This document shows, piece by piece, positions 1 through 64,000 of a stretch of DNA of 64,000 nt. The DNA is from Chitinophagales bacterium (GTDB lineage: Bacteria > Bacteroidota > Bacteroidia > Chitinophagales > UBA10324), in NCBI GenBank assembly GCA_013816805.1, contig JACDDS010000006.1, forward strand, positions 62,001 through 126,000. Direction: 5' to 3'. Every line of letters starts with the position of its first letter. Within the stretch, counting starts at the first letter, position 1. The notes under the pieces were generated by a model. That model saw only the letters and a list, made by a program, of their open reading frames with translations. It was not told where the DNA came from and searched no databases. The position numbers and the translations under genes were made by a program.

Positions 1-1
1 T

Positions 2-130
2 GGCTTAAAAGAGGCGAAAGATTTGGTAGATGGTGCTCCTAAGCCCGTTAAAGAAGGTGTATCAAAAGAGGAAGCAGAATCAATCAAAACCAAGCTTACT
101 GAAGCTGGAGCTGAAGTTGAAGTCAAATAA
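2..130 (+). CDS. rplL: 50S ribosomal protein L7/L12, C-terminal end (partial)
   Basis: The window opens inside a reading frame of 42 codons ending in TAA at 128-130. Its protein matches the C-terminal half of L7/L12: the segment [19 protein letters not shown], followed by an alanine- and glutamate-rich helix and the ending GAEVEVK, is the conserved domain that contacts elongation factors on the ribosomal stalk. The 5' part lies outside the window. The gene is directly upstream of rpoB in the same orientation, as in the usual rplJ-rplL-rpoB order. Identification is by recognition of the C-terminal motif and the context. Confidence 0.95.
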
Positions 131-154
131 ACTATTATTTCGATTTTAGATTCG

Positions 155-185
155 GTGCTATTCTTTAAGTAGCACTCAACTCCTT
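155..185 (+). terminator. Possible attenuator hairpin between rplL and rpoB
   Basis: A perfect 6-bp stem (GTGCTA at 155-160, TAGCAC at 170-175, 9-base loop) is followed after a few bases by a T run (TCCTTTTTT, about 180-187). In many bacteria a leaky terminator here lowers rpoB transcription relative to the ribosomal protein genes. The stem is short, so this is a suggestion only. Confidence 0.35.
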
Positions 186-209
186 TTTTAACAAGGCTCA
201 AATTAACAA

Positions 210-3200
210 ATGGCATCAAAAACCAGCGAAAGAGTAAATTTTAGCAAAACACCCATCAAGCTTGAATACCCGGATCTTCTTGGGATTCAACTTCAATCTT
301 TTAAAGATTTTTTTCAACTTGAAACCACCCCGGAAAACAGAAAAAACGAAGGACTTTATCGTGTATTCACTGAAAATTTTCCCATCAGTGATGCTCGGAA
401 TATTTTTGTTTTGGAATTTCTGGATTACTTTGTAGATCCTCCCCGATATACGATCGAGGAGTGTATTGAGCGTGGTTTGACGCATAGCGTTCCCTTAAAG
501 GCTAAGTTGCGCTTATCCTGTAACGATCCTGAGCATATTGATTTTCAAACAATAGTGCAGGATGTATTCCTTGGAAATATTCCTTATATGACGCCAAAAG
601 GCACCTTTTTAATAAATGGTGCTGAACGGGTGGTCGTTTCTCAATTGCACAGAAGCCCGGGAGTATTTTTCGGGCAATCGCTGCATCCGAACGGAACAAA
701 AATTTATTCGGCTCGTGTAATCCCTTTTAAGGGTGCGTGGATGGAGTTTGCGACTGACATCAATAATGTGATGTACGCTTATATTGACCGTAAGAAAAAA
801 TTTCCGGTTACTACCCTGCTTCGCGCCATTGGATGGGATACAGATAAAGATATTCTGGAACTATTCGAATTATCAGACGAAATTCCTGCTACCAGAGACT
901 CTTTGAAAAAAGCAGTTGGCAGAAAGCTTGCTGCCCGTGTTTTAAGGAGCTGGAATGAGGATTTTGTGGATGAAGATACCGGAGAAGTGGTAACTATTAC
1001 AAGGAACGAAGTGGTACTGGAACGGGATACCTTGTTAACAGAAAAAAACCTTGAAGAAATTCTGGAGACGGGTGTCGATACGGTTATTCTTCAAAAAGAT
1101 TCAGTAGCCGCCGATTATTCTATTATCTATAATACCCTTCAAAAAGATACATCTAACTCGGAGCTTGAGGCCGTTCAATATATCTACAGGCAATTAAGGG
1201 GCGCAGATGCTCCGGATGATGAAACGGCACGTGGAATTATTGAAAAATTGTTCTTTTCTGATAAGCGCTATGATCTTGGCGAAGTAGGGCGCTATAAGAT
1301 AAATCAAAAATTAAAGCAGGATTATGAGCTGGATAAGAAAGTTCTTACCAAAGAAGATATTATCCGCATTGTAAAATATCTTGTTCAGTTAGTGAATGAA
1401 AAGGCTGAAGTAGATGATATTGATCACCTCAGTAATCGTCGTGTTAGAACGGTAGGTGAGCAATTATATGCACAATTCGGAGTAGGCCTAGCCCGTATGG
1501 CGCGTACCATTAGAGAGCGAATGAATGTTAGGGATAATGAAGTATTTACTCCTATTGATTTAATTAACGCCCGCACCCTTTCATCAGTAATTAATTCTTT
1601 TTTTGGCACTTCCCAGTTATCTCAGTTCCTCGATCAAACAAATCCATTAGCTGAGATTACACACAAGAGGAGAATTTCTGCTCTTGGCCCCGGAGGTTTA
1701 TCCAGGGAACGCGCTGGGTTTGAAGTGCGTGATGTCCACTATTCACATTATGGTCGCTTGTGTACTATTGAAACTCCTGAAGGTCCTAACATTGGTCTTA
1801 TTTCAACACTTTGTGTACATGCAAAGATCAATCCCATGGGTTTCATTGAAACACCCTATCTGAAGGTTACAGAAGGAAAGGTGGAGATGAAGAAAAAAGC
1901 CATTTATCTTTCTGCTGATGAAGAGGATGACCGGATTATTGCCCAGGCTAATGTTCCCATTAATGAAAAAGGAGAGTTCACTATAGATCGTATCAAAAGC
2001 CGGTGGCATGGAGATTTTCCAATCGTAGAGCCTGATAAGGTTCAGTTTATGGATGTTGCTCCAAACCAAATTGTAGGAGTTTCAGCCTCTCTGATTCCAT
2101 TTTTGGAACATGACGATGCAAACCGTGCCCTTATGGGATCGAATATGCAACGTCAGTCGGTGCCACTTTTAAAACCCCAGTCTCCAATTGTAGGCACCGG
2201 ATTAGAAGCAAAGTCGGCAGTAGATTCCAGAATGCTTTTGAATGCTGAAGGAAATGGAGTAGTCTTTTATGTAGACGCAGATGAAATAGTGGTAGATTAT
2301 GAACGCAGCGAGGAAGATGAATTAATAAGCTTCGAAAGCAACCGTGTAGTATACAAGCTTACTAAATTTAAGAAGACAAATCAAAGTACCTGTATCAACC
2401 TTAAACCCATTGTGAAAAAGGGTGATAAGGTAAAGCCGGGTCAAATTCTTTGTGAAGGATATGGTACTGAAAATGGAGAGCTCGCCTTAGGCCAAAACCT
2501 TAGGGTTGCATTTATGCCTTGGAAGGGATATAATTTTGAAGATGCCATAGTGCTAAGCGAAAGAATTGTTCGTGAAGATATTTTCACTTCTATTCATATT
2601 GAAGAATATGAGCTGGAGGTGCGTGATACAAAACTTGGTGAAGAAGAATTAACCCCTGATATACCTAATGTGAGTGAAGAAGCCACACGCAATCTGGATG
2701 ACTTCGGAATTATACGTGTGGGGGCACATGTGCAGGAAGGCGATATCCTCATTGGTAAAATAACTCCAAAAGGAGAAAGCGATCCTACACCCGAAGAAAA
2801 GTTACTGCGCGCCATTTTTGGTGACAAGGCAGGAGATGTAAAGGATGCATCTCTTAAAGCACCTCCTTCCACTGAAGGTGTTATTATCGATAAGAAACTA
2901 TTTTCCCGCGCTAAAAAGGATAAAACTTCAAAAGTAAAGGAGAAGGTTTCATTGGAGAAGCTCGAGAAGGAACATACAAAAGAGACTTCTGAAATCAAAG
3001 AAGTGCTCCTTGAAAAACTAATGAAGCTTTTAAAAGATAAAACCTCCAAAGGCGTCATTAATGTTTATAAAGAAATAGTAATTGCAAAGGGTACCAAGTT
3101 TTCAGCTAAAATGTTAAACGACATTAAGTATGCTGAAGTGGATCCCGGAAATTGGACAAATGATGAACATACGAATGAGTTAATTAAAGTTCTTCTTCAT

Positions 3201-4013
3201 AACTTTACCATTAAACACAATGAAGAAGTAGGGCGTTATAAGCGTGAGAAATTTAATATCAGTATTGGTGATGAATTGCCATCCGGTGTTTTAAAGCTTG
3301 CAAAAGTATATCTCGCCAAAAAGAGAAAGCTGAAAGTTGGAGACAAGCTTGCCGGACGCCACGGAAATAAGGGGATTGTAGCAAAAATTGTCAGGGATGA
3401 AGACATGCCTTTCCTTTTGGATGGCACACCTGTAGACATCGTTCTTAATCCTCTGGGTGTACCATCACGTATGAACCTGGGTCAGATTTATGAAACGGTT
3501 TTGGGATGGGCTGGTATGAAACTGGGATTAAAATTTTCGACACCTATTTTCGACGGAGCTACCATTGAAGAAATTGAAGCTTATATTAAGAAGGCTGAAC
3601 TTCCTGCACTTGGCAAAACTTATCTGTATGATGGTGAAACAGGCGATCGCTTTCATCAACCGGCAACAGTTGGTGTTATATATATGCTGAAGCTTTCGCA
3701 CATGGTGGATGATAAGATGCATGCACGTTCTATAGGACCGTATTCTCTTATCACGCAACAGCCGCTTGGAGGTAAGGCACAGTTTGGTGGCCAGCGCTTT
3801 GGTGAAATGGAAGTTTGGGCACTTGAAGCTTACGGTGCATCCAATATTTTACAGGAATTGCTGACCATAAAATCAGATGACATTATAGGAAGGGCAAAAG
3901 CTTATGAGGCAATAGTGAAAGGAGAGAACCTGCCCAAGCCCAATGTGCCTGAATCATTTAATGTACTGGTGCATGAACTGAGAGGATTGGCGCTTGATTT
4001 AAAGTTTGATTAA
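210..4013 (+). CDS. rpoB: DNA-directed RNA polymerase subunit beta
   Basis: This is the beta subunit of RNA polymerase, 1267 residues, a full-length size for Bacteroidota. The rifampicin-binding region ([20 protein letters not shown], about residues 463-482) is intact and of sensitive type. The active-site region GRHGNKG lies near 1050 and the C-terminal segment [20 protein letters not shown] near 1180. A lysine/glutamate-rich insertion at about 900-985 is of the kind found in this phylum. The start ATG has no Shine-Dalgarno sequence. rplL is 79 bases upstream. The next gene downstream is not rpoC but a DUF3467 gene, with a terminator in between. I see no frameshift and no fusion to beta-prime. 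Confidence 0.98.
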
Positions 4014-4052
4014 CATCAATTCTGGTGTGAAATCACACAAAAGCTTAAAACA

Positions 4053-4078
4053 AAAGCCACCTCATACGGGGTGGCTTT
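4053..4078 (+). terminator. Rho-independent-like terminator after rpoB
   Basis: A perfect 9-bp stem (AAAGCCACC at 4053-4061, GGTGGCTTT at 4070-4078, 8-base loop) is followed by T-rich DNA. A weaker hairpin (GTGTG, loop AAAT, CACAC) lies just before it at about 4025-4038. Together they end transcription about 40-65 bases after rpoB, in the space where rpoC would normally begin. Confidence 0.7.
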
Positions 4079-4108
4079 ACATTTACTTTTATAGGTTAAA
4101 TTAAAACC

Positions 4109-4429
4109 ATGGAACCTAAAGATAAACCGCAACCACAGAACCAGATTAATATTGAATTGACCGATGATATAGCAGATGGAACCTATTCCAATCTCGCCAT
4201 CATTACGCACTCTAACCAGGAGTTTGTTCTTGATTTTATTAAAGTAATGCCAGGTGTTCCAAAAGCAAAAGTGAAATCGCGAATTATTCTTACCCCACAG
4301 CATGCAAAGCGTTTTTTAAAGGCATTGGCTGATAATATCCATAAGTTTGAACAGATGTATGGGGAAATACAGGAAGTGGAGGATATTAAAATACCGATGA
4401 GCTTTGGAGGTCCTACTGCTCAGGCATAG
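4109..4429 (+). CDS. DUF3467 family protein
   Basis: This is a 106-residue soluble protein of the DUF3467 family. The recognisable core is NIELTDDIADGTYSNLAIITHS, then EFVLDFIKVMPGVPKAKVKSR and ILTPQHAKRFLKALADNI. The family is small and functionally uncharacterised. As I recall, in Bacteroidota it normally sits just downstream of rpoC, which suggests a role connected to transcription. Here it follows rpoB directly after a 95-base gap with a terminator, so the gene is in its usual neighbourhood but rpoC is missing. It has no signal peptide or membrane segment. Confidence 0.85.
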   Translation: MEPKDKPQPQNQINIELTDDIADGTYSNLAIITHSNQEFVLDFIKVMPGVPKAKVKSRIILTPQHAKRFLKALADNIHKFEQMYGEIQEVEDIKIPMSFGGPTAQA

Positions 4430-4450
4430 GATATTTTGCTTTATTGACTG

Positions 4451-5077
4451 TTAAGATTTGTAATTCATTACATCTAAATGTTTGGAGCAAAAAGTATATT
4501 CTCTGCTGATGTTTGAGCAAATAATAATTAAACGGTTTTCCATATAATTTTTCATCAAATCAAGGTACCATTCAACTCCGGCTTGATCAAGGTTTGTGGT
4601 AGGTTCATCAAGCAATACAACCGGAACATCTGCCAAAACAGCCAAAGCAAGTTTCAGTCGCTGTTTCATTCCGGATGAAAAGTTTCTAATCGGTTTTTCC
4701 TGGTTTTTTAAATCTGCTATCCTGATAAATTCCGGTGCAGTTAAATGGTTTTTAAATTTTTTGAAATTTTGCTGGAAGTCAATCATTTCGTTAAGGGTTA
4801 ATTCTTCTACCAATTCCAGGTAAGGTGTTGAAATGCTTAAATGCTTGAATATATTTTCAGGAAGAATTTTTTTTTCACCACTAAAAAAATCTATCGTTCC
4901 TGAGGAGGGGCTTAAAGAATAGGAAATTAATTGAAGTAAAGTGGATTTGCCGCTTCCGTTAGGACCTAGGATGGCATAGGCATTTCCTGATTCAAAAGTA
5001 TAATTGATGTTTTTCAGGATCCATTCAAAATTGAATCGCTTACCAGCGTTATTAATTTTGATCGTCATCGCGGCCAT
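4451..5077 (-). CDS. ABC transporter ATP-binding protein
   Basis: This 208-residue ABC ATPase has a Walker A motif (GPNGSGKST, about residues 38-46), a signature (FSSGMKQR) and a Walker B (VVLLDEPTTNLD). It is short for the family, with no extra domain and no permease next to it. It overlaps the 3' end of lpxA by 26 bases, or by 17 if the second Met is used (MTIKINN, start 5068), so the two are surely co-transcribed. The place at the end of the lipid A operon suggests a job in envelope lipid transport, but that is inference. The signature is closer to the CcmA-like drug/heme exporter group than to LptB. Confidence 0.85.
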   Translation of the reverse strand: MAAMTIKINNAGKRFNFEWILKNINYTFESGNAYAILGPNGSGKSTLLQLISYSLSPSSGTIDFFSGEKKILPENIFKHLSISTPYLELVEELTLNEMIDFQQNFKKFKNHLTAPEFIRIADLKNQEKPIRNFSSGMKQRLKLALAVLADVPVVLLDEPTTNLDQAGVEWYLDLMKNYMENRLIIICSNISREYTFCSKHLDVMNYKS

Positions 5078-5852
5078 TCGAATATCCTTTCATAATGCCT
5101 CGCTCAGATGTACGAATAAATTTCAGTATGGCATCGCGTTCCGGAGAAGATTCCATCTCTGATTCAACCAGGGTAAGTGCAATGGACGTATTGTGGTGCT
5201 CCACAAAAATAATTTTATAGATATCGTGAATACGGTTGATGGTATCTTCATCAAAGCCGCGGCGGCGTAACCCAATAGCATTTATCCCAGCGTAGGATAA
5301 TGGTTTCCTCGCAGCTTTCACGAATGGCGGAACATCCTTACCCACAAGCGAACCTCCCGAAATAAAGGAATGTTGACCAATTTTTACAAACTGATGAACA
5401 GCTGAGACACCACCCAAAACTGCCCAATCTTCTATAATAATGTGACCTGCCAGTGCAGCATTATTTGCAATTACGCAATTATTACCGATGTAACAGTCGT
5501 GAGCCACATGAGCATATGCCATCAGGAGGCAATTACTGCCTACCGCAGTTTTCCCACTGGCCATGGTACCTTTATTTACCGTTACACATTCACGGATAGT
5601 AGTGTTGTCTCCTATTTCTGCGAATGTGATCTCTCCCTTATATTTAAGGTCTTGCGGTTCGGCGGAAATAACTGCGCAGGGATAAATTTTACAATTTTTA
5701 CCGATTCGGGCGCCATTCATAATAGTTACATTAGGGCCAATCCAGGTGCCATCACCTATTTCAACATCTTCGTAAACCGTGACGAATGGACTGAAAATAA
5801 CATTTTTGCCAATTTTGGCTTTAGGATCAATGCTGGAAAGATTCAGTGACAT
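5052..5852 (-). CDS. lpxA: UDP-N-acetylglucosamine acyltransferase
   Basis: LpxA transfers a 3-hydroxyacyl chain from acyl carrier protein to the 3-OH of UDP-GlcNAc, the first step of lipid A synthesis, in the cytoplasm. The 266-residue protein has an N-terminal left-handed beta helix of isoleucine-rich hexapeptide repeats (residues 10-185) and a helical C-terminus. AHVAHDC at 114-120 holds the expected catalytic histidine (H118). The segment ISAEPQDLKYKGE, typical of LpxA, is present. It lies 61 bases downstream of lpxC-fabZ in the same direction, and the ABC ATPase gene overlaps its end. Confidence 0.96.
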   Translation of the reverse strand: MSLNLSSIDPKAKIGKNVIFSPFVTVYEDVEIGDGTWIGPNVTIMNGARIGKNCKIYPCAVISAEPQDLKYKGEITFAEIGDNTTIRECVTVNKGTMASGKTAVGSNCLLMAYAHVAHDCYIGNNCVIANNAALAGHIIIEDWAVLGGVSAVHQFVKIGQHSFISGGSLVGKDVPPFVKAARKPLSYAGINAIGLRRRGFDEDTINRIHDIYKIIFVEHHNTSIALTLVESEMESSPERDAILKFIRTSERGIMKGYSNGRDDDQN

Positions 5853-5913
5853 ATCGTCTTTAAGAGGCGCGCTTTAGTTAATAGTTTTTCAAAAAAATTG
5901 CAAATGTCAAAGT

Positions 5914-7314
5914 TTAACCTTGTTCTTTTCGCATGATTTTAGCCATAAGATCTGCTTCTGTTACCGCCTTATTGCCTACGTATACAGTGCCATGCATTTC
6001 GCATAAACCTCTGCGTATGGGGCTCAGTAATTCTAATTTTAAAATCATAGTGTCGCCTGGGACTACCTTATTCTTAAAGCGTGCTTTATCTATTTTTAAA
6101 AAATAGGTATCCCAGTTTTCGGGGTCATCCACTGTATTAAGCACCAATATCCCCCCGGTTTGAGCCATTGCTTCTATCTGCAAAACCCCCGGCATCACAG
6201 GGTTTCCAGGAAAATGACCCTGAAAAAAGCTTTCATTGAATGTTACATTTTTAATTCCTACTACATGCCGGTCGCTTAGTTCTATAATTTTATCTACCAG
6301 CAGGAACGGATATTTATGAGGCAATGACCGCTCAATTTTCCGCGTATCGTAAATAGGCGGTTGATTGGGATCATATATAGGGATGTCTTTCATGGCTTTT
6401 GACTCCTTAATGGCATTCTTAATTTTTTTTGCGAAAGCAATGTTTGTTGAATGTCCTGGTTTTGAAGCAATAATTTTTGCATGTATCGGTGTTCCAATAA
6501 GCGCCAGATCACCTATCACATCAAGTAGCTTATGGCGTGCAGGTTCATTAGTATAGCGAAGCGCTACATTATTTAAATAACCTTCTTCGACCTCAATGTC
6601 ATTTCTGTTGAATAGTGTGGCAAGTTTTTTAAGTTTTTCTTCCGCTACCACATGATCCACAATAACAAGTGCATTATTGAGTGATCCTCCACGAATAAGA
6701 TTGTGCTCTACCAGGTCTTCTATTTCATGAAGGAAACAAAATGTCCGGGCTTCTGCTATTTCATTTTGAAATTTACTAATATGGTCGACCTCTGCATGCT
6801 GCGGCCCCAGAACAGATGAATTATAATCAATCATAACGGTAAGCTGGTAATCATCTGAGGGAATGGCCACCATTTCAGCATTCTTCTGCTCATCCCTAAA
6901 GACTATATTTTTAGTCAGCTTGAAATATTCTTTTTTGAAGTCAGTTTGTTCCTGGACGCCTGCATCTAATATGGCATCTACAAACATACGGGAGCTGCCG
7001 TCCATAATCGGGACTTCTGATCCGTCTAACTCAATGAATACATTATCAATTTCAGTACCTACAAGGGCAGCTAATAAATGCTCTACCGTGTTTACCTTGG
7101 CACCGTTATGCGCTATAGTGGTACCCCGCGATACATCTACCACGTTATCTACATCTGCCTTTATGCTGGGCATACCTTCCAAATCAACTCTTCTGAAAAT
7201 ATAACCATTGTTGCCAGGGGCTGGTTTAATGGTCATATTCACACTTTCGCCTGTGTGAATACCAACCCCTGAAAGGGTAAATGAATTTCTTAAAGTTTGC
7301 TGATAGGCAGCCAT
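5914..7314 (-). CDS. lpxC-fabZ: Bifunctional UDP-3-O-acyl-GlcNAc deacetylase / 3-hydroxyacyl-ACP dehydratase
   Basis: This 466-residue protein is a fusion of two enzymes, which is usual in Bacteroidota. Residues 1 to about 310 are LpxC, the zinc-dependent deacetylase that commits the cell to lipid A: the start GVGIHTGE, the zinc-binding TVEHLLAAL (H79) and PIMDGSS are all present. Residues from about 325 are FabZ, with LPHKYPFLLVDKI, the catalytic histidine in GHFPGNPVMPGV (about 367) and the glutamate in QIEAMAQ. FabZ dehydrates 3-hydroxyacyl-ACP for chain elongation, and LpxA/LpxD use 3-hydroxyacyl-ACP, so the fusion joins two competing fates of one pool. It lies between lpxD and lpxA. Confidence 0.97.
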   Translation of the reverse strand: MAAYQQTLRNSFTLSGVGIHTGESVNMTIKPAPGNNGYIFRRVDLEGMPSIKADVDNVVDVSRGTTIAHNGAKVNTVEHLLAALVGTEIDNVFIELDGSEVPIMDGSSRMFVDAILDAGVQEQTDFKKEYFKLTKNIVFRDEQKNAEMVAIPSDDYQLTVMIDYNSSVLGPQHAEVDHISKFQNEIAEARTFCFLHEIEDLVEHNLIRGGSLNNALVIVDHVVAEEKLKKLATLFNRNDIEVEEGYLNNVALRYTNEPARHKLLDVIGDLALIGTPIHAKIIASKPGHSTNIAFAKKIKNAIKESKAMKDIPIYDPNQPPIYDTRKIERSLPHKYPFLLVDKIIELSDRHVVGIKNVTFNESFFQGHFPGNPVMPGVLQIEAMAQTGGILVLNTVDDPENWDTYFLKIDKARFKNKVVPGDTMILKLELLSPIRRGLCEMHGTVYVGNKAVTEADLMAKIMRKEQG

Positions 7315-7477
7315 TATGTATTGGTTAATTTATTAATATCAAATAGATTTTTATCCTTGTCTCACATACACAATTGTTAAGCATGCATTTTTTTGGCTAA
7401 AGTATCCATAAGAGGTGAGGAAATGGAAATTTCAATAGTTCCGGATAAAATGTGACTATAAAAAATACTGTTGATAT

Positions 7478-8539
7478 CTAAAGATCATTAATAAGCATTG
7501 ACCTTTTTTCTTTTAAAGCCTCTATTTTTTTCTCTACTTCATTAAGACGTTTTGCCATATCAGGTAAGTTTCGGAATAAAGCCTGAGCACGCAGGGAACT
7601 GGTGTAATCAAAGGCCGGCGAACCTGTTACTGCCTTATTTTTCTCCTTAATTGTTTTGGAAACCCCGCTTTGAGCATTAATTCTTGCTCCATCTTCTATT
7701 TGAATGTGGCCCACAATTCCTGCCTGCCCCCCAATCATGCAATGTTTTCCAATCTTAGTGCTGCCTGAAATTCCGGTTTGCGCGGCAATTGCCGTATGTT
7801 CTCCCACTTCAACATTATGGGCAATCTGCACCAGGTTATCAATTTTAACTCCGGAACGAATAATGGTAGAGCCCATGGTAGCTCTGTCCACAGTTGTGTT
7901 AGCTCCAATTTCAACATTATCTTCTACCACAACATTGCCAAGTTGAGGGACTTTAATAAAAGTTCCATCGGGCTGAGGAACAAAACCAAAACCATCGCTG
8001 CCGATTACCGCGCCGGCGTGGATAATACAATCGCTTCCAATTAGTGAATTCTTATATATTTTAACTCCCGGAAATAGGATAGTACCCTGTGAAATATGGG
8101 ATTCTTCACCTATATAAGTTTGGGGAAAGACCTTTACATTCTTTTCAATTTTTACATTTTCCCCGATATAGCTGAAAGCCCCGATATAAACATTTTCACC
8201 TATAGAGGCAGAGGGATGAATAAAAACCGGATGTTCAATTCCGTTTAAACCTTTGTAGGGTGAATTGAAATTTTCAAGTACTCTTGTAAAGGCAAGAGAT
8301 GGATTATCCACCCGTATTAATGCAGGAACTATTTCACCGTCAAGAGCTGCATCTGAATGCACAATCAATGCCGACGCATGAGTAGTGTAAGCAAATGATG
8401 CATATTTAAGATTGGCTATAAAGCTAATGGCACCTTCTCCTGCTTCCTCAATTTTTGCAGGATGTGTAATAACGTTATTGCCATTGCCTTCTAGTTTGCC
8501 ATTGAGTAAAGAACACCATTCAAAGGCCGTCATTTGCAT
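7478..8539 (-). CDS. lpxD: UDP-3-O-(3-hydroxyacyl)glucosamine N-acyltransferase
   Basis: LpxD adds the second acyl chain to UDP-3-O-acylglucosamine in lipid A synthesis. The protein has 353 residues: an N-terminal uridine-binding domain (about 1-100), then a long left-handed beta helix of hexapeptide repeats with the motif [12 protein letters not shown] and the catalytic histidine in [10 protein letters not shown] (about residue 240), then a C-terminal helix. The start is the first Met of MQM (8539); the second (8533) is possible. A perfect -7 element ends 4 bases before the first ATG, favouring a leaderless transcript or the second ATG. 163 bases separate it from lpxC-fabZ. Confidence 0.95.
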
Positions 8540-8543
8540 GGAG

Positions 8544-8551
8544 CAAAAATA
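8544..8551 (-). promoter_or_regulatory. -7 promoter element of lpxD
   Basis: On the minus strand this reads TATTTTTG, a perfect TAnnTTTG. It ends 4 bases before the first ATG of lpxD. I found no clear TTG at the -33 position. Confidence 0.5.
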
Positions 8552-8668
8552 ACCTTTTTTAAAGAGCAGTTTTAAGAATTTCCCAAAGAATGTCTCAATG
8601 ATGGAAAATTATTTGCAGTTTTATAAAGTTATTTATCATAATTAATTCTCTCTCATTATAAATTTTTT

Positions 8669-9555
8669 ATGGTAAAAGCCTTGCTTTTTATCGGATGCGT
8701 AGTTTGCTTTTTACCAGCATACATTCCGCTAATGCACAATGCAGTCTTATGCCCATTATTTTTCCCAGAAGTCCTGTGCTTTGCCCGAATACCAACGATT
8801 CTCTCAAAACTCAACCTTATAATACTTATCAATGGTATCGCAACAATAGAGCAATTCCCGGAGCTACAAACCAATTTTATATAGTCAATCATGAAATGGA
8901 TGTAGGCAGTAAATTGAGAGTTGCTGTAATTGATAACGGCTGTACAAGAGTATCCAGAAATGAGCTTTGTGGACGGTTTCGCATTTGTTTCACCCTATGT
9001 AATTGTCCGGCGGTTTGGGAGCTTATGATCCATTCCTGATGCCCGCGTTTTACAGCCGGGTGATACACTTATCTTAACTTATTCCTTTCCTGAAAATGTC
9101 CAGTGGTACAACAATGGAATTCCAATTCCCGGAGCAAACAACCAAACTTATTATGTAACGAGTACGGCAATATGATGTTTGCGGTGCACCGGTGGAATGT
9201 CCTGATTATAGTTTGTATCTTGGACTTACCGTTAATGTAATTTTAAAATAATGATTTACAAGTCAATAATCTACCGTTTAATTTTTCATTGTCTTCAGGA
9301 AAAAGAAGCCAATCTAAGGAACAGTACAAATATCATTACCAATGCATCATATGATGTGTCGGGTGACTTGTTTTCTATAACATCCAGTGTAGACATTTCA
9401 GGTTGCCTGGTGAGGAATGTATTAGGTCAAACTGTTTTAGTGATAAGTGGTGGTAATGAGTTCTGAAAATTCCAGTAGCAACATTGAATAATGGCTTGTA
9501 TTACATTACCATTTTGGCGAAGGATGGCAAAGAACCAGGCAAATCTCTTATATAG
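8669..9555 (+). pseudogene. Broken gene for a type IX-secreted protein with Ig/PKD-like repeats
   Basis: The remains of a secreted protein can be read only by changing frame. A signal-peptide start (MVKALLFIGC) runs in one frame and the sequence continues in another (LLFTSIHSANAQCS). A first Ig/PKD-like repeat follows with the core TYQWYRNNRAIPGATNQFYI. A second repeat, back in the first frame after a stop, has the core VQWYNNGIPIPGANNQTYYV and runs via YDVCGAPVECPDYS to a TAA at about 9249. The end resembles the type IX C-terminal sorting domain (CLVRNVLGQTVLVISGG, an in-frame TGA at 9464-9466, then VATLNNGLYYITILAKDGK). At least three frame breaks and one nonsense codon mean it cannot make the original protein. 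It splits lpxD from the HD gene. Confidence 0.75.
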
Positions 9556-9570
9556 AAATTAATAGGGCGG

Positions 9571-10812
9571 TTATAAAGCAATGGCAATATCCGGATTGTT
9601 CTTAAGTTCCTTAGGATAACATAAAAAATATTTAATCACCGGCTGTTCGAGTGCAAGAATATTCGGCAGATCAGAAGCAGTTGTAATATCCTTTATTGAA
9701 CCATCATTGTATAAGATATTGATTGCACCTGAATCCGGGCTGTATGCATGGTTGCTGGTACTTTCACTAAAAACTAAATAATCCAGCTCATCTTCTTTAA
9801 GGTTTGAAACGTGTTTAAGTTGTTTTTTAAGAATCAAAATTTCCTCTTCATTTATTGATTTATCCCGTAATTCAACCCTGAATAATTTTCGGGACAGCAA
9901 GTTGCCAGACAACCAGCTTAAGATTTTATCATCATCATATCTCCACATTTTCATACTGCTGATAATGTCACTGTCATCAAGGTCACCAAAAGGTAATAGT
10001 ATTTGTTCCGGTGTTTCAGACTTAAACCTTTTCTCAAGAAAATAATTTAATGTACCTGTCGCACTTAGTTTTCTAATTGCTGAAATTTCCTTTGCACGCT
10101 GGATTACTTTAATAAGCATTTGCTCAGCAGCTAATACGGTTTTATGAAGGTATACTTGCCAATACATTAGTCGCCGCGAAATAAGAAATTTTTCTATTGA
10201 GTAAATCCCTTTTGATTCTACGAGCAATTCATTATCCCGGACTGTAAGCATTTTTATAATTCTGTCATAACCAATAATTCCTTCTGCAACTCCGCTGAAA
10301 AAACTATCACGGTTCAGGTAATCCAGACGGTCCATATCCAATTGACTTGAGACCAATTGATGTAAATATTTTTTTTTATAGTTCCCTTTAAAAATTTCTA
10401 TTGCCAGTGAGAGCTGCTGATCAAATTCGCGATTAAGCAGTTGCATGATTTCAACTGTAAGGATCTCATGAGAAATACCTTCAACTAGTATTCTTTCAAG
10501 GGTATGGGAAAAAGGCCCATGGCCTGCATCATGTAAAAGAATAGCAACGGTTACCGCTTCGGCTTCTTCAGCAGAAACTACTACTCCTTTATACCGAAGG
10601 ATCTCCAGGGTTTGATTCATAAGGTGCATAGAACCCAATGCATGTTGCAAACGGGAATGCTGTGCGCCCGGATATACAAGATATGTTAACCCTAATTGTT
10701 TAATGCGGCTCAGCCTTTGCATTAAAGGATGTTCTATCAGGTCGTATATCAGATCGGAGGGAATTGTAATAAATCCGTATACCGGATCATTAATGATTTT
10801 TCGCTTATTCAA
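9571..10812 (-). CDS. HD-domain phosphohydrolase (dGTPase/SAMHD1-like)
   Basis: This 413-residue soluble protein belongs to the HD superfamily group that contains SAMHD1 and bacterial dNTP triphosphohydrolases. The metal site is complete: HSRLQHALG with H52 and H57, HDAGHGPFSH with H94-D95 and H98, and a later aspartate in LDMDRLDYLNRDSFFSG, the segment typical of this group. By family it would hydrolyse dNTPs or a related nucleotide. The substrate cannot be read from sequence. As I recall, this gene next to lpxD and porX is a conserved arrangement in Bacteroidota. The stop is close to the end of the pseudogene. Confidence 0.85.
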   Translation of the reverse strand: MNKRKIINDPVYGFITIPSDLIYDLIEHPLMQRLSRIKQLGLTYLVYPGAQHSRLQHALGSMHLMNQTLEILRYKGVVVSAEEAEAVTVAILLHDAGHGPFSHTLERILVEGISHEILTVEIMQLLNREFDQQLSLAIEIFKGNYKKKYLHQLVSSQLDMDRLDYLNRDSFFSGVAEGIIGYDRIIKMLTVRDNELLVESKGIYSIEKFLISRRLMYWQVYLHKTVLAAEQMLIKVIQRAKEISAIRKLSATGTLNYFLEKRFKSETPEQILLPFGDLDDSDIISSMKMWRYDDDKILSWLSGNLLSRKLFRVELRDKSINEEEILILKKQLKHVSNLKEDELDYLVFSESTSNHAYSPDSGAINILYNDGSIKDITTASDLPNILALEQPVIKYFLCYPKELKNNPDIAIAL

Positions 10813-11132
10813 AAGCAGAAATTTTAGTAAAATAAAAGTAAAATGATTATTGTGATCGGTATAAAAAACCTGCAGACAATTCCAGCACCTTCATTTGGTG
10901 CAACCATACAATTTCATAAAACAGGATAATAATTTGAATTGGAAACGGACCATATTGAATGCATAGGCTCGGCAATATTTAAATTTGAAAACCGTTGCAT
11001 TAATTAAAATTAACAAAGGGAATTTTGGTTTAATGTATTATTTTTCTATTTGCCTTCATTATTAAAGTAAATTAAGGAACAACTGCTACTCTTTACTTGT
11101 TTTATTAATTCTAATTAGTAAATTTTTACAAT
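10813..11132. other. Intergenic region between the HD gene and porX
   Basis: These 320 A+T-rich bases separate two divergent genes and must hold both promoters. I found no perfect TAnnTTTG near either start; TATTTTTC at about 11037 is one mismatch away. I see no RNA gene, repeat or reading frame of note. Confidence 0.4.
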
Positions 11133-12689
11133 ATGGCTAATGAACCTACCATCTTATGGGTGGACGATGAAATTGAATTGCTCAAACCGCAAATTCTTTT
11201 TTTAAGAGAAAAGGGTTATCATATCATTGAAGCAAGCAATGGCATAGATGCTATAGAAAAATGCAAAGAAGAAGTTTTGGATATTGTTTTTCTGGACGAG
11301 CAAATGCCGGGAATGAGCGGAATTGAAACGTTAACAGATATAAAGTCTGTGCAACCGAATATTCCTATAGTGATGATCACCAAGAGTGAAGAGGAGAATT
11401 TAATGGAGGAAGCCATAGGTTCGCAGATCAGCGATTATCTTATAAAGCCGGTTAAGCCGCAACAAGTGCTTCTTACATTAAAGAAGCTGCTCGACAACAG
11501 GCGATTGATCAGTGAGAAAACAACTTCTGCGTACCAGCAGCAGTTCCAGCAGATCTTCTCACGTATAAGTATGGGATTAAATTATGAGGAGTGGGCAGAA
11601 ATATACCGCAAGCTAATATATTGGGAACTGGAGCTTGACCGGTCAAAAATTGCTGAAATGCGCGATGTTTTGGTAATGCAAAAATCAGAAGCGAATACTG
11701 AGTTTTGTAAGTTCATTGCTAAAAATTATAAATCATGGTTAAGTAAAACAGATGGAGATGCGCCCACGCTTTCTCATAACCTGATGCGCCATAAGGTATT
11801 TCCGTACCTGGAACCAGGTATTCCTACATTCTTAATACTCATCGATAACCTGAGGTTTGATCAGTGGAAAACTATTCAACCTTCTATCTCGGAATCTTTT
11901 AGGATCACGGATGAAGACTATTACTACAGCATTTTGCCCACTTCCACTCACTACAGCCGGAATGCCATTTTCTCCGGACTCATGCCACTTGATATTGAGA
12001 AGCGTTTTCCTAATTTCTGGTTAAATGATGAAGAGGAAGGAGGTAAGAACATGCATGAACAGGATTTTCTTTCAGACCAGATTTCACGGCTCAAGAAAAA
12101 CCTGAAACTATCGTATACCAAGATCACTAATTTTAATGATGGTAAGAATTTGGTCGATGGCATCTACAACATGCTTAACAATGATTTAAATGTCATCGTG
12201 TATAATTTCGTTGACATGCTTTCTCATGCACGTACCGAGATGGACGTACTTAAAGAGTTGGCAAGTGATGAAACTTCTTACCGCTCTATTACTCAATCAT
12301 GGTTTGATCATTCGCCACTGCACGATGCTTTAATGAGGATTGCCGAAAAAAATGTAAACCTTGTCATCACCACCGATCATGGAACCATTAGAGTAAAAGA
12401 ACCAGCCAAAGTTATAGGTGACCGGGATACTACGACCAATCTTCGTTATAAGCATGGAAAAAATTTGAATTATAATCCGAAAGATGTTCTGGAAGTTCGC
12501 AATCCGCATGAATTTCTTTTACCTAAACCTCATGTAAGCTCTTCTTATATTTTTGCGAAAGAGGATAAGTTCTTTGTTTATCCGAATAATTACAACTATC
12601 ACGTAAACCTGTATCGCAACACCTTTCAGCATGGCGGCATTTCTCTGGAGGAAATGATAGTGCCGGTGATCCGGTTAACGAAAAAATAA
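11133..12689 (+). CDS. porX: Type IX secretion regulator PorX (response regulator with PglZ domain)
   Basis: PorX, with the kinase PorY, controls expression of the type IX secretion machinery. The 518-residue protein has an N-terminal receiver domain (1 to about 125) with acidic residues D11-D12, the phospho-acceptor D55 (VFLDEQMPG) and a lysine in YLIKPVKP, then a linker and a C-terminal PglZ/alkaline-phosphatase-like domain (about 200-518). The PglZ domain shows LILIDNLRFDQW, a nucleophile threonine in the TSTHYSRN segment (about 271) and TTDHGT. In Porphyromonas this domain is a zinc phosphodiesterase acting on oligonucleotides. porT lies 9 kb away. Confidence 0.93.
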   Translation: MANEPTILWVDDEIELLKPQILFLREKGYHIIEASNGIDAIEKCKEEVLDIVFLDEQMPGMSGIETLTDIKSVQPNIPIVMITKSEEENLMEEAIGSQISDYLIKPVKPQQVLLTLKKLLDNRRLISEKTTSAYQQQFQQIFSRISMGLNYEEWAEIYRKLIYWELELDRSKIAEMRDVLVMQKSEANTEFCKFIAKNYKSWLSKTDGDAPTLSHNLMRHKVFPYLEPGIPTFLILIDNLRFDQWKTIQPSISESFRITDEDYYYSILPTSTHYSRNAIFSGLMPLDIEKRFPNFWLNDEEEGGKNMHEQDFLSDQISRLKKNLKLSYTKITNFNDGKNLVDGIYNMLNNDLNVIVYNFVDMLSHARTEMDVLKELASDETSYRSITQSWFDHSPLHDALMRIAEKNVNLVITTDHGTIRVKEPAKVIGDRDTTTNLRYKHGKNLNYNPKDVLEVRNPHEFLLPKPHVSSSYIFAKEDKFFVYPNNYNYHVNLYRNTFQHGGISLEEMIVPVIRLTKK

Positions 12690-12778
12690 ATGCCCTTTTT
12701 CGTTTAGATATTTTTAGTTTTCCAATATCAATTTATTCCTTTTAAATAGCTCCTTTAGTATACACTTTTGGTGTTGAT

Positions 12779-12786
12779 TACTTTTG
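12779..12786 (+). promoter_or_regulatory. Possible -7 element upstream of the PhoH gene
   Basis: TACTTTTG matches TAnnTTTG and lies 54 bases before the ATG. There is no good TTG at the expected distance upstream. Confidence 0.35.
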
Positions 12787-12840
12787 GCGTTTTACGATTG
12801 CTGCTGCACTTCGTCTTTCTAATTTTAGAAAATTTTTATA

Positions 12841-14175
12841 ATGACTGATGCCGACCGTAAGATTTTTGTGCTGGATACCTCTGTAATTCTTTATGACCAT
12901 ACTGCCATTAAAAACTTTAAGGAACATGATGTAGTTGTTCCGATCACTGTTTTGGAGGAACTTGATAATTTCAAGAAGGGTAACGATGAAAAAAATTTTT
13001 CTGCCCGTGAATTTATAAGATATATAGATAAGATAAGCGGTACCAACTCTCTTCAAAACTGGGTATCAATTAACGGTAATGGTCATGGACTTTTTAAGAT
13101 TGCATTGAGCCAGGCAAATGGAATGGATGCTGAAAAAATTTTTGGAGATCCCAAGGCAGATCATAAAATACTTAATTCTGCTCTGTACATTCAAAGGCAA
13201 TATCCGGCTAGGAAAGTAGTATTGGTCACCAAAGACATAAACCTGCGCATAAAAGCTAAGTCACTTAATCTTATTGCAGAAGACTATGAAACCGGTAAAA
13301 TCGGAAATGCTGAAAAGCTTTATACAGGAAAAACTACCAGTGAAAAAATTTCTTCTAATGCTGTTACTGAGCTCTTTGAAAACGGGTTTTGTAATCCTGA
13401 GCTGATATTCAAAAAAACATCTCCGGTTGCTAACCATTACTATATTTTTAAAAATATAAAAACGCATGCTGTCCTGGCTATTTATAATCCGGTAAAAGGC
13501 TTGCTGGAGCGTGTGGAGAAAAGATCCGCATCCGCTATTCATCCAAAAAATGCAGAACAGGTTTTTGCCCTGGATGCTGTTTTAAATCCGCGTATTAAAC
13601 TGGTAACCCTGCAAGGAGTAGCCGGTACCGGCAAAACACTATTGTCCCTGGCAGGAGCTTTAGAGCAGCGAAGAAATTTTCACCAAATATATTTAGCGCG
13701 TCCCATTGTCCCTTTGAGTAATAAAGACCTCGGTTACTTGCCCGGTGATATAAAGTCAAAGCTAAATCCTTATATGGAGCCTTTATGGGATAATTTGAAA
13801 TTTATTAAGAATCAATTTAGCGAGAAGGATAAGGAATTCAGGCAGATCAATGAAATGGTGGAGAAGGAAAAGCTGGTGGTTTGTCCCCTTGCTTATATCC
13901 GGGGTAGAAGCTTGTCAAATATTTTTTTCATTGTTGATGAAGCCCAAAACCTGACTCCTCATGAGGTAAAAACGATTATATCAAGGGCAGGTATTAATAC
14001 CAAAATAGTTTTTACTGGAGATATCTACCAGATAGATACCCCTTACCTGGATTCACGGAGCAACGGCTTATCATATCTGATTGAGCGTATTAAAGGTAAT
14101 CCGCTATATGCCCATGTAACTCTTGAAAAAGGAGAGCGGTCGGAACTGGCAAACCTCGCGAATGATTTTTTATAA
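12841..14175 (+). CDS. PIN-domain PhoH-family ATPase
   Basis: This 444-residue protein joins an N-terminal PIN nuclease domain (about 1-140; acidic residues in FVLDTSVILYD, EELDNFK and ITKDINLRIKA-like segments) to a C-terminal PhoH ATPase. The ATPase has Walker A (GVAGTGKTLL, about 259-268), Walker B with DEAQN (about 364-368) and the ARPIVP segment typical of PhoH. PIN-PhoH proteins (YlaK/PhoH2 type) are thought to be RNA helicases/ribonucleases; that is family knowledge. It follows porX by 151 bases in the same direction but probably has its own promoter. Confidence 0.9.
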   Translation: MTDADRKIFVLDTSVILYDHTAIKNFKEHDVVVPITVLEELDNFKKGNDEKNFSAREFIRYIDKISGTNSLQNWVSINGNGHGLFKIALSQANGMDAEKIFGDPKADHKILNSALYIQRQYPARKVVLVTKDINLRIKAKSLNLIAEDYETGKIGNAEKLYTGKTTSEKISSNAVTELFENGFCNPELIFKKTSPVANHYYIFKNIKTHAVLAIYNPVKGLLERVEKRSASAIHPKNAEQVFALDAVLNPRIKLVTLQGVAGTGKTLLSLAGALEQRRNFHQIYLARPIVPLSNKDLGYLPGDIKSKLNPYMEPLWDNLKFIKNQFSEKDKEFRQINEMVEKEKLVVCPLAYIRGRSLSNIFFIVDEAQNLTPHEVKTIISRAGINTKIVFTGDIYQIDTPYLDSRSNGLSYLIERIKGNPLYAHVTLEKGERSELANLANDFL

Positions 14176-14225
14176 TGCCATTAAATAATCCTGGATACGT
14201 AAATGAAGGAAATACTGTAAATAAA

Positions 14226-14250
14226 AAAGGTTGAGATGAACTCAACCTTT
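14226..14250 (-). terminator. Terminator between convergent PhoH and OmpA-family genes
   Basis: A perfect 10-bp stem (AAAGGTTGAG, 5-base loop ATGAA, CTCAACCTTT) is followed on the minus strand by TTTTTT. It most clearly serves the minus-strand DUF937-OmpA gene, but the stem also lies after the plus-strand PhoH gene. Confidence 0.75.
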
Positions 14251-14272
14251 CCTAGTATACAATTTATAAAAG

Positions 14273-15469
14273 TTACTTTGCAACTAACTGCACTGAAATT
14301 CTACGGTCTGTTTTGCGTTCTTCGTCACTTGCAGTTGCAGGCATTTTAGCAAATTGAGAACCATAGCCTTCTGCACCAGTTACCTGAGAAGCCACACTTC
14401 CATCGGCTTTCAGAGCAGATGCCACTGTTTGTGCCCGGTCTTCACTCAATTTCTGATTTACTGCTGCGTCACCTGTATTATCAGTATAGCCACCTATTTT
14501 AATTTTAACTTTCGGATATGCTTTTAAAATCATATCTATATTATTAAGCTGGCTTTTACTTTCGGATGTTAAACTGGCACTTCCCATTTCGAAATTAATA
14601 TTATCAAAATCAAACCACTTATCTTTTCCTGCTTTACAGGCGTCATCATTTAGACAAGCAACTAATTGATCCTCTATTCCCCCCTTATAAGCATCTAATT
14701 CGGTACCATCAGCCAATTTTACCTTCATCGTTTCACGTTCGGTAGTAACCGGCGCTGCTTTTATCATGGTGGTAGTAGTATCAATTGTTGTAACAGGCGT
14801 ATTATCCTTATTTTTTAAACCCTGGCTAAGAAAGTAAAGCAATAAGGCCAGTGCAGCAAGGCCAATCAGAATAGGTACTGTTCTGTTAGGTTTTGCCTTA
14901 TTTACAGGAGCAGAGGTTGTGTTAGTATAAGTTTCTGTATTGCGATTACTATTTAACCCTAGCAGAGCAGGAATGGAAAAACCAGCGGGCATTGCAGCAG
15001 CAACTTTCTCTTTATGTTCAGTGAGTAACGAAGATAAACTGCCTGATGATAGGTTATTGGTCGTGGCATGTCTTCCTAATAAACCTATTACTATCGGAGC
15101 CAGCATACTCAATAAGGAGCTCGCAGAAGAGGATTTGATTCCGGAATGCCTGCCAACAGCATCTGTGATTGCACTGTGGCCTCCACCAAAAATGGAGCCT
15201 AGCAAAGAAGTTGAGCCGGAACCGGGACTGTTAAATAAACCGGCAGGATTGGTATACTCAGGATTTTTACCTGCCTGCATTACTTCATTTAGAAGTGAAG
15301 AGCCTTCACCTCTTTCTACTTTATGTATTAAACCGGCAATAATAGCGGGAACGGCAACACCCATCGCTTTAGTAACTGCAGTATTGCTCTCTCCCAAATG
15401 AGATGAGAGATTATCAATATGATTAGGTGTAATCATATTCATAACAGAATCCAGGATATTAAATGACAT
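14273..15469 (-). CDS. DUF937-OmpA fusion envelope protein
   Basis: This 398-residue protein has three parts. Residues 1 to about 185 form a DUF937-like (YidB-like) domain rich in Gly, Ser and Leu, with no signal peptide. A single membrane helix follows at about 198-216 (PILIGLAALALLLYFLSQGL) with a Thr-rich linker. Residues about 285-398 form an OmpA-type peptidoglycan-binding domain, with NFEMGSASLTSES, GYTDNTGDAAVNQKLSEDRA and the closing RRISVQL. The likely topology is cytoplasmic DUF937 and periplasmic OmpA domain bound to the cell wall. The role of the DUF937 part is unknown. It is convergent with PhoH, with a strong terminator between. Confidence 0.85.
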   Translation of the reverse strand: MSFNILDSVMNMITPNHIDNLSSHLGESNTAVTKAMGVAVPAIIAGLIHKVERGEGSSLLNEVMQAGKNPEYTNPAGLFNSPGSGSTSLLGSIFGGGHSAITDAVGRHSGIKSSSASSLLSMLAPIVIGLLGRHATTNNLSSGSLSSLLTEHKEKVAAAMPAGFSIPALLGLNSNRNTETYTNTTSAPVNKAKPNRTVPILIGLAALALLLYFLSQGLKNKDNTPVTTIDTTTTMIKAAPVTTERETMKVKLADGTELDAYKGGIEDQLVACLNDDACKAGKDKWFDFDNINFEMGSASLTSESKSQLNNIDMILKAYPKVKIKIGGYTDNTGDAAVNQKLSEDRAQTVASALKADGSVASQVTGAEGYGSQFAKMPATASDEERKTDRRISVQLVAK

Positions 15470-15903
15470 GTTTTGTAAAGTTTTTAGTTATAAAAATGTT
15501 ATTATTAATGAAGTCACGCTTTTCAATTAACATGCCATCTTTGAATTATCAATTGCTATTTTTTTGCATATTATAAATTTTATAATGCTGAAAGTACCTT
15601 TAATTTTTTTCTGAATACCTCGCTTTACCTCAAACACTCTGTATACATAATATATTAAGAACACCGTAAGGCAATTGCAAGCTTGTCGAGATAGGGAGAA
15701 GGCATGAAAGTTTTCCAGGTAAAATAAAATATCTGCTTCTAAGCTGCTTATAAACCGTATCGGAAAGCGTGCAATAAAATCAGGATAGTGCAAATTTTTT
15801 CGCAAGTTAGACCGGATTGAGTTTATTTATCAATATCCAAGTTTTAGAAAACTACTCCTGATTACCTAACAAAATCCTATTTTCGGTTCTCTTTAGATAA
15901 GTC
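15470..15903. other. Intergenic region between the DUF937-OmpA gene and dnaG
   Basis: These 434 bases contain a 92-codon open frame on the minus strand (15527-15805), but its composition and lack of any recognisable motif make it unlikely to be a gene. The TTATAAATTTTATAA stretch at about 15573 is a near-palindrome of plain A+T DNA. A TATTTTCG near 15880, one mismatch from TAnnTTTG, could be the dnaG -7 element. Confidence 0.4.
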
Positions 15904-17820
15904 ATGATTTCAACCCGTAGTAAAGAAGAAATTTTATCGGTATCACATGTCGAGGAAGTTATTGGTGAATATGTGAATTTAAAAAAACGGGGAGCGAACT
16001 ACGTCGGACTTTGTCCCTTTCATACCGAGCGTACTCCTTCTTTTCATGTATCTCCTTCAAAAGGAATTTATAAGTGTTTTGGTTGCGGTAAGGCCGGAGA
16101 CTCGGTCAAATTTATAATGGAACATGAAAAAGTTACCTATCCGGAAGCACTTCGTTTTCTCGCACAGAAATACAATATAGAAATTGAAGAAACCGGCAAC
16201 ACGCAGCAGGTACAAAATGAAAAACTGGTAAAGGAATCTCTATTAATTGTCACTCAATTTGCACAGCTGTATTACCATGATCAATTATTAAAATCCCAGG
16301 AGGGGAAAACGATAGGTTTAGCATACTTTAAAGAAAGAGGTGTAACTGAAGAGATGATTAAAAAGTTCTCGCTTGGCTATGCTTTAAAAGATCCTGAAGC
16401 ATTTACTCATACAGCAATAAAAAATGGGTATCAGTTAGACCTGTTGAAAAAAGCCGGATTAGTTGTACAGCGTGGAACATCTGATTCAGATTTTTTTCAT
16501 CACCGGATAATTTTTTCATTGCATAATTTATCGGGTAAGGCTATAGCCTTTGCAGGGCGGATAATGGCAAAGGCCGACCGTGCTCCAAAATATATCAATT
16601 CGCCTGAATCAGAGCTTTACCATAAAAGCCACTTTGTATATGGAATTTTTCAGGCCCGAAATGCAATCAGGCAAAATGATGAATGTTTTCTGGCTGAAGG
16701 ATACATGGATGTAATTGCGGCCCATATGGCTGGCATTGAAAATATAGTAGCCTCTTCAGGAACTTCCCTAACTCAGGAGCAAATCAAATTGATACGGAGA
16801 TTTACCAACAACATTACGCTGCTGTACGATGGTGATGCGGCAGGAATTAAAGCTGCTTTAAGAGGATTGGAGATTATGGCAGCTGAAGATGTAAATGTCC
16901 GGGTAGTATTGCTGCCGGATGGTGAAGATCCCGACTCATTTCTTCATAAACATGGAAGCACCGCAATGCGGGAATTTATTAGAAATAACAAAAAGCATTT
17001 TATTCAATTTAAAGTCGAATTGCTTTTAAGCGAGGCAGGTAATGATCCCTTGAAGCGTGCGGAGGTTATAAAGGACGTTGTTAACACCTTAGCCGTTATT
17101 CCTGATGTTGTAAAACGGTCAGTATTAATTAAAGAATGCAGCCAGATGCTTTCTATTGACGAACAAGTTCTAGTCATTGAAACAAACAAAATTAAGAGGC
17201 AGCAGCTTAAAAAGGAGTCTGTCTCTGCTGCAGGAGAAGTTAGCTCGGAATATGATAAAATTGACAAACGGCCGGAATCTTTGGAGATAACTTCTGTCAG
17301 CGGCGATAATTACCAGGAGCGGGATATTTTAAGAATACTTCTTGAATTTGGAACTAAAAAAATGAATGATGACACTAGTGTAGCTGAATATATTTTATCA
17401 GAGGTTAAAGAAATCCCAATAAGTAATATTTTATATCAGCTTATTATGCATGAAATGGAAGATCAATTGCAGAAAGGAAATATCCCCGACCTTCAACTTT
17501 TTCTTCAGCACTCAGATGCCCGTCTGCAATCCTTAACAGTGGATATAATCACTTCACCTTATCAACTCAGTGAGAATTGGAATAAGATGCATGATATATT
17601 TGTGAAATTGCCACAGGAAAATTTTAGAAATGATGTGGTAAGTTCCCTCGATCGTTTTAAGCTGAAGCATGTAATTAAAATGATAGAGGAGAATTTAAAA
17701 GATATTAAGGCGGCAACAGGAAAAGCTGAGGAAGAGACACATTATCAAATGGTGCACAGGAGGCTCAATGAATGGAAAATGTCTCTGGGGAAAAAAATGG
17801 GCACCGTGGTAGTGAATTAA
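15904..17820 (+). CDS. dnaG: DNA primase
   Basis: DnaG makes RNA primers for replication. The 638-residue protein has an N-terminal zinc-binding domain (C37, H40, C58, C61 in CPFH and CFGC), the RNA polymerase core with a Toprim fold (AEGYMDV near 265, YDGDAAG near 307), and a C-terminal helical domain for contact with the replicative helicase. The length is normal for Bacteroidota. The protein after about residue 420 is less conserved and lysine/glutamate-rich. It ends 9 bases before the stop of the convergent phosphopantetheinyl transferase gene. Confidence 0.97.
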   Translation: MISTRSKEEILSVSHVEEVIGEYVNLKKRGANYVGLCPFHTERTPSFHVSPSKGIYKCFGCGKAGDSVKFIMEHEKVTYPEALRFLAQKYNIEIEETGNTQQVQNEKLVKESLLIVTQFAQLYYHDQLLKSQEGKTIGLAYFKERGVTEEMIKKFSLGYALKDPEAFTHTAIKNGYQLDLLKKAGLVVQRGTSDSDFFHHRIIFSLHNLSGKAIAFAGRIMAKADRAPKYINSPESELYHKSHFVYGIFQARNAIRQNDECFLAEGYMDVIAAHMAGIENIVASSGTSLTQEQIKLIRRFTNNITLLYDGDAAGIKAALRGLEIMAAEDVNVRVVLLPDGEDPDSFLHKHGSTAMREFIRNNKKHFIQFKVELLLSEAGNDPLKRAEVIKDVVNTLAVIPDVVKRSVLIKECSQMLSIDEQVLVIETNKIKRQQLKKESVSAAGEVSSEYDKIDKRPESLEITSVSGDNYQERDILRILLEFGTKKMNDDTSVAEYILSEVKEIPISNILYQLIMHEMEDQLQKGNIPDLQLFLQHSDARLQSLTVDIITSPYQLSENWNKMHDIFVKLPQENFRNDVVSSLDRFKLKHVIKMIEENLKDIKAATGKAEEETHYQMVHRRLNEWKMSLGKKMGTVVVN

Positions 17821-17829
17821 AGAAGGAAA

Positions 17830-18483
17830 TCAGGTATTAATACTTTTATGGCAGACGTAAGCAAGCATGTAATTGTTAATCTTTTGATAAGATATTTTTA
17901 CTTCTTTTATATAACCATCCTTTTCAATTTTGCCTGATATCACACCTGATTCCTGGTAAAAAAATGGAACAACTGAAAGGTGTTTACTAAAATCAAGCTG
18001 CCTTTTTCCATACAGCTTATACATGGCTTCTTTTGCGCTCCATATGGTATAAAGATGCTCAGCAGTGCGCCGTTTATCAATGCACAATTTTTCCTCTTCG
18101 TTTAAAAATTTATTTGCCACACGCTCAATTTTAGGAGTAATAATTTCTATGTCAATACCAACTTCCTGATCTTTGCTGACAATCAGAGCGGATAAATTCC
18201 GAGAATGAGAAATGGAAATGTTAAATGGAGAGTTAACAATCGCGGGTTTACCATTCAGATCGTTTTCCAGATGTATAAACTGATCCGTTTCCAGCATTGT
18301 CCTAATTAGAACTCTGCTTGAAAGCCATTGTAGTTTTCTACCTGGATTACGGATAGAATCCAGCATTAAATTTTCAGATTGGTTTAACAATAGTTGAGAG
18401 CTAAACCAATCTAATGGTTCATCGATATGCCAGATACCTAATAGGGTATTGTCAGCAACCCGTTGCTTTTGAATTAAAGGCAT
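17830..18483 (-). CDS. 4'-phosphopantetheinyl transferase
   Basis: This 217-residue protein of the Sfp/AcpT superfamily transfers phosphopantetheine from CoA to carrier proteins. The family motifs are present: NISISHSRNLSALIVS, EVGIDIEII (metal-binding aspartate) and WSAKEAMYKLYGKR (WxxKEA). It is of the Sfp-like length rather than the short AcpS. It may activate the fatty-acid ACP or secondary-metabolite carriers; nothing here decides. It is divergent from the WD40 gene with only 42 bases between the start codons. A -7 element ends 5 bases before its ATG. Confidence 0.92.
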   Translation of the reverse strand: MPLIQKQRVADNTLLGIWHIDEPLDWFSSQLLLNQSENLMLDSIRNPGRKLQWLSSRVLIRTMLETDQFIHLENDLNGKPAIVNSPFNISISHSRNLSALIVSKDQEVGIDIEIITPKIERVANKFLNEEEKLCIDKRRTAEHLYTIWSAKEAMYKLYGKRQLDFSKHLSVVPFFYQESGVISGKIEKDGYIKEVKISYQKINNYMLAYVCHKSINT

Positions 18484-18488
18484 TAAAG

Positions 18489-18496
18489 CAAATCTA
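18489..18496 (-). promoter_or_regulatory. -7 promoter element of the phosphopantetheinyl transferase gene
   Basis: On the minus strand this reads TAGATTTG, a perfect TAnnTTTG ending 5 bases before the ATG at 18483. I see no clear -33 TTG. Confidence 0.5.
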
Positions 18497-18514
18497 ATTA
18501 AGCCGGGCGGAATT

Positions 18515-18522
18515 TATATTTG
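18515..18522 (+). promoter_or_regulatory. -7 promoter element of the WD40 gene
   Basis: TATATTTG is a perfect TAnnTTTG and ends only 3 bases before the ATG at 18526, so transcription would begin at or next to the start codon. It lies back to back with the element at 18489-18496. Confidence 0.5.
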
Positions 18523-18525
18523 CAT

Positions 18526-19431
18526 ATGCTTGAGATTTTGCAGGAATATAAAGCGGCTGTCACTAATGGATCATTATATGCATTGGCTCATGGGGAAGAT
18601 GACACTGTCTTTTTTTCTGCTGGCAGTGATGGAATTGTAATCAAATGGAAAGTGAGTGAAATGGATAAAGCGAAAGCGGTAGCAAAGGTGGCGGGCCAGA
18701 TCTTCTCAATGCTTTTTCTTGAAGATAAAAATGTTTTAATAGTTGGTACTATGTCAGGAGGATTACATGTAATCGATATGGCTGGTAGAAATGAAACCCT
18801 CAATATTTATCATCATAAGCAATCCATTTTTGATATCCGGTATCATTCAATTTTAAAAAAAATCTTTATTGCTTCTAAAGATGGCACTCTTTCGGTTTGG
18901 TCTCCTGATAATTTTATCATGGAGCAGGCAATCAGTGTAAGCAGCATGGGTTTGCGAATGCTTGATTTTAATATAGAGAAAAATGAGATGGCTATTGGCT
19001 GCAGTGATAATCATATTCATATACTGGATTTAGAATCATTGGAACCAAAAATGACTTTAGAAGGTCCGGATAATTCTGTTTTTGCAGTGCAGTATTCACC
19101 GGATGGAAATACACTATTAGCAGGATCGCGGGACGCATGTATTTATGTATATGACTGTGCAACTAAAAAATTACATCAACGGATTATGGCTCACCTGTAT
19201 ACCATCAACCATATCCAATTTTTTGAAAGAGGGAAATATTTTGCAACTGCCTCGCGCGATAAAACCATTCGCTTATGGGATGCCTCGACTTTTGAATTGT
19301 TAAAATCCCTTGATAAAATCCACTATAATGGCCACGTAAATTCTGTAAACAGATTATTGTGGCTGCCCCAAAGTAAAAGATTAATTTCCGCCGGTGATGA
19401 TCGTTCAGTAATTGTGTGGAAAATCAATTAG
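18526..19431 (+). CDS. WD40 repeat protein
   Basis: This 301-residue cytoplasmic protein is made almost wholly of WD40 repeats that should fold into one seven-bladed propeller. Blade ends such as GIVIKW, GTLSVWSPD, KTIRLWD and RSVIVWKIN are easily seen, with GH/D positions between them. I chose the ATG at 18526 rather than the TTG two codons upstream because that TTG is part of the promoter. WD40 propellers are protein-binding platforms; the partner is unknown. It is divergent from the phosphopantetheinyl transferase gene and is followed by dcd after 51 bases. Confidence 0.88.
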   Translation: MLEILQEYKAAVTNGSLYALAHGEDDTVFFSAGSDGIVIKWKVSEMDKAKAVAKVAGQIFSMLFLEDKNVLIVGTMSGGLHVIDMAGRNETLNIYHHKQSIFDIRYHSILKKIFIASKDGTLSVWSPDNFIMEQAISVSSMGLRMLDFNIEKNEMAIGCSDNHIHILDLESLEPKMTLEGPDNSVFAVQYSPDGNTLLAGSRDACIYVYDCATKKLHQRIMAHLYTINHIQFFERGKYFATASRDKTIRLWDASTFELLKSLDKIHYNGHVNSVNRLLWLPQSKRLISAGDDRSVIVWKIN

Positions 19432-19482
19432 AATGTTCAGTAAAGACTAAAATTCTATTTTCACAAATTAATTTACAGAAGT

Positions 19483-20019
19483 ATGATTCTTACGGATAAT
19501 GCGATCCTTGAGGAAATGGATAAAGGAAACATTTTAATCGAACCTTTTACAGCAGATTGTCTCGGTTCCAATTCCTATGATGTACACCTGGGTAAACATA
19601 TTGCTACCTATAAAGACCGCATTCTTGATGCGAAAAAGCACAACCAGATTGATACCATGATCATTTCATCTGATGGTTTCATCCTGTACCCGGATATGCT
19701 CTATCTCGGTGTAACTGAAGAATATACGGAAACGCACGCTCATGTTCCCTTTTTAGAAGGTAAATCGAGTGTCGGTCGTCTCGGGATTGATATCCATGCA
19801 ACAGCCGGAAAAGGTGATGTGGGATATTGTAATACCTGGACGCTTGAGATCTCAGTAAAGCAACCCGTGAGAGTATATGCAGGAATGCCTATAGGGCAGC
19901 TCATTTATTTTATGATTGAAGGTGAAGTTAAAAATCCTTACAATAAAAAAAATAATGCAAAATATAGCAAGCGTACACTTAAACCGGTGGAATCGATGAT
20001 GTGGAAAAATAAATGGTGA
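19483..20019 (+). CDS. dcd: dCTP deaminase
   Basis: Dcd deaminates dCTP to dUTP on the way to dTMP. The 178-residue protein has the trimeric dUTPase-like fold motifs: LGSNSYDVHLG near residue 27, GKSSVGRLGIDIHATAGKGDVG in the middle holding the nucleotide-binding serine and arginine, then the catalytic glutamate in CNTWTLEIS, and MPIGQLIYF. The length is slightly below that of the E. coli enzyme. Whether it is monofunctional or also hydrolyses dUTP cannot be read. It lies 51 bases after the WD40 gene and is convergent with porT. Confidence 0.93.
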   Translation: MILTDNAILEEMDKGNILIEPFTADCLGSNSYDVHLGKHIATYKDRILDAKKHNQIDTMIISSDGFILYPDMLYLGVTEEYTETHAHVPFLEGKSSVGRLGIDIHATAGKGDVGYCNTWTLEISVKQPVRVYAGMPIGQLIYFMIEGEVKNPYNKKNNAKYSKRTLKPVESMMWKNKW

Positions 20020-20034
20020 TGTAAGCTATATTGC

Positions 20035-20772
20035 TTAACCTTCAAAATGGATGGTAAATATCAGGGTACGTGCTCTTAATCCATTAAGAACCCTGGCGGC
20101 ATTAAGATTAGGATCCGGTTTTAAAATATTAAACAGTCCGTATGATCCTTTTATTTCAGGTGAAATAATAACCAGCGGCAAGTGAAACTCTATTCCTATT
20201 CCGTATTCAGCGGAAAGATTTCCGCGGTAAACTTTAACCAGGTTCTCTGCCTGTCTTGCGGCTGCATTTGACTGCATGTCTATTGAATAATTCATTCCGC
20301 CAAGCACATACATCCGCACATCTTTATAAGGTTTTGAACGGTATTTAATTTGCAGCGGAAATTCAAGATACACAGATTCAATTTTCTTTAAGCCAAGTGT
20401 ATCAGCAGTGCTTAAGGTATACTGAAGAGCGCGATCAGTGAATGTTAAAGTGGGAATAAATCTAAGCTCAAAAGATTTAGAAAGATGGAGATCAGAAAGA
20501 ATGCCTAAGCTTAATCCCGGGTCTGTATTGGGTTTCACTACCAAAATTTCATTTTGTGCAGTGAAAGCGGAATCCATGGTTACTTTGTAATTGGAAAAAT
20601 CCAAACCCAATGATATACCAAAATGAAAATTACGGTTATTGTACCGCTCATCATGAAGGGTGATATTATACTGGGCATGTGCTAAATGAAAAGAAGAAAA
20701 AAAGAATAAACCGGCTATCAGTATTTTTTTCCGGTGTAAATGGAGCTGATGCCTAAAGTTAAAGGAATGCAT
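20035..20772 (-). CDS. porT: Type IX secretion outer-membrane protein PorT
   Basis: This 245-residue protein starts with a signal peptide (basic HRKK, hydrophobic ILIAGLFFFSSFHLAHA, cleavage before QYN) and continues as an eight-strand-type outer-membrane barrel of the PorT family (HFGISLGLDFSNYKVTM, LSLGILSDLHLSKSFELRFIP, the final FTIHFEG ending in an aromatic-rich strand). PorT is needed for type IX secretion and gliding in the phylum. I call it PorT proper, rather than a general PorT-like barrel, because it overlaps ubiE by 55 bases, the arrangement I recall for genuine porT genes. The long overlap means a later start is possible. Confidence 0.8.
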   Translation of the reverse strand: MHSFNFRHQLHLHRKKILIAGLFFFSSFHLAHAQYNITLHDERYNNRNFHFGISLGLDFSNYKVTMDSAFTAQNEILVVKPNTDPGLSLGILSDLHLSKSFELRFIPTLTFTDRALQYTLSTADTLGLKKIESVYLEFPLQIKYRSKPYKDVRMYVLGGMNYSIDMQSNAAARQAENLVKVYRGNLSAEYGIGIEFHLPLVIISPEIKGSYGLFNILKPDPNLNAARVLNGLRARTLIFTIHFEG

Positions 20773-21449
20773 TTCGTTTGGGTGAAACCGTTTTTTTCGA
20801 GAATATTTAAAAAATGCCTGCCGTCTGGAAATTCATTAACGGAGCGATAGAGATATTCGTATGCGCTTCTGTCTTTTGTAATCCATTTTCCTAAAGTTGG
20901 GCAAACCTTTTCAAAATAAATTTTAAAAACCTGCTTAAAAGGAAAATATTTTGGCTTTGAAAACTCCAGAATGCACACCAACCCCCCGGCTTTAAGCACC
21001 CTGAAAATTTCTTTAAGACCAGTATTCAGATTTTCAAAATTGCGAACACCAAAAGCAACTGTTACCGCATCAAAGCTATTATCTGCAAAAGGAAGCATTT
21101 CACAATCGGCCTGCAAAAGTGATATTACCCTTTCAAGCTTATGACTCTTAATCTTTTTTCTTCCCAAATCCAGCATCTCATTCGAAATATCTATACCAAT
21201 GATTTCTTCAGGATTAATTTTTGAAAGATAAATAGCTACGTCGGCCGTACCGGTGGCTACGTCCAGAATTTTAGACGGGTTGATCTTTTTTATCTGCAAC
21301 ACCATCTTTTTTCTCCATAAAACATCAATATTAAAGGAGAGGAGCCGGTTCATAAGATCATATCGAAAGGCAATGCGGTCGAACATCATTTCAACCTGCT
21401 TTTTCTTCGGTAAATCCACTTCTGTATAGGGAACTATGGTCCTGTTCAT
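20718..21449 (-). CDS. ubiE: Demethylmenaquinone methyltransferase
   Basis: This is the C-methyltransferase for menaquinone (MenG/UbiE). Family motifs are FDRIAFRYDLMNRLLSF, WRKKM, the SAM-binding ILDVATGTADVAI, GIDISNEMLDLGRKK and DAVTVAFGVRNFEN, and LEFSKPKYFPFK. I place the start at the Met of MNRTIVPYTEVDLPKKKQVE (21449), which gives 243 residues and the family N-terminus; the frame stays open 29 codons further upstream (to 21536) but that extension matches nothing I know. TACTTTTA, one mismatch from a -7 element, lies just upstream of this start. It overlaps porT downstream. Confidence 0.93.
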   Translation of the reverse strand: MNRTIVPYTEVDLPKKKQVEMMFDRIAFRYDLMNRLLSFNIDVLWRKKMVLQIKKINPSKILDVATGTADVAIYLSKINPEEIIGIDISNEMLDLGRKKIKSHKLERVISLLQADCEMLPFADNSFDAVTVAFGVRNFENLNTGLKEIFRVLKAGGLVCILEFSKPKYFPFKQVFKIYFEKVCPTLGKWITKDRSAYEYLYRSVNEFPDGRHFLNILEKNGFTQTKCIPLTLGISSIYTGKKY

Positions 21450-21544
21450 GGCTTTGGTAAAAGTACATATTGCCTTTAGCGCACTGAAATCTTTATGTAT
21501 TTTACAGGAAAGATCTTTTGAAGAATTTATTTCCATAATATTTT

Positions 21545-22144
21545 ATGATTATCCGTACATCCAGATTTATTGGAAGCTTTACCAGGGTAGATGTGTGCCC
21601 TGAAGTCGATTTGCCTGAACTGGCATTCATAGGCCGCTCGAATGTAGGCAAGTCTTCTCTTATTAATATGCTTTGCAATCGCAGGAACCTGGTGAAAATA
21701 TCTTCCTCGCCTGGTAAAACTAAATTGCTTAATTTTTTTATGATCAATGAACAGTTTCATTTCGTTGATCTCCCGGGATATGGCTTTGCCCGCGTTTCAA
21801 AAGAAGAACGTAAAAGCTGGATTCAAATGATTAAAGGTTATCTGACACTCAGACAAAATTTAAGCTGTGCCTTCCAGTTAATAGATTCACGGCTAGAGGT
21901 ACAGAAAATTGACCTTGATTTTACCAATTTATTAGGTGAATGGCAGGTACCCTTTGCGCTTATATTTACAAAAGCAGATAAGCAGGGACCAATAAAAACA
22001 AAACAACATATAGAGTTATACCATAAAGCGATGAAAGAAACGTGGGAATTTCTTCCCGATACCTTTATTACATCTGCTGAAAAATTGACTGGTAAAGATG
22101 AAATGCTGAAGTATATTGAGAAAATAGCTTTAAAAGTTAGGTAG
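21545..22144 (+). CDS. engB: Ribosome biogenesis GTPase EngB (YsxC)
   Basis: EngB is a Ras-like GTPase needed for assembly of the large ribosomal subunit. The 199-residue protein shows all GTPase motifs: G1 GRSNVGKSS (30-38), G2 with SSSPGKTK, G3 DLPGYG, G4 TKAD (near 140) and G5 TSAEK. The length is normal. It is divergent from ubiE, with about 95 bases between if ubiE starts at 21449. The start ATG has no Shine-Dalgarno sequence, as is general here. Confidence 0.96.
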   Translation: MIIRTSRFIGSFTRVDVCPEVDLPELAFIGRSNVGKSSLINMLCNRRNLVKISSSPGKTKLLNFFMINEQFHFVDLPGYGFARVSKEERKSWIQMIKGYLTLRQNLSCAFQLIDSRLEVQKIDLDFTNLLGEWQVPFALIFTKADKQGPIKTKQHIELYHKAMKETWEFLPDTFITSAEKLTGKDEMLKYIEKIALKVR

Positions 22145-22177
22145 ATGCAGTATTCCTTTTAAGGAAATCAGTAATAG

Positions 22178-22648
22178 TTACACTACTTTGTTTGCGCAGC
22201 TGGAGCTTGCGAAAGCTTCCGGTTTTGCTTTAAAGGCAAAGCCCATTCCCATAATATAACCCATTGCTTCTTTCAAGGCAGTATTTGAATGGAAGTGCGG
22301 ATTCGTGTTGATATCTGCATGCACTTCCAGATCTACTTCATATGCATCAAGAAGATCACACAAGTCATATGCAATTTGAATTGATTTTGAAACTTCTTCC
22401 AGCATACGTTCCTTAATTGTAAATGAGATTGAAGTTTTTTCATTATTAATAAACATAAAGCCTCCTTTCTTTTCCCTTAAAAAAACAATTACGGTAGCAA
22501 ATTCTGTAATTTTTCCGCGCACCTGGGAGTCCGTGCCGATACATACTTTTAGCTTATTACCCAAGCCTGTTTCATATTCAATTGTTTGCTGAACGGCTTT
22601 TTTAATAGGTATTTTAATTTTTTCTCCGCTAAATGTTCTCCAGTGCAT
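22178..22648 (-). CDS. DUF458 (YkuK-type) RNase H-like protein
   Basis: This 156-residue protein belongs to the DUF458/YkuK family, which has an RNase H-like fold. Acidic residues in CIGTDSQ, the ERMLEEVSKS helix and VHADINTNPHFHSN would make up the metal site. The end AMGYIMGMGFAFKAKPEAFASS is characteristic. Function is unknown; nuclease activity is a fold-based guess. It is convergent with engB, 34 bases apart, and has no obvious promoter upstream. Confidence 0.82.
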   Translation of the reverse strand: MHWRTFSGEKIKIPIKKAVQQTIEYETGLGNKLKVCIGTDSQVRGKITEFATVIVFLREKKGGFMFINNEKTSISFTIKERMLEEVSKSIQIAYDLCDLLDAYEVDLEVHADINTNPHFHSNTALKEAMGYIMGMGFAFKAKPEAFASSSCANKVV

Positions 22649-22728
22649 TATTGTAATTTTTTTATAAAATTAAACCATCCACTGAATTGATCATTAATTA
22701 AAAACCGAATATCCCGTGCTTATTTTTT

Positions 22729-22736
22729 TATTTTTG
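22729..22736 (+). promoter_or_regulatory. -7 promoter element of the first fabD gene
   Basis: TATTTTTG matches TAnnTTTG and ends 41 bases before the ATG at 22778. No clear TTG is present at the -33 distance. Confidence 0.4.
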
Positions 22737-22777
22737 TTGCACCACTAGCTTAAAATATTCTCGGAAAATATATTAAA

Positions 22778-23653
22778 ATGAAGGCTTATTTATTTCCCGG
22801 ACAGGGTTCTCAGTTTGCAGGGATGGGAAAAGATCTGTATAATTCAAATCAGGTTGCAAAACAATATTTTGAAATTGCTAATGAGATTCTTGGTTACCGC
22901 ATTACCGACATCATGTTTAACGGGACGGAAGAAGAATTAAAGCAAACCAAGGTTACGCAGCCGGCGATATTTCTTTTCTCTATAGTAAAATTAAAAGTAG
23001 CAAATGAAAGTTTTCGCCCTGAAATGGTTGCAGGTCATTCGCTTGGTGAATTTTCCGCTTTGGTTGCCAACCAGGCATTGCTTTTTGAAGATGCACTTCA
23101 TCTTGTATATAAAAGAGCAGTAGCTATGCAAAAAGCATGTGAGCTTAAGCCATCCACAATGGCCGCTATACTGGGATTGGATGACCATATAGTTGAGGAA
23201 ATATGTGCATCTGTTAAATCGGTTGTAGTGCCTGCAAATTATAATTGTCCTGGTCAGTTGGTAATAAGCGGAACTATGGAAGGTATTGCTACTGCCTGTG
23301 AGATGCTCTTAAAAGCCGGGGCTAAACGAGCATTGCCCTTGCCGGTTGGAGGCGCATTTCATTCACCTTTAATGGAGCCTGCCCAAAAAGAGCTTAAGGA
23401 TGCTTTACTCACTACCAGTTTTTTTCATCCCATTTGCCCCATATATCAAAATGTTACTGCTTTTCCGGTAACAGATCCTGAAGAAATAAGAAATAATCTG
23501 ATAGCGCAATTAACCGCCCCTGTAAGATGGTCACAGTCAGTAAAGAAAATGATAGTTGACGGTGCAACTGAATTTATTGAAGCAGGACCGGGAAATGTTT
23601 TGCAAGCCCTGGTAAAGAAAATCGACAGGAATGTATCAGCATCTTCGCTATAA
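22778..23653 (+). CDS. fabD: Malonyl-CoA:ACP transacylase
   Basis: FabD loads malonyl groups onto acyl carrier protein for fatty acid synthesis. The 291-residue protein has the complete active site: GQGSQ (8-12), a serine in GHSLGE (S88), an arginine in VYKRAVAMQ, a histidine in GGAFHSPLM (about 195) and NVTA near 225. Q61 in TQPAIFLFS is also kept. This copy looks like the standard housekeeping enzyme. A second fabD-like gene follows 125 bases downstream in the same direction, clearly an old tandem duplicate. Confidence 0.95.
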   Translation: MKAYLFPGQGSQFAGMGKDLYNSNQVAKQYFEIANEILGYRITDIMFNGTEEELKQTKVTQPAIFLFSIVKLKVANESFRPEMVAGHSLGEFSALVANQALLFEDALHLVYKRAVAMQKACELKPSTMAAILGLDDHIVEEICASVKSVVVPANYNCPGQLVISGTMEGIATACEMLLKAGAKRALPLPVGGAFHSPLMEPAQKELKDALLTTSFFHPICPIYQNVTAFPVTDPEEIRNNLIAQLTAPVRWSQSVKKMIVDGATEFIEAGPGNVLQALVKKIDRNVSASSL

Positions 23654-23778
23654 TGAGATTTTTTTTAACAAAAGAAACAGTAACACATTACTAAATAAAA
23701 TTTACATACAGTTTAGTAAAACAATTATTCATGGCAGAATGGCTATTGTGAACAGAATTATTTTATATTATTGAAAGC

Positions 23779-24663
23779 ATGACTAAAGCATACTTATTTC
23801 CGGGACAGGGGTTTCAACATGTGGGTATGGGAAAAAATCTTTATGACCAGTTTTCACTGGCACGTGATTATTTTGAGCATGCTAATGAATTATTGGGATA
23901 CCGTATTACAGATTATATGTTTTACGGTCCTGAAGAAAAATTATTGGAAACGCAGATAGCACAAAATGCTATCTATCTGTCTTCCCTGATTGGGGCTTTG
24001 AAGGAGGGCAAAGACTTTCAGCCCTTTATGGTTGCGGGGCATTCTTTGGGTGAAACAACTGCTTTAGTTGCTAATGGTTGTCTGAGTTTTGAAGATGGAT
24101 TGTTATTAATGGATGAACGTTCACTGGAAATGGAAAAAGCGTTTAAGGCGGTCACTTCCTGTATGGTGGCTGTGTTAGGAGTTGAAGATGCTGTGGTGGA
24201 GCGAATTTGTGAAGAAACCGGTGAGCTTGTAAGCCCCGCAAATTATAATTGCCCGGGTCAATTGGTGATTGCGGGGACGAAGTTAGGTGTGGAATTAGCC
24301 TGTAAAGAATTGACCAAAGCGGGCGCAAGAAGGATCATAAAATTGCAGGTTGGTGGAGCAGTGCATTCACCGTTAATGCAGCCTGTAGTAAATTATCTTA
24401 AAAATAAATTACCCACATTAAAGTTTAGGGAGCCTAACTGCCCAATCTATCCAAATGTAACGGGAGTAGCAACCATAGACCTGAATGAAATTAAACAATA
24501 CCTGACCTTACAGCAAATTAAATCGCTGCAATGGACTACTACCATCAGGAATATGTTGCTGGATGGTGCCAATGAATTCGTGGATTGCGGACCACCCCAC
24601 GTGATAAGTGGCATGGTACGTCGCATCAGTAAAGAAATTCTTATCAACAGCGCTGGTGTATAA
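23779..24663 (+). CDS. FabD-like acyltransferase (second copy)
   Basis: This 294-residue protein is a paralogue of the preceding FabD with the same length and domain order. The nucleophile serine (GHSLGE, S89), an arginine (DERSLEM) and histidine (GGAVHSPLM) are kept. Differences from FabD1 are: the GQGSQ loop reads GQGFQ (9-13), the Q-P before the first helix reads Q-N, and SALVAN becomes TALVAN. The catalytic set is thus complete, but the substrate pocket may differ. It could load malonyl on another carrier protein or be a divergent spare copy. 125 bases separate the two genes. Confidence 0.85.
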   Translation: MTKAYLFPGQGFQHVGMGKNLYDQFSLARDYFEHANELLGYRITDYMFYGPEEKLLETQIAQNAIYLSSLIGALKEGKDFQPFMVAGHSLGETTALVANGCLSFEDGLLLMDERSLEMEKAFKAVTSCMVAVLGVEDAVVERICEETGELVSPANYNCPGQLVIAGTKLGVELACKELTKAGARRIIKLQVGGAVHSPLMQPVVNYLKNKLPTLKFREPNCPIYPNVTGVATIDLNEIKQYLTLQQIKSLQWTTTIRNMLLDGANEFVDCGPPHVISGMVRRISKEILINSAGV

Positions 24664-24726
24664 TGTTTGATTTTAAATTTGATCTTGTCATTTAACCATT
24701 TCATCTTTCCCAAAATTTTAACAGCT

Positions 24727-25278
24727 ATGTTTCATAAAAAATTAATCATTGCCGGTATTCTGTTTTTATTCGCCGGCGTAATTTTTTCTTCCTGTTCTCA
24801 ACAGACGTTTTCCGCAAGAAAGTATCAGCATTTAGACTATGTTCGGTCAGGAACAAGCCCTTTGCAGACTGAACCTTCAGGAAATAACCAATCTAAAGAA
24901 CTGGGACTCGCCATGAAATCGCTCTCAGCTTCGGCAACATACGAACCCTTGTCAGAAAAACAAATTGATAAAATCAGTAAAACGGCATCTCCTGATGCTT
25001 TGCCTTTTAACAGCAATCATAAAAAAAGCATCGGTGAAAAAAAATTGAAACAAGTGGAGTTATTTAAAAATCTTACAAAAAGTGAATTAAAAAAATTATC
25101 TCCCGCCACAGGTGGTCAATTAAAAGGACTCGATAGCAATCTTAAGCTGGCCATTATTTTTGGTGTTATAGGAGTAGTGTTAATTATTCTTGGTGTTGTT
25201 TCCGGGGCTTTTGCGATAATTGGTTCTATTTCACTTGTGGTAGGATTGATATTTCTTCTGTTGTATTTATTACAATAA
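24727..25278 (+). CDS. Lipoprotein with C-terminal membrane helices
   Basis: I start this at ATG 24727, giving 183 residues with a lipoprotein signal peptide: MFHKKLIIAG, a hydrophobic stretch, and a lipobox FSSC with Cys at 23. A frame open further upstream lacks an ATG. The middle is polar and lysine-rich; the last 50 residues hold two hydrophobic segments separated by a short turn (KLAIIFGVIGVVLIILGVVS and the AIIGSISLVVGLIFLLLYLL part). This C-terminal pattern is common in uncharacterised Bacteroidota lipoproteins. Function unknown. Confidence 0.75.
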   Translation: MFHKKLIIAGILFLFAGVIFSSCSQQTFSARKYQHLDYVRSGTSPLQTEPSGNNQSKELGLAMKSLSASATYEPLSEKQIDKISKTASPDALPFNSNHKKSIGEKKLKQVELFKNLTKSELKKLSPATGGQLKGLDSNLKLAIIFGVIGVVLIILGVVSGAFAIIGSISLVVGLIFLLLYLLQ

Positions 25279-25297
25279 TATTTTGTGTGCTTACAGT

Positions 25298-25816
25298 ATG
25301 AACAAAGACTTTACTCCCTCACAGACAGAAACAATCATGACGCAGGTAGTGCAGCCTAATGATGCCAATCCACTTGGTAATCTTCATGGAGGTATTTTAT
25401 TATATTGGATGGACAATTGCTCCGCAATAAGTGCAGCAAGACTTAGTAAAGCCTTAGTAGTTACCGTTTCAGTAGATGGCGTTTCATTTAAAAACGCTAT
25501 TGAGATGGGGAGTTTTGTAACGATCAAATCAAAGGTGACCCGTACTTTTCGAACGTCAATGGAAGTGTTTATTGAAGTATGGAGTGAAAATGTCCAGACT
25601 GATGTAAAAAGAAAATGCAATGAAGCATACTTTACCTTCGTAGCGCTTGATGAGCGGGGGCAGCCAATTCCTATTGCTGAAATCCATCCTGAAACAGATG
25701 ATGAAAAAAGATTGTATGAAGGGGCACTCAGGCGTAGACAGGTGCGGTTAATCCTGGGTGGAAAAATGAAAGCCGGCGATGCGGCGGAGTTAAAGGCGTT
25801 TATAAATAAGGATTGA
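25298..25816 (+). CDS. Acyl-CoA thioesterase, hotdog fold
   Basis: This 172-residue protein is of the YciA/acyl-CoA thioesterase 1-like group. It has MTQVVQPNDANPLGNLHGGILLYWMD, in which the NxxGNLHGG turn and D hold the active site, and KVTRTFRTSMEVFIEVWSE. I start at ATG 25298 (MNKDFTPSQTE); a TTG five codons upstream is less likely. It probably hydrolyses medium- or long-chain acyl-CoA in the cytoplasm. It follows the lipoprotein gene by 19 bases and may be co-transcribed with it. Confidence 0.9.
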   Translation: MNKDFTPSQTETIMTQVVQPNDANPLGNLHGGILLYWMDNCSAISAARLSKALVVTVSVDGVSFKNAIEMGSFVTIKSKVTRTFRTSMEVFIEVWSENVQTDVKRKCNEAYFTFVALDERGQPIPIAEIHPETDDEKRLYEGALRRRQVRLILGGKMKAGDAAELKAFINKD

Positions 25817-25859
25817 TCTTAAATTTTTTTTTGCTGTTCTCAAAAGCTCATCTTTCGGA

Positions 25860-26654
25860 TCATATTTTTATAATATAATGTTGCTTTGATAGAGCCTTTC
25901 TGAAAAAAACAATTCCGAAGTAATACAAGTCAATTGTTAAGGTTACCCGCTCATATGATTTGATAATTTCCCAGGCCTCATTCATCCCTTTAGACCAGTG
26001 GATATCATCAAAAATTAAAATGGAATTTTCGTGGAGGTAAGGCAGTGATTCGACGAAGTAATCTATTGTTAAGCTTTTACGATGGTCTCCATCAAAAAAA
26101 ATCAAATCTACCAGGTTTAGTTTTTGCAAAGCACCTTTCAGGGTTTCATTAAATGCACCGCAAATCAATTCAATATTTTTCCGATTCAGTCTTGTAAAAT
26201 TTTTCTGAGCAAATGCACATACTGCTTTATTCCCTTCCAAAGTAATTACATACGATTCTTTACCAGCGCCACTTAGATAGCAGGAAGTAAATCCAAAGGA
26301 GGTTCCAAGCTCCAGCATTTTCTTACAACCGTAGTGGTTAGCAATACGAAATAGTAGCTGCGCTTGTCGGGGTGGTTTGGCAGATGCCTTAATGATCTCT
26401 GCAATGCTTTTTGTGATGTTATTTGTATATGGTGTGTGGAATTCAGGAGGTTCAATGCTGATTTTTTGGCTGAAGGCAAGGAGCTCTTTTCTTAACCTTT
26501 CAATTTCGTTATAAACATAAAAATTCCGGTAATCATACAATACGTTCTTAACAAAATCGAAAACAAAAGGGGAGTGAATAGAATGAATACTTTTGGCATT
26601 GATTAAGTGTAAAGCATATTCTTTAAACTGAAAGCTTTTCTTTATAAGATTCAA
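25860..26654 (-). CDS. O-methyltransferase-like protein (class I SAM fold)
   Basis: This 264-residue protein has a SAM-dependent methyltransferase core: KKMLELGTSFGFTSCYLSG (motif I, near residue 115), VITLEGNKAVCAFAQKN, and DLIFFDGDHRKSLTIDYF (metal/substrate region of the catechol-type O-methyltransferases), then ILIFDDIHWSKGM. The N-terminus (HSIHSPFVFDFVKNVLYD) is a Bacteroidota-specific extension. There is no ATG in the N-terminal region; TTG at 26654 is the most likely start. Substrate unknown. Confidence 0.8.
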   Translation of the reverse strand: MNLIKKSFQFKEYALHLINAKSIHSIHSPFVFDFVKNVLYDYRNFYVYNEIERLRKELLAFSQKISIEPPEFHTPYTNNITKSIAEIIKASAKPPRQAQLLFRIANHYGCKKMLELGTSFGFTSCYLSGAGKESYVITLEGNKAVCAFAQKNFTRLNRKNIELICGAFNETLKGALQKLNLVDLIFFDGDHRKSLTIDYFVESLPYLHENSILIFDDIHWSKGMNEAWEIIKSYERVTLTIDLYYFGIVFFRKALSKQHYIIKI

Positions 26655-26717
26655 TTTGAAATAAATTAATGTCAGAAATTAAATCTCGTCATCAACATAT
26701 AATTTTAAGTCAGGCAA

Positions 26718-27383
26718 ATGTCTTTAAAAATCATTTGTCGAATAAATTTTTCCAGGGAACACGGAAGTGTATTTTTATCAAATACCATTACAAAAAAGAT
26801 ATTTCACATCCATGAAAACAATATTTATACTCTTATTAGCTTATTTACAGGTTATGCTGCAGGTTTTGTTAGAATTAATTCATATATGAATAGCGAAGTA
26901 AATTACAGGACGCTCGAAAATCTCTTTCAAAAAGAGATATATTCTTATAGTGAACAACAGAATTTAATAAATTTTTATAATGAGGAAGGACAGGAAGTAA
27001 CAGCTTGTAAATTGGTTATATTGATAAAAAGCAAAGAGGAAAAACCAACGGATGAAGAAATATCCATGATTAGAAAAATGATTTTATGGATTGGCCTTTC
27101 TGCATCGGATGTGGTTGTAATAAATCTTTTATTAAGCAATATTCTTTTTATAGAATTACACAGGAAAATAAGGGCTGAAAATGTAATTGGCTTTAACGTT
27201 TTGCCGGCTGATATTGGTTTGCAGATAGAATCTGTAAATAACCGGCTACAATACTTCTTAAACTGTGGGTTTATTTTTACATCTTCTCTGACGACAATAA
27301 AGGAAAATGAAACTTTAAAAAATGAATTCTTTAACGGGAGTGTCGCTTCAATGTTCAAACGGCAGAAAGACAAGAAAATGTGA
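26718..27383 (+). CDS. Hypothetical protein upstream of rdgB
   Basis: I do not recognise this 221-residue protein. It is rich in Ile, Asn and Lys, has no signal peptide and no clear membrane helix, and contains a hydrophobic stretch near 125-145 (MILWIGLSASDVVVINLLLS). Its last codons overlap rdgB: ATGTGA at the end gives GTG of rdgB sharing bases with the TGA, so the two are co-translated. That coupling makes it a real gene. In this position some Bacteroidota carry poorly conserved genes of unknown role; I give no function. Confidence 0.6.
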   Translation: MSLKIICRINFSREHGSVFLSNTITKKIFHIHENNIYTLISLFTGYAAGFVRINSYMNSEVNYRTLENLFQKEIYSYSEQQNLINFYNEEGQEVTACKLVILIKSKEEKPTDEEISMIRKMILWIGLSASDVVVINLLLSNILFIELHRKIRAENVIGFNVLPADIGLQIESVNNRLQYFLNCGFIFTSSLTTIKENETLKNEFFNGSVASMFKRQKDKKM

Positions 27384-27958
27384 AATTGATTTTTGCGACT
27401 CAAAATCAGCATAAGTTTAATGAAGTACAGCAAGCTATTGGGAATACTGTAAAACTGGTTTCCCTAAAAGATTTACATTTTTTTGAAGAGCTACCTGAAA
27501 CACATGTTACATTAAAGGAGAATGCCTTTGAAAAAGCGGAATTCATATTTAAAAGATTTATGGCCGATTGTTTCTCGGAGGATACTGGTTTGGAAGTGGA
27601 AGCTTTGAATAATGAACCTGGTGTTTTCTCCGCCCGCTACGCTGGTGAGAAAAAAAAATCAGAAGACAATATACAATTGCTATTAAGGAAGATGCACGGA
27701 ATGCAAAACCGGAATGCAAGGTTCAGAACTGTGATATGTCTTATTAAAGAAAGTCAAAAACATTTTTTCGAAGGGATTATAAACGGAAGAATTATAGAAG
27801 CTAATCAGGGTAATTCCGGATTTGGATATGATCCGGTTTTTATTCCTGAAGGAATGAATATGACATTTGCAGAAATGTCACTTGCAGAAAAGAATGCATT
27901 AAGCCACAGGGCAAAGGCAATTTCAGCTATGAAACATTTTTTAAAACTGAATGGTTAA
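27380..27958 (+). CDS. rdgB: Non-canonical purine NTP pyrophosphatase (ITPase/XTPase)
   Basis: RdgB removes ITP, dITP and XTP from the nucleotide pool. The 192-residue protein shows the family motifs IFATQNQHKFNEV (5-17), SEDTGLEVEALNNEPGVFSARYAG with the metal-binding acidic residues, NSGFGYDPVFIPEG and ALSHRAKAI. The start is GTG at 27380, overlapping the TGA of the upstream gene by four bases, which supports the choice since no ATG is available. The length is normal. Confidence 0.95.
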   Translation: MKLIFATQNQHKFNEVQQAIGNTVKLVSLKDLHFFEELPETHVTLKENAFEKAEFIFKRFMADCFSEDTGLEVEALNNEPGVFSARYAGEKKKSEDNIQLLLRKMHGMQNRNARFRTVICLIKESQKHFFEGIINGRIIEANQGNSGFGYDPVFIPEGMNMTFAEMSLAEKNALSHRAKAISAMKHFLKLNG

Positions 27959-28053
27959 GTCTATTCATACAAATAAGAATTACTTGATATCAATAATAAC
28001 ATTTTTCCCAAATGCAACTTTTCTTTATACTTTTAAGTCATTAAACTATCCCG

Positions 28054-28629
28054 ATGAAACTTTGGGGAAAAGATAAAATTCTGGAAGACACATTAGTCAG
28101 TGGTTGCATCAAGGGCGATCGACGGATGCAGGAGGAATTTTATAGAGCTTTTGCTCCAAAAATGTTTACAATCTGCCTTCGGTACGCCAATGATTATCAT
28201 CAGGCTGAAGATATGTTGCAGGAAGGGTTTATAAGGGCTTTCGGGAACCTTCAAAAGTTTAGAGGTGACGGGTCATTTGAGGGTTGGATGAAAAGGATTT
28301 TTATTAATACTGCAATTGAAGGATATCGCAAAAATGTAGTAACAGGACATATGATGGAAGTAGAGGATATGAAAAATGATTTGGTGCAGCAAGATGACTT
28401 TCATCATTTATCTGCGGCGGATTTATTAAAAATGATCCACTATCTCTCGCCCGGATACAGAACTGTGTTTAACCTTTACGCAATAGAGGGATTTACCCAT
28501 CAGGAAATCGCTGACATGCTTGGAATAAATGTAGGTACTTCTAAATCGCAGCTGGCAAGGGCCCGGTACCTGTTGCAAAAAATGGTATTAAATTCTCAAA
28601 AAATTAATAAATATGCCGCTATCCTCTGA
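28054..28629 (+). CDS. ECF-type RNA polymerase sigma factor
   Basis: This 191-residue sigma-70 family factor has region 2 (EEFYRAFAPKMFTICLRY, DYHQAEDMLQEGFIRAF, FEGWMKRIFINTAIEGYRK) and region 4 (SPGYRTVFNLYAIEGFTHQE with the helix-turn-helix IADMLGINVGTSKSQLARAR). It is of the extracytoplasmic function type. The next gene overlaps its end by 17 bases and starts with an anti-sigma-like cytoplasmic part, so the two form a sigma/regulator pair. Target promoters unknown. Confidence 0.93.
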   Translation: MKLWGKDKILEDTLVSGCIKGDRRMQEEFYRAFAPKMFTICLRYANDYHQAEDMLQEGFIRAFGNLQKFRGDGSFEGWMKRIFINTAIEGYRKNVVTGHMMEVEDMKNDLVQQDDFHHLSAADLLKMIHYLSPGYRTVFNLYAIEGFTHQEIADMLGINVGTSKSQLARARYLLQKMVLNSQKINKYAAIL

Positions 28630-29935
28630 TAGACATATTATTGATGAAAAATTCAGGGAAGCGCTGGCTGAACACAAGGTTTATCCCGTGGGAAAAATCT
28701 GGACACGCCTTTATTCAAATATTAATGAGCAGAAAAAAAATAAGATCACCATACGTCGCATTGCTTTTGTTGCGGTATTAGTATTCATATCTGCTTCCGG
28801 TGTGTGGACCGCTATAAATGAAAAGGGTAAAACAGTTTCTGTAACCGAGGCCCGGTCTATTCTTTCCATACCCGGAAATAATTCAGAAGACGTAAAAAGT
28901 CTTACTTTAAAAACAGCCCACAATACTATAGGCTCACTTTTAAGTTTATCAAAAAAACAACCCGGCACTTTTAAGAAAGATAAAGATCCCGTAATTTTAT
29001 CAGCAAGCTTATCAGTTGACAAAGCAGTCCCTTCATTAGTGAATTCTTCGACTGTTAGTTCTTTTCCCACCATCGATGTTCCTGGTAGTGTGGGTTCCAG
29101 AAATGAAAATGCCATTTATACTGATGCAACTATTTCAGACATAATGGCAACTCCATTTTTTGATGAGACACAGCAAGTCGCTGTGATGCCTTTCAAAAAT
29201 GTAGCTCTTACTGTTAAAAGGCGACTAAGTGATTTAAGCATATATCGATTTTCATCTGTAGAAAAACCGGTGCATGAAGAACAATGGCAACCAGATCTTA
29301 AGGGTTGGTATGGAGGGTTTGGTGCTGCATTGAATAACACATGGATTCTGGATCACTCAGCTATTCTAAGTAACAATTTTACCTACCGTGCAACTATAGG
29401 TACCGCATATTCAGTAATTGCAGGTTACAATTTTTCAAATAAGTTTGGATTGGCAACTGCCTGGATAATACTCTCCACTCAAGGCCAAAAGTATAAGTAC
29501 CAGAAAATAAATATTCGCACGGTAGGCGATGATCAAAAATCTTTTTCCTTCAAATACATGCAGGTACCGGTAGTAGCAAAATTTAAAGTGCCACACTGGT
29601 CCCACATCAATCAGGCGCCTGTTGTGGTAAATTATTCCATAGGGGTTCAATATGGAAGACTCCTGTCTTCCGACATAAATATGAGCCAAAGCCAAGGTGA
29701 GGATAATATCTTCCGCAAAAATGAATATGCAATTGTAGCAGGAATTGAATATGATTTTATAAGCAAGAGGTCAACATTTTTTAGCCTTGGCGCCCATGCA
29801 TCCTATGGAAGCATTATTTATAATAAGGCTGCCATACCTGATTTAGGATTCGCCCGCCCACATAATATGACTATTGGCTTGCATGCAGCCTACAATTTTT
29901 CTCTGAAGCCAAAGCAGGCGCTTACAGAAAAGTAG
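28613..29935 (+). CDS. Anti-sigma-like membrane protein with C-terminal outer-membrane barrel domain
   Basis: This 440-residue protein overlaps the sigma-factor gene by 17 bases. Residues 1 to about 46 are charged and cytoplasmic, with KFREALAEHKVYPVGKIWTRL resembling an anti-sigma anchor. One membrane helix follows at about 48-67. A long Ser/Thr-rich periplasmic linker (70-230) leads to a C-terminal domain (about 240-440) with alternating aromatic and polar residues (GWYGGFGAALNNTWIL, YSVIAGYNFSNKFGLATAWI, FKYMQVPVVAKFKVP, FSLGAHASYGSIIY) like a PorT-type barrel. The natural reading is a sensor that spans the envelope. I have no proof that the C-terminus enters the outer membrane. Confidence 0.7.
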   Translation: MPLSSDRHIIDEKFREALAEHKVYPVGKIWTRLYSNINEQKKNKITIRRIAFVAVLVFISASGVWTAINEKGKTVSVTEARSILSIPGNNSEDVKSLTLKTAHNTIGSLLSLSKKQPGTFKKDKDPVILSASLSVDKAVPSLVNSSTVSSFPTIDVPGSVGSRNENAIYTDATISDIMATPFFDETQQVAVMPFKNVALTVKRRLSDLSIYRFSSVEKPVHEEQWQPDLKGWYGGFGAALNNTWILDHSAILSNNFTYRATIGTAYSVIAGYNFSNKFGLATAWIILSTQGQKYKYQKINIRTVGDDQKSFSFKYMQVPVVAKFKVPHWSHINQAPVVVNYSIGVQYGRLLSSDINMSQSQGEDNIFRKNEYAIVAGIEYDFISKRSTFFSLGAHASYGSIIYNKAAIPDLGFARPHNMTIGLHAAYNFSLKPKQALTEK

Positions 29936-29975
29936 CAGTCCATTGCATCTCCGCGGTAGCTTAATGGGTTACTGA

Positions 29976-32408
29976 TTAAAAAATTTTAGGAAAGGTCTTT
30001 GGATCCGATTCATTCATGACCTTATAAATTGCTTCAAACACATCCTCGGGATTCGGTTTGCAAAAGTAATCGCCATCAGTAGCATATGCAGGGCGATTTG
30101 CCTGAGCAGTTAAAGTAACCGGAGCTGCATCGAGCCATTGCCATATGTTTTGCTGCTCCATTACCTGCTGGTACATATAGGCACTTGCTCCACCGGGCAC
30201 ATCCTCATCCAGAAATAAAATTCGGTTTGTCTTTTTTACAGACTTACCTATTATATGAGGAATATCAAATGGAAGCAATGTTTGTACATCAATTAGCTCT
30301 ACAGAGATACTGAGATTCTGTAGTTTGGCCATAGCTTCTGTTGCAATGCGACAGCAGGAACCGTAGGTTACAACGGTAATATCATTTCCTTCATGCAGAA
30401 TTTCAGGTACCCCCAGTGGTACTGTGAATTCCCCAATATTAGACGGCAATCTCTCTTTCAGCCTGTATCCATTCAGGCATTCAATAATTAAAGCCGGATC
30501 ATCGCTTTTAAGCATGGTATTATAAAATCCAGCGGCCTGTGTCATGTTACGGGGCACTAATAGATAGATGCCACGAATTGCATTGAGGATCATTCCCATT
30601 GGAGATCCGGAATGCCAGATACCTTCGAGACGATGACCTCTGGTACGGATAATAAGTGGTGCTTTCTGTCCGCCACGGGTCCGCCACAGAAGCGAAGCAA
30701 GGTCATCACTCATTGTCTGCAATGCAAATAACAGATAATCAAGGTATTGAATTTCGGCAATAGGGCGCAACCCCCTCATCGCCATTCCAATTCCTTGTCC
30801 GACAATAGTAGTCTCCCGAATTCCTGTGTCAAAAATCCTTTCAATACCATATTTTAACTGTAACCCGGAAAATGCCTGGTTCACGTCTCCGATGTATCCA
30901 AGATCTTCACCAAAGGCAAACAGTAACGGTTCTCTTGCAAATGCTGCATCAAAGCAGTGATTTAAAACTTCAAATCCATTAATCAATAGGGGCTCCCTAT
31001 CATAAACAGGCTTTATTTCTGTAATATTTAACGCAGATTTAGCAGACTGACTATAGAGGTGCGAGGTATAAACCTGATGGTTGGTGTCGAGGTATTGTTG
31101 GCTCCAGGATATTAATTTATCATACACCTGATTTTTATTATTTCTTAATGCGATCAGCGAATTTTTTGCAGCAACCAGCAAATCTTTTTTTACAGGATCC
31201 ATTATATCCAGCAGATTTTTTTTGATGGTCGCTACTTCCTCCGAATGTGAACTTAGGTTGCCTGCCTCATCAAGCAACATCACCAGCTCCGCAATATTTT
31301 GTTTGATTGGCGAATTAAACTGATCCCAGGCTGCTTTCCGCTCCTGCTGTACGTATTCTTTGGCATCCCTTTCAAGATCATTTAATTCCTCATCCGTAGC
31401 GATTGCAAATTTGAGCATCCACTCACGCATCTTTTTGTTACAATCAAATTCCTTTTCCCATTCCAATCGTTCCTTGCTTTTATATCGTTCATGGGAGCCG
31501 GAAGTAGAGTGGCCTTGTGGCTGTGTAAGTTCTTTAATATGAAATAAAGCCGGAATTTGTGTTTTGCGCACCTTTGCTATACCCCTTTCATAGGTTTCCA
31601 TAAGGGCGGGGTAATCCCAGCCATTGACAATATAAACATCAATACCGTTTCCGTTCTCATCCGTTTGAAATCCTGTAACAATTTCAGAGATACTTTGCTT
31701 GGTAGTCTGGTAGCTAATTGGAACAGAAATGCCATAGCCATCATCCCATACCGAAATGGCAAGTGGTATTTTCAGAACACCTGCAGCATTAAATGTTTCC
31801 CAAAAAAGACCTTCCGAGGTGGAAGCATCACCAATGGTAGTAAAGACCACTTCATTTCCATTGTTTGAAAATTGGCTGTAAGGCTTGAGCCATTCGCATT
31901 CGCGGAATTTTTTTGATGCAAGGGCAAGGCCTAATGCCCGGGGCATTTGAGATGCAGTAGGAGAGGTGTCAGCCGAAGAATTCTTATATTCCATTAAATT
32001 TTTCCATTCTCCCTTTTCATCAAGCATTCGCGTAACATAATGTCCATTCATGGATCTGCCTCCGCTCATAGGCTCGTGCTCCAGATTGGTATCTGCATAT
32101 AATTGAGAAAAAAATTGGCGGATGGTGCACATTTCAGCAGCAAAAGCAAATGTCTGATCCCGATAATAGCCAGAGCGAAAATCTCCCTTTTGAAAGGTTT
32201 TGGCAAGAGCAATTTGTGCTACTTCTTTCCCATCCCCAAAAATGCCAAATTTTGCTTTACCGCGTAGCACTTCTTTTCTTCCGATCAAACTCGCTTCACG
32301 GCTCATGACTGCAAGTTTGTAATCTGTAATTACCTGAGCCTTGAACTCATCAAACGTTAATGGACCTTCACCGGCAGAAGAGTCTATTTGCATCTTCGAT
32401 CCCGACAT
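29976..32408 (-). CDS. 2-oxoacid dehydrogenase E1, fused alpha and beta subunits
   Basis: This 810-residue protein is the thiamine-diphosphate E1 of a branched-chain 2-oxoacid (or pyruvate-like) dehydrogenase, with alpha and beta in one chain as is common in Bacteroidota. The alpha part (1 to about 400) has FRSGYYRDQTFAFA and the thiamine motif GDASTSEGLFWETFNAAGVL with the metal-binding DGYGIS. The beta part (about 455-810) has FGEDLGYIGDVNQAFSGL, DTGIRETTIVGQGIGMAMRG and the C-terminal transketolase domain (LLPFDIPHI, FLDEDVPGGASAYMYQQV). It decarboxylates a 2-oxoacid and passes the acyl group to E2. E2 and E3 are not in this window. Confidence 0.92.
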   Translation of the reverse strand: MSGSKMQIDSSAGEGPLTFDEFKAQVITDYKLAVMSREASLIGRKEVLRGKAKFGIFGDGKEVAQIALAKTFQKGDFRSGYYRDQTFAFAAEMCTIRQFFSQLYADTNLEHEPMSGGRSMNGHYVTRMLDEKGEWKNLMEYKNSSADTSPTASQMPRALGLALASKKFRECEWLKPYSQFSNNGNEVVFTTIGDASTSEGLFWETFNAAGVLKIPLAISVWDDGYGISVPISYQTTKQSISEIVTGFQTDENGNGIDVYIVNGWDYPALMETYERGIAKVRKTQIPALFHIKELTQPQGHSTSGSHERYKSKERLEWEKEFDCNKKMREWMLKFAIATDEELNDLERDAKEYVQQERKAAWDQFNSPIKQNIAELVMLLDEAGNLSSHSEEVATIKKNLLDIMDPVKKDLLVAAKNSLIALRNNKNQVYDKLISWSQQYLDTNHQVYTSHLYSQSAKSALNITEIKPVYDREPLLINGFEVLNHCFDAAFAREPLLFAFGEDLGYIGDVNQAFSGLQLKYGIERIFDTGIRETTIVGQGIGMAMRGLRPIAEIQYLDYLLFALQTMSDDLASLLWRTRGGQKAPLIIRTRGHRLEGIWHSGSPMGMILNAIRGIYLLVPRNMTQAAGFYNTMLKSDDPALIIECLNGYRLKERLPSNIGEFTVPLGVPEILHEGNDITVVTYGSCCRIATEAMAKLQNLSISVELIDVQTLLPFDIPHIIGKSVKKTNRILFLDEDVPGGASAYMYQQVMEQQNIWQWLDAAPVTLTAQANRPAYATDGDYFCKPNPEDVFEAIYKVMNESDPKTFPKIF

Positions 32409-32421
32409 ATTTTATTTTTTT

Positions 32422-32429
32422 CAAAAATA
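32422..32429 (-). promoter_or_regulatory. -7 promoter element of the 2-oxoacid dehydrogenase gene
   Basis: On the minus strand this reads TATTTTTG, a perfect TAnnTTTG ending 13 bases before the ATG at 32408. No clear -33 TTG. Confidence 0.45.
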
Positions 32430-32586
32430 GTAAAACTGCTTTGGAACTTAACTGTTCTTCTTAATTGGAAAGGGTACAATTGGTTGATGAAAGCAATATA
32501 TACTCCTGGAATATGGTATTTGTAATTGGTACTTCTTTTGAATAATGATATTGTTTTAATAGCTTTAACAAATAACTAAACCGACC

Positions 32587-33021
32587 ATGAAAAAATATTT
32601 GATTTTTATTTTTCTTCTACCTGCATTAGCGTTTGCGCAAACTCAGACTGCTGAACCTGCCAAACAGGCAGATGCCAACGCTCCCGTTTTCAAATTTAAT
32701 GAGGAAACCTTTGACTTCGGAAGTTTACCCCAGGGCACCCCTGTAACACACATTTTTACCTATACCAACACGGGTAAGTCCCCGCTCATCCTTAGCCAGG
32801 CAACTGCTTCGTGCGGCTGTACTACACCCTCATGGACGAAAGAACCGGTAGCACCCGGAAAGACGGGAACTGTTTCAGTGACTTTTAATGCGGCAAAGGA
32901 TGGCACATTTATGAAAACTGTTACTTTATTGTCAAACACTGGAAATGCTAAATACATTTATATCAAAGGAAATGTTATAGCCAAAGCAAACCCTAATGGT
33001 GAAGAGAACCCAAAACAATAA
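32587..33021 (+). CDS. DUF1573 secreted protein (first copy)
   Basis: This 144-residue protein has a signal peptide (MKKYLIFIFLLPALAFAQ, cleavage after the AFA of FAQTQ) and one DUF1573 domain (about 35-135), an immunoglobulin-like fold of the ASPM-SPD-2-Hydin type: FNEETFDFGSLPQGTPVTHIF, then NTGKSPLILSQATASCGCTTP with the paired cysteines, and the end VSVTFNAAKDGTFMKTVTLLSN. Such proteins are exported and abundant in Bacteroidota, function unknown. A second gene of the same kind follows after 106 bases. Confidence 0.88.
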   Translation: MKKYLIFIFLLPALAFAQTQTAEPAKQADANAPVFKFNEETFDFGSLPQGTPVTHIFTYTNTGKSPLILSQATASCGCTTPSWTKEPVAPGKTGTVSVTFNAAKDGTFMKTVTLLSNTGNAKYIYIKGNVIAKANPNGEENPKQ

Positions 33022-33127
33022 TTAAATGTTTAATTGTTGTTAAAAGCTCTAAAAATTTGTTAAAATGATCAGACGCTTTTCATTATAATCATAAGTAAAT
33101 CTATTTTTAGAAAAAATATAATCAAAC

Positions 33128-33631
33128 ATGAAAAAATTAATATTTTCGATTGCCTTTTTAAGTCTTATTGCCTTAAAAAGTTTTTCCCAAACTGCTACAA
33201 CACCGGCAGCTAATACAGTCCCTGGCAATGCACCCAGCGCAACACCGGCGGACAACCCTAATGCAGGTGATTTCTCATTTAAAGAAGAAACTTTTGATTT
33301 TGGGAATATTGGAAAAGGAACTCCGGTAACCCACGAGTTTACCTTTAACAATACAGGAAAGGAACCCATTGTAATCAGTAATGTACAGGCTTCATGCGGT
33401 TGCACTACTCCTAAATGGCCTAAAGAGCCTATTCTTCCAGGGAAAACTTCTACAATACAGGTACAATATAATGCGGCTCACCCGGGTGGATTCAATAAAT
33501 CAGTAACCATTACTTCCAATGCCAAGAGCGCAAGCAAGGTTCTTTATATCAAAGGTGTAGTTCAGGATCAGACAGAACAAACCACACCCGACAAACCACC
33601 TAATATACTCAGCACGCCTAACAATAATTAA
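33128..33631 (+). CDS. DUF1573 secreted protein (second copy)
   Basis: This 167-residue paralogue of the preceding protein has a signal peptide (MKKLIFSIAFLSLIALKSFSQ), a Thr/Pro/Ala-rich spacer (22-50), and a DUF1573 domain (about 55-150) with FKEETFDFGNIGKGTPVTHEF and the SCGCTTPKWP pair. A low-complexity tail rich in Pro, Thr and Asn ends the protein. The two genes are clearly a tandem duplication, and this copy is followed by a strong terminator. Role unknown. Confidence 0.88.
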   Translation: MKKLIFSIAFLSLIALKSFSQTATTPAANTVPGNAPSATPADNPNAGDFSFKEETFDFGNIGKGTPVTHEFTFNNTGKEPIVISNVQASCGCTTPKWPKEPILPGKTSTIQVQYNAAHPGGFNKSVTITSNAKSASKVLYIKGVVQDQTEQTTPDKPPNILSTPNNN

Positions 33632-33647
33632 TATTTTATTTTTTTTC

Positions 33648-33681
33648 GAAAGCTCTGGGGAACCCGGAGCTTTCTTTTTTT
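33648..33681 (+). terminator. Rho-independent terminator after the DUF1573 pair
   Basis: A GC-containing hairpin (GAAAGCTCTGGG at 33648-33659, short loop, CCCGGAGCTTTC at 33663-33674, one T-G pair) is followed by seven T residues. A textbook terminator. Confidence 0.88.
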
Positions 33682-33764
33682 ATACAAGTAAAAGAAAAAG
33701 AGAATTAGCCTTCTCAAAATGGTAAATAATTATTCTTAAAAGAACGCTTTTAAGGCCTAACTCC

Positions 33765-33795
33765 TTTGCCGGTAGTGAAAAAAATTTTACGTTTG
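33765..33795 (+). promoter_or_regulatory. Complete Bacteroidota promoter of the aspartate aminotransferase-like gene
   Basis: TTTG at 33765-33768, then 19 bases, then TACGTTTG at 33788-33795, both elements perfect. The expected start of transcription is at about 33799-33802, on top of the GTG codon at 33800. Confidence 0.75.
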
Positions 33796-33799
33796 TGTT

Positions 33800-35020
33800 G
33801 TGCCATATATCTCGCAAAAGGGGCGCATCATGCCTGCCTCTCCTATACGCCGTCTAGTACCTTATGCTGAAAAGGCAAAGCAGCAAGGCAAGAAAGTTTA
33901 TCATCTCAATATAGGCCAGCCAGATATTGAAACGCCTCCCGAAGTATTCAACGCAATACATAACATTGATTTTAAAGTTTTGGAATATAGCCATAGTGCA
34001 GGTATTGAAAGCTATCGTATTAAACTTGCCGCCTCTTACAAAAAATACAATATTGATCTGTCTATGCATGATGTGCTCATTACTACTGGCGGGTCAGAAG
34101 CAATTACATTCGGATTAATGGCAACTCTGGATGAGGGCGATGAAATAATTATTCCGGAACCATTATATGCCAACTATAATGGTTTTGCCTGTGCAACAGG
34201 CGCAGTTATAAAACCAATTACTTCCTACATTGAAAATGGTTTTGCATTACCTTCTATATCAGAATTCGAAAAGTTAATAACGCCTAAAACCAAAGCCATC
34301 CTCATTTGCAATCCTAATAATCCTACGGGATATTTGTATTCCAAAGAGGAGCTTGAACATTTAAAGGATATTGTATTAGTACATGATCTTTTTTTATTTG
34401 CCGATGAAGTGTATCGTGATTTTTGCTATGACGGTAAAAAACATTTTTCTGTACTGAATATTCCGGGTATTGAGGAACATGTAATTGTTATTGATTCTGT
34501 TTCAAAGCGGTTCAGCATGTGTGGAGCGCGCGTAGGTTGTTTAATTACGAGAAATAAAAAAGTAAACGAAACGGTATTAAAGTTTGCACAGGCCAGATTG
34601 AGCCCTCCCACCTTTGGACAAATTGCGGCTGAAGCTGCTCTTCAGGTAAAAGAAGAATATTTCAACGGCGTGATGGCAGAATATATTAGTCGCAGAAATA
34701 TGATGGTGGAAAAAATGAATGAAATTCCTGGTGTATTATGTCCAAATCCAGGCGGAGCATTTTATACTATTGCCCGTCTTCCTATAGACAATAGCGATAA
34801 ATTTTGTCAATGGCTTCTTGAATCATTTTCGTATGAAAACCAAACGGTAATGTTAGCTCCTGCGACAGGGTTTTATGCAACAAAAGGCCTGGGGTTAGAT
34901 GAGGTACGTATTGCATATGTGCTGAATAATTACGAAATGGAAAAAGCCTTTGATTGCCTGGCTATGGCGCTCAGAGAATACCCTGGCATTAAGAATAATG
35001 ATGCCGCTGTCAGCATTTAA
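33800..35020 (+). CDS. PLP-dependent aminotransferase, aspartate aminotransferase family
   Basis: This 406-residue fold-type I aminotransferase has the family N-terminus MPASPIRRLVPYAEKAKQQGK (ATG of that Met at 33830), the LNIGQPDIETP segment, CNPNNPTG, DEVYRDF, and the PLP-lysine in DSVSKRFSMCGARVG (about residue 235). I keep the GTG at 33800 because the ISQKGRIMPASP stretch is, as I recall, conserved in homologues; the promoter position would make such a message leaderless. The ATG at 33830 is the alternative. Which amino acid it acts on cannot be told. Confidence 0.88.
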   Translation: MPYISQKGRIMPASPIRRLVPYAEKAKQQGKKVYHLNIGQPDIETPPEVFNAIHNIDFKVLEYSHSAGIESYRIKLAASYKKYNIDLSMHDVLITTGGSEAITFGLMATLDEGDEIIIPEPLYANYNGFACATGAVIKPITSYIENGFALPSISEFEKLITPKTKAILICNPNNPTGYLYSKEELEHLKDIVLVHDLFLFADEVYRDFCYDGKKHFSVLNIPGIEEHVIVIDSVSKRFSMCGARVGCLITRNKKVNETVLKFAQARLSPPTFGQIAAEAALQVKEEYFNGVMAEYISRRNMMVEKMNEIPGVLCPNPGGAFYTIARLPIDNSDKFCQWLLESFSYENQTVMLAPATGFYATKGLGLDEVRIAYVLNNYEMEKAFDCLAMALREYPGIKNNDAAVSI

Positions 35021-35058
35021 AAAACAGGAGTATATGCATGAGCAGGTATGTGCTTGAT

Positions 35059-35475
35059 TTAGATTTCCATGCTCCTTATTGCCAACTCGTATCCCTTTAA
35101 GCCGAATCCTGCAATCAGTCCTTTACATTTTCCAGAAAGTAATGATGTATGCCGGAAGGGTTCTCTTGCTGCCGGATTGGAAATATGTATCTCTATAACC
35201 GGAGATTTAATGGAGCTTACCGCATCAGAAATGGCAACGGATGTATGGGTGTATCCCCCGGCATTTAATATAATTCCATCATAAGAAAACCCGCCACGGT
35301 GCAATTCATTAATAATTTCACCCTCTACATTACTTTGAAAATAGTCAATTGCGTGTTCGGAAAGTTTTGCTTTTAATTCTTCCAGGTAATCCTTAAAAGT
35401 TTTACTTCCATAAATTTCCGGCTCCCGGGTCCCTATTAAATTTAAATTTGGGCCATTAATAATTAGAATTTTCAT
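35059..35475 (-). CDS. aroQ: 3-dehydroquinate dehydratase, type II
   Basis: AroQ catalyses the third step of the shikimate pathway. I start at ATG 35475 (MKILIINGPNLNLIGTREPE), giving 138 residues, the normal size; a frame open upstream adds 49 residues unlike the family. The catalytic tyrosine (Y22) lies in EIYGSKTF, the GIILNAGGYTHTSVAI motif holds the asparagine and the THTS residues, and VIEIHISNPAAREPFRHTS holds the histidine and arginine. The start codons of aroQ and the divergent xerD are about 125 bases apart. Confidence 0.95.
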   Translation of the reverse strand: MKILIINGPNLNLIGTREPEIYGSKTFKDYLEELKAKLSEHAIDYFQSNVEGEIINELHRGGFSYDGIILNAGGYTHTSVAISDAVSSIKSPVIEIHISNPAAREPFRHTSLLSGKCKGLIAGFGLKGYELAIRSMEI

Positions 35476-35599
35476 TGTATAAAGCAATTGGACATTTCTA
35501 AAAAGCAAGTTAATAAAAAGCCCATTTAGTAATGGTATAGATTGTTGCCGATTACCGTATTTCATGGAATCATTTGTAATAAGATGTAAGTATAGATAT

Positions 35600-36508
35600 A
35601 TGGAATGGCTAAGTACTATCAAAGGTTTTAAGTCTTATTTACAGTTGGAGCGTTCACTGTCAAATAATACCATTGAAGCATATATAAGAGACGCAGATTT
35701 ATTGAGAAGGTTTCTGGAATTGAAAGAATCTCTAATTACACCTGAAAATGTTTCTCATGAGGATTTACAGCGATTTATAGCATTTATCAATGAACTGAAA
35801 TTAAGTGGTCAGTCTCAGGCAAGAATACTTTCCGGCATCAGGGCTTTTTATAAATATTTGCTGATGGAAAGTTTGGTGCAGCAGGATCCCACTGTGTTAA
35901 TTCAAGGCCCTAAGCTTCAGAGAAAGCTGCCCGATGTATTAAATAACCCTGAGATAGAAGCGTTACTAAATGCAATTGACCACAGTACGCAGGAAGGAAT
36001 TCGAAACAGAGCCATTCTGGAAGTATTGTATGGATGTGGGTTAAGGGTAAGTGAGTTAATCAATTTGCACATTTCTAATCTTTATACAGATGTGGAATTT
36101 ATAAAGGTGGTAGGTAAAGGAAACAAAGAAAGATTAATACCTATTGGTCTATCAGCAATCAAGCACATTAACTTTTATATAGAAGGAGTTAGAAATCATA
36201 TGCAAGTAAAAAAAAGATTTGATGATACTTTATTTCTTAACCGCCGCGGTAGCGCACTTACCAGGGTTTATGTATTTATGTTTATTAAGTCAATTGCAGA
36301 AAAGGCCGGATTAAAGAAAAAGATCAGCCCGCACACCTTTCGTCATTCATTCGCCACCCACTTAATTGAAGGCGGGGCGGATCTTCGGGCTGTTCAGGAA
36401 ATGCTTGGCCATGAATCTATCACTACGACCGAGATTTATACCCACCTTGATCGTGATTATTTGCGGCAGACATTGTTGCAATTTCATCCTGCATACCAGA
36501 AAATCTAA
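35600..36508 (+). CDS. xerD: Tyrosine recombinase XerD-like
   Basis: This 302-residue tyrosine recombinase, on the ATG at 35600 (MEWLSTIKGFKSYL), has the SAM-like N-terminal DNA-binding domain (1-95) and the catalytic domain with R in YGCGLRVSEL (about 149), K in VVGKGNKERLIPI, HTFRHSFATHL (H and R near 244-247), GHESITTTEIYTHL with the nucleophile tyrosine near 279. It should resolve chromosome dimers with XerC at dif. No integrase-type extension is present and no att site is visible, so I take it for the housekeeping enzyme rather than an element. Confidence 0.9.
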   Translation: MEWLSTIKGFKSYLQLERSLSNNTIEAYIRDADLLRRFLELKESLITPENVSHEDLQRFIAFINELKLSGQSQARILSGIRAFYKYLLMESLVQQDPTVLIQGPKLQRKLPDVLNNPEIEALLNAIDHSTQEGIRNRAILEVLYGCGLRVSELINLHISNLYTDVEFIKVVGKGNKERLIPIGLSAIKHINFYIEGVRNHMQVKKRFDDTLFLNRRGSALTRVYVFMFIKSIAEKAGLKKKISPHTFRHSFATHLIEGGADLRAVQEMLGHESITTTEIYTHLDRDYLRQTLLQFHPAYQKI

Positions 36509-36561
36509 TGATACTACCTCCGCATCATGGCTATACTTTACTTTCGCAGCTCTGATTTCTT

Positions 36562-37746
36562 ATGAAAAAGTTAGCTAACTATAAATTTTATATTCTGGGC
36601 ATGATGTTGCTCATCATTCCGGATGCGTTAACATTTTATCTGCTTATGCCCATGCCGGGCAGTCAAAATATTAATGGCCTGGAAACAGCTTATTACCTGG
36701 ATAAAATTTTATGGCTTACCCGTACAATCGGTTTTTTTCTTATCATTCCTTTTCTTCAAAAGACCTTTTCAGCGAAAAGTATTACAGCAAAATTTACATA
36801 CGGTGGTTTCCTTATCGTAGCATTGACTTTTGTGTATTTAGTGGGTTTTCATTTCCGTGCTGACAGGATTTTCTATGAACCCTCTGTAAAAACATTTCTA
36901 TCAAAAGATCAGAATAGATTTCCTGTTGACCGGATGGTTTTAGGTGTAGAAATAAACGGTAAAGCAAAGGCCTATCCATTAATTGTAGTAGGCTACCATC
37001 ATAAAATTCAGGATACCGTAGGCGGCAAACCTGTATTGGTTACCTATTGTACGATGTGCCGTTCCGGAGAAGTCTACGATCCGGGAGTGAATGAAAATTT
37101 GCCATGGAGACTGGTTGGAATGGGCAAGTGGAATGCAATAATTGAAGATGCTAAAACAAAATCCTGGTGGTACCAGGCAGATGGTGTTGCAGGCGCAGGA
37201 CCTGAAAAGGGAACGATACTTCCAGTAATTTACAGTGAACAGGTCACGTTAAAAAGCTGGCTTGAGCGGCATCCTAATTCTTTAATACTTCAGCCTGATC
37301 CAAAGTATCAATCAAGATACGATAAGTTAAAAAATTATGACATTAATTTTCAGACGTCAGCTAACGAAATCAACGATGGAGGCAAGCTTACCGACAATTC
37401 ATGGGTAATTAACATTAGTGATGATGGAATTGATAAATATTTCTCCTGGCATGAGTTGCAAAAGTCCAGGGTTATAAACGAGGTAATTGGAAAAAAGCCA
37501 ATTCTTCTTGCAATTGAAAACGATAATGAATCTTTTCATAGCTGGAATCGGACTATAAATGGAGAACCATTAACGTTTACCATAAGCGATCGACAATTAA
37601 CAGACACAAAAACTAATTCTTTGTGGGATTGGAATGGTAAATGTGTTAGTGGCTCTTTTAAGAGTTATCAGTTACTTACCGTTTCATCGCAGCAGGTTTA
37701 CTGGCATACCTGGCAAACTTTTTTTAATAAAACGATTAAATATTAA
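36562..37746 (+). CDS. DUF3179 membrane protein
   Basis: This 394-residue protein has three N-terminal membrane helices (about 8-28, 45-68, 75-100) and a large DUF3179 domain (about 110-394): the segments RFPVDRMVLGVEINGKAKAYP, VVGYHHKIQDTVGGKPVLVTYCTMCRSGEVYDP with the two cysteines that could bind a metal, and LPVIYSEQVTLKSW. The domain is secreted or external and of unknown function. A near-consensus -7 (TACTTTCG, 36539-36546) lies 15 bases before the ATG. Confidence 0.82.
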   Translation: MKKLANYKFYILGMMLLIIPDALTFYLLMPMPGSQNINGLETAYYLDKILWLTRTIGFFLIIPFLQKTFSAKSITAKFTYGGFLIVALTFVYLVGFHFRADRIFYEPSVKTFLSKDQNRFPVDRMVLGVEINGKAKAYPLIVVGYHHKIQDTVGGKPVLVTYCTMCRSGEVYDPGVNENLPWRLVGMGKWNAIIEDAKTKSWWYQADGVAGAGPEKGTILPVIYSEQVTLKSWLERHPNSLILQPDPKYQSRYDKLKNYDINFQTSANEINDGGKLTDNSWVINISDDGIDKYFSWHELQKSRVINEVIGKKPILLAIENDNESFHSWNRTINGEPLTFTISDRQLTDTKTNSLWDWNGKCVSGSFKSYQLLTVSSQQVYWHTWQTFFNKTIKY

Positions 37747-37819
37747 TGTCTATAAGCAAGAGAGGGTTCTTCCTGAATTAGATTTTCTTTCCTGCATAAT
37801 TTCAACAAGATATTTCAAG

Positions 37820-37827
37820 TACCTTTG
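37820..37827 (+). promoter_or_regulatory. -7 promoter element of the lipocalin-like gene
   Basis: TACCTTTG is a perfect TAnnTTTG, 30 bases before the ATG at 37858. Confidence 0.55.
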
Positions 37828-37857
37828 CCCTCCCTAAACACTAAAAACTGTTATTCC

Positions 37858-38361
37858 ATGCGCTTTAATTTGAAATTGATGCTACTGCTTTTTTTAACAG
37901 CTATTATATCCTGTACGCATCCTACAGATTTAAAAACTCAGCTTGTAGGAAAATGGAGAATTTCAGAGATGAAAATTCAAATGCTGGATCAAATGGAACA
38001 AATGGGTCAGATGCAAGTCCAAATGATGAAAGACAGTATAGGCAAAACAACTGATACTTCACAGATTCGCCATTTGCAGGCTCAATTAAATGATATGCAA
38101 AAAAGCCTGGATACTTTTCACTTGCAGCAGGATTCTTCAAAGAATTCGAGCGTTTGGGAATTCAAGCAGGATGGTTCTTTTACTGAAGCCGAACCAAGTC
38201 AAACAAAAAACGGAACATGGTCTGTTGATACCAAAAAGAACATGCTCTACACCAAGATTGACAATGAGAATGACTCTGTCCTTATAAAATTTGAAAATGA
38301 TTTACTCACACTTCAGTTCGATTCCCTGAATTATATGTCTCTTGCGAAGATTAAGAGTTAA
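37858..38361 (+). CDS. Lipoprotein, lipocalin-like
   Basis: This 167-residue protein begins with a lipoprotein signal (MRFNLKLMLLLFLTAIISC, Cys at 19). The mature part has LKTQLVGKWRISEMKI, a glutamine/methionine-rich coiled-coil-like stretch (MLDQMEQMGQMQVQMMKDS) at about 40-80, and then strands with SSVWEFKQDGSFTEAE, KNGTWSVDTKKNMLYTKID and LLTLQFDSL. The KWRI...GTW...L pattern is that of the DUF4923/lipocalin-like families of Bacteroidota. I take the ATG at 37858, since codons before it belong to the promoter. Function unknown. Confidence 0.7.
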   Translation: MRFNLKLMLLLFLTAIISCTHPTDLKTQLVGKWRISEMKIQMLDQMEQMGQMQVQMMKDSIGKTTDTSQIRHLQAQLNDMQKSLDTFHLQQDSSKNSSVWEFKQDGSFTEAEPSQTKNGTWSVDTKKNMLYTKIDNENDSVLIKFENDLLTLQFDSLNYMSLAKIKS

Positions 38362-38370
38362 GCTTTCAAA

Positions 38371-38892
38371 TTATTTTTTTACAAGCGGTAACTCGTTGAT
38401 TTTATTTTCACGGAGGTAGGCAATTAGATCAGTGGCCGGCAGGTCAGTGATTCCTGCTGCACGCAACATGGAAATCAGCTGTCCGCGGTGATAGCTCCCA
38501 TGATTTACAACGTGGGCCAGCATTTCATAAACCGGAGATTTGCCTGAATTACCTTTCATTGTGGTGTAAGCAACTTCCTGCTTTAGATCCTTCTTACTAT
38601 AATTCAATACCTTTTGATTAAGTAATTCAGATGACTTTAGTACACCCGCAATTAAATCTTTTTTTGATCCATTAAAATCAGACGATGGCCACGTGGCAGG
38701 CGAAAGTCCATCAAAGCGTTCCATCCAAATATCCTGTGCATCCCAAATGTGTAACAGCATTTTCTTTATGGTGGGAAAACTGCTTACCATTTCCTTGTTT
38801 AACTGCTCATCATTTAACGCATCAATTATATCGCAAAGGCGCTTGTTTGCCCAAAAATTATAGGCTACATATTCTTTTATAAATTTTTTCAT
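38371..38892 (-). CDS. DinB family protein
   Basis: This 173-residue four-helix bundle protein is of the DinB/YfiT family. The metal-binding histidines are in MLLHIWDAQDIW, and in MLAHVVNHGSYHRGQLISMLR (HxxxH motif). The family includes thiol-dependent transferases such as bacillithiol S-transferase, but for this protein the substrate cannot be read. It is convergent with the lipoprotein gene, 9 bases apart, and alone on its strand. Confidence 0.9.
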   Translation of the reverse strand: MKKFIKEYVAYNFWANKRLCDIIDALNDEQLNKEMVSSFPTIKKMLLHIWDAQDIWMERFDGLSPATWPSSDFNGSKKDLIAGVLKSSELLNQKVLNYSKKDLKQEVAYTTMKGNSGKSPVYEMLAHVVNHGSYHRGQLISMLRAAGITDLPATDLIAYLRENKINELPLVKK

Positions 38893-38995
38893 TACAAAGT
38901 GTCGTTGTTAAATAATATTACTGCAGACTATTTTCCGTAGTAAATTTAGATTAAAGAAATGCTTCCATTAGAGCCCTAAAGTTTTTCCAATCGAA

Positions 38996-39023
38996 TTGGC
39001 ATAATTGCTTTCTTCTACCTTTG
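38996..39023 (+). promoter_or_regulatory. Complete promoter of the Cys/Met-metabolism PLP gene
   Basis: TTG at 38996-38998, 17 bases, then TACCTTTG at 39016-39023 (perfect TAnnTTTG), 18 bases before the ATG at 39042. Confidence 0.65.
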
Positions 39024-39041
39024 ATAATTAATACTGATTTT

Positions 39042-40253
39042 ATGGATTTACATTTCGGATCTCTATGTGTAAGAAATCCCAATACCAAATTTGATTTTGC
39101 CCGACCGCACATGGAACCCATTGTAGCGTCTACTACTTTTTCATATGATGATCCGGAAGCGTTGATGGAAATTTTTCTTGGAGAAAAAAAAGGATTTATC
39201 TATTCGAGGTGGAGCAATCCTACCATTGAACTGGCTGAAAATAAAGTAGCTGCTCTCGAAGGCTGCGGATTAGGAAATACAGAAAATCTGAAATTAAAAG
39301 CAAGGTTATTCAGCAGTGGAATGGGAGCTATTCAGACGCTGTTTATGTCGACTCTGAAACCTGGAGACAAAGTAATTGTGCAGGGTACATTGTATGGTGG
39401 TACCAACGAACTGCTTACCAAAATCTTAAGTCAGTTTGGCATCACTCCCTTAATTACTGAACTGAAGAATCTTAACGAAATAGAACGAATATCTTCTTCA
39501 GATAAAAATGTGAAGATGATTTATATTGAGACACCCTCTAATCCTACCATTGATTGCTATGATATTGAATCGCTGTGTCAGATAGCAAAAAAAAATAATC
39601 AGCTTGTTGCCGTAGATAACACTTTCGCCTCTCCTTATCTGCAGCAACCATTTGCATATGGTGTCGATTTTGTGGTTCATTCTTCAACAAAATACTTAAA
39701 TGGCCATGGTAATTCTATCAGTGGAGTAATGGTTGGGAAGAACATTGATTTCATGGAAAAGGATGTTTTTCAGTATTTGAAATTGCTGGGAACAAATAGC
39801 AGTGCATTTGATTCCTGGTTACTGTTGCAGGGGATGAAAACGCTGGAGGTGCGTATGCAACGCCATTGCAGTAATGCACTTCAGGTAGCAGAGTTCCTGG
39901 GAGCAAATACAAAAATATCCAGGGTAAACTATTGCGGGCTGCCATCTCATCCTGATCATCTTCTTGCAAAAAAACAGATGCGTGATTTTGGTGGCATGCT
40001 TAGCTTCGATCTCAAAGGCGGGCTTGAGGCAGGAAAGAAATTATTACGTCATATTAAACTTTGTTCTCTTGCTGTTTCATTGGGAACTGTAGATACGATA
40101 ATTCAGCATCCTGCAAGCATGAGCCATGTGGGCGTGGCAAAGGAAATCTGTCAACAGTATGGAATTACAGACGGATTGATTCGCTTAAGCGTCGGCATTG
40201 AAGATGTGAAAGATATTATGAATGATTTAGGTAATGCACTTGACGCTATTTAG
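39042..40253 (+). CDS. Cys/Met metabolism PLP-dependent enzyme (methionine gamma-lyase type)
   Basis: This 403-residue enzyme of the gamma-family has IYSRWSNPTIELAE, SSGMGAIQTLFMSTLKPGD, GGTNELL, IETPSNPTIDCYDIE, DNTFASPYLQQPFAYGVDFV and the PLP-lysine in HSSTKYLNGHGN (about 217). It ends normally (GLIRLSVGIEDVKDI). It may be methionine gamma-lyase, cystathionine gamma-lyase or synthase; sequence alone does not decide. The start is ATG 39042, since upstream codons lie in the promoter. Confidence 0.88.
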   Translation: MDLHFGSLCVRNPNTKFDFARPHMEPIVASTTFSYDDPEALMEIFLGEKKGFIYSRWSNPTIELAENKVAALEGCGLGNTENLKLKARLFSSGMGAIQTLFMSTLKPGDKVIVQGTLYGGTNELLTKILSQFGITPLITELKNLNEIERISSSDKNVKMIYIETPSNPTIDCYDIESLCQIAKKNNQLVAVDNTFASPYLQQPFAYGVDFVVHSSTKYLNGHGNSISGVMVGKNIDFMEKDVFQYLKLLGTNSSAFDSWLLLQGMKTLEVRMQRHCSNALQVAEFLGANTKISRVNYCGLPSHPDHLLAKKQMRDFGGMLSFDLKGGLEAGKKLLRHIKLCSLAVSLGTVDTIIQHPASMSHVGVAKEICQQYGITDGLIRLSVGIEDVKDIMNDLGNALDAI

Positions 40254-40309
40254 AAATTTATTCCGAAATCAGCAGTTCGATTAATCTTTTAAATAACCTG
40301 TAAAATATT

Positions 40310-40747
40310 ATGAATTCTATCTGGAATCAGCCTATTGATATTAAGTACTTAAAGGAATGGCATCGTAACACCATGCAGGAACATATTGGTATTGAATTCC
40401 TGGAAATAGGTGATGACTATATTAAGGCAAAAATGCCGGTGGATCATAGGACGAAACAACCAATGGGATTGCTCCATGGAGGAGCTTCGGTAACGCTCGC
40501 TGAATCATTAGGCAGTATGGCTTCCGTACTGTGTGTGGATAGTGAAACGAAATTGGTAGTAGGCCTTGAAATTAATGCCAATCATATCAGGTCTATCAAT
40601 GATGGTTTTGTAACAGGCATTACCAGGCCTATCCATCTTGGGCGTTCTACGCAAGTGTGGGAGATAAAAATTTATAACGAGAATGAGCAGTTGATATGTA
40701 TCAGCAGGATTACAAATGCGATATTAGATAAGAAAAGAACACTGTAG
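40310..40747 (+). CDS. Hotdog thioesterase, PaaI/MenI type
   Basis: This 145-residue hotdog-fold protein has GIEFLEIGDDYIKAKMPVDH, QPMGLLHGGASVTLAESLGSMAS (the HGG and E of the active site), and HLGRSTQVWEIKIYNENEQL. It is close to the group with 1,4-dihydroxy-2-naphthoyl-CoA thioesterase (MenI/YdiI) and PaaI. A role in menaquinone synthesis is possible, given that ubiE is in the window, but this is inference. It is 56 bases after the PLP gene in the same direction. Confidence 0.85.
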   Translation: MNSIWNQPIDIKYLKEWHRNTMQEHIGIEFLEIGDDYIKAKMPVDHRTKQPMGLLHGGASVTLAESLGSMASVLCVDSETKLVVGLEINANHIRSINDGFVTGITRPIHLGRSTQVWEIKIYNENEQLICISRITNAILDKKRTL

Positions 40748-40821
40748 TTAAAAAATATCATTGAACTACAGATGTTGTTTAAACTTCACTAATATTTATT
40801 GAAAACTTCTAATTTATCAAA

Positions 40822-41181
40822 ATGGTCAAAGTAAATCTTCAGGAAAAATTTTCTCAGTTTTCCGATCATTGGAATCCAAAAGTTGCCGGTAAATTAAATG
40901 GACAATTAATAAAACTGGTTAAGTTTAAAGGTCCGTTTACCTGGCATAAGCATGAGCTGGAAGATGAGCTATTCTTAGTGATAAAAGGGTCGTTTAATAT
41001 GGAATTCCGGGATAAAACTATTGGATTAAATGAAGGCGAATTTATCATTGTACCCCATGGCATAGAGCACAGACCCAATGCAGAAGAAGAAGCGGAGGTG
41101 CTTCTTTTTGAGCCTTCGGAAACCCTCAATACTGGAAATGTTCAAAACGAATTCACATTAAAAAACCTGGAAAGTATTTAA
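40822..41181 (+). CDS. Cupin-domain protein
   Basis: This 119-residue single-domain cupin has the first motif (GPFTWHKHELEDELFLVIKGSFNMEF, with the two histidines and the glutamate) and second motif (GEFIIVPHGIEHRPNA, with a histidine). A metal site is thus complete. Substrate unknown; such small cupins are often mannose-6-phosphate isomerase-like or stress proteins. It sits between thioesterase and membrane-protein genes, all on the plus strand, probably one operon. Confidence 0.85.
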   Translation: MVKVNLQEKFSQFSDHWNPKVAGKLNGQLIKLVKFKGPFTWHKHELEDELFLVIKGSFNMEFRDKTIGLNEGEFIIVPHGIEHRPNAEEEAEVLLFEPSETLNTGNVQNEFTLKNLESI

Positions 41182-41206
41182 GTTTCGAATTTTATTTAAT
41201 TATAAT

Positions 41207-41464
41207 ATGACTTTGCAGGATTGGATTGGCTTTGCCGGGGTAGGTATTGTGCTGGTGGCATATTTGTTAAACCTTTTAGGAAAACTTTCGCAAAATAGTA
41301 TTTCATATTTAGTAATGAATGTAATTGGAGCCGCACTAACCTGTTATGCTTCCATGCTAATACATTATATTCCTTTTATTATCCTGGAAGGAATTTGGAC
41401 TATTGCCTCACTTATTTCACTTATGAAAATTCTTTATAAAAAAGACCCTGTATCCAGCACATAG
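41207..41464 (+). CDS. CBU_0592-type small membrane protein
   Basis: This 85-residue protein has three membrane helices (about 5-25, 33-51, 54-74). Its pattern (DWIGFAGVGIVLVAYLLNLL, SYLVMNVIGAALTCYASMLI and PFIILEGIWTIASLISLMK) matches the small membrane family typified by CBU_0592. Function unknown. It follows the cupin gene by 25 bases. A weak inverted repeat (GTTCTG at 41474, CAGAAC at 41496) after the stop could end transcription. Confidence 0.8.
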   Translation: MTLQDWIGFAGVGIVLVAYLLNLLGKLSQNSISYLVMNVIGAALTCYASMLIHYIPFIILEGIWTIASLISLMKILYKKDPVSST

Positions 41465-41618
41465 TAAATTAATGTTCTGAATATCTCAGAGATTGCAGAA
41501 CAGCTGCTGCAAAGCCTGCATGGTTTAATTTTGTGAAGGAAGAATGGGAGACTGAATCTTTTTGAGTAGAATAACCTGCAACGTAATTCCAATAATTTAT
41601 GTAATAATGCATCAGCAA

Positions 41619-42494
41619 TTAAACTGCTTTTTTTATCTCTAAGTTTTTTGCATCAAACTTTCTGCTTTTAATGCTGAAGCGATCTCCTGAAGACATGAAA
41701 TGAACCATCAGATTTTCCACGGATATTGGATTTCCCATAGGAAGGTCTGCAATATTTGAATGCCTGATATGGTGACCATCAATTACTATTACCATCCCCG
41801 ATCCAAATGCCTCCATATGGTTGCCTTCACTAATAATCATCCCTGTATCTTCTCCCAAGCCAATTCCAAGACATGAAGGGTTCGATGCAATAGCCTGAAC
41901 TAAACGGGCAAAACGTCCACGCTTATCAAAATGAGAATCAAAGATTACATCCCTGGTAAAGCCCAATCCCGTAGCAATTTTTACTTCTCCTTTTAAATGT
42001 GCACTTCCTGTGCTTCCTTCATAAATCATTGTGGATGACATTGCCATAGCGCCTGCACTCGTTCCTGCAATCACAAATTCTTCCTTTTGTAAACGATGGT
42101 GAAGAATATCGAGAAATTCAGTACCTCCAAACGTAGTTGTCAACCGGTATTGATTTCCTCCTGAAAACATTACACAGTTAGCTCTTTTAATCCGCTTTAA
42201 TAAATCTTTTTCTTTAACCTCCTCTCTTTCCCGGATAGGCAGATGCCCCACATTACTACATCCGATTTTTGAAAAGGCATTTATGTAATTATTACCTACT
42301 TCAACAGGTGAAGATGAAGCAGTAGTTATTACCTCAATGCGTGCATTACTTCCACCTGATTCTGAAACAATCCGCCTTAAAATGCCAAGCTCAAAAAAAT
42401 TAAGATTATTTCTATGGATCACACCTAACTCAAGGTCTGTCCCTTTATCTTCAGCACCTCCGATTGCAATAATTTTTCCTTTAATAACAGGCAT
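41619..42494 (-). CDS. cphB: Cyanophycinase (peptidase S51)
   Basis: CphB hydrolyses cyanophycin to beta-Asp-Arg dipeptides. The 291-residue protein (from the Met of MPVIKGKIIAIGGAEDKGTD) has the nucleophile serine in GTSAGAMAM (about 147), and characteristic SGGNQYRLTTTFGGTEF and GLGFTRDVIFDSHFDKRGRFARL segments. The frame is open for 25 codons further upstream, with a hydrophobic run, but a perfect -7 element lies at 42515-42522, so I take the later Met as the start and a cytoplasmic location. It is divergent from cphA. Confidence 0.9.
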   Translation of the reverse strand: MPVIKGKIIAIGGAEDKGTDLELGVIHRNNLNFFELGILRRIVSESGGSNARIEVITTASSSPVEVGNNYINAFSKIGCSNVGHLPIREREEVKEKDLLKRIKRANCVMFSGGNQYRLTTTFGGTEFLDILHHRLQKEEFVIAGTSAGAMAMSSTMIYEGSTGSAHLKGEVKIATGLGFTRDVIFDSHFDKRGRFARLVQAIASNPSCLGIGLGEDTGMIISEGNHMEAFGSGMVIVIDGHHIRHSNIADLPMGNPISVENLMVHFMSSGDRFSIKSRKFDAKNLEIKKAV

Positions 42495-42514
42495 CAGAAA
42501 AGAAATGGTACACA

Positions 42515-42522
42515 CAAAAATA
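42515..42522 (-). promoter_or_regulatory. -7 promoter element of cphB
   Basis: On the minus strand this reads TATTTTTG, a perfect TAnnTTTG, 20 bases before the ATG at 42494 and inside the codons of the longer reading. It argues for the short form of CphB. Confidence 0.5.
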
Positions 42523-42702
42523 AGGAGACTTATGGTAGTGGCTGAAATTGTAATAAAAGATTTCCACATGGCTGACTTTAATGTTGGAAAAATTTCAGTT
42601 ATGTTTGAAAAATAAAGGTTGTGTTGCTACAGTAATGCTCCTCATTTTCTTGATTTCACAATACTACCGCTTGAATTAGAATAATAATCCTTACCTTTTA
42701 AT

Positions 42703-45351
42703 ATGGAGATCCTTAATATTCGGGTTATGAATGGTCCTAATTATTGGTCCGTTCGAAGGCATAAGCTTATAGTAATGAAGCTTGATCTGCAGAATCTGGA
42801 AGAATACCCTACGAATAAAATACCCGGGTTTCGGGACCGCCTTCAACAACTACTCCCCGGCCTGTATGAACATCATTGCTCGGAAGGAAGCAAGGGAGGT
42901 TTTCTGTATCGTGTGGAAAAGGGTACGTGGATGGGGCATGTAATCGAACATATGGCTCTGGAGATACAGACCCTGGCAGGAATGGATGTTGGTTTCGGAA
43001 GAACAAGAGAAGCATCTCAGAAAGGAGTTTATAATGTTGTATTCGCATACCTGGAAGCAGAAGCTGGCATTTATACAGCAAAAGCGGCAGTAAGAATTGC
43101 TCAGGCTCTTATAGAGGGAAAGCAATATCAGCTGGCGGAAGATATTCAGGCCCTTCGTGAAATACGTGAAGAATACCGTTTAGGCCCCAGCACAGGTTCG
43201 TTGGTTGATGAAGCGGTTATGCGCGGCATTCCATACATTCGATTGAATAAACGTTCCCTGGTTCAGCTTGGTTTTGGGGTAAACCAGAAAAGGGTTCAGG
43301 CTACAGTGGCCAGCACTACCAGCAGCATTGGTGTTGAGATAGCCGGTGATAAAGAGGAAACAAAAAATTTGCTGGAGAAAGCAGAAATTCCTGTTCCTAA
43401 AGGTATGATCTGCTGCGATGTTTATGAATTGCGTGATGCAATAAAAAAGATCGGATATCCTGTAGTCACTAAACCCATAAATAGTAACCATGGAAAAGGA
43501 GCTACTACAAACATCCGCAACTGGGACGATGCTCAGAATGGCCTTCTGGCAGCAAAAAAATATTCAGATTCTGTAATTGTGGAGAAATTTATTTCAGGTC
43601 ATGATCACCGCGTACTTGTAATTGATTACAAGTATGTGGCTGCAGCCAGAAGAACACCTGCCTCAGTAACCGGTGATGGTAATGCTACCATTCAGCAATT
43701 GATAGATGAGGTAAACTGTGATTCACGCCGGGGCTATGGCCATGAAAAAGTGCTTACGGCTATTAAGGTGGATGATTTTACTATGAGTATTTTAAAAGAA
43801 GGCCGGCTGACCCTTGATACGGTGCCGCCTTTCGGGCAGGAAATCTTGTTAAAGCCAACTGCGAACATTTCCACCGGAGGAACAGCAACGGATATTACGG
43901 ACCTGGTTCACCCTGACAATATTTTTATGTGTGAACGGATTGCCCGTATTATAGGCCTTGATATTTGTGGTATTGATATTATGACCCCTGATCTAAGCGA
44001 ACCAATAAATGATATCGGAGGAGCAGTTCTTGAAGTAAATGCTGCTCCGGGTTTTCGAATGCATTTGGCACCTACCGATGGGTTGCCCCGCAATGTAGCG
44101 GAACCCGTAATTAATATGTTGTTTCCTCCTGGCACTTCCTCCCGTATTCCCATTATTGCTATTACCGGAACTAACGGTAAAACAACCACTACGCGGCTGA
44201 TTGCCCATATCCTTAAGCAGGTAGGCTACCGTGTAGGGTTTACTACCACGGATGGCATCTACATACAAAATCAATTGATGATGCAGGGTGACTGTACTGG
44301 TCCCGTATCCGCGCAGTTTATTTTAAAGGATCCTACTGTAGAATTTGCAGTGCTGGAGACGGCGCGGGGTGGCATTTTACGCGCCGGCCTTGGATTTGAC
44401 CATTGCGACATCGGTATCGTTACGAATGTACAGCCAGACCATCTTGGATTGATGGGTATTGACACTATTAAACAGCTTGCAAGGGTAAAAGGAGTGATTC
44501 CTGAAAGTGTAACAGCGGATGGTTATGCCATACTCAATGCAGACGACGAACTGGTGTATAAAATGAGAAGTGATGTTAAGTGTAACGTCGCATTGTTTAG
44601 TATGGATGAAAAAAATCCATACATCATGGAGCACTGCAGCTTAGGTAAGCTGGCTGCAGTAGCTGAGAATGGTTACGTTACTATTATGAAAGGAAACTGG
44701 AAAATTCGTGTGGATAAGATTGCAACTATTCCATTAACATTTGGAGGTAAGGCAGTTTTTAATGTTCAGAATATTTTACCGGCAGTGCTTAGTTGTTTTA
44801 TGAGGGGAATTAAGATTGAAGACATCCGCTCGGCACTGGAAACATTTATTCCGTCGCCTGCCACCACACCAGGCAGAATGAACCTTTTCCAATTTAAGAA
44901 TTTTCAGGTTTTAGTAGACTATGCACATAACACTGCCGGGCTGGAGCAACTTTCTAAATTTGTTGAAAAAATAGATGGTAAACCAAAAGTCGGGGTAATA
45001 GCAGGAGTAGGAGACCGGCGTGATGAAGACATATTGGAACTAGGAAGCGTTGCCGCACGAACCTTTGATGAAATAGTAATCCGGCAGGATAAAAATCTGA
45101 GAGGAAGAACTCCCGAAGAAATCATTGAGTTGATGATGAAGGGGATTGCAGCCGTAAATGAACATAAGAAAGTTAATGTAATTCCGAGTGAAACGGAAGC
45201 CATTGAACATGTTATCAGGAATGGAAAAAGAGGATCGTTTATTACCATTTGTTCAGATGTAGTTCCCGACGTGCTTGGAATGATTATGAAGTATAAAGAA
45301 GAAGAAGACAACTTTGATTTGGCACGTGAATCAATGATTGACCATAATTGA
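42703..45351 (+). CDS. cphA: Cyanophycin synthetase
   Basis: CphA joins aspartate to a growing chain and adds arginine to each side chain, forming the storage polymer cyanophycin. The 882-residue protein has the usual three parts: an N-terminal domain (1 to about 160; NYWSVRRHKLIVMKLDLQNL), an ATP-grasp domain (about 200-480; PVVTKPINSNHGKGATTN), and a Mur-ligase-like domain (about 485-882) with the P-loop GTNGKTTTTR (about 489-498), ETARGGILRAGLG and DYAHNTAG. The length is usual for CphA1. It is divergent from cphB, 208 bases between starts. Confidence 0.95.
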   Translation: MEILNIRVMNGPNYWSVRRHKLIVMKLDLQNLEEYPTNKIPGFRDRLQQLLPGLYEHHCSEGSKGGFLYRVEKGTWMGHVIEHMALEIQTLAGMDVGFGRTREASQKGVYNVVFAYLEAEAGIYTAKAAVRIAQALIEGKQYQLAEDIQALREIREEYRLGPSTGSLVDEAVMRGIPYIRLNKRSLVQLGFGVNQKRVQATVASTTSSIGVEIAGDKEETKNLLEKAEIPVPKGMICCDVYELRDAIKKIGYPVVTKPINSNHGKGATTNIRNWDDAQNGLLAAKKYSDSVIVEKFISGHDHRVLVIDYKYVAAARRTPASVTGDGNATIQQLIDEVNCDSRRGYGHEKVLTAIKVDDFTMSILKEGRLTLDTVPPFGQEILLKPTANISTGGTATDITDLVHPDNIFMCERIARIIGLDICGIDIMTPDLSEPINDIGGAVLEVNAAPGFRMHLAPTDGLPRNVAEPVINMLFPPGTSSRIPIIAITGTNGKTTTTRLIAHILKQVGYRVGFTTTDGIYIQNQLMMQGDCTGPVSAQFILKDPTVEFAVLETARGGILRAGLGFDHCDIGIVTNVQPDHLGLMGIDTIKQLARVKGVIPESVTADGYAILNADDELVYKMRSDVKCNVALFSMDEKNPYIMEHCSLGKLAAVAENGYVTIMKGNWKIRVDKIATIPLTFGGKAVFNVQNILPAVLSCFMRGIKIEDIRSALETFIPSPATTPGRMNLFQFKNFQVLVDYAHNTAGLEQLSKFVEKIDGKPKVGVIAGVGDRRDEDILELGSVAARTFDEIVIRQDKNLRGRTPEEIIELMMKGIAAVNEHKKVNVIPSETEAIEHVIRNGKRGSFITICSDVVPDVLGMIMKYKEEEDNFDLARESMIDHN

Positions 45352-45430
45352 TTAATAGCTATCCTGCGATTATGTGCCTATAGGAAAAAAATAGTTTATC
45401 TAACATCTTAACCTTTTTTAGCATCATCTT

Positions 45431-46714
45431 ATGGCTACTGCAACAGCTCCTGAAAAAAAACACATAGTTTCTGAAATGGCTGAATCATTAATAGGTTCGG
45501 AGATCATCAAGCTTGCAGCGGAAGTGAATGAGAAAATTAAAAAGGGAGAACCGATTCTCAATTTTACCATTGGTGATTTTGATCCTGAAATATTTCCCAT
45601 TCCAGAAGAGTTGGAGAAAGAAGTAATTGCTGCTTACCGTAATAAGCAGACAAATTACCCAATGGCTAACGGAATTCCGGAATTGCGAAGAGAGGTGAGC
45701 AATTTTTTGACGGAAGCAGGTATTCATTATTCCCCAAATGAAATTCTGATAACAAGTGGAGGACGCCCTGCCATTTATGCTGCTTACCTCACTTTAATTC
45801 AGCCTGGCGACAGCGTTATCTTCGCTGTTCCATCGTGGAATAACAACCATTACTGCCATCTTTCAGGTGCACAGCCAATTATGGTTGAAGCCACTAGGGA
45901 AAATGGCTTTATGCCTGTTGCCGAGCAGATGCGTCCCCACATTAAAAAGGCTACTTTACTTGCTCTTTGCTCTCCCCAGAATCCTACAGGCACCACATTT
46001 TCTAAGGAAAAACTTTCAGAGATATGTGATCTGGTACTCGAGGAAAACGAACGTCGCGGTCCTGATGAAAAGCCGCTATATGTGCTATATGATCAGATGT
46101 ACTGGCTGCTTACTTACGGAGAAACAGTTCATCACAGCCCTGTTACGGTGCGACCTGAAATGAAGCATTATACCATTTTTATCGATGGGATTTCGAAATC
46201 TTTTGCAGCAACGGGTTTAAGAGTTGGATGGGCCTTTGGTCCACAGTATATAATAGATAAAATGAAATCCATACTTTCTCACATCGGGGCATGGGCTCCC
46301 AAGCCGGAGCAGGTAGCAGTTGCAAATTATTTAAAGATGAAAGGGCCTATCCGTAATTTTTTATCGCAATTCAGGGAACAGATTGATTTGCGGTTGGAAG
46401 GGATTTATAAAGGGTTTATGGATTTAAAAAAGGAAGGTCATAAGGTAGATGCAATTGCTCCGGAGGCTGCCTTATACCTGACGGTGCAGGTTGATCTCAA
46501 AGACAGGCAAACGGCAGATGGCAGGTTAATTAAGCATACAGAAGATGTGACTGAATATTTATTGAATGAATGCGGCATTGCATTAGTACCATTTTATGCT
46601 TTTGGTTCTTCACATGATTCTACGTGGTACCGTTTAAGCGTAGGAACGTGCAAGCTAAGTGAGATTGAAGAGTCAATTACGAAATTAAGAAAAGGGCTTG
46701 AAAAGCTGAAGTGA
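45431..46714 (+). CDS. PLP-dependent aminotransferase, class I/II
   Basis: This 427-residue aminotransferase has NFTIGDFDPEIFPIPEEL, GGRPAIYAAYLTLIQPGD, CSPQNPTGTTFS, YDQMYWLLTY and the PLP-lysine in DGISKSFAATGLRVGW (about 256). Members of this group act on aspartate, aromatic or branched amino acids. It lies 79 bases after cphA in the same direction, so it may act on amino acids made from cyanophycin (Asp, or products of Arg), but that rests on position alone. Confidence 0.85.
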   Translation: MATATAPEKKHIVSEMAESLIGSEIIKLAAEVNEKIKKGEPILNFTIGDFDPEIFPIPEELEKEVIAAYRNKQTNYPMANGIPELRREVSNFLTEAGIHYSPNEILITSGGRPAIYAAYLTLIQPGDSVIFAVPSWNNNHYCHLSGAQPIMVEATRENGFMPVAEQMRPHIKKATLLALCSPQNPTGTTFSKEKLSEICDLVLEENERRGPDEKPLYVLYDQMYWLLTYGETVHHSPVTVRPEMKHYTIFIDGISKSFAATGLRVGWAFGPQYIIDKMKSILSHIGAWAPKPEQVAVANYLKMKGPIRNFLSQFREQIDLRLEGIYKGFMDLKKEGHKVDAIAPEAALYLTVQVDLKDRQTADGRLIKHTEDVTEYLLNECGIALVPFYAFGSSHDSTWYRLSVGTCKLSEIEESITKLRKGLEKLK

Positions 46715-46946
46715 GAGAGATGTCAGCGGTTATTTCTTTTTATGATTATTGCCGCAACATTTTGCAATAAGATGGCAATTGCTGCACCGCACGTTGGTAA
46801 AGTCACGATATGGATCGCTCTTATGTTTTCAGTCCCCGTTAAGCTCAGGTAATTACCTATAGTTAAAATGATTACAAAAGCGCTGCTAGCTACGTTTCTA
46901 GGGTGTTGCTTTTGTTCACAGGCTGATTCAATTATTTAATAATAAG

Positions 46947-47438
46947 TCATTTCATTTTTATTAATTTCTGAATCCATCTGTTACATAGCCACAAAACAAT
47001 AAATCCCGCCGCCGCCACTGCAGCATCCAATAACGCCCAGAAAAAAGGCACTTCCCGCATGGGTTCGATAACTAAAGCCATTACAACGGAAAGCAACGCC
47101 GCAATCATTCCCCACTGTATAACCCAATGGTTGCGTATCGGATCACGCAATGGGCCAAGGAAAGCAATCGCAATAAGAAAATGTGCAAAGCCCAGCCAGT
47201 AATAGCCATATACCATAAAAGGATATTTATTGTTATTCTCCGTAACAGCGGTATAGACAGTATGGAGCCAGTCAAGCAGGAATGTCGGGAGGAATTTCAT
47301 TTTATGAATAACTATGGCCAGCTCGGTTTGTAACGGAAATGCAGAAATTCCATTTGAAATCAACCCTAATATAGTGACTATAATAGCAATTTTTATTTTT
47401 TGCCGAAGGTTTAACCGTTTAGTAATATCCAAGCCCAT
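46947..47438 (-). CDS. Four-helix membrane protein, unknown
   Basis: This 163-residue protein has four membrane segments (about 17-37, 75-95, 105-125, 132-155) and a charged amphipathic N-terminus (DITKRLNLRQKIKIAI). The PFMVYGYYWLGFAHFLIAIA and FWALLDAAVAAAGFIVLWLC segments are recognisable as a Bacteroidota hypothetical family. Function unknown. It is isolated on the minus strand, divergent from the VIT1-type gene. Confidence 0.65.
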   Translation of the reverse strand: MGLDITKRLNLRQKIKIAIIVTILGLISNGISAFPLQTELAIVIHKMKFLPTFLLDWLHTVYTAVTENNNKYPFMVYGYYWLGFAHFLIAIAFLGPLRDPIRNHWVIQWGMIAALLSVVMALVIEPMREVPFFWALLDAAVAAAGFIVLWLCNRWIQKLIKMK

Positions 47439-47572
47439 AGTAGTCGGTTTTTACCGTAATGAATTTAGCAAAGTATATTTATTCTGTTTAAGAAATAATT
47501 TCAGAGCGGTAAAAATTGCATTCCTTTACCAAATTTTTATTTGTTCCTTTTGCTAAAAAGCAGTTCGATTAA

Positions 47573-48256
47573 ATGCATGAAGAAAAACATTTCAAAAGCC
47601 CGGATGTTGTTAAAGATATAGTGATTGGCATGGCGGACGGCCTAACCGTTCCCTTTGCGCTTGCTGCCGGGTTGAGCGGAGCAGTAGATTCCAATTTCGT
47701 TATTATCACTGCTGGTATTGCGGAAATTGTTGCAGGGTCCATTGCTATGGGCCTCGGTGGATATCTTGCCGGGCGAACTGATTCAGATCACTATTACACT
47801 GAAGTAAAGCGGGAATATGAAGAAGTAGAATACTTGCCTGAGGTGGAGAAGAAAGAGATCCGCGAAATGCTTTCTGAGTATGGAATTTCAAATGACACGC
47901 AGCATAAAGTAGCAGATGAGCTGTCACTAAATAAAGATAAATGGGTTGATTTTATGATGAAGTTTGAATTAGGGTTGGAAGAACCAAGAATTAATCGTGC
48001 CAGAAAAAGCGCTTTTAATATAGCAGTATCCTATATTGTTGGTGGAATGATTCCTTTAAGTGCATACTTTATAACTTCCCGGCCTTATGATGGATTGCTT
48101 ATTTCCTCTGCTATCACCTTAGCTGCACTTTTTCTATTCGGATATTTGAAAGCAAAACTAACGGATCAGCCACGCTGGTCTGGTGCCTGGAGTACTGCAG
48201 GCATTGGAACCCTTGCTGCAGCTGCTGCATACCTCATTGCAAAAGCAATCAGTTAA
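47573..48256 (+). CDS. VIT1/CCC1 family iron/manganese transporter
   Basis: This 227-residue protein has five membrane segments and the VIT1 family motifs: KDIVIGMADGLTVPFALAAGLSGA (first helix, with the metal-binding acidic D and M), EIVAGSIAMGLGGYLAGRTDSD, and RINRARKSAFNIAVSYIVGGMIPL. A cytoplasmic loop (EVKREYEEVEYLPEVEKKEI) with many Glu follows the second helix, the metal-binding part of this family. It probably moves iron or manganese across the membrane. Confidence 0.9.
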   Translation: MHEEKHFKSPDVVKDIVIGMADGLTVPFALAAGLSGAVDSNFVIITAGIAEIVAGSIAMGLGGYLAGRTDSDHYYTEVKREYEEVEYLPEVEKKEIREMLSEYGISNDTQHKVADELSLNKDKWVDFMMKFELGLEEPRINRARKSAFNIAVSYIVGGMIPLSAYFITSRPYDGLLISSAITLAALFLFGYLKAKLTDQPRWSGAWSTAGIGTLAAAAAYLIAKAIS

Positions 48257-48364
48257 ATTTATTGATCCAGTATTGCCATTCCTTCATTGTAATTCTTACC
48301 GCTTTTTAATATGCAGGAGTGTTCTTATATAGGGAACTCATCTTAATTTTTACTCATTATCAAT

Positions 48365-48372
48365 TAACTTTG
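48365..48372 (+). promoter_or_regulatory. -7 promoter element of gcvP
   Basis: TAACTTTG is a perfect TAnnTTTG, 28 bases before the ATG at 48401. Confidence 0.5.
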
Positions 48373-48400
48373 CGGACATAAAAAAATATTTTCCATTCAC

Positions 48401-51301
48401 ATGACTTCTAATAATATTCCTACTGGTTTTGCCGCGCGGCACATTGGTATTGAAGAGTCAGATTTAAAAGAAATGCTTCATGAAGTAGGTGCCGAATCAC
48501 TTGATCAGTTAATCGGTGAATCTGTTCCTGAAAGCATTCGATTAACCCATGCTCTGGATATAGCACCCGGATTGAGTGAATATGAATATTTAATTAAGAT
48601 CGGAAATATCGCGAAGAGGAACAAGCAGTATCGCAGCTATATAGGGATGGGCTATTATGGAACCATTACACCACCTGTCATTCTACGAAATCTTTTTGAG
48701 AATCCGGGTTGGTACACACAATACACTCCCTACCAGGCAGAGATTGCGCAGGGTCGTCTTGAATCGCTGCTTAATTTTCAGACGATGGTGATTGATCTTA
48801 CAGGCTTGGATGTAGCAAATGCTTCGTTACTCGATGAAGCAACGGCTGCTGCAGAATCCATGCTGATGCTATTTCATTCAAGGGGACCATCTGAATCAAA
48901 AAAATATGAATTTTTTGTTTCGGATAAATTATTTCCCCAAACCACAGATGTTTTAAAGACACGTGCATTTCCGCTTGGTATTACATTAACAATAGCCAGT
49001 CACCGTGATATAAAATGGAATGAAAATATATTCGGTGCCATTCTTCAATATCCTGATGATGATGGCTTGGTAGATGATTATTCCGCATTTATAGAGCAGG
49101 CACATGAGCAGGGGATTAAAGTAATTGTAGCAGCTGACCTGTTAGCATTAACATTGTTGAAATCGCCTGGTGAGATGGGCGCGGACGTTGCAATTGGATC
49201 TGCACAGCGGTTTGGGGTGCCCATTGGATTTGGAGGGCCTCATGCGGCATATTTTGCTGCAACAGATATGTATAAGCGTCAGATGCCGGGCAGAATTATC
49301 GGAGTGTCCGTGGATTCACACGGCAATCCTGCCTATCGAATGGCACTGCAAACCCGCGAGCAGCATATCCGGCGTGAAAAAGCAACTTCAAATATTTGCA
49401 CCGCACAGGCCTTACTCGCAAACATAGCTGCAATGTATGCCGTGTACCATGGCCCGCGCGGACTAAAACAAATTGCTTCTACTGTACATCAGCGTGCAAT
49501 TTTTCTCGCGAATGCCCTTGGGCACTTTGGATTCAGACAAGTCAATAATTTCTTTTTTGATACTCTTAAGATCAGTGTTGGAGAAAAGGAAATTCTTAAT
49601 GATATAAAATCGCTCGCAGAAAAAGCACAGATAAATTTTCGGTTTTTCGAAAGTGATGAAATAGGAATTTCACTTGATGAAACTACATCAGAAGAGGATA
49701 TTGAAAACATTATAAAAGTTTTTCGTGAAGTATCCAACCAATCCAATGAGGCATTAGCTACTAATCTTACCACTGTTCGGATTCCGGAAGGGGTTATAAG
49801 AACCTCCGCCTTTCTTTCCCATCCGGTATTTAATACGCATCATTCGGAAACACAATTGATGCGATACCTAAAGCTTTTAGAAAGCAGGGATCTGGCACTC
49901 AATACTTCTATGATACCACTTGGTTCGTGCACTATGAAGCTGAACGCTGCAGCTGAAATGATTCCGGTAAGCTTTCCGGAATTTTCACAGATACATCCTT
50001 TTGTGCCGGCTGATCAGGTGAAAGGATATCTTGAGATTATTCAGGAATTAGAAAATGATCTTTGTAAGATTACGGGATTTGAAGCCTGTTCTCTACAGCC
50101 AAATTCGGGTGCACAAGGAGAATATGCCGGATTGATGGTGATAAGGGCTTATCACCGTGATAAAGGTGACAAACATCGTAATGTAGTGCTGATACCTACC
50201 TCGGCCCACGGCACTAATCCCGCAAGTGCAGTAATGGCAGGCTTGAAAGTAGTACTGGTGAAGTGCGATGAGGAAGGAAATGTACAGATGGATGATTTGA
50301 AAAAACGAGCTGTAGAGCATAAAGATGATCTTTCATCACTAATGATTACATATCCGTCAACACATGGCGTGTTTGAAGAAAGCATCAAGGAGATCTGCAG
50401 CACCATTCATGAAAATGGTGGGCTGGTTTATATGGATGGTGCGAATATGAATGCCCAGGTAGGGTTGACCAGTCCCGCGGAAGTAGGGGCAGATGTGAAT
50501 CACATCAACCTGCATAAAACTTTCAGTATCCCTCATGGCGGTGGCGGCCCCGGGATGGGTCCTATATGTGTTACAAAAAAATTAGCTCCATATCTGCCTT
50601 CGCATCCTGTAATAAAAACAGGAGGTGAAAAAGGTATATCTGCTATTTCATCTGCACCATGGGGAAGCGCAAGCATCTTAATTATTTCATATGGATACAT
50701 TAAAATGCTTGGTGCCGAAGGTTGTACACTTTCAACGAAATATGCGATACTTAATGCAAACTATATTAAGTCCAGATTAGAGAAACATTATTCCATTCTT
50801 TATAAAGGAAAGAGAGGACGTTGTGCACACGAAATGATTATAGATATGCGTGAGTATAAAAAATATGGAATTGAAGTGGAGGATGTAGCAAAGCGGCTGA
50901 TGGATTATAATTTTCACGCTCCTACCGTTTCCTTTCCTGTTCCCGGCACCATGATGATTGAACCTACGGAAAGTGAAGATAAGGCAGAACTGGACCGGTT
51001 CTGTAATGCTATAATCAGCATCCGGCGTGAGATACAGGAAGTGATAGATGGTGACGCGGACAAAACAGATAATGTTTTGAAGAACGCGCCGCATACTGCC
51101 TTTGAGGTTACCTCGGATGAATGGAGTCATAAATATCCGCGGGTTAAAGCTGCTTATCCGCTAGCCTACCTAAAACACAATAAATTCTGGGCTTCAGTGG
51201 GGCGTATCAATAATACTTTTGGCGACCGTAATTTAATCTGTACCTGTCCCACCATGGAGAGTTATGCAGAAGAAGTAGTTGGGGCGACTGGTGTAGAATG
51301 A
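48401..51301 (+). CDS. gcvP: Glycine dehydrogenase (decarboxylating), P-protein
   Basis: GcvP is the PLP-dependent decarboxylase of the glycine cleavage system. The 966-residue protein is one chain of both the N-terminal half (catalytically inactive fold) and the C-terminal half. [15 protein letters not shown] begins the protein, [20 protein letters not shown] and [15 protein letters not shown] follow, and the PLP-lysine lies in [20 protein letters not shown] (about 706). The length is normal. GcvT and GcvH are not in the window. The start ATG is 145 bases after the VIT1-type gene. Confidence 0.97.
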
Positions 51302-51307
51302 ATACCG

Positions 51308-51334
51308 GCTGAAATCGTTTATCATAGTTTCAGC
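51308..51334. terminator. Possible terminator between convergent gcvP and nucleoside kinase genes
   Basis: A 7-bp stem (GCTGAAA at 51308-51314, TTTCAGC at 51328-51334) with a 13-base loop lies between the two stops. An A run at 51352-51357 gives T's only upstream on the minus strand, so it is not a classical terminator for either gene. Confidence 0.35.
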
Positions 51335-51360
51335 TGAACAGACAACAAATAAAAAAAGGG

Positions 51361-52008
51361 TTAAAAAAGTCCGTGTAATTCAGCTCTGACTTTATTAATA
51401 ACAAAGCCGAGGTCTTCGGGATTTTCTGCAAAGTTGCATTTGTCGATATCGATTATTAACAGTTTCCCCTGCTTGTAATTTACAACCCAATTTTCATAGT
51501 ATTCATTAAGGCGTCTTAAATAATCGAGGCGCAGGTTATCTTCATACTCACGTCCTCGTTTTTGAATTTGCCCCACAAGGGCGCCGATAGAACCGCGCAG
51601 ATAAATTAAAAGATCCGGAGGCTTAATAAGCGCACTAATGGTTTTATATAAACTTGTATAATTTTCAAAATCGCGCCTGGTCATCAGGCCCATTGCATGC
51701 AGGTTTGGAGCAAAAATCTGAGCATCTTCATAGATGGTTCGGTCCTGAATCACAGTAGTATCGCCCTGCTGAATTTTCACGATCTGGCCAAACCGGCTAT
51801 TTAAAAAATAAATCTGCAGGTTAAATGACCATCGTGGCATATTTTCATAAAAATCGTACAGATAAGGATTGTTATCTACATCCTCATAGTGCGGTTCCCA
51901 GTTAAAATGTTTAGCGAGCAGTGTTGTCAGCGTAGTCTTTCCAGCTCCTATGTTACCTGCAACAGCAATATGCTTTATGGTGGAAGACTTTATTTCTTTT
52001 TTTGCCAT
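51361..52008 (-). CDS. Deoxynucleoside kinase
   Basis: This 215-residue kinase of the dNK/dGK family phosphorylates deoxynucleosides for salvage. It has the P-loop GNIGAGKTT (18-26), YEDVDNNPYLYDFYENMPRWSFNLQ, the DRTIYEDAQIFA segment with the ER/DR catalytic motif, and the lid region RGREYE. It is close to Bacteroidota deoxyadenosine/deoxyguanosine kinases. The stop is 56 bases from the end of convergent gcvP; trpS follows upstream on the same strand, 106 bases away. Confidence 0.9.
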   Translation of the reverse strand: MAKKEIKSSTIKHIAVAGNIGAGKTTLTTLLAKHFNWEPHYEDVDNNPYLYDFYENMPRWSFNLQIYFLNSRFGQIVKIQQGDTTVIQDRTIYEDAQIFAPNLHAMGLMTRRDFENYTSLYKTISALIKPPDLLIYLRGSIGALVGQIQKRGREYEDNLRLDYLRRLNEYYENWVVNYKQGKLLIIDIDKCNFAENPEDLGFVINKVRAELHGLF

Positions 52009-52114
52009 TTATCAGGTTAAAGTGTATTACTTAATAGCGGCAACTCATCATAATTTTCTTGAATAGGGCTGCTTTCCACCGTGAAATATTGAAGATTTGT
52101 GTGAAGATAATAAT

Positions 52115-53110
52115 CTAGAATTTTTTTATACCTATTATTTCGCGTACCTCCCTTATTGTTTTTGAAGCACTTGCTTTAGCTTTTTCCATTCCGGATTTCA
52201 CCACTTCATGCAAAAAGTTATTATCGGAAGCATATTCATTTGCCTTTAACCGTATAGGGGATGTGAATTCAATTATATCTTCAGCAAGTTGCTTTTTCAT
52301 ATCTCCGTAGCGGATGGTCCCGTTATCATATTGGTTCTCGAAATAATCAGTTTTATCTGCAGAGGACACCAGTTTCATCAGGTTAAAAAGATTCTGAATT
52401 GATTCTGATTTTGTTTCATTTGTTTGTCCGGGTCCGGAATCAGTTACAGCTTTCATTACTTTTTTTCGGATAAGGTCCGGTTCATCAACCAGAAAAACAG
52501 CGTTGCCTTCTCCTTCGGATTTTCCCATTTTTCCGGATCCGTCTAGACCAAGTACTTTTACAAGCTCGTTGGAAAAATTGAAGGCCTGAGGTTCCGGAAA
52601 GTAATCAACTCCATACAGGTGGTTAAATCGAACTGCAAAATTCCTGGTCATTTCAAGGTGTTGTTTCTGATCTTTCCCGACAGGTACTTTATCCGCTTTG
52701 TGCAGGATTATATCTGCAGCCATTAAAACAGGATAGGTAAGTAATCCTGCATTAACATTACCCGGATTTTTACTCACTTTCTCTTTGAATGAGGTACCGC
52801 GCTCCAATTCACCCACGTACGAGAGCATATTTAGAAATAAGTAAAGTTCTGCCGTTTCAGGTAAATCGCTTTGTATATATATGGTGGCTTTATCAGGATT
52901 TAAACCGCACGCAAGATATTCTGCCAGCACCTGCCGCACGGAACCATGTAAATCAACTGGATGAGGATGAGTTGTAAGAGAATGGTAATCGGCAATAAAA
53001 AAGAAACAGAGGTAATCATCCTGCATCTTCAAAAAATTCTGTATGGCTCCGAAGTAATTTCCGAGATGTAAATTACCAGTTGGCCGAATGCCGCTAACCA
53101 CCGTTTCCAT
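52115..53110 (-). CDS. trpS: Tryptophanyl-tRNA synthetase
   Basis: TrpS charges tRNA-Trp. The 331-residue class I synthetase has the HIGH-like signature in PTGNLHLGNYFGA (11-23), the KMSKS loop in the form GKMGKSEGEGN (about 193), and family segments FFIADYHSLTT, LSYVGELERGTSFKEK and PVLMAADIILHKADKVPVGKDQ. The length is normal. TTACTTTG, one mismatch from the -7 consensus, lies immediately before its start on the minus strand. Confidence 0.96.
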   Translation of the reverse strand: METVVSGIRPTGNLHLGNYFGAIQNFLKMQDDYLCFFFIADYHSLTTHPHPVDLHGSVRQVLAEYLACGLNPDKATIYIQSDLPETAELYLFLNMLSYVGELERGTSFKEKVSKNPGNVNAGLLTYPVLMAADIILHKADKVPVGKDQKQHLEMTRNFAVRFNHLYGVDYFPEPQAFNFSNELVKVLGLDGSGKMGKSEGEGNAVFLVDEPDLIRKKVMKAVTDSGPGQTNETKSESIQNLFNLMKLVSSADKTDYFENQYDNGTIRYGDMKKQLAEDIIEFTSPIRLKANEYASDNNFLHEVVKSGMEKAKASASKTIREVREIIGIKKF

Positions 53111-53256
53111 AGCAGCAAAGTAATATAAATTGAGAATTGCTCAAAATTCCATCGCATTATCAACTTTTAAAATCTGAAATTAAAGTTACTTTGAGTAAAT
53201 AATTTTAAACAGTTACTACCAGTGAAATTCAAGTTATTAATTTGGCAAATAATTTT

Positions 53257-54051
53257 ATGGTTGTGAAAAATGGACTATATCTTCTCAAGGTTCTATGGGC
53301 ATATTATTACTTCTTAATATTTACATTAATATTTCTTGTTTTATATCCCGCTTTCCTGATCTTATTGTCAAAAGAAAAATGGTTTCCTGAGGTAAATTGG
53401 TTAAGGGTAGTTTGGGCTCGGATACTCTTTTTATTTACCGGAATTATTTATGAAATACGGTACGAAAAAATTCTGGACCGTAGCCAAACCTATATTTTCT
53501 GCCCGAATCACTTTTCCTATATTGATATTCCAATGAGCGCATTGGTGGTAAAAAGAAACTGGCGCTTTATGGCTAAAACGGAATTGAGTACCATTCCGGT
53601 TCTTAATATTTTTTTTAAACGCCTTGATATTACTGTTGACAGACGAAACCTGCGTGAATCTTATAAGGCGAATCAAAAGGCAGGAGAAAGTCTGGACGAG
53701 GGTATTAATATAGTGGTATATCCGGAAGGTACTATTGGATCTCATCAACCGGAATTAGAACGTTTTAAAAATGGGCCATTTCGGTTAGCAATAGAAAAAC
53801 AGGTTCCCATTGTGCCCGTAACCATGGCAGACAATGGCAAAATTCTTTTTGTGGATGGTTGGAAAATGTATGGCCGTCCGGGAATAGCAAGAGTGTTTGT
53901 ACATTCGCCAGTTGAAACCCACGGCATGACTATGGCTGATTTGCCAATGCTAAAAAATAAGGTATTTACCCTCATAGATCACCAGTTAAAAGTATATGAA
54001 TTCAGGAACAGACATCAGAAATTAACGGCCGGGCATCATAAAGAATCTTAA
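53257..54051 (+). CDS. 1-acyl-sn-glycerol-3-phosphate acyltransferase
   Basis: This 264-residue membrane-associated acyltransferase has two N-terminal hydrophobic segments (about 10-40), the HX4D motif in CPNHFSYIDIPMSALV (about 85-90), the RWRFMAKTEL-like segment and the YPEGTIGS motif. It makes phosphatidic acid for phospholipid synthesis. I take ATG 53257; a TTG five codons upstream is less likely. TTAATTTG, one mismatch from a -7, overlaps that TTG. It lies between trpS (divergent) and a LolD-like ATPase gene. Confidence 0.92.
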   Translation: MVVKNGLYLLKVLWAYYYFLIFTLIFLVLYPAFLILLSKEKWFPEVNWLRVVWARILFLFTGIIYEIRYEKILDRSQTYIFCPNHFSYIDIPMSALVVKRNWRFMAKTELSTIPVLNIFFKRLDITVDRRNLRESYKANQKAGESLDEGINIVVYPEGTIGSHQPELERFKNGPFRLAIEKQVPIVPVTMADNGKILFVDGWKMYGRPGIARVFVHSPVETHGMTMADLPMLKNKVFTLIDHQLKVYEFRNRHQKLTAGHHKES

Positions 54052-54097
54052 GTGTTTCACTGAAAAATATACTTTAATCAAACGTTAATTATAAAAT

Positions 54098-54802
54098 ATG
54101 CCTGAAGTTATTTCCCTGCAAAATATATCGAAGAATTATGTTATTGAAAAGGTGATAATACCTGCACTAAAAAATATTACGCTTTCAATACATAAGAATG
54201 AATATGTCGCATTAATGGGGCCTTCGGGTTCTGGGAAGTCTACTTTAATGAACCTTTTAGGTGCGCTGGACACAGCTACCAGCGGTCAATATTTTTTAAA
54301 CGGGCAGGATGTAAGTATATTAAGCGATAATGATCTTGCTATAATTCGCAACAAGGAGATCGGTTTTGTTTTTCAGACTTTTAATCTGATGCCCAGAATG
54401 ACGGCTTTGGAGAATGTAGCTTTACCATTAATTTATGCCGGCAAAAACAGGACTTTCAGGGAACAGCAGGCAATGGCAATGCTTAAGGCTGTTGGGCTTG
54501 AAGATCGAGTGGATCACAAGCCTAATGAACTCTCAGGAGGACAAAAACAAAGAGTGGCTATTGCCAGAGCGCTTGTAAATAATCCCTCTATTATTTTAGC
54601 TGATGAGCCTACAGGAAATCTCGATAGTAAAACTTCCAACGAAATCATGGGAATCTTTGATAAGATCCATGCTGCAGGCAATACGGTGATATTGGTTACC
54701 CATGAAGAAGATATTTCCTTATTTGCGCATCGTATTGTACGGATAAGGGACGGTGAAGTGGCATCTGATCTCATAAATGAAAAAAGAGCTGTATTCGCAT
54801 AA
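54098..54802 (+). CDS. LolD-like ABC transporter ATP-binding protein
   Basis: This 234-residue ABC ATPase has Walker A (GPSGSGKST, about 41-49), the Q-loop, the signature LSGGQKQR (about 146) and Walker B ([15 protein letters not shown]). The motif pattern is that of the LolD/MacB/FtsE group that works with a four-helix permease. No permease gene is adjacent: upstream is the acyltransferase 46 bases before, downstream a convergent unknown gene. The partner must be elsewhere or the gene is misplaced. Confidence 0.88.
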
Positions 54803-54854
54803 TTGCTTTCGCCCAACCGTCACCTGAATTATTGATAAAAATTATTTAACAGGA

Positions 54855-55418
54855 TTATTCCTGTTTTCCTTTTTCACCGGTAAACTGGTGGTCTTTATTC
54901 TTAAAAAGCACATTAAAAGAAGTTAGTGATCCGTAAACGCGGGTGATATATTGCTGTAAATTCACCTTATCTTCATCAGTAAGTTTCGAATGGCTATTTA
55001 TATTTTGTTCGAGTACCCGTAACCGGTCACGCAACATTACAATTTTATGAAAAAAAATATCGATCGGCATTTCCTTTGGCTGAAGTTTGCTATCGCCGGG
55101 TTTTAGGATCAATGTCCCATTTACCCACCGATCGCCAAGAGGTACTACCTCCTGCAAATCAACCCATCTGCGGAGAATTCCAAGTAAAGACTTCTCTAAT
55201 TCGGAAAGTGTTTCTATTTCTGATGAGATTTCTTCTGCGTGTAAAACTTCGAGGTGTGCATCATATTGATTGATCTCCTGCGGACCGGCATCCATGAAAG
55301 TTATCAGGTAGGTGGTTAACCGGATTCCGGTAATAACGCCCTGGCCATATTTAGGATGTTGAACCCTGCTGCCAATACCTGCTGTGCTTAAGTCCTCTTT
55401 CATTATTACTAAACTCAT
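54855..55418 (-). CDS. Hypothetical protein with N-terminal tudor-like fold
   Basis: This 187-residue protein begins with GIGSRVQHPKYGQGVITGIR, which resembles a CarD/UvrD-C-terminal tudor-like strand pattern, then a helical middle and C-terminus (EMPIDIFFHKIVMLRDRLRV, TDEDKVNLQQYITRVYGSL). I do not recognise a known family with certainty. It overlaps the upstream gene by four bases (ATGA at 55415-55418), so the two are translationally coupled. A role with nucleic acids is a weak guess from the tudor-like part. Confidence 0.6.
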   Translation of the reverse strand: MSLVIMKEDLSTAGIGSRVQHPKYGQGVITGIRLTTYLITFMDAGPQEINQYDAHLEVLHAEEISSEIETLSELEKSLLGILRRWVDLQEVVPLGDRWVNGTLILKPGDSKLQPKEMPIDIFFHKIVMLRDRLRVLEQNINSHSKLTDEDKVNLQQYITRVYGSLTSFNVLFKNKDHQFTGEKGKQE

Positions 55419-56071
55419 TCAATTTTATTCTTTAATATCAGATCGCAAAGCTGTTCCGCATTTAATATTTCATATTTTTTTATTGACCTGATTTCCGCTT
55501 CGCTCAATCCATAATCCTTATATGCTTTTATTAATAAAATGTCAATTCGAATGGTAAATATAGCATGTGCAACCTCATTGTAGCTTGTCTTAAAATCCGG
55601 ACCCGGGTCTTTTTGCTTTTTATCCTCGCACAGGTTCCAGAGACGGGTCATGATATCATTTATATAGTTCATGGCATTTGCGTCGCCCTTTATTCTTAAA
55701 ATATTTGTAGTTCCAAAGTGCATGGATGTAACTTCGAGAGAATAATGGTAATTCCATACCTCCTTCCTTATTTCTGTATTGAAGCTTATTACCTCAGACC
55801 CGATACCTGGAAATGGATTTTCCTTTCTTATAAGTGTAGTGTAGTTATAAAAACCGTTCATTACATTCATAATTCGCCGGTACTTCCTGAGGCTTAGCGT
55901 ATTCTCCTGCTTCAATTCATCTATCATTTTCAGCATTAAGAAAAAATAATTATAGATGTTTTGAAGAGAACCGAAAAGGGTTACAAAATCGAGCGCATCC
56001 CAGTTCCTCTTCAATTTTATAGTGACGGTTTTTTTCTTACTCGTGTTGACTTTTTCGTTAGCTTGTTCCAT
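55415..56071 (-). CDS. Hypothetical protein, coupled to the tudor-like gene
   Basis: I do not recognise this 218-residue protein. It is mostly helical, with KRNWDALDFVTLFGSLQNIYNYFFLMLKMIDELKQE near the N-terminus and charged stretches further on, and has no signal peptide or clear membrane helix. Its stop overlaps the start of the next gene (ATGA), a mark of a true operon pair. A short N-terminal run VNTSKKKTVTIKLKRNWDAL is rich in lysine. It is 129 bases from the PspC gene upstream. Confidence 0.55.
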   Translation of the reverse strand: MEQANEKVNTSKKKTVTIKLKRNWDALDFVTLFGSLQNIYNYFFLMLKMIDELKQENTLSLRKYRRIMNVMNGFYNYTTLIRKENPFPGIGSEVISFNTEIRKEVWNYHYSLEVTSMHFGTTNILRIKGDANAMNYINDIMTRLWNLCEDKKQKDPGPDFKTSYNEVAHAIFTIRIDILLIKAYKDYGLSEAEIRSIKKYEILNAEQLCDLILKNKIE

Positions 56072-56200
56072 TCTTAAGTGAGTATAGTATAAAAAAATTA
56101 TTATTATAATAGATGATAGTTATCGCTTCATGTCAATTCAAATAACCTGTATAAAATATAAGAAATACTTCAACAATAATTCCGGCAGGCTAAGCATGAT

Positions 56201-56416
56201 TTATTCCCATAAAGGACTTCGATTGCGGGCAATGTATTTTTTTAAATTAATCCAAAAGGCGAGGATCAGGTAGATTATTACAGGTGACGTAACGGTAATA
56301 AATGTGGTGTAAATAAAAAAAAGCCTGATATAAGATGAAGCGATTCCAAGGCGTTCGCCAATATAAGTGCACACTCCAAATATTCTTCCTTCCACAAAAT
56401 ATTTAAACCGATTCAT
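56201..56416 (-). CDS. PspC-domain membrane protein
   Basis: This 71-residue protein is a single PspC domain: GRIFGVCTYIGERLGIASSYIRLFFIY, then one long hydrophobic stretch (about 35-60, ending in YLILAFWIN). Such proteins act as stress-response membrane proteins in phage-shock systems, but a stand-alone PspC is common in Bacteroidota and its role is not known. A perfect -7 element lies 4 bases before the ATG, so its message may be leaderless. Confidence 0.88.
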   Translation of the reverse strand: MNRFKYFVEGRIFGVCTYIGERLGIASSYIRLFFIYTTFITVTSPVIIYLILAFWINLKKYIARNRSPLWE

Positions 56417-56420
56417 AATA

Positions 56421-56428
56421 CAAAAATA
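56421..56428 (-). promoter_or_regulatory. -7 promoter element of the PspC gene
   Basis: On the minus strand this reads TATTTTTG, a perfect TAnnTTTG ending 4 bases before the ATG at 56416. Confidence 0.5.
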
Positions 56429-56441
56429 TGTCGTTTACAAT

Positions 56442-57761
56442 TTATACAAGATGATTAGAACTGTTCTCTGAAGAAGTCAGGCTAAAATCGTTTTTAGAAA
56501 GAATTTTATTGCCTACAGCACATTCCAGACAACGGAAATTATTACAATAGTTGTTTCGTAAGTGGAGCAACGCCTGGGAGTCAAATGCGGATAATACTGA
56601 AATACCAATTTGTTTCCAGCTTTCTGTCACTCTGTTCTTTTCTGCTGCTACTAATTCTAATAATTTAAGGGAGCGATTCATGAAAACATCTTCGTCTTTA
56701 TATTTTCCATAAAGAAATAGAAAAGGAATAACGGTATTGATAAGAAGCAAATCAATGGAATCTTGTCCAAAATGTTTTTTCTTTATTAAAGATATTTTTT
56801 CAAAGCGGTAATGATTAAGCCAATACAGAGAGGGAGCAGTTTCGAAGAAAGATCCTATTACTTTCTCATTCGATTCCTCAATAATTTTAGAAAAAAGATG
56901 ATTCGATTGAAATATCAGCTGAGCAAATTGTGCCAGCCTGACTGTGGGAAAATTGGCTGGACGCAATCTTAGAAATTTCCATAAATGCTTTTTCAGTGGC
57001 TTTAGGCCGTATTTTTTTTTGAGAAAATCAAATTCCTTTTTTAACTGATTAGGATATTCCTCGGTGAATTTTTCACTTAGAAAGCCCGCTGTTCCGAACA
57101 CCAGTGCTTCTACCTGGATCAAATTATTTTTATGCTTTGCCAATATTTTTACAGGAAGAGATCGTGCAAGCAGGCGAAACGGCTCCGCATTTACTTTCGC
57201 ACCAAAGGACTGCGCAAGATATTGATAAAAGGTATCTTCCCAGTTGTTGCCATTTTCTAAAAGTGACTGAGTAATCAGCTGTACCTTTTGCTCGAGCCTG
57301 TCAACCATTAACCTGTGCAGCCATTGACTCATAGTTATGGAATCAATCTTCTTTATATGATTCTGGCATGGAATGCCTTCCGGGCTCCTTATTAAGCTTT
57401 GATAAGTTTCAAAGATGTTTTCATCAAAATGATTTTTAATTTGTACGCAGGGAATTAAAGAACCATCCTTGCGAAAAATGTTCGAATCATTTTCATAAAC
57501 TACATGAAGAATCACATTGTCATACGCAGTGTCTGTTTGATGGTGGTGCAAATTCCATTCTGAAGCTTTTATATGAATCTCCACATTGCCTACCCATTGC
57601 GTTTCACCGATTTTAACCCGCGCATTCACAAAGTCGGGTCCTGCATCTTTATTATAGTTACCTGCCGAAATAATTTGAATTGGTTCGTGAAGCGTAGTTT
57701 CCAATTGCGAGTTATTCAGCAATTTCATTTTCCAGAGATAATGGAGAAAAGATTCAGTCAC
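56442..57761 (-). CDS. DUF2851 family protein
   Basis: This 439-residue protein of the DUF2851 family has LHYLWKMKLLNNSQLETTLHEPIQIISAGNYNKDAGPDFVNARVKIGETQWVGNVEIHIKASEW in sections near the N-terminus (GPDFVNARV and GNVEIHIKASEW are diagnostic) and HLVVYEND further on. The GPDF...VEIH core looks like a PD-(D/E)XK-type nuclease site, but this is only a pattern. The start is GTG at 57761. A cysteine pair (CLEC) near the C-terminus could bind metal. Function unknown. Confidence 0.82.
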   Translation of the reverse strand: MTESFLHYLWKMKLLNNSQLETTLHEPIQIISAGNYNKDAGPDFVNARVKIGETQWVGNVEIHIKASEWNLHHHQTDTAYDNVILHVVYENDSNIFRKDGSLIPCVQIKNHFDENIFETYQSLIRSPEGIPCQNHIKKIDSITMSQWLHRLMVDRLEQKVQLITQSLLENGNNWEDTFYQYLAQSFGAKVNAEPFRLLARSLPVKILAKHKNNLIQVEALVFGTAGFLSEKFTEEYPNQLKKEFDFLKKKYGLKPLKKHLWKFLRLRPANFPTVRLAQFAQLIFQSNHLFSKIIEESNEKVIGSFFETAPSLYWLNHYRFEKISLIKKKHFGQDSIDLLLINTVIPFLFLYGKYKDEDVFMNRSLKLLELVAAEKNRVTESWKQIGISVLSAFDSQALLHLRNNYCNNFRCLECAVGNKILSKNDFSLTSSENSSNHLV

Positions 57762-57810
57762 GGTAAGAGATGAAATAGAAAGTTATTATAATCCAATAAG
57801 ATAAGAAAAA

Positions 57811-58641
57811 TTAATAACTCAGGTAGCCCTTCATTTCAGACGCAATGGTTTCAGCTTCCATTCTTGCCATCTGCCCAAAATTTTTCTGCTGTGAAGCATA
57901 GATGATGCTTCTTGAAACATTAACCAGTAAACCGCATTGCTTATTCAAGCCATTTTCAGCAACATCTTTAAGAGTACCACCCTGGGCACCTATACCGGGG
58001 ACCAGGAGAAAATGGTTTGGCAAAAGCGTACGAATGTTTAAAAAAAGTTCACGATGGGTAGCACCAATCACATACATCATGTTATCTGCATTTCCCCATT
58101 GCATGGAACCTTTAATCACTTTTTGATATAAAAATTCTTCATTTAAAGTTTTGATCTCCGGATTCATCTGGAAATCGGCTGCTCCTTTGTTTGAAGTAAG
58201 TGCCAGCAGGATTACCCACTTATTTTTATACTCTAAAAATGGGGTAATGGAATCTTCCCCCATGTATGGAGCAGCAGTGATTGCATCAAAATTAAATCCT
58301 GAAGATTCCGGATCAAAAAAAGCCTGTGCATATTTAGAAGAGGTATTTCCAATGTCGCCGCGCTTAGCGTCGGCAATAGTAAAAATATTTTCAGGAATGT
58401 AATTAAAGGTTCTCACCATACTTTCCCAACCCTTTACTCCCATAGCTTCATAAAACGCTGAGTTAATTTTATAAGCTACGCAGAGATCCTTTGTAGCATC
58501 TATAATTTGCTTGTTAAATTCGAAAATCGGATCCTGGCAGGAAAGGAGATAAGGTGGAATTTTTTTAATATCCGTATCCAGGCCAATACATAAAAATGAT
58601 TTTTTTTGTTGAATGTTTTCAAATAAGTCCTGCCGTGTCAA
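57811..58641 (-). CDS. pyrF: Orotidine 5'-phosphate decarboxylase
   Basis: PyrF makes UMP, the last step of pyrimidine synthesis. The protein is of the long, archaeal-bacterial type (about 276 residues) with [38 protein letters not shown] (the K-D-x-K-type catalytic set in [10 protein letters not shown]), [14 protein letters not shown] and [20 protein letters not shown] place the start at TTG 58641 ([13 protein letters not shown]); the frame is open for ten more codons to another TTG. No ATG is available, so the start is uncertain. Confidence 0.93.
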
Positions 58642-58742
58642 TGTATTAAAAGAGTTTAAAACAAGTAGCAAAAACTAGCAGTTCAATTAGGGATACCATT
58701 AGGCAATTATAATTATATATTTATAACAATGATACTCCTTTG

Positions 58743-59843
58743 TCAATTCACAATTTCTACCACCTTTGTAGATTCCAGATTAGCATTTCTGATGGCCACA
58801 TGCTGAGCTACGCTCTGCGCAAGGTTATAAAAAACTTCGGAGCTAATTCTTTCGCCGCTTAAAACTGCAGGTTTCCCATTATCACCTCCTTCGCGAATAC
58901 TCTGCACTATAGGAATCTGCCCCAGCAATGGTGCTTCAAATTCTTCTGCCAGTTTTTGTCCGCCTCCCTTTCCGAAAATGTAATACTTGTTCTCAGGAAG
59001 TTCAGCAGGTGTGAAGTATGCCATATTCTCTACAATACCGAGAATCGGGACATTTATTGGGTGAATATTAAACATCCCTAATGCTTTTTTTGCATCTGCC
59101 AAAGCAACATCCTGTGGAGTTGTTACAATTATAGCACCTGTAACCGGAACAGTTTGTACGAGGGTAAGATGAATATCTCCGGTTCCCGGAGGAAGGTCCA
59201 CAATAAGATAATCCAGTTCGCCCCAGTCACACTCACTTACAAATTGACGAAGTGCAGATGAGACCATAGGACCACGCCAAACAACCGCTTGTTTCTCATC
59301 AACCAGTAATCCAATGGAAAGAACTTTTATACCAAACTTTTCAATCGGAAGCATGAGATGCTTTCCATCTATCTCTCTTACTTGCGGGCGCTGACCTTTT
59401 ATATCCATCATTATAGGAATAGATGGGCCATAAATGTCTGCATCTATTAAACCTACCGATGCATTATTTTTTGCTAAGCCTATTGCAAGATTTACAGCAA
59501 CAGTTGATTTCCCAACGCCGCCCTTACCGGATGCAACAGCAATAATATTTTTAACTCCCGGCAAAACTTTTTTGTTGTCTTTTCGCCGGGATGTAACATC
59601 AGAATCCATACGTATTGTCACTTTGGCATCTGCAGATATCAAATGATGAATAGCATTTTCACACGATTGCCTGATGGTTTCTTTTAAAGGGCAAGCGGGT
59701 GTAGTAAGTATCACGGTAAATGAAATATTACTACCATCAATTAGTATATCGCTTACCATATTGAGGGTCACCAGATCCTGATGGAGGTCTGGATCGTCTA
59801 CATAGCTTAATGCTTTTAATACCTGCTCTTTTGTGATTTCCAT
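58743..59843 (-). CDS. Mrp/ApbC-type iron-sulfur cluster carrier ATPase
   Basis: This 366-residue protein has an N-terminal DUF59/MIP18-type domain (1-90; LSYVDDPDLHQDLVTLNMV, TPACPLKETI with a cysteine) and a C-terminal Mrp-type P-loop ATPase with GKGGVGKSTVAVNLA (about 105-119), DADIYGPSIPIMMDI, DYLIVDLPPGTGDIHLTL, and ENMAYFTPAELPENKYYIF. The CxxC pair that many Mrp proteins have after ENM is absent here; I recall the same in other Bacteroidota. The likely role is carrying Fe-S clusters. TAACTTTG (59861-59868) is its -7 element. Confidence 0.92.
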   Translation of the reverse strand: MEITKEQVLKALSYVDDPDLHQDLVTLNMVSDILIDGSNISFTVILTTPACPLKETIRQSCENAIHHLISADAKVTIRMDSDVTSRRKDNKKVLPGVKNIIAVASGKGGVGKSTVAVNLAIGLAKNNASVGLIDADIYGPSIPIMMDIKGQRPQVREIDGKHLMLPIEKFGIKVLSIGLLVDEKQAVVWRGPMVSSALRQFVSECDWGELDYLIVDLPPGTGDIHLTLVQTVPVTGAIIVTTPQDVALADAKKALGMFNIHPINVPILGIVENMAYFTPAELPENKYYIFGKGGGQKLAEEFEAPLLGQIPIVQSIREGGDNGKPAVLSGERISSEVFYNLAQSVAQHVAIRNANLESTKVVEIVN

Positions 59844-59860
59844 GAGATACCCGATTAATA

Positions 59861-59868
59861 CAAAGTTA
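59861..59868 (-). promoter_or_regulatory. -7 promoter element of the Mrp gene
   Basis: On the minus strand this reads TAACTTTG, a perfect TAnnTTTG ending 17 bases before the ATG at 59843. Confidence 0.5.
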
Positions 59869-60047
59869 AGAACAAAGCCTGGAAGGGATAAGAGATAAAT
59901 CTGTTTGGCAAAACCATATTCCGCATCAGTGAATTCACGGACTACTTAACATTAATTTAACGTATATAAACAATTATTTAACACTGATAACTATTGGATA
60001 ACTATTCCGCCATCTACCTTTACTTTTTTATACTCAACGCCAGCTAC

Positions 60048-61145
60048 ATGAAAAAATCCTTCTTTTTCGTTATATTGTTTTTAGCTTCTTGTCTGGTTCA
60101 CGCACAGGAAAGCACACCGTCCCTTTTTAATCCGGTAATTAAATTTAAGGGATTAGTACAGGCTCGTTATGAACAATCGCTCTCCGACAGCATCGACGTT
60201 AATGGAAAAATAGCTTCTGCTCCTTTAAAGTCAAACTTCAGATTGCGCCGCATTGAATTACGGGCAGATATCACTTTGAACAACCATTGGTCGGGTGTAA
60301 TTCGGGTTCAGCTGCCAGAATTAAAAACCCCTACTCCCGGCAGAGCTATTGAGTTAGCATACTTTGAATACAAATACAATAGCCACTTCAGCATTAGGGG
60401 TGGTCAGTTTAAAGTTCCCTATGAATTGGATGAATTAACCAGCCATGAGGACCTGCGCATGATTGACCGTGGTACCACAGACAGAATTATTGTAAGTAAT
60501 AATTATGCTTCTTACCAGCCAGGATTAATGGTATTCGGGACTTTTTTAACCAATACACCTGTAAATTATTATGCCAGCATTACTAATGGGAGCGACCGGT
60601 CTTTACCTTTTGATAATAATTCACAGAAAAATTTTACAGGCCGTTTGGAATTTTATCCCATTAAAAGCCTTCGCCTGGCGGTTAATGGACAGACTGCAGG
60701 AATAACTAAAAACGTGACAGGCAGTACTGGTGGAGTTGATTTTAGCTTACAGCAAAAGCTGTCTGATAAGTTAAATTTGATTGTTGAAGGAGAATATATG
60801 GGCGGAACAAATATTCTTGCTTATACAGCATCATCTGATTCAGTTAAAAAAGCCAAAGATTTTAATATCAATAGCTATTTCGGACAAGCGCTGCTTCGGA
60901 TCAATATTGCCCAGCCCTGGTGCCGAACCTTTGAAATCGGCGGAAAGTATGAAAATACGAATCCTCTTCATTCTGCAGATAATGATGCATTTTCAACAAT
61001 CACGGCAGGAATTGGATTTATTTTCCTTCCTGATAATGATGCCCGCCTTCAGATCAATTTTATTCACACTGATTACCAATTAGAAATTCAGGGAGCCCAG
61101 AAGAATAATAATATGCTGGTAGCACAATTACAGTTAAAGATTTAA
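60048..61145 (+). CDS. Outer-membrane porin, OprO/OprP type
   Basis: This 365-residue protein has a signal peptide (MKKSFFFVILFLASCLVHAQ, cleavage after HAQ) and a porin barrel of the phosphate-selective porin O/P family: IKFKGLVQARYEQSLSD, SNFRLRRIELRADITLNNHW, GGQFKVPYELDELTSHEDLRM, FTGRLEFYPIKSLRLAVNGQ and the end VAQLQLKI. I take the ATG at 60048; codons upstream lack a signal. The substrate is unknown. TACCTTTA near 60015, one mismatch from a -7, may be its promoter. Confidence 0.85.
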   Translation: MKKSFFFVILFLASCLVHAQESTPSLFNPVIKFKGLVQARYEQSLSDSIDVNGKIASAPLKSNFRLRRIELRADITLNNHWSGVIRVQLPELKTPTPGRAIELAYFEYKYNSHFSIRGGQFKVPYELDELTSHEDLRMIDRGTTDRIIVSNNYASYQPGLMVFGTFLTNTPVNYYASITNGSDRSLPFDNNSQKNFTGRLEFYPIKSLRLAVNGQTAGITKNVTGSTGGVDFSLQQKLSDKLNLIVEGEYMGGTNILAYTASSDSVKKAKDFNINSYFGQALLRINIAQPWCRTFEIGGKYENTNPLHSADNDAFSTITAGIGFIFLPDNDARLQINFIHTDYQLEIQGAQKNNNMLVAQLQLKI

Positions 61146-61261
61146 TTCTTTATGTCTTAATTCAATCAGTCATTCTTTAATTAAGATTATAGTTCTCAGT
61201 TGTTTCTGTCACAGTAATTTGTTACTTATGAGGAATATCCACTATACTCAGCAGTATTATT

Positions 61262-62989
61262 ATGGAATCTTCGGGTCTTACTTATGATTTAATAAAAAAA
61301 ATAAGAGCTGCTTCTGCATATTTCGGAAACCATCATACTGATGAAAAAAAGCAATTATTACTCCAGGCGGGCAAATGTAAAATAAAGAATGTTTCTACTC
61401 TGGTAGCCTACCACGATTGCCTCCTGTTTTTATTAGCATATCCGGAAACAAAAGAGTTACTGCACATGGCCAGGAATGAATTATTGCGGGTGGGTATGGT
61501 GTCTAAAAAGTTTTCTTCCGGAGTAAATAAAAGAAATAGTATTCAGCTTGTAAATACAGGTGTTGTCTGGAGTAAAATTCAGGTTTCTTTTAGTTATGAT
61601 TTAATAAAATGGTTAATTCATGAATATAGAGGTCGTGTTCAATTATTCTCTATTGACGCAAATCCGGAAACAGTAAGAAATATTATTTTGCATGGCTTAA
61701 CGGATATAGAGTATGAAAGTTGGCTGTCCAAAAAACTATCTATTCAGAAATGCATTCAACACTTAAAAAAGGACAATAACCTATCTGACCTTGAATTTCT
61801 GTTGCTGCTCTTCGAAAACATCAATTGTACAAACCGAATCCGGGATACTCTTTTTGAATCACTTGAATTATTTGTGCAATGGTCATTGGATGAAGATTCA
61901 CCTTCAAAAACTTTTGCACGATCGCTCAAGCGGAATTTGTTCTTTCATAAAAGTGCATTATACCGAAAGGTAAATTCGACAAGGTTAATTAATCAACCCA
62001 TCGCAAAGAGCTCAATCCTTTCCTCAGCAGAAAAAAAACATTTGATTACAATTGCACGTGGAATATTGAGTATGTTTTTAAGGGAAACAGATCCGGTTAC
62101 TTATGCAGACGCAGATAGAGTAGAGCTTTATGATATGAAACGCGGTATTGATGTTGCATTATATCCTATGATATCTGCGAGGCGCCTGTCGCTGGAAAGC
62201 TATATCGGTTATCAGTCATTTAAAAATCAAATACCTGTTGCATATGGTGGTGGCTGGATCTTTGAATACAGCTGTAAAATCGGGATTAACATTTTTGAAG
62301 CCTTTCGCGGTGGCGAATCTGCCTACCTATTTTCTCAGATCCTTAGATTATATCGCTGGCGATTTAATATTAAGCAATTCGTAATCGAACCTTATCAATT
62401 AGGAAAAAATAACCTGGAGGGGTTACAATCAGGTGCGTTTTGGTTTTACTATCGGTTGGGTTTTCTTCCTGAAAATGGTGAACTGAAATTACTCGCAGAA
62501 AAGGAGTTTATAAAAATAACTGAAATAAAAACCTATCGCTCATCAATAGAGGTAATGAAACGACTGGCAGATAGTAATATGATTTTAGATTTAGATCCAA
62601 ATAATTCTTTTTTAAATCAGGATGTTTCTAAATGGAGTAACCTTATTACTTATATTATTAATACCTGCTTTAATGGTAATCGCCGGCAGGCAGAGGAATA
62701 TTCAATGAAATTACTTATAGATAATTTGGATACAAAACCAGTTAATTGGAATAGGAGTGAACACTCACTTATGAAGAACTTAAGTGTATTATTAGCATCT
62801 GTTCCGCATCTTAATAAGTGGACATTAAAGGATAAACAAAAGCTTCTAAAGTGGCTACAAGCTAAAGAAAATGGTTCAGAAATGGAATCAATTCAGCTTT
62901 TTCAAAAGCATAAAATGCTGATTAATAGTTTACGAAACCTAATGGAAAATCCAGTAAAAGCGATTTCTTCTCATAGCGCAATGGTTTAA
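61262..62989 (+). CDS. Large hypothetical protein with a GNAT-like C-terminal pattern
   Basis: I do not recognise this 575-residue protein. It has no signal peptide. Near residues 355-405 there is FEAFRGGESAYLFSQILRLYRW, then FVIEPYQLGKNNLEGLQSGA and FWFYYRLGFLPE; the last resembles the YxxLGF end of GNAT acetyltransferases. This and the preceding segment look strongly constrained. The N-terminal 300 residues are helical and rich in Leu, Lys and Ser. A role cannot be assigned. It lies upstream of the broken manganese catalase gene, 245 bases away. Confidence 0.65.
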   Translation: MESSGLTYDLIKKIRAASAYFGNHHTDEKKQLLLQAGKCKIKNVSTLVAYHDCLLFLLAYPETKELLHMARNELLRVGMVSKKFSSGVNKRNSIQLVNTGVVWSKIQVSFSYDLIKWLIHEYRGRVQLFSIDANPETVRNIILHGLTDIEYESWLSKKLSIQKCIQHLKKDNNLSDLEFLLLLFENINCTNRIRDTLFESLELFVQWSLDEDSPSKTFARSLKRNLFFHKSALYRKVNSTRLINQPIAKSSILSSAEKKHLITIARGILSMFLRETDPVTYADADRVELYDMKRGIDVALYPMISARRLSLESYIGYQSFKNQIPVAYGGGWIFEYSCKIGINIFEAFRGGESAYLFSQILRLYRWRFNIKQFVIEPYQLGKNNLEGLQSGAFWFYYRLGFLPENGELKLLAEKEFIKITEIKTYRSSIEVMKRLADSNMILDLDPNNSFLNQDVSKWSNLITYIINTCFNGNRRQAEEYSMKLLIDNLDTKPVNWNRSEHSLMKNLSVLLASVPHLNKWTLKDKQKLLKWLQAKENGSEMESIQLFQKHKMLINSLRNLMENPVKAISSHSAMV

Positions 62990-62997
62990 TTTTTCAG

Positions 62998-63024
62998 CCG
63001 GCTTTGCTGTCAGGATTAAGCCGG
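62998..63024 (+). terminator. Possible terminator hairpin after the large hypothetical gene
   Basis: A 7-bp stem (CCGGCTT at 62998-63004, AAGCCGG at 63018-63024) with a 13-base loop lies 9 bases after the stop. There is no T run after it. Confidence 0.4.
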
Positions 63025-63233
63025 TAGTCGCTGTAGTTTGGTTAGTTAACAGCATTAATAGACACATAAGTTTCAAGTGTCATTACTAAAGTGATTGCTA
63101 CATTAGTTGCGGAAAAATATACCCCTGGCATATCATCTTAGAACATGGTTCCGGAATTTAGCAGATAATTTTTCTGAAATTAAATTAGTAACCATATGAT
63201 TATCAATTTGTAGATCATTAATTGCTTTCTTTT

Positions 63234-64000
63234 CTTTATATCCACCCTAAGGAATTACAATTTAATGCGCGCGTATCGAAGCCGGATCTGGTTTTTGCAG
63301 GGATGCTGCCGGAGCAATTCGGAGGTGCAAACGGTGGACTTGCTGCTGCCATGCGGTATTTTTTACAAGCCTTTTGTTGCAAATAACGTTTCCCGATAAA
63401 TATGATTTTTTAATGGATATTGCAACAGAGGAGTTCAGCCACCTGGAGATAGAAGGAGCCACTATTCAAATGTTGTTTCAAGGAATTAACGGTGATTTAA
63501 AGAATGCTGCAGAAAATTCGGAGATTATACAAATTACTGAATGGTAAAGCAGAGAAAGAAAACATGATTCATCAGGCCATGATTCAGCCTCAGATTTTTG
63601 TATCGAGTGGTGGTGCCCCTGCATTAACCAACAGCATGAGTTTACCCTGGAGTGCAGCGTATATTAATGGTGATGCAAATGGAGATTCCACCCTTGATCT
63701 TCGCTTGAATATTACTGCAGAATCACCTGCCAAAATTGTCTATGAATATTTGCTTCAGTTTACTGATGATCCTTTTTTAAAAAAAACATTACAGTTTCTT
63801 ATGACGCGTGAAGTGGCTCACTTTCAAATGTTCGAAGCTGCATTAAATACAGCTCAGCCAAATTTTCCTCCCGGTATTTTGCAAGCCGATCCCAGATATA
63901 GCAATACCTATTTCAACATGTCAATGGTATTGCTGTAAGAGGTCCATGGAATAGAGGCGTGAGCAGCCAATTAGGTGAGGAATGGCAGTTTATCGAAGAT
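63234..64000 (+). pseudogene. Manganese catalase gene with three frameshifts (partial, runs off the end)
   Basis: Manganese catalase splits H2O2 with a di-Mn site. The gene reads in four pieces. KELQFNARVSKPDLVFAGML to AMRYFLQAFCCK (63249 on), then FPDKYDFLMDIATEEFSHLEIEGAT in the next frame, then LNGKAEKENMIHQAMIQPQ to LMTREVAHFQMFEAAL in a third, and NGIAVRGPWNRGVSSQLGEE in a fourth. Di-metal ligands E and H (TEEFSH, TREVAHFQMFE) are all kept. Breaks lie near 63382, 63532 and 63926, each at a run of A's. No ATG is present at the N-terminus. Confidence 0.8.

Follow-up and report, generated by a model that had tools for sequence, protein, structure and literature searches.

The genes rpoB and rpoC lie side by side in most bacteria and are among the most conserved bacterial gene pairs; the usual assumption is that one message for the β and β' subunits of RNA polymerase aids their balance and assembly. 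In Helicobacter and Wolbachia the two genes are fused. The secE-rpoBC cluster has been described as one of the best-conserved bacterial gene clusters, yet it can be altered (PMC8046335), and in Synechocystis PCC 6803 rpoC1 is monocistronic while rpoC2 forms an operon with rpoB (PMC6037674). Here we consider the genome of an uncultured member of the Chitinophagales, phylum Bacteroidota (G000), in which rpoB has lost rpoC as its neighbor. The rpoB gene is found in a stretch of 64,000 nucleotides on contig C6, the whole of which is called the window below. In the part of the literature that we searched, no description of separated rpoB and rpoC in Bacteroidota was found. Our reading, to which we give a probability of about 0.9, is that the separation of the rpoBC operon is real and vertically inherited, with two transcription units, assembly of the subunits in trans and a later move of the DUF3467 gene.

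The rpoB and rpoC loci

In the window, rpoB is a complete open reading frame on the forward strand (210..4013) that codes for a β subunit of 1267 aa and closes a unit with the order rplA-rplJ-rplL-rpoB (L003). The next gene is not rpoC, which in the canonical arrangement begins no more than a few hundred bp after the stop codon of rpoB, but the DUF3467 gene (4109..4429, forward strand, ATG at 4109, 106 aa, PF11950). The gap of 95 bp between them (4014..4108, forward strand) contains no rpoC remnant: its six frames, read by eye, gave no RpoC peptide, and there are no N letters in the window or at the rpoC locus. RpoB ends normally with Rpb2_7, the C-terminal domain of RpoB in Pfam, and its stop codon at 4013 leaves rpoC as a separate reading frame and no fusion to β'. 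The initial annotation was thus right that rpoC is missing from between rpoB and the DUF3467 gene, that no fragment of it is left in the gap and that RpoB is not fused to β'. The end of the unit is marked by a convergent gene for an ABC-transporter ATPase (4451..5077, reverse strand), followed by lpxA and lpxC-fabZ. This lpxC-lpxA-ABC operon (4451-7314 in the window) also adjoins rpoB in a genome of another family (G044, L097), where the orientation of rpoB relative to the operon is opposite; the shared neighborhood could mean that the surroundings of rpoB in G000 are old. In the family of G000 (f1 in our working family codes), rplK is also apart from rplA (G000:C10:17611-17784; L003:8163-8421), so that the cluster rplKAJL-rpoBC is broken twice.

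A protein-family search of the genome's own assembly, the check that the initial annotation had proposed, finds one intact rpoC outside the window (C14:84604-88908, equal to L004:9604-13908, forward strand, complete, 1434 aa). The gene is single-copy, and the genome is rated 100% complete. Both RpoB and RpoC are full-length standard subunits with all of the Rpb2 and Rpb1 Pfam domains. The neighbors of rpoC are unrelated to it: a divergent glycoside hydrolase gene lies 327 bp upstream, and the gene for a protein with a Por_Secre_tail domain (type IX sorting tail) lies downstream. A comparison of the flanks found no synteny between the rpoC locus of G000 and those of its relatives; other f1 members, unlike G000, have an asparaginase gene or other neighbors near rpoC in common.

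Distribution of the separation

We compared the positions of the RpoB C-terminal and the RpoC N-terminal domains in 100 relatives from the group of G000, including MAGs, 83 of which could be scored. The two genes are adjacent in 55 of the 83. Every resolved member of f1 is split (adjacent in 0 of 12), which answers the comparison with related genomes that the initial annotation called for, and the same holds for f16 (0 of 5); one of the eight f8 genomes keeps the genes adjacent, and f21 has a single split member (G097). G002 retains both genes on the same strand and in the old order at 14.7 kb from each other, and in G053 the distance is 12.2 kb. An insertion of just 1.6-2.1 kb separates the genes in G066, G080 and G202, the last being outside the order. 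The inserts of G066 and G080 (about 2 kb) sit at the rpoB/rpoC junction that is also interrupted in G202, where the insert is a gene for a 483-aa type IX-secreted protein (L216:4461-5912). The "different contig" scores of G078, G090 and G093 are uncertain, their genes being at or near contig ends.

Among the genomes of the class outside the order for which both matches are listed, 116 of 121 have the genes adjacent. The five exceptions are three f58 genomes, G272 and the insertion-bearing G202; two genomes of the Cytophagales type (G108, G109) appear split too. Parsimony on an RpoC tree of 63 rows requires at least seven changes of state, one of which may be a regain of linkage in G075, unless f8 was split more than once. 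In G075, an f8 genome, rpoB and rpoC are linked while its relatives are split, and rplL is absent upstream, which places the break between rplL and rpoB (L091:2620-10806). Related lineages have lost the rpoBC linkage several times independently, and the split dates back to the origin of f1; it is possibly a single event common to f1 and f16, a grouping with a tree support of 47.

Transcription signals and the place of the DUF3467 gene

We turn to the signals around the separated genes. Of 28 separated rpoB genes, 25 are followed by a sequence that satisfies a strict rule for intrinsic terminators; of 18 that are adjacent to rpoC, none is. The initial annotation described a clear terminator behind rpoB in the window, and half of that description stands. 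There is a hairpin with an 11 bp stem (4053..4078, forward strand, arms 4053-4063 and 4068-4078), the 119-nt segment around it folds at -31.6 kcal/mol (z -4.9), and it resembles the hairpin 3' of rpoB in G007; it fails the strict rule, however, because its T-tail (TTTACATTTACTTTTA) is weak and interrupted. No clear terminator was found behind rpoB in the two genomes of genus g2. A hairpin with a T-run is also located 3' of rpoC in G000.

Upstream of rpoC in G000, at about 180-185 bp, is the box TATCTTTGC. It conforms to TAnnTTTG, the -7 element of Bacteroidota promoters. In an alignment of the region upstream of rpoC from 12 f1 genomes (290 columns), the only invariant columns are those of TAnnTTTGC and one column near the ATG; the chance expectation of this 9-base box is 0.03 per 260 bp. 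The box lies at -137 to -186 before rpoC in most f1 members, and in genus g2 it is found at -151 (G008) and at -61 (G001, where the start codon is uncertain). Six f1 members carry TAnnTTTGC some 50-60 bp before rplA as well, with a similar start sequence after it. A structured regulatory leader before rpoC was also considered and rejected, as Rfam gave no matches and folding of the alignment gave no pairs. From the conserved box and the hairpin, rpoC is predicted to have its own promoter and a monocistronic transcript. It is plausible that β and β' synthesis is uncoupled at the level of transcription, and we infer that the promoters are active and hold the two subunits in balance.

The position of the DUF3467 gene bears on how this state arose. 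The order rpoB-rpoC-DUF3467 is found in many linked relatives, though not in all, so that the rule given in the initial annotation, that DUF3467 follows rpoC, is only in part a general one; in one relative that is otherwise linked (G096), the DUF3467 frame contains one internal TAA (G096:C10:17292-17555). Within f1, the gene lies 3' of the separated rpoC in G003, G004, G005, G006, G009, G010, G012, G013 and G014, two of which (G003, G009) belong to the sister genus. In G001, G002, G007 and G008 it is elsewhere and is followed by a phytoene-desaturase-like gene, which follows it in G004 too. Among the 100 relatives surveyed, DUF3467 behind rpoB is peculiar to G000. Since the sister genus and most relatives keep the gene with rpoC, it is improbable that in G000 an rpoC flanked by rpoB and DUF3467 was excised, and we have dropped such an excision as the leading view. 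The suggestion that rpoC moved cleanly elsewhere thus survives in the intact single copy on C14 and the family-wide split, while the removal that it implied at this particular junction is probably wrong. On the simplest reading, the rpoBC linkage was lost long ago and DUF3467 was relocated afterwards, in the lineage of G000. The -7 box before DUF3467 in G000 (TACTTTTA) is without its last base when compared with that of G004 (TACTTTTG); this loss and the weak T-tail would fit read-through from rpoB.

Alternatively, the rpoC-DUF3467 pair may have been duplicated in the f1 ancestor, after which the old rpoC disappeared from the G000 lineage, where the old DUF3467 stayed behind rpoB, and the other lineages lost both old copies. 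This proposal concerns solely the origin of the present state and not the separateness of the genes. The short leader of DUF3467 in G000 does resemble that of G004 behind rpoC (TACTTTT-AGGT), and the lpx genes next to rpoB in both G000 and G044 would be in keeping with an undisturbed site. On the other hand, two copies of rpoC would have to persist through several speciations and then be lost about five separate times, and the likeness of the rpoB hairpins of G000 and G007 looks as if DUF3467 had entered behind a pre-existing rpoB terminator. We consider the duplication unlikely, though worth keeping in mind.

Returning to an old separation with a later move of DUF3467, the steps would be as follows. 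In the ancestor of f1, possibly together with the neighboring family, the cluster rplKAJL-rpoBC would have broken at rplK|rplA and at rpoB|rpoC, giving, among other units, P-rplA-rplJ-rplL-rpoB-terminator and P-rpoC-terminator, with DUF3467 originally behind rpoC. The β and β' subunits would then be made from two mRNAs, read from two promoters of one Bacteroidota class with similar first transcribed sequences, and would have to assemble in trans. In the lineage of G000, DUF3467 would later have left rpoC for its position just behind rpoB.

Assembly, inheritance and known systems

The question "is the separation a product of the assembly?" arises with rpoB on C6 and rpoC on C14 (108,606 bp), separate contigs of a draft, and with the suggestion of the initial annotation that about 4.3 kb had been lost. 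If 4.3 kb had been collapsed or swapped, rpoC would in truth lie between rpoB and DUF3467. Such errors do occur among the compared genomes. In SZAS-61 (L106, JAFDYT010000004.1, rpoC 10001-14308), rpoB and the 5' part of rpoC, both of the Cytophagales type, are joined to the 3' part of an f1-type rpoC, and the other Cytophagales half of rpoC (L221) sits on the edge of a contig and starts precisely at the conserved NADFDGDQMA motif. SZAS-61, which would have been an f1 member with linked rpoBC, was judged chimeric from sliding identity, trees and this second half at a contig end, and it was dropped from the comparison. In G000, by contrast, the junction falls within intergenic DNA that is not conserved, and rpoC is complete and internal to its contig (the nearest end is 19.7 kb away), which is similar in composition to C6 (the tetranucleotide profiles correlate at 0.93-0.98). 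The 11 other f1 members, assembled separately, show the split too, and the separated copies bear promoter and terminator signals of their own. A loss in the assembly is effectively excluded.

The RpoB and RpoC trees both group G000 with genus g4 (G003, G011) inside f1 and contain the same subclades, and this agreement excludes horizontal transfer. Replacement of the native rpoC by a foreign copy at a new site would account for a new locus without a remnant, but it is most improbable given the congruence of the two trees for f1 and given that the RpoC of the sister genus is the closest to that of G000 along its length.

Beyond this genome, it is conceivable, and we offer it tentatively as something short of an even chance, that the rpoBC linkage has been repeatedly and stably abandoned in Bacteroidia, with the balance of β and β' restored by a matched pair of promoters and perhaps by an altered route of assembly. 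These lineages would then be natural experiments that show what purpose the near-universal linkage serves. The family f1 and the further independent losses in the class provide matched separated and linked sister lineages in which the linkage assumption can be tested. Caution is advised in these groups when rpoBC is concatenated or typed by synteny.

Compared with the canonical rplKAJL-rpoBC (β) operon, G000 retains the order rplA-rplJ-rplL-rpoB and standard domains in all of the proteins; it differs in the location of rpoC and rplK, both of which have left the cluster, and in the terminator-like hairpin that follows rpoB. A large polymerase subunit gene has been shown to be a monocistronic unit in Synechocystis and is predicted to be one in G000. 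The β' of Synechocystis is made as two proteins with rpoC2 remaining with rpoB, whereas in G000 a whole, intact rpoC has left rpoB. The fused rpoB-rpoC of Helicobacter and Wolbachia is likewise a departure from the two-gene operon, but in the opposite direction, the genes of G000 being further apart. Monocistronic polymerase genes are already known; the parts found in G000 are ordinary, and it is their arrangement that is unusual.
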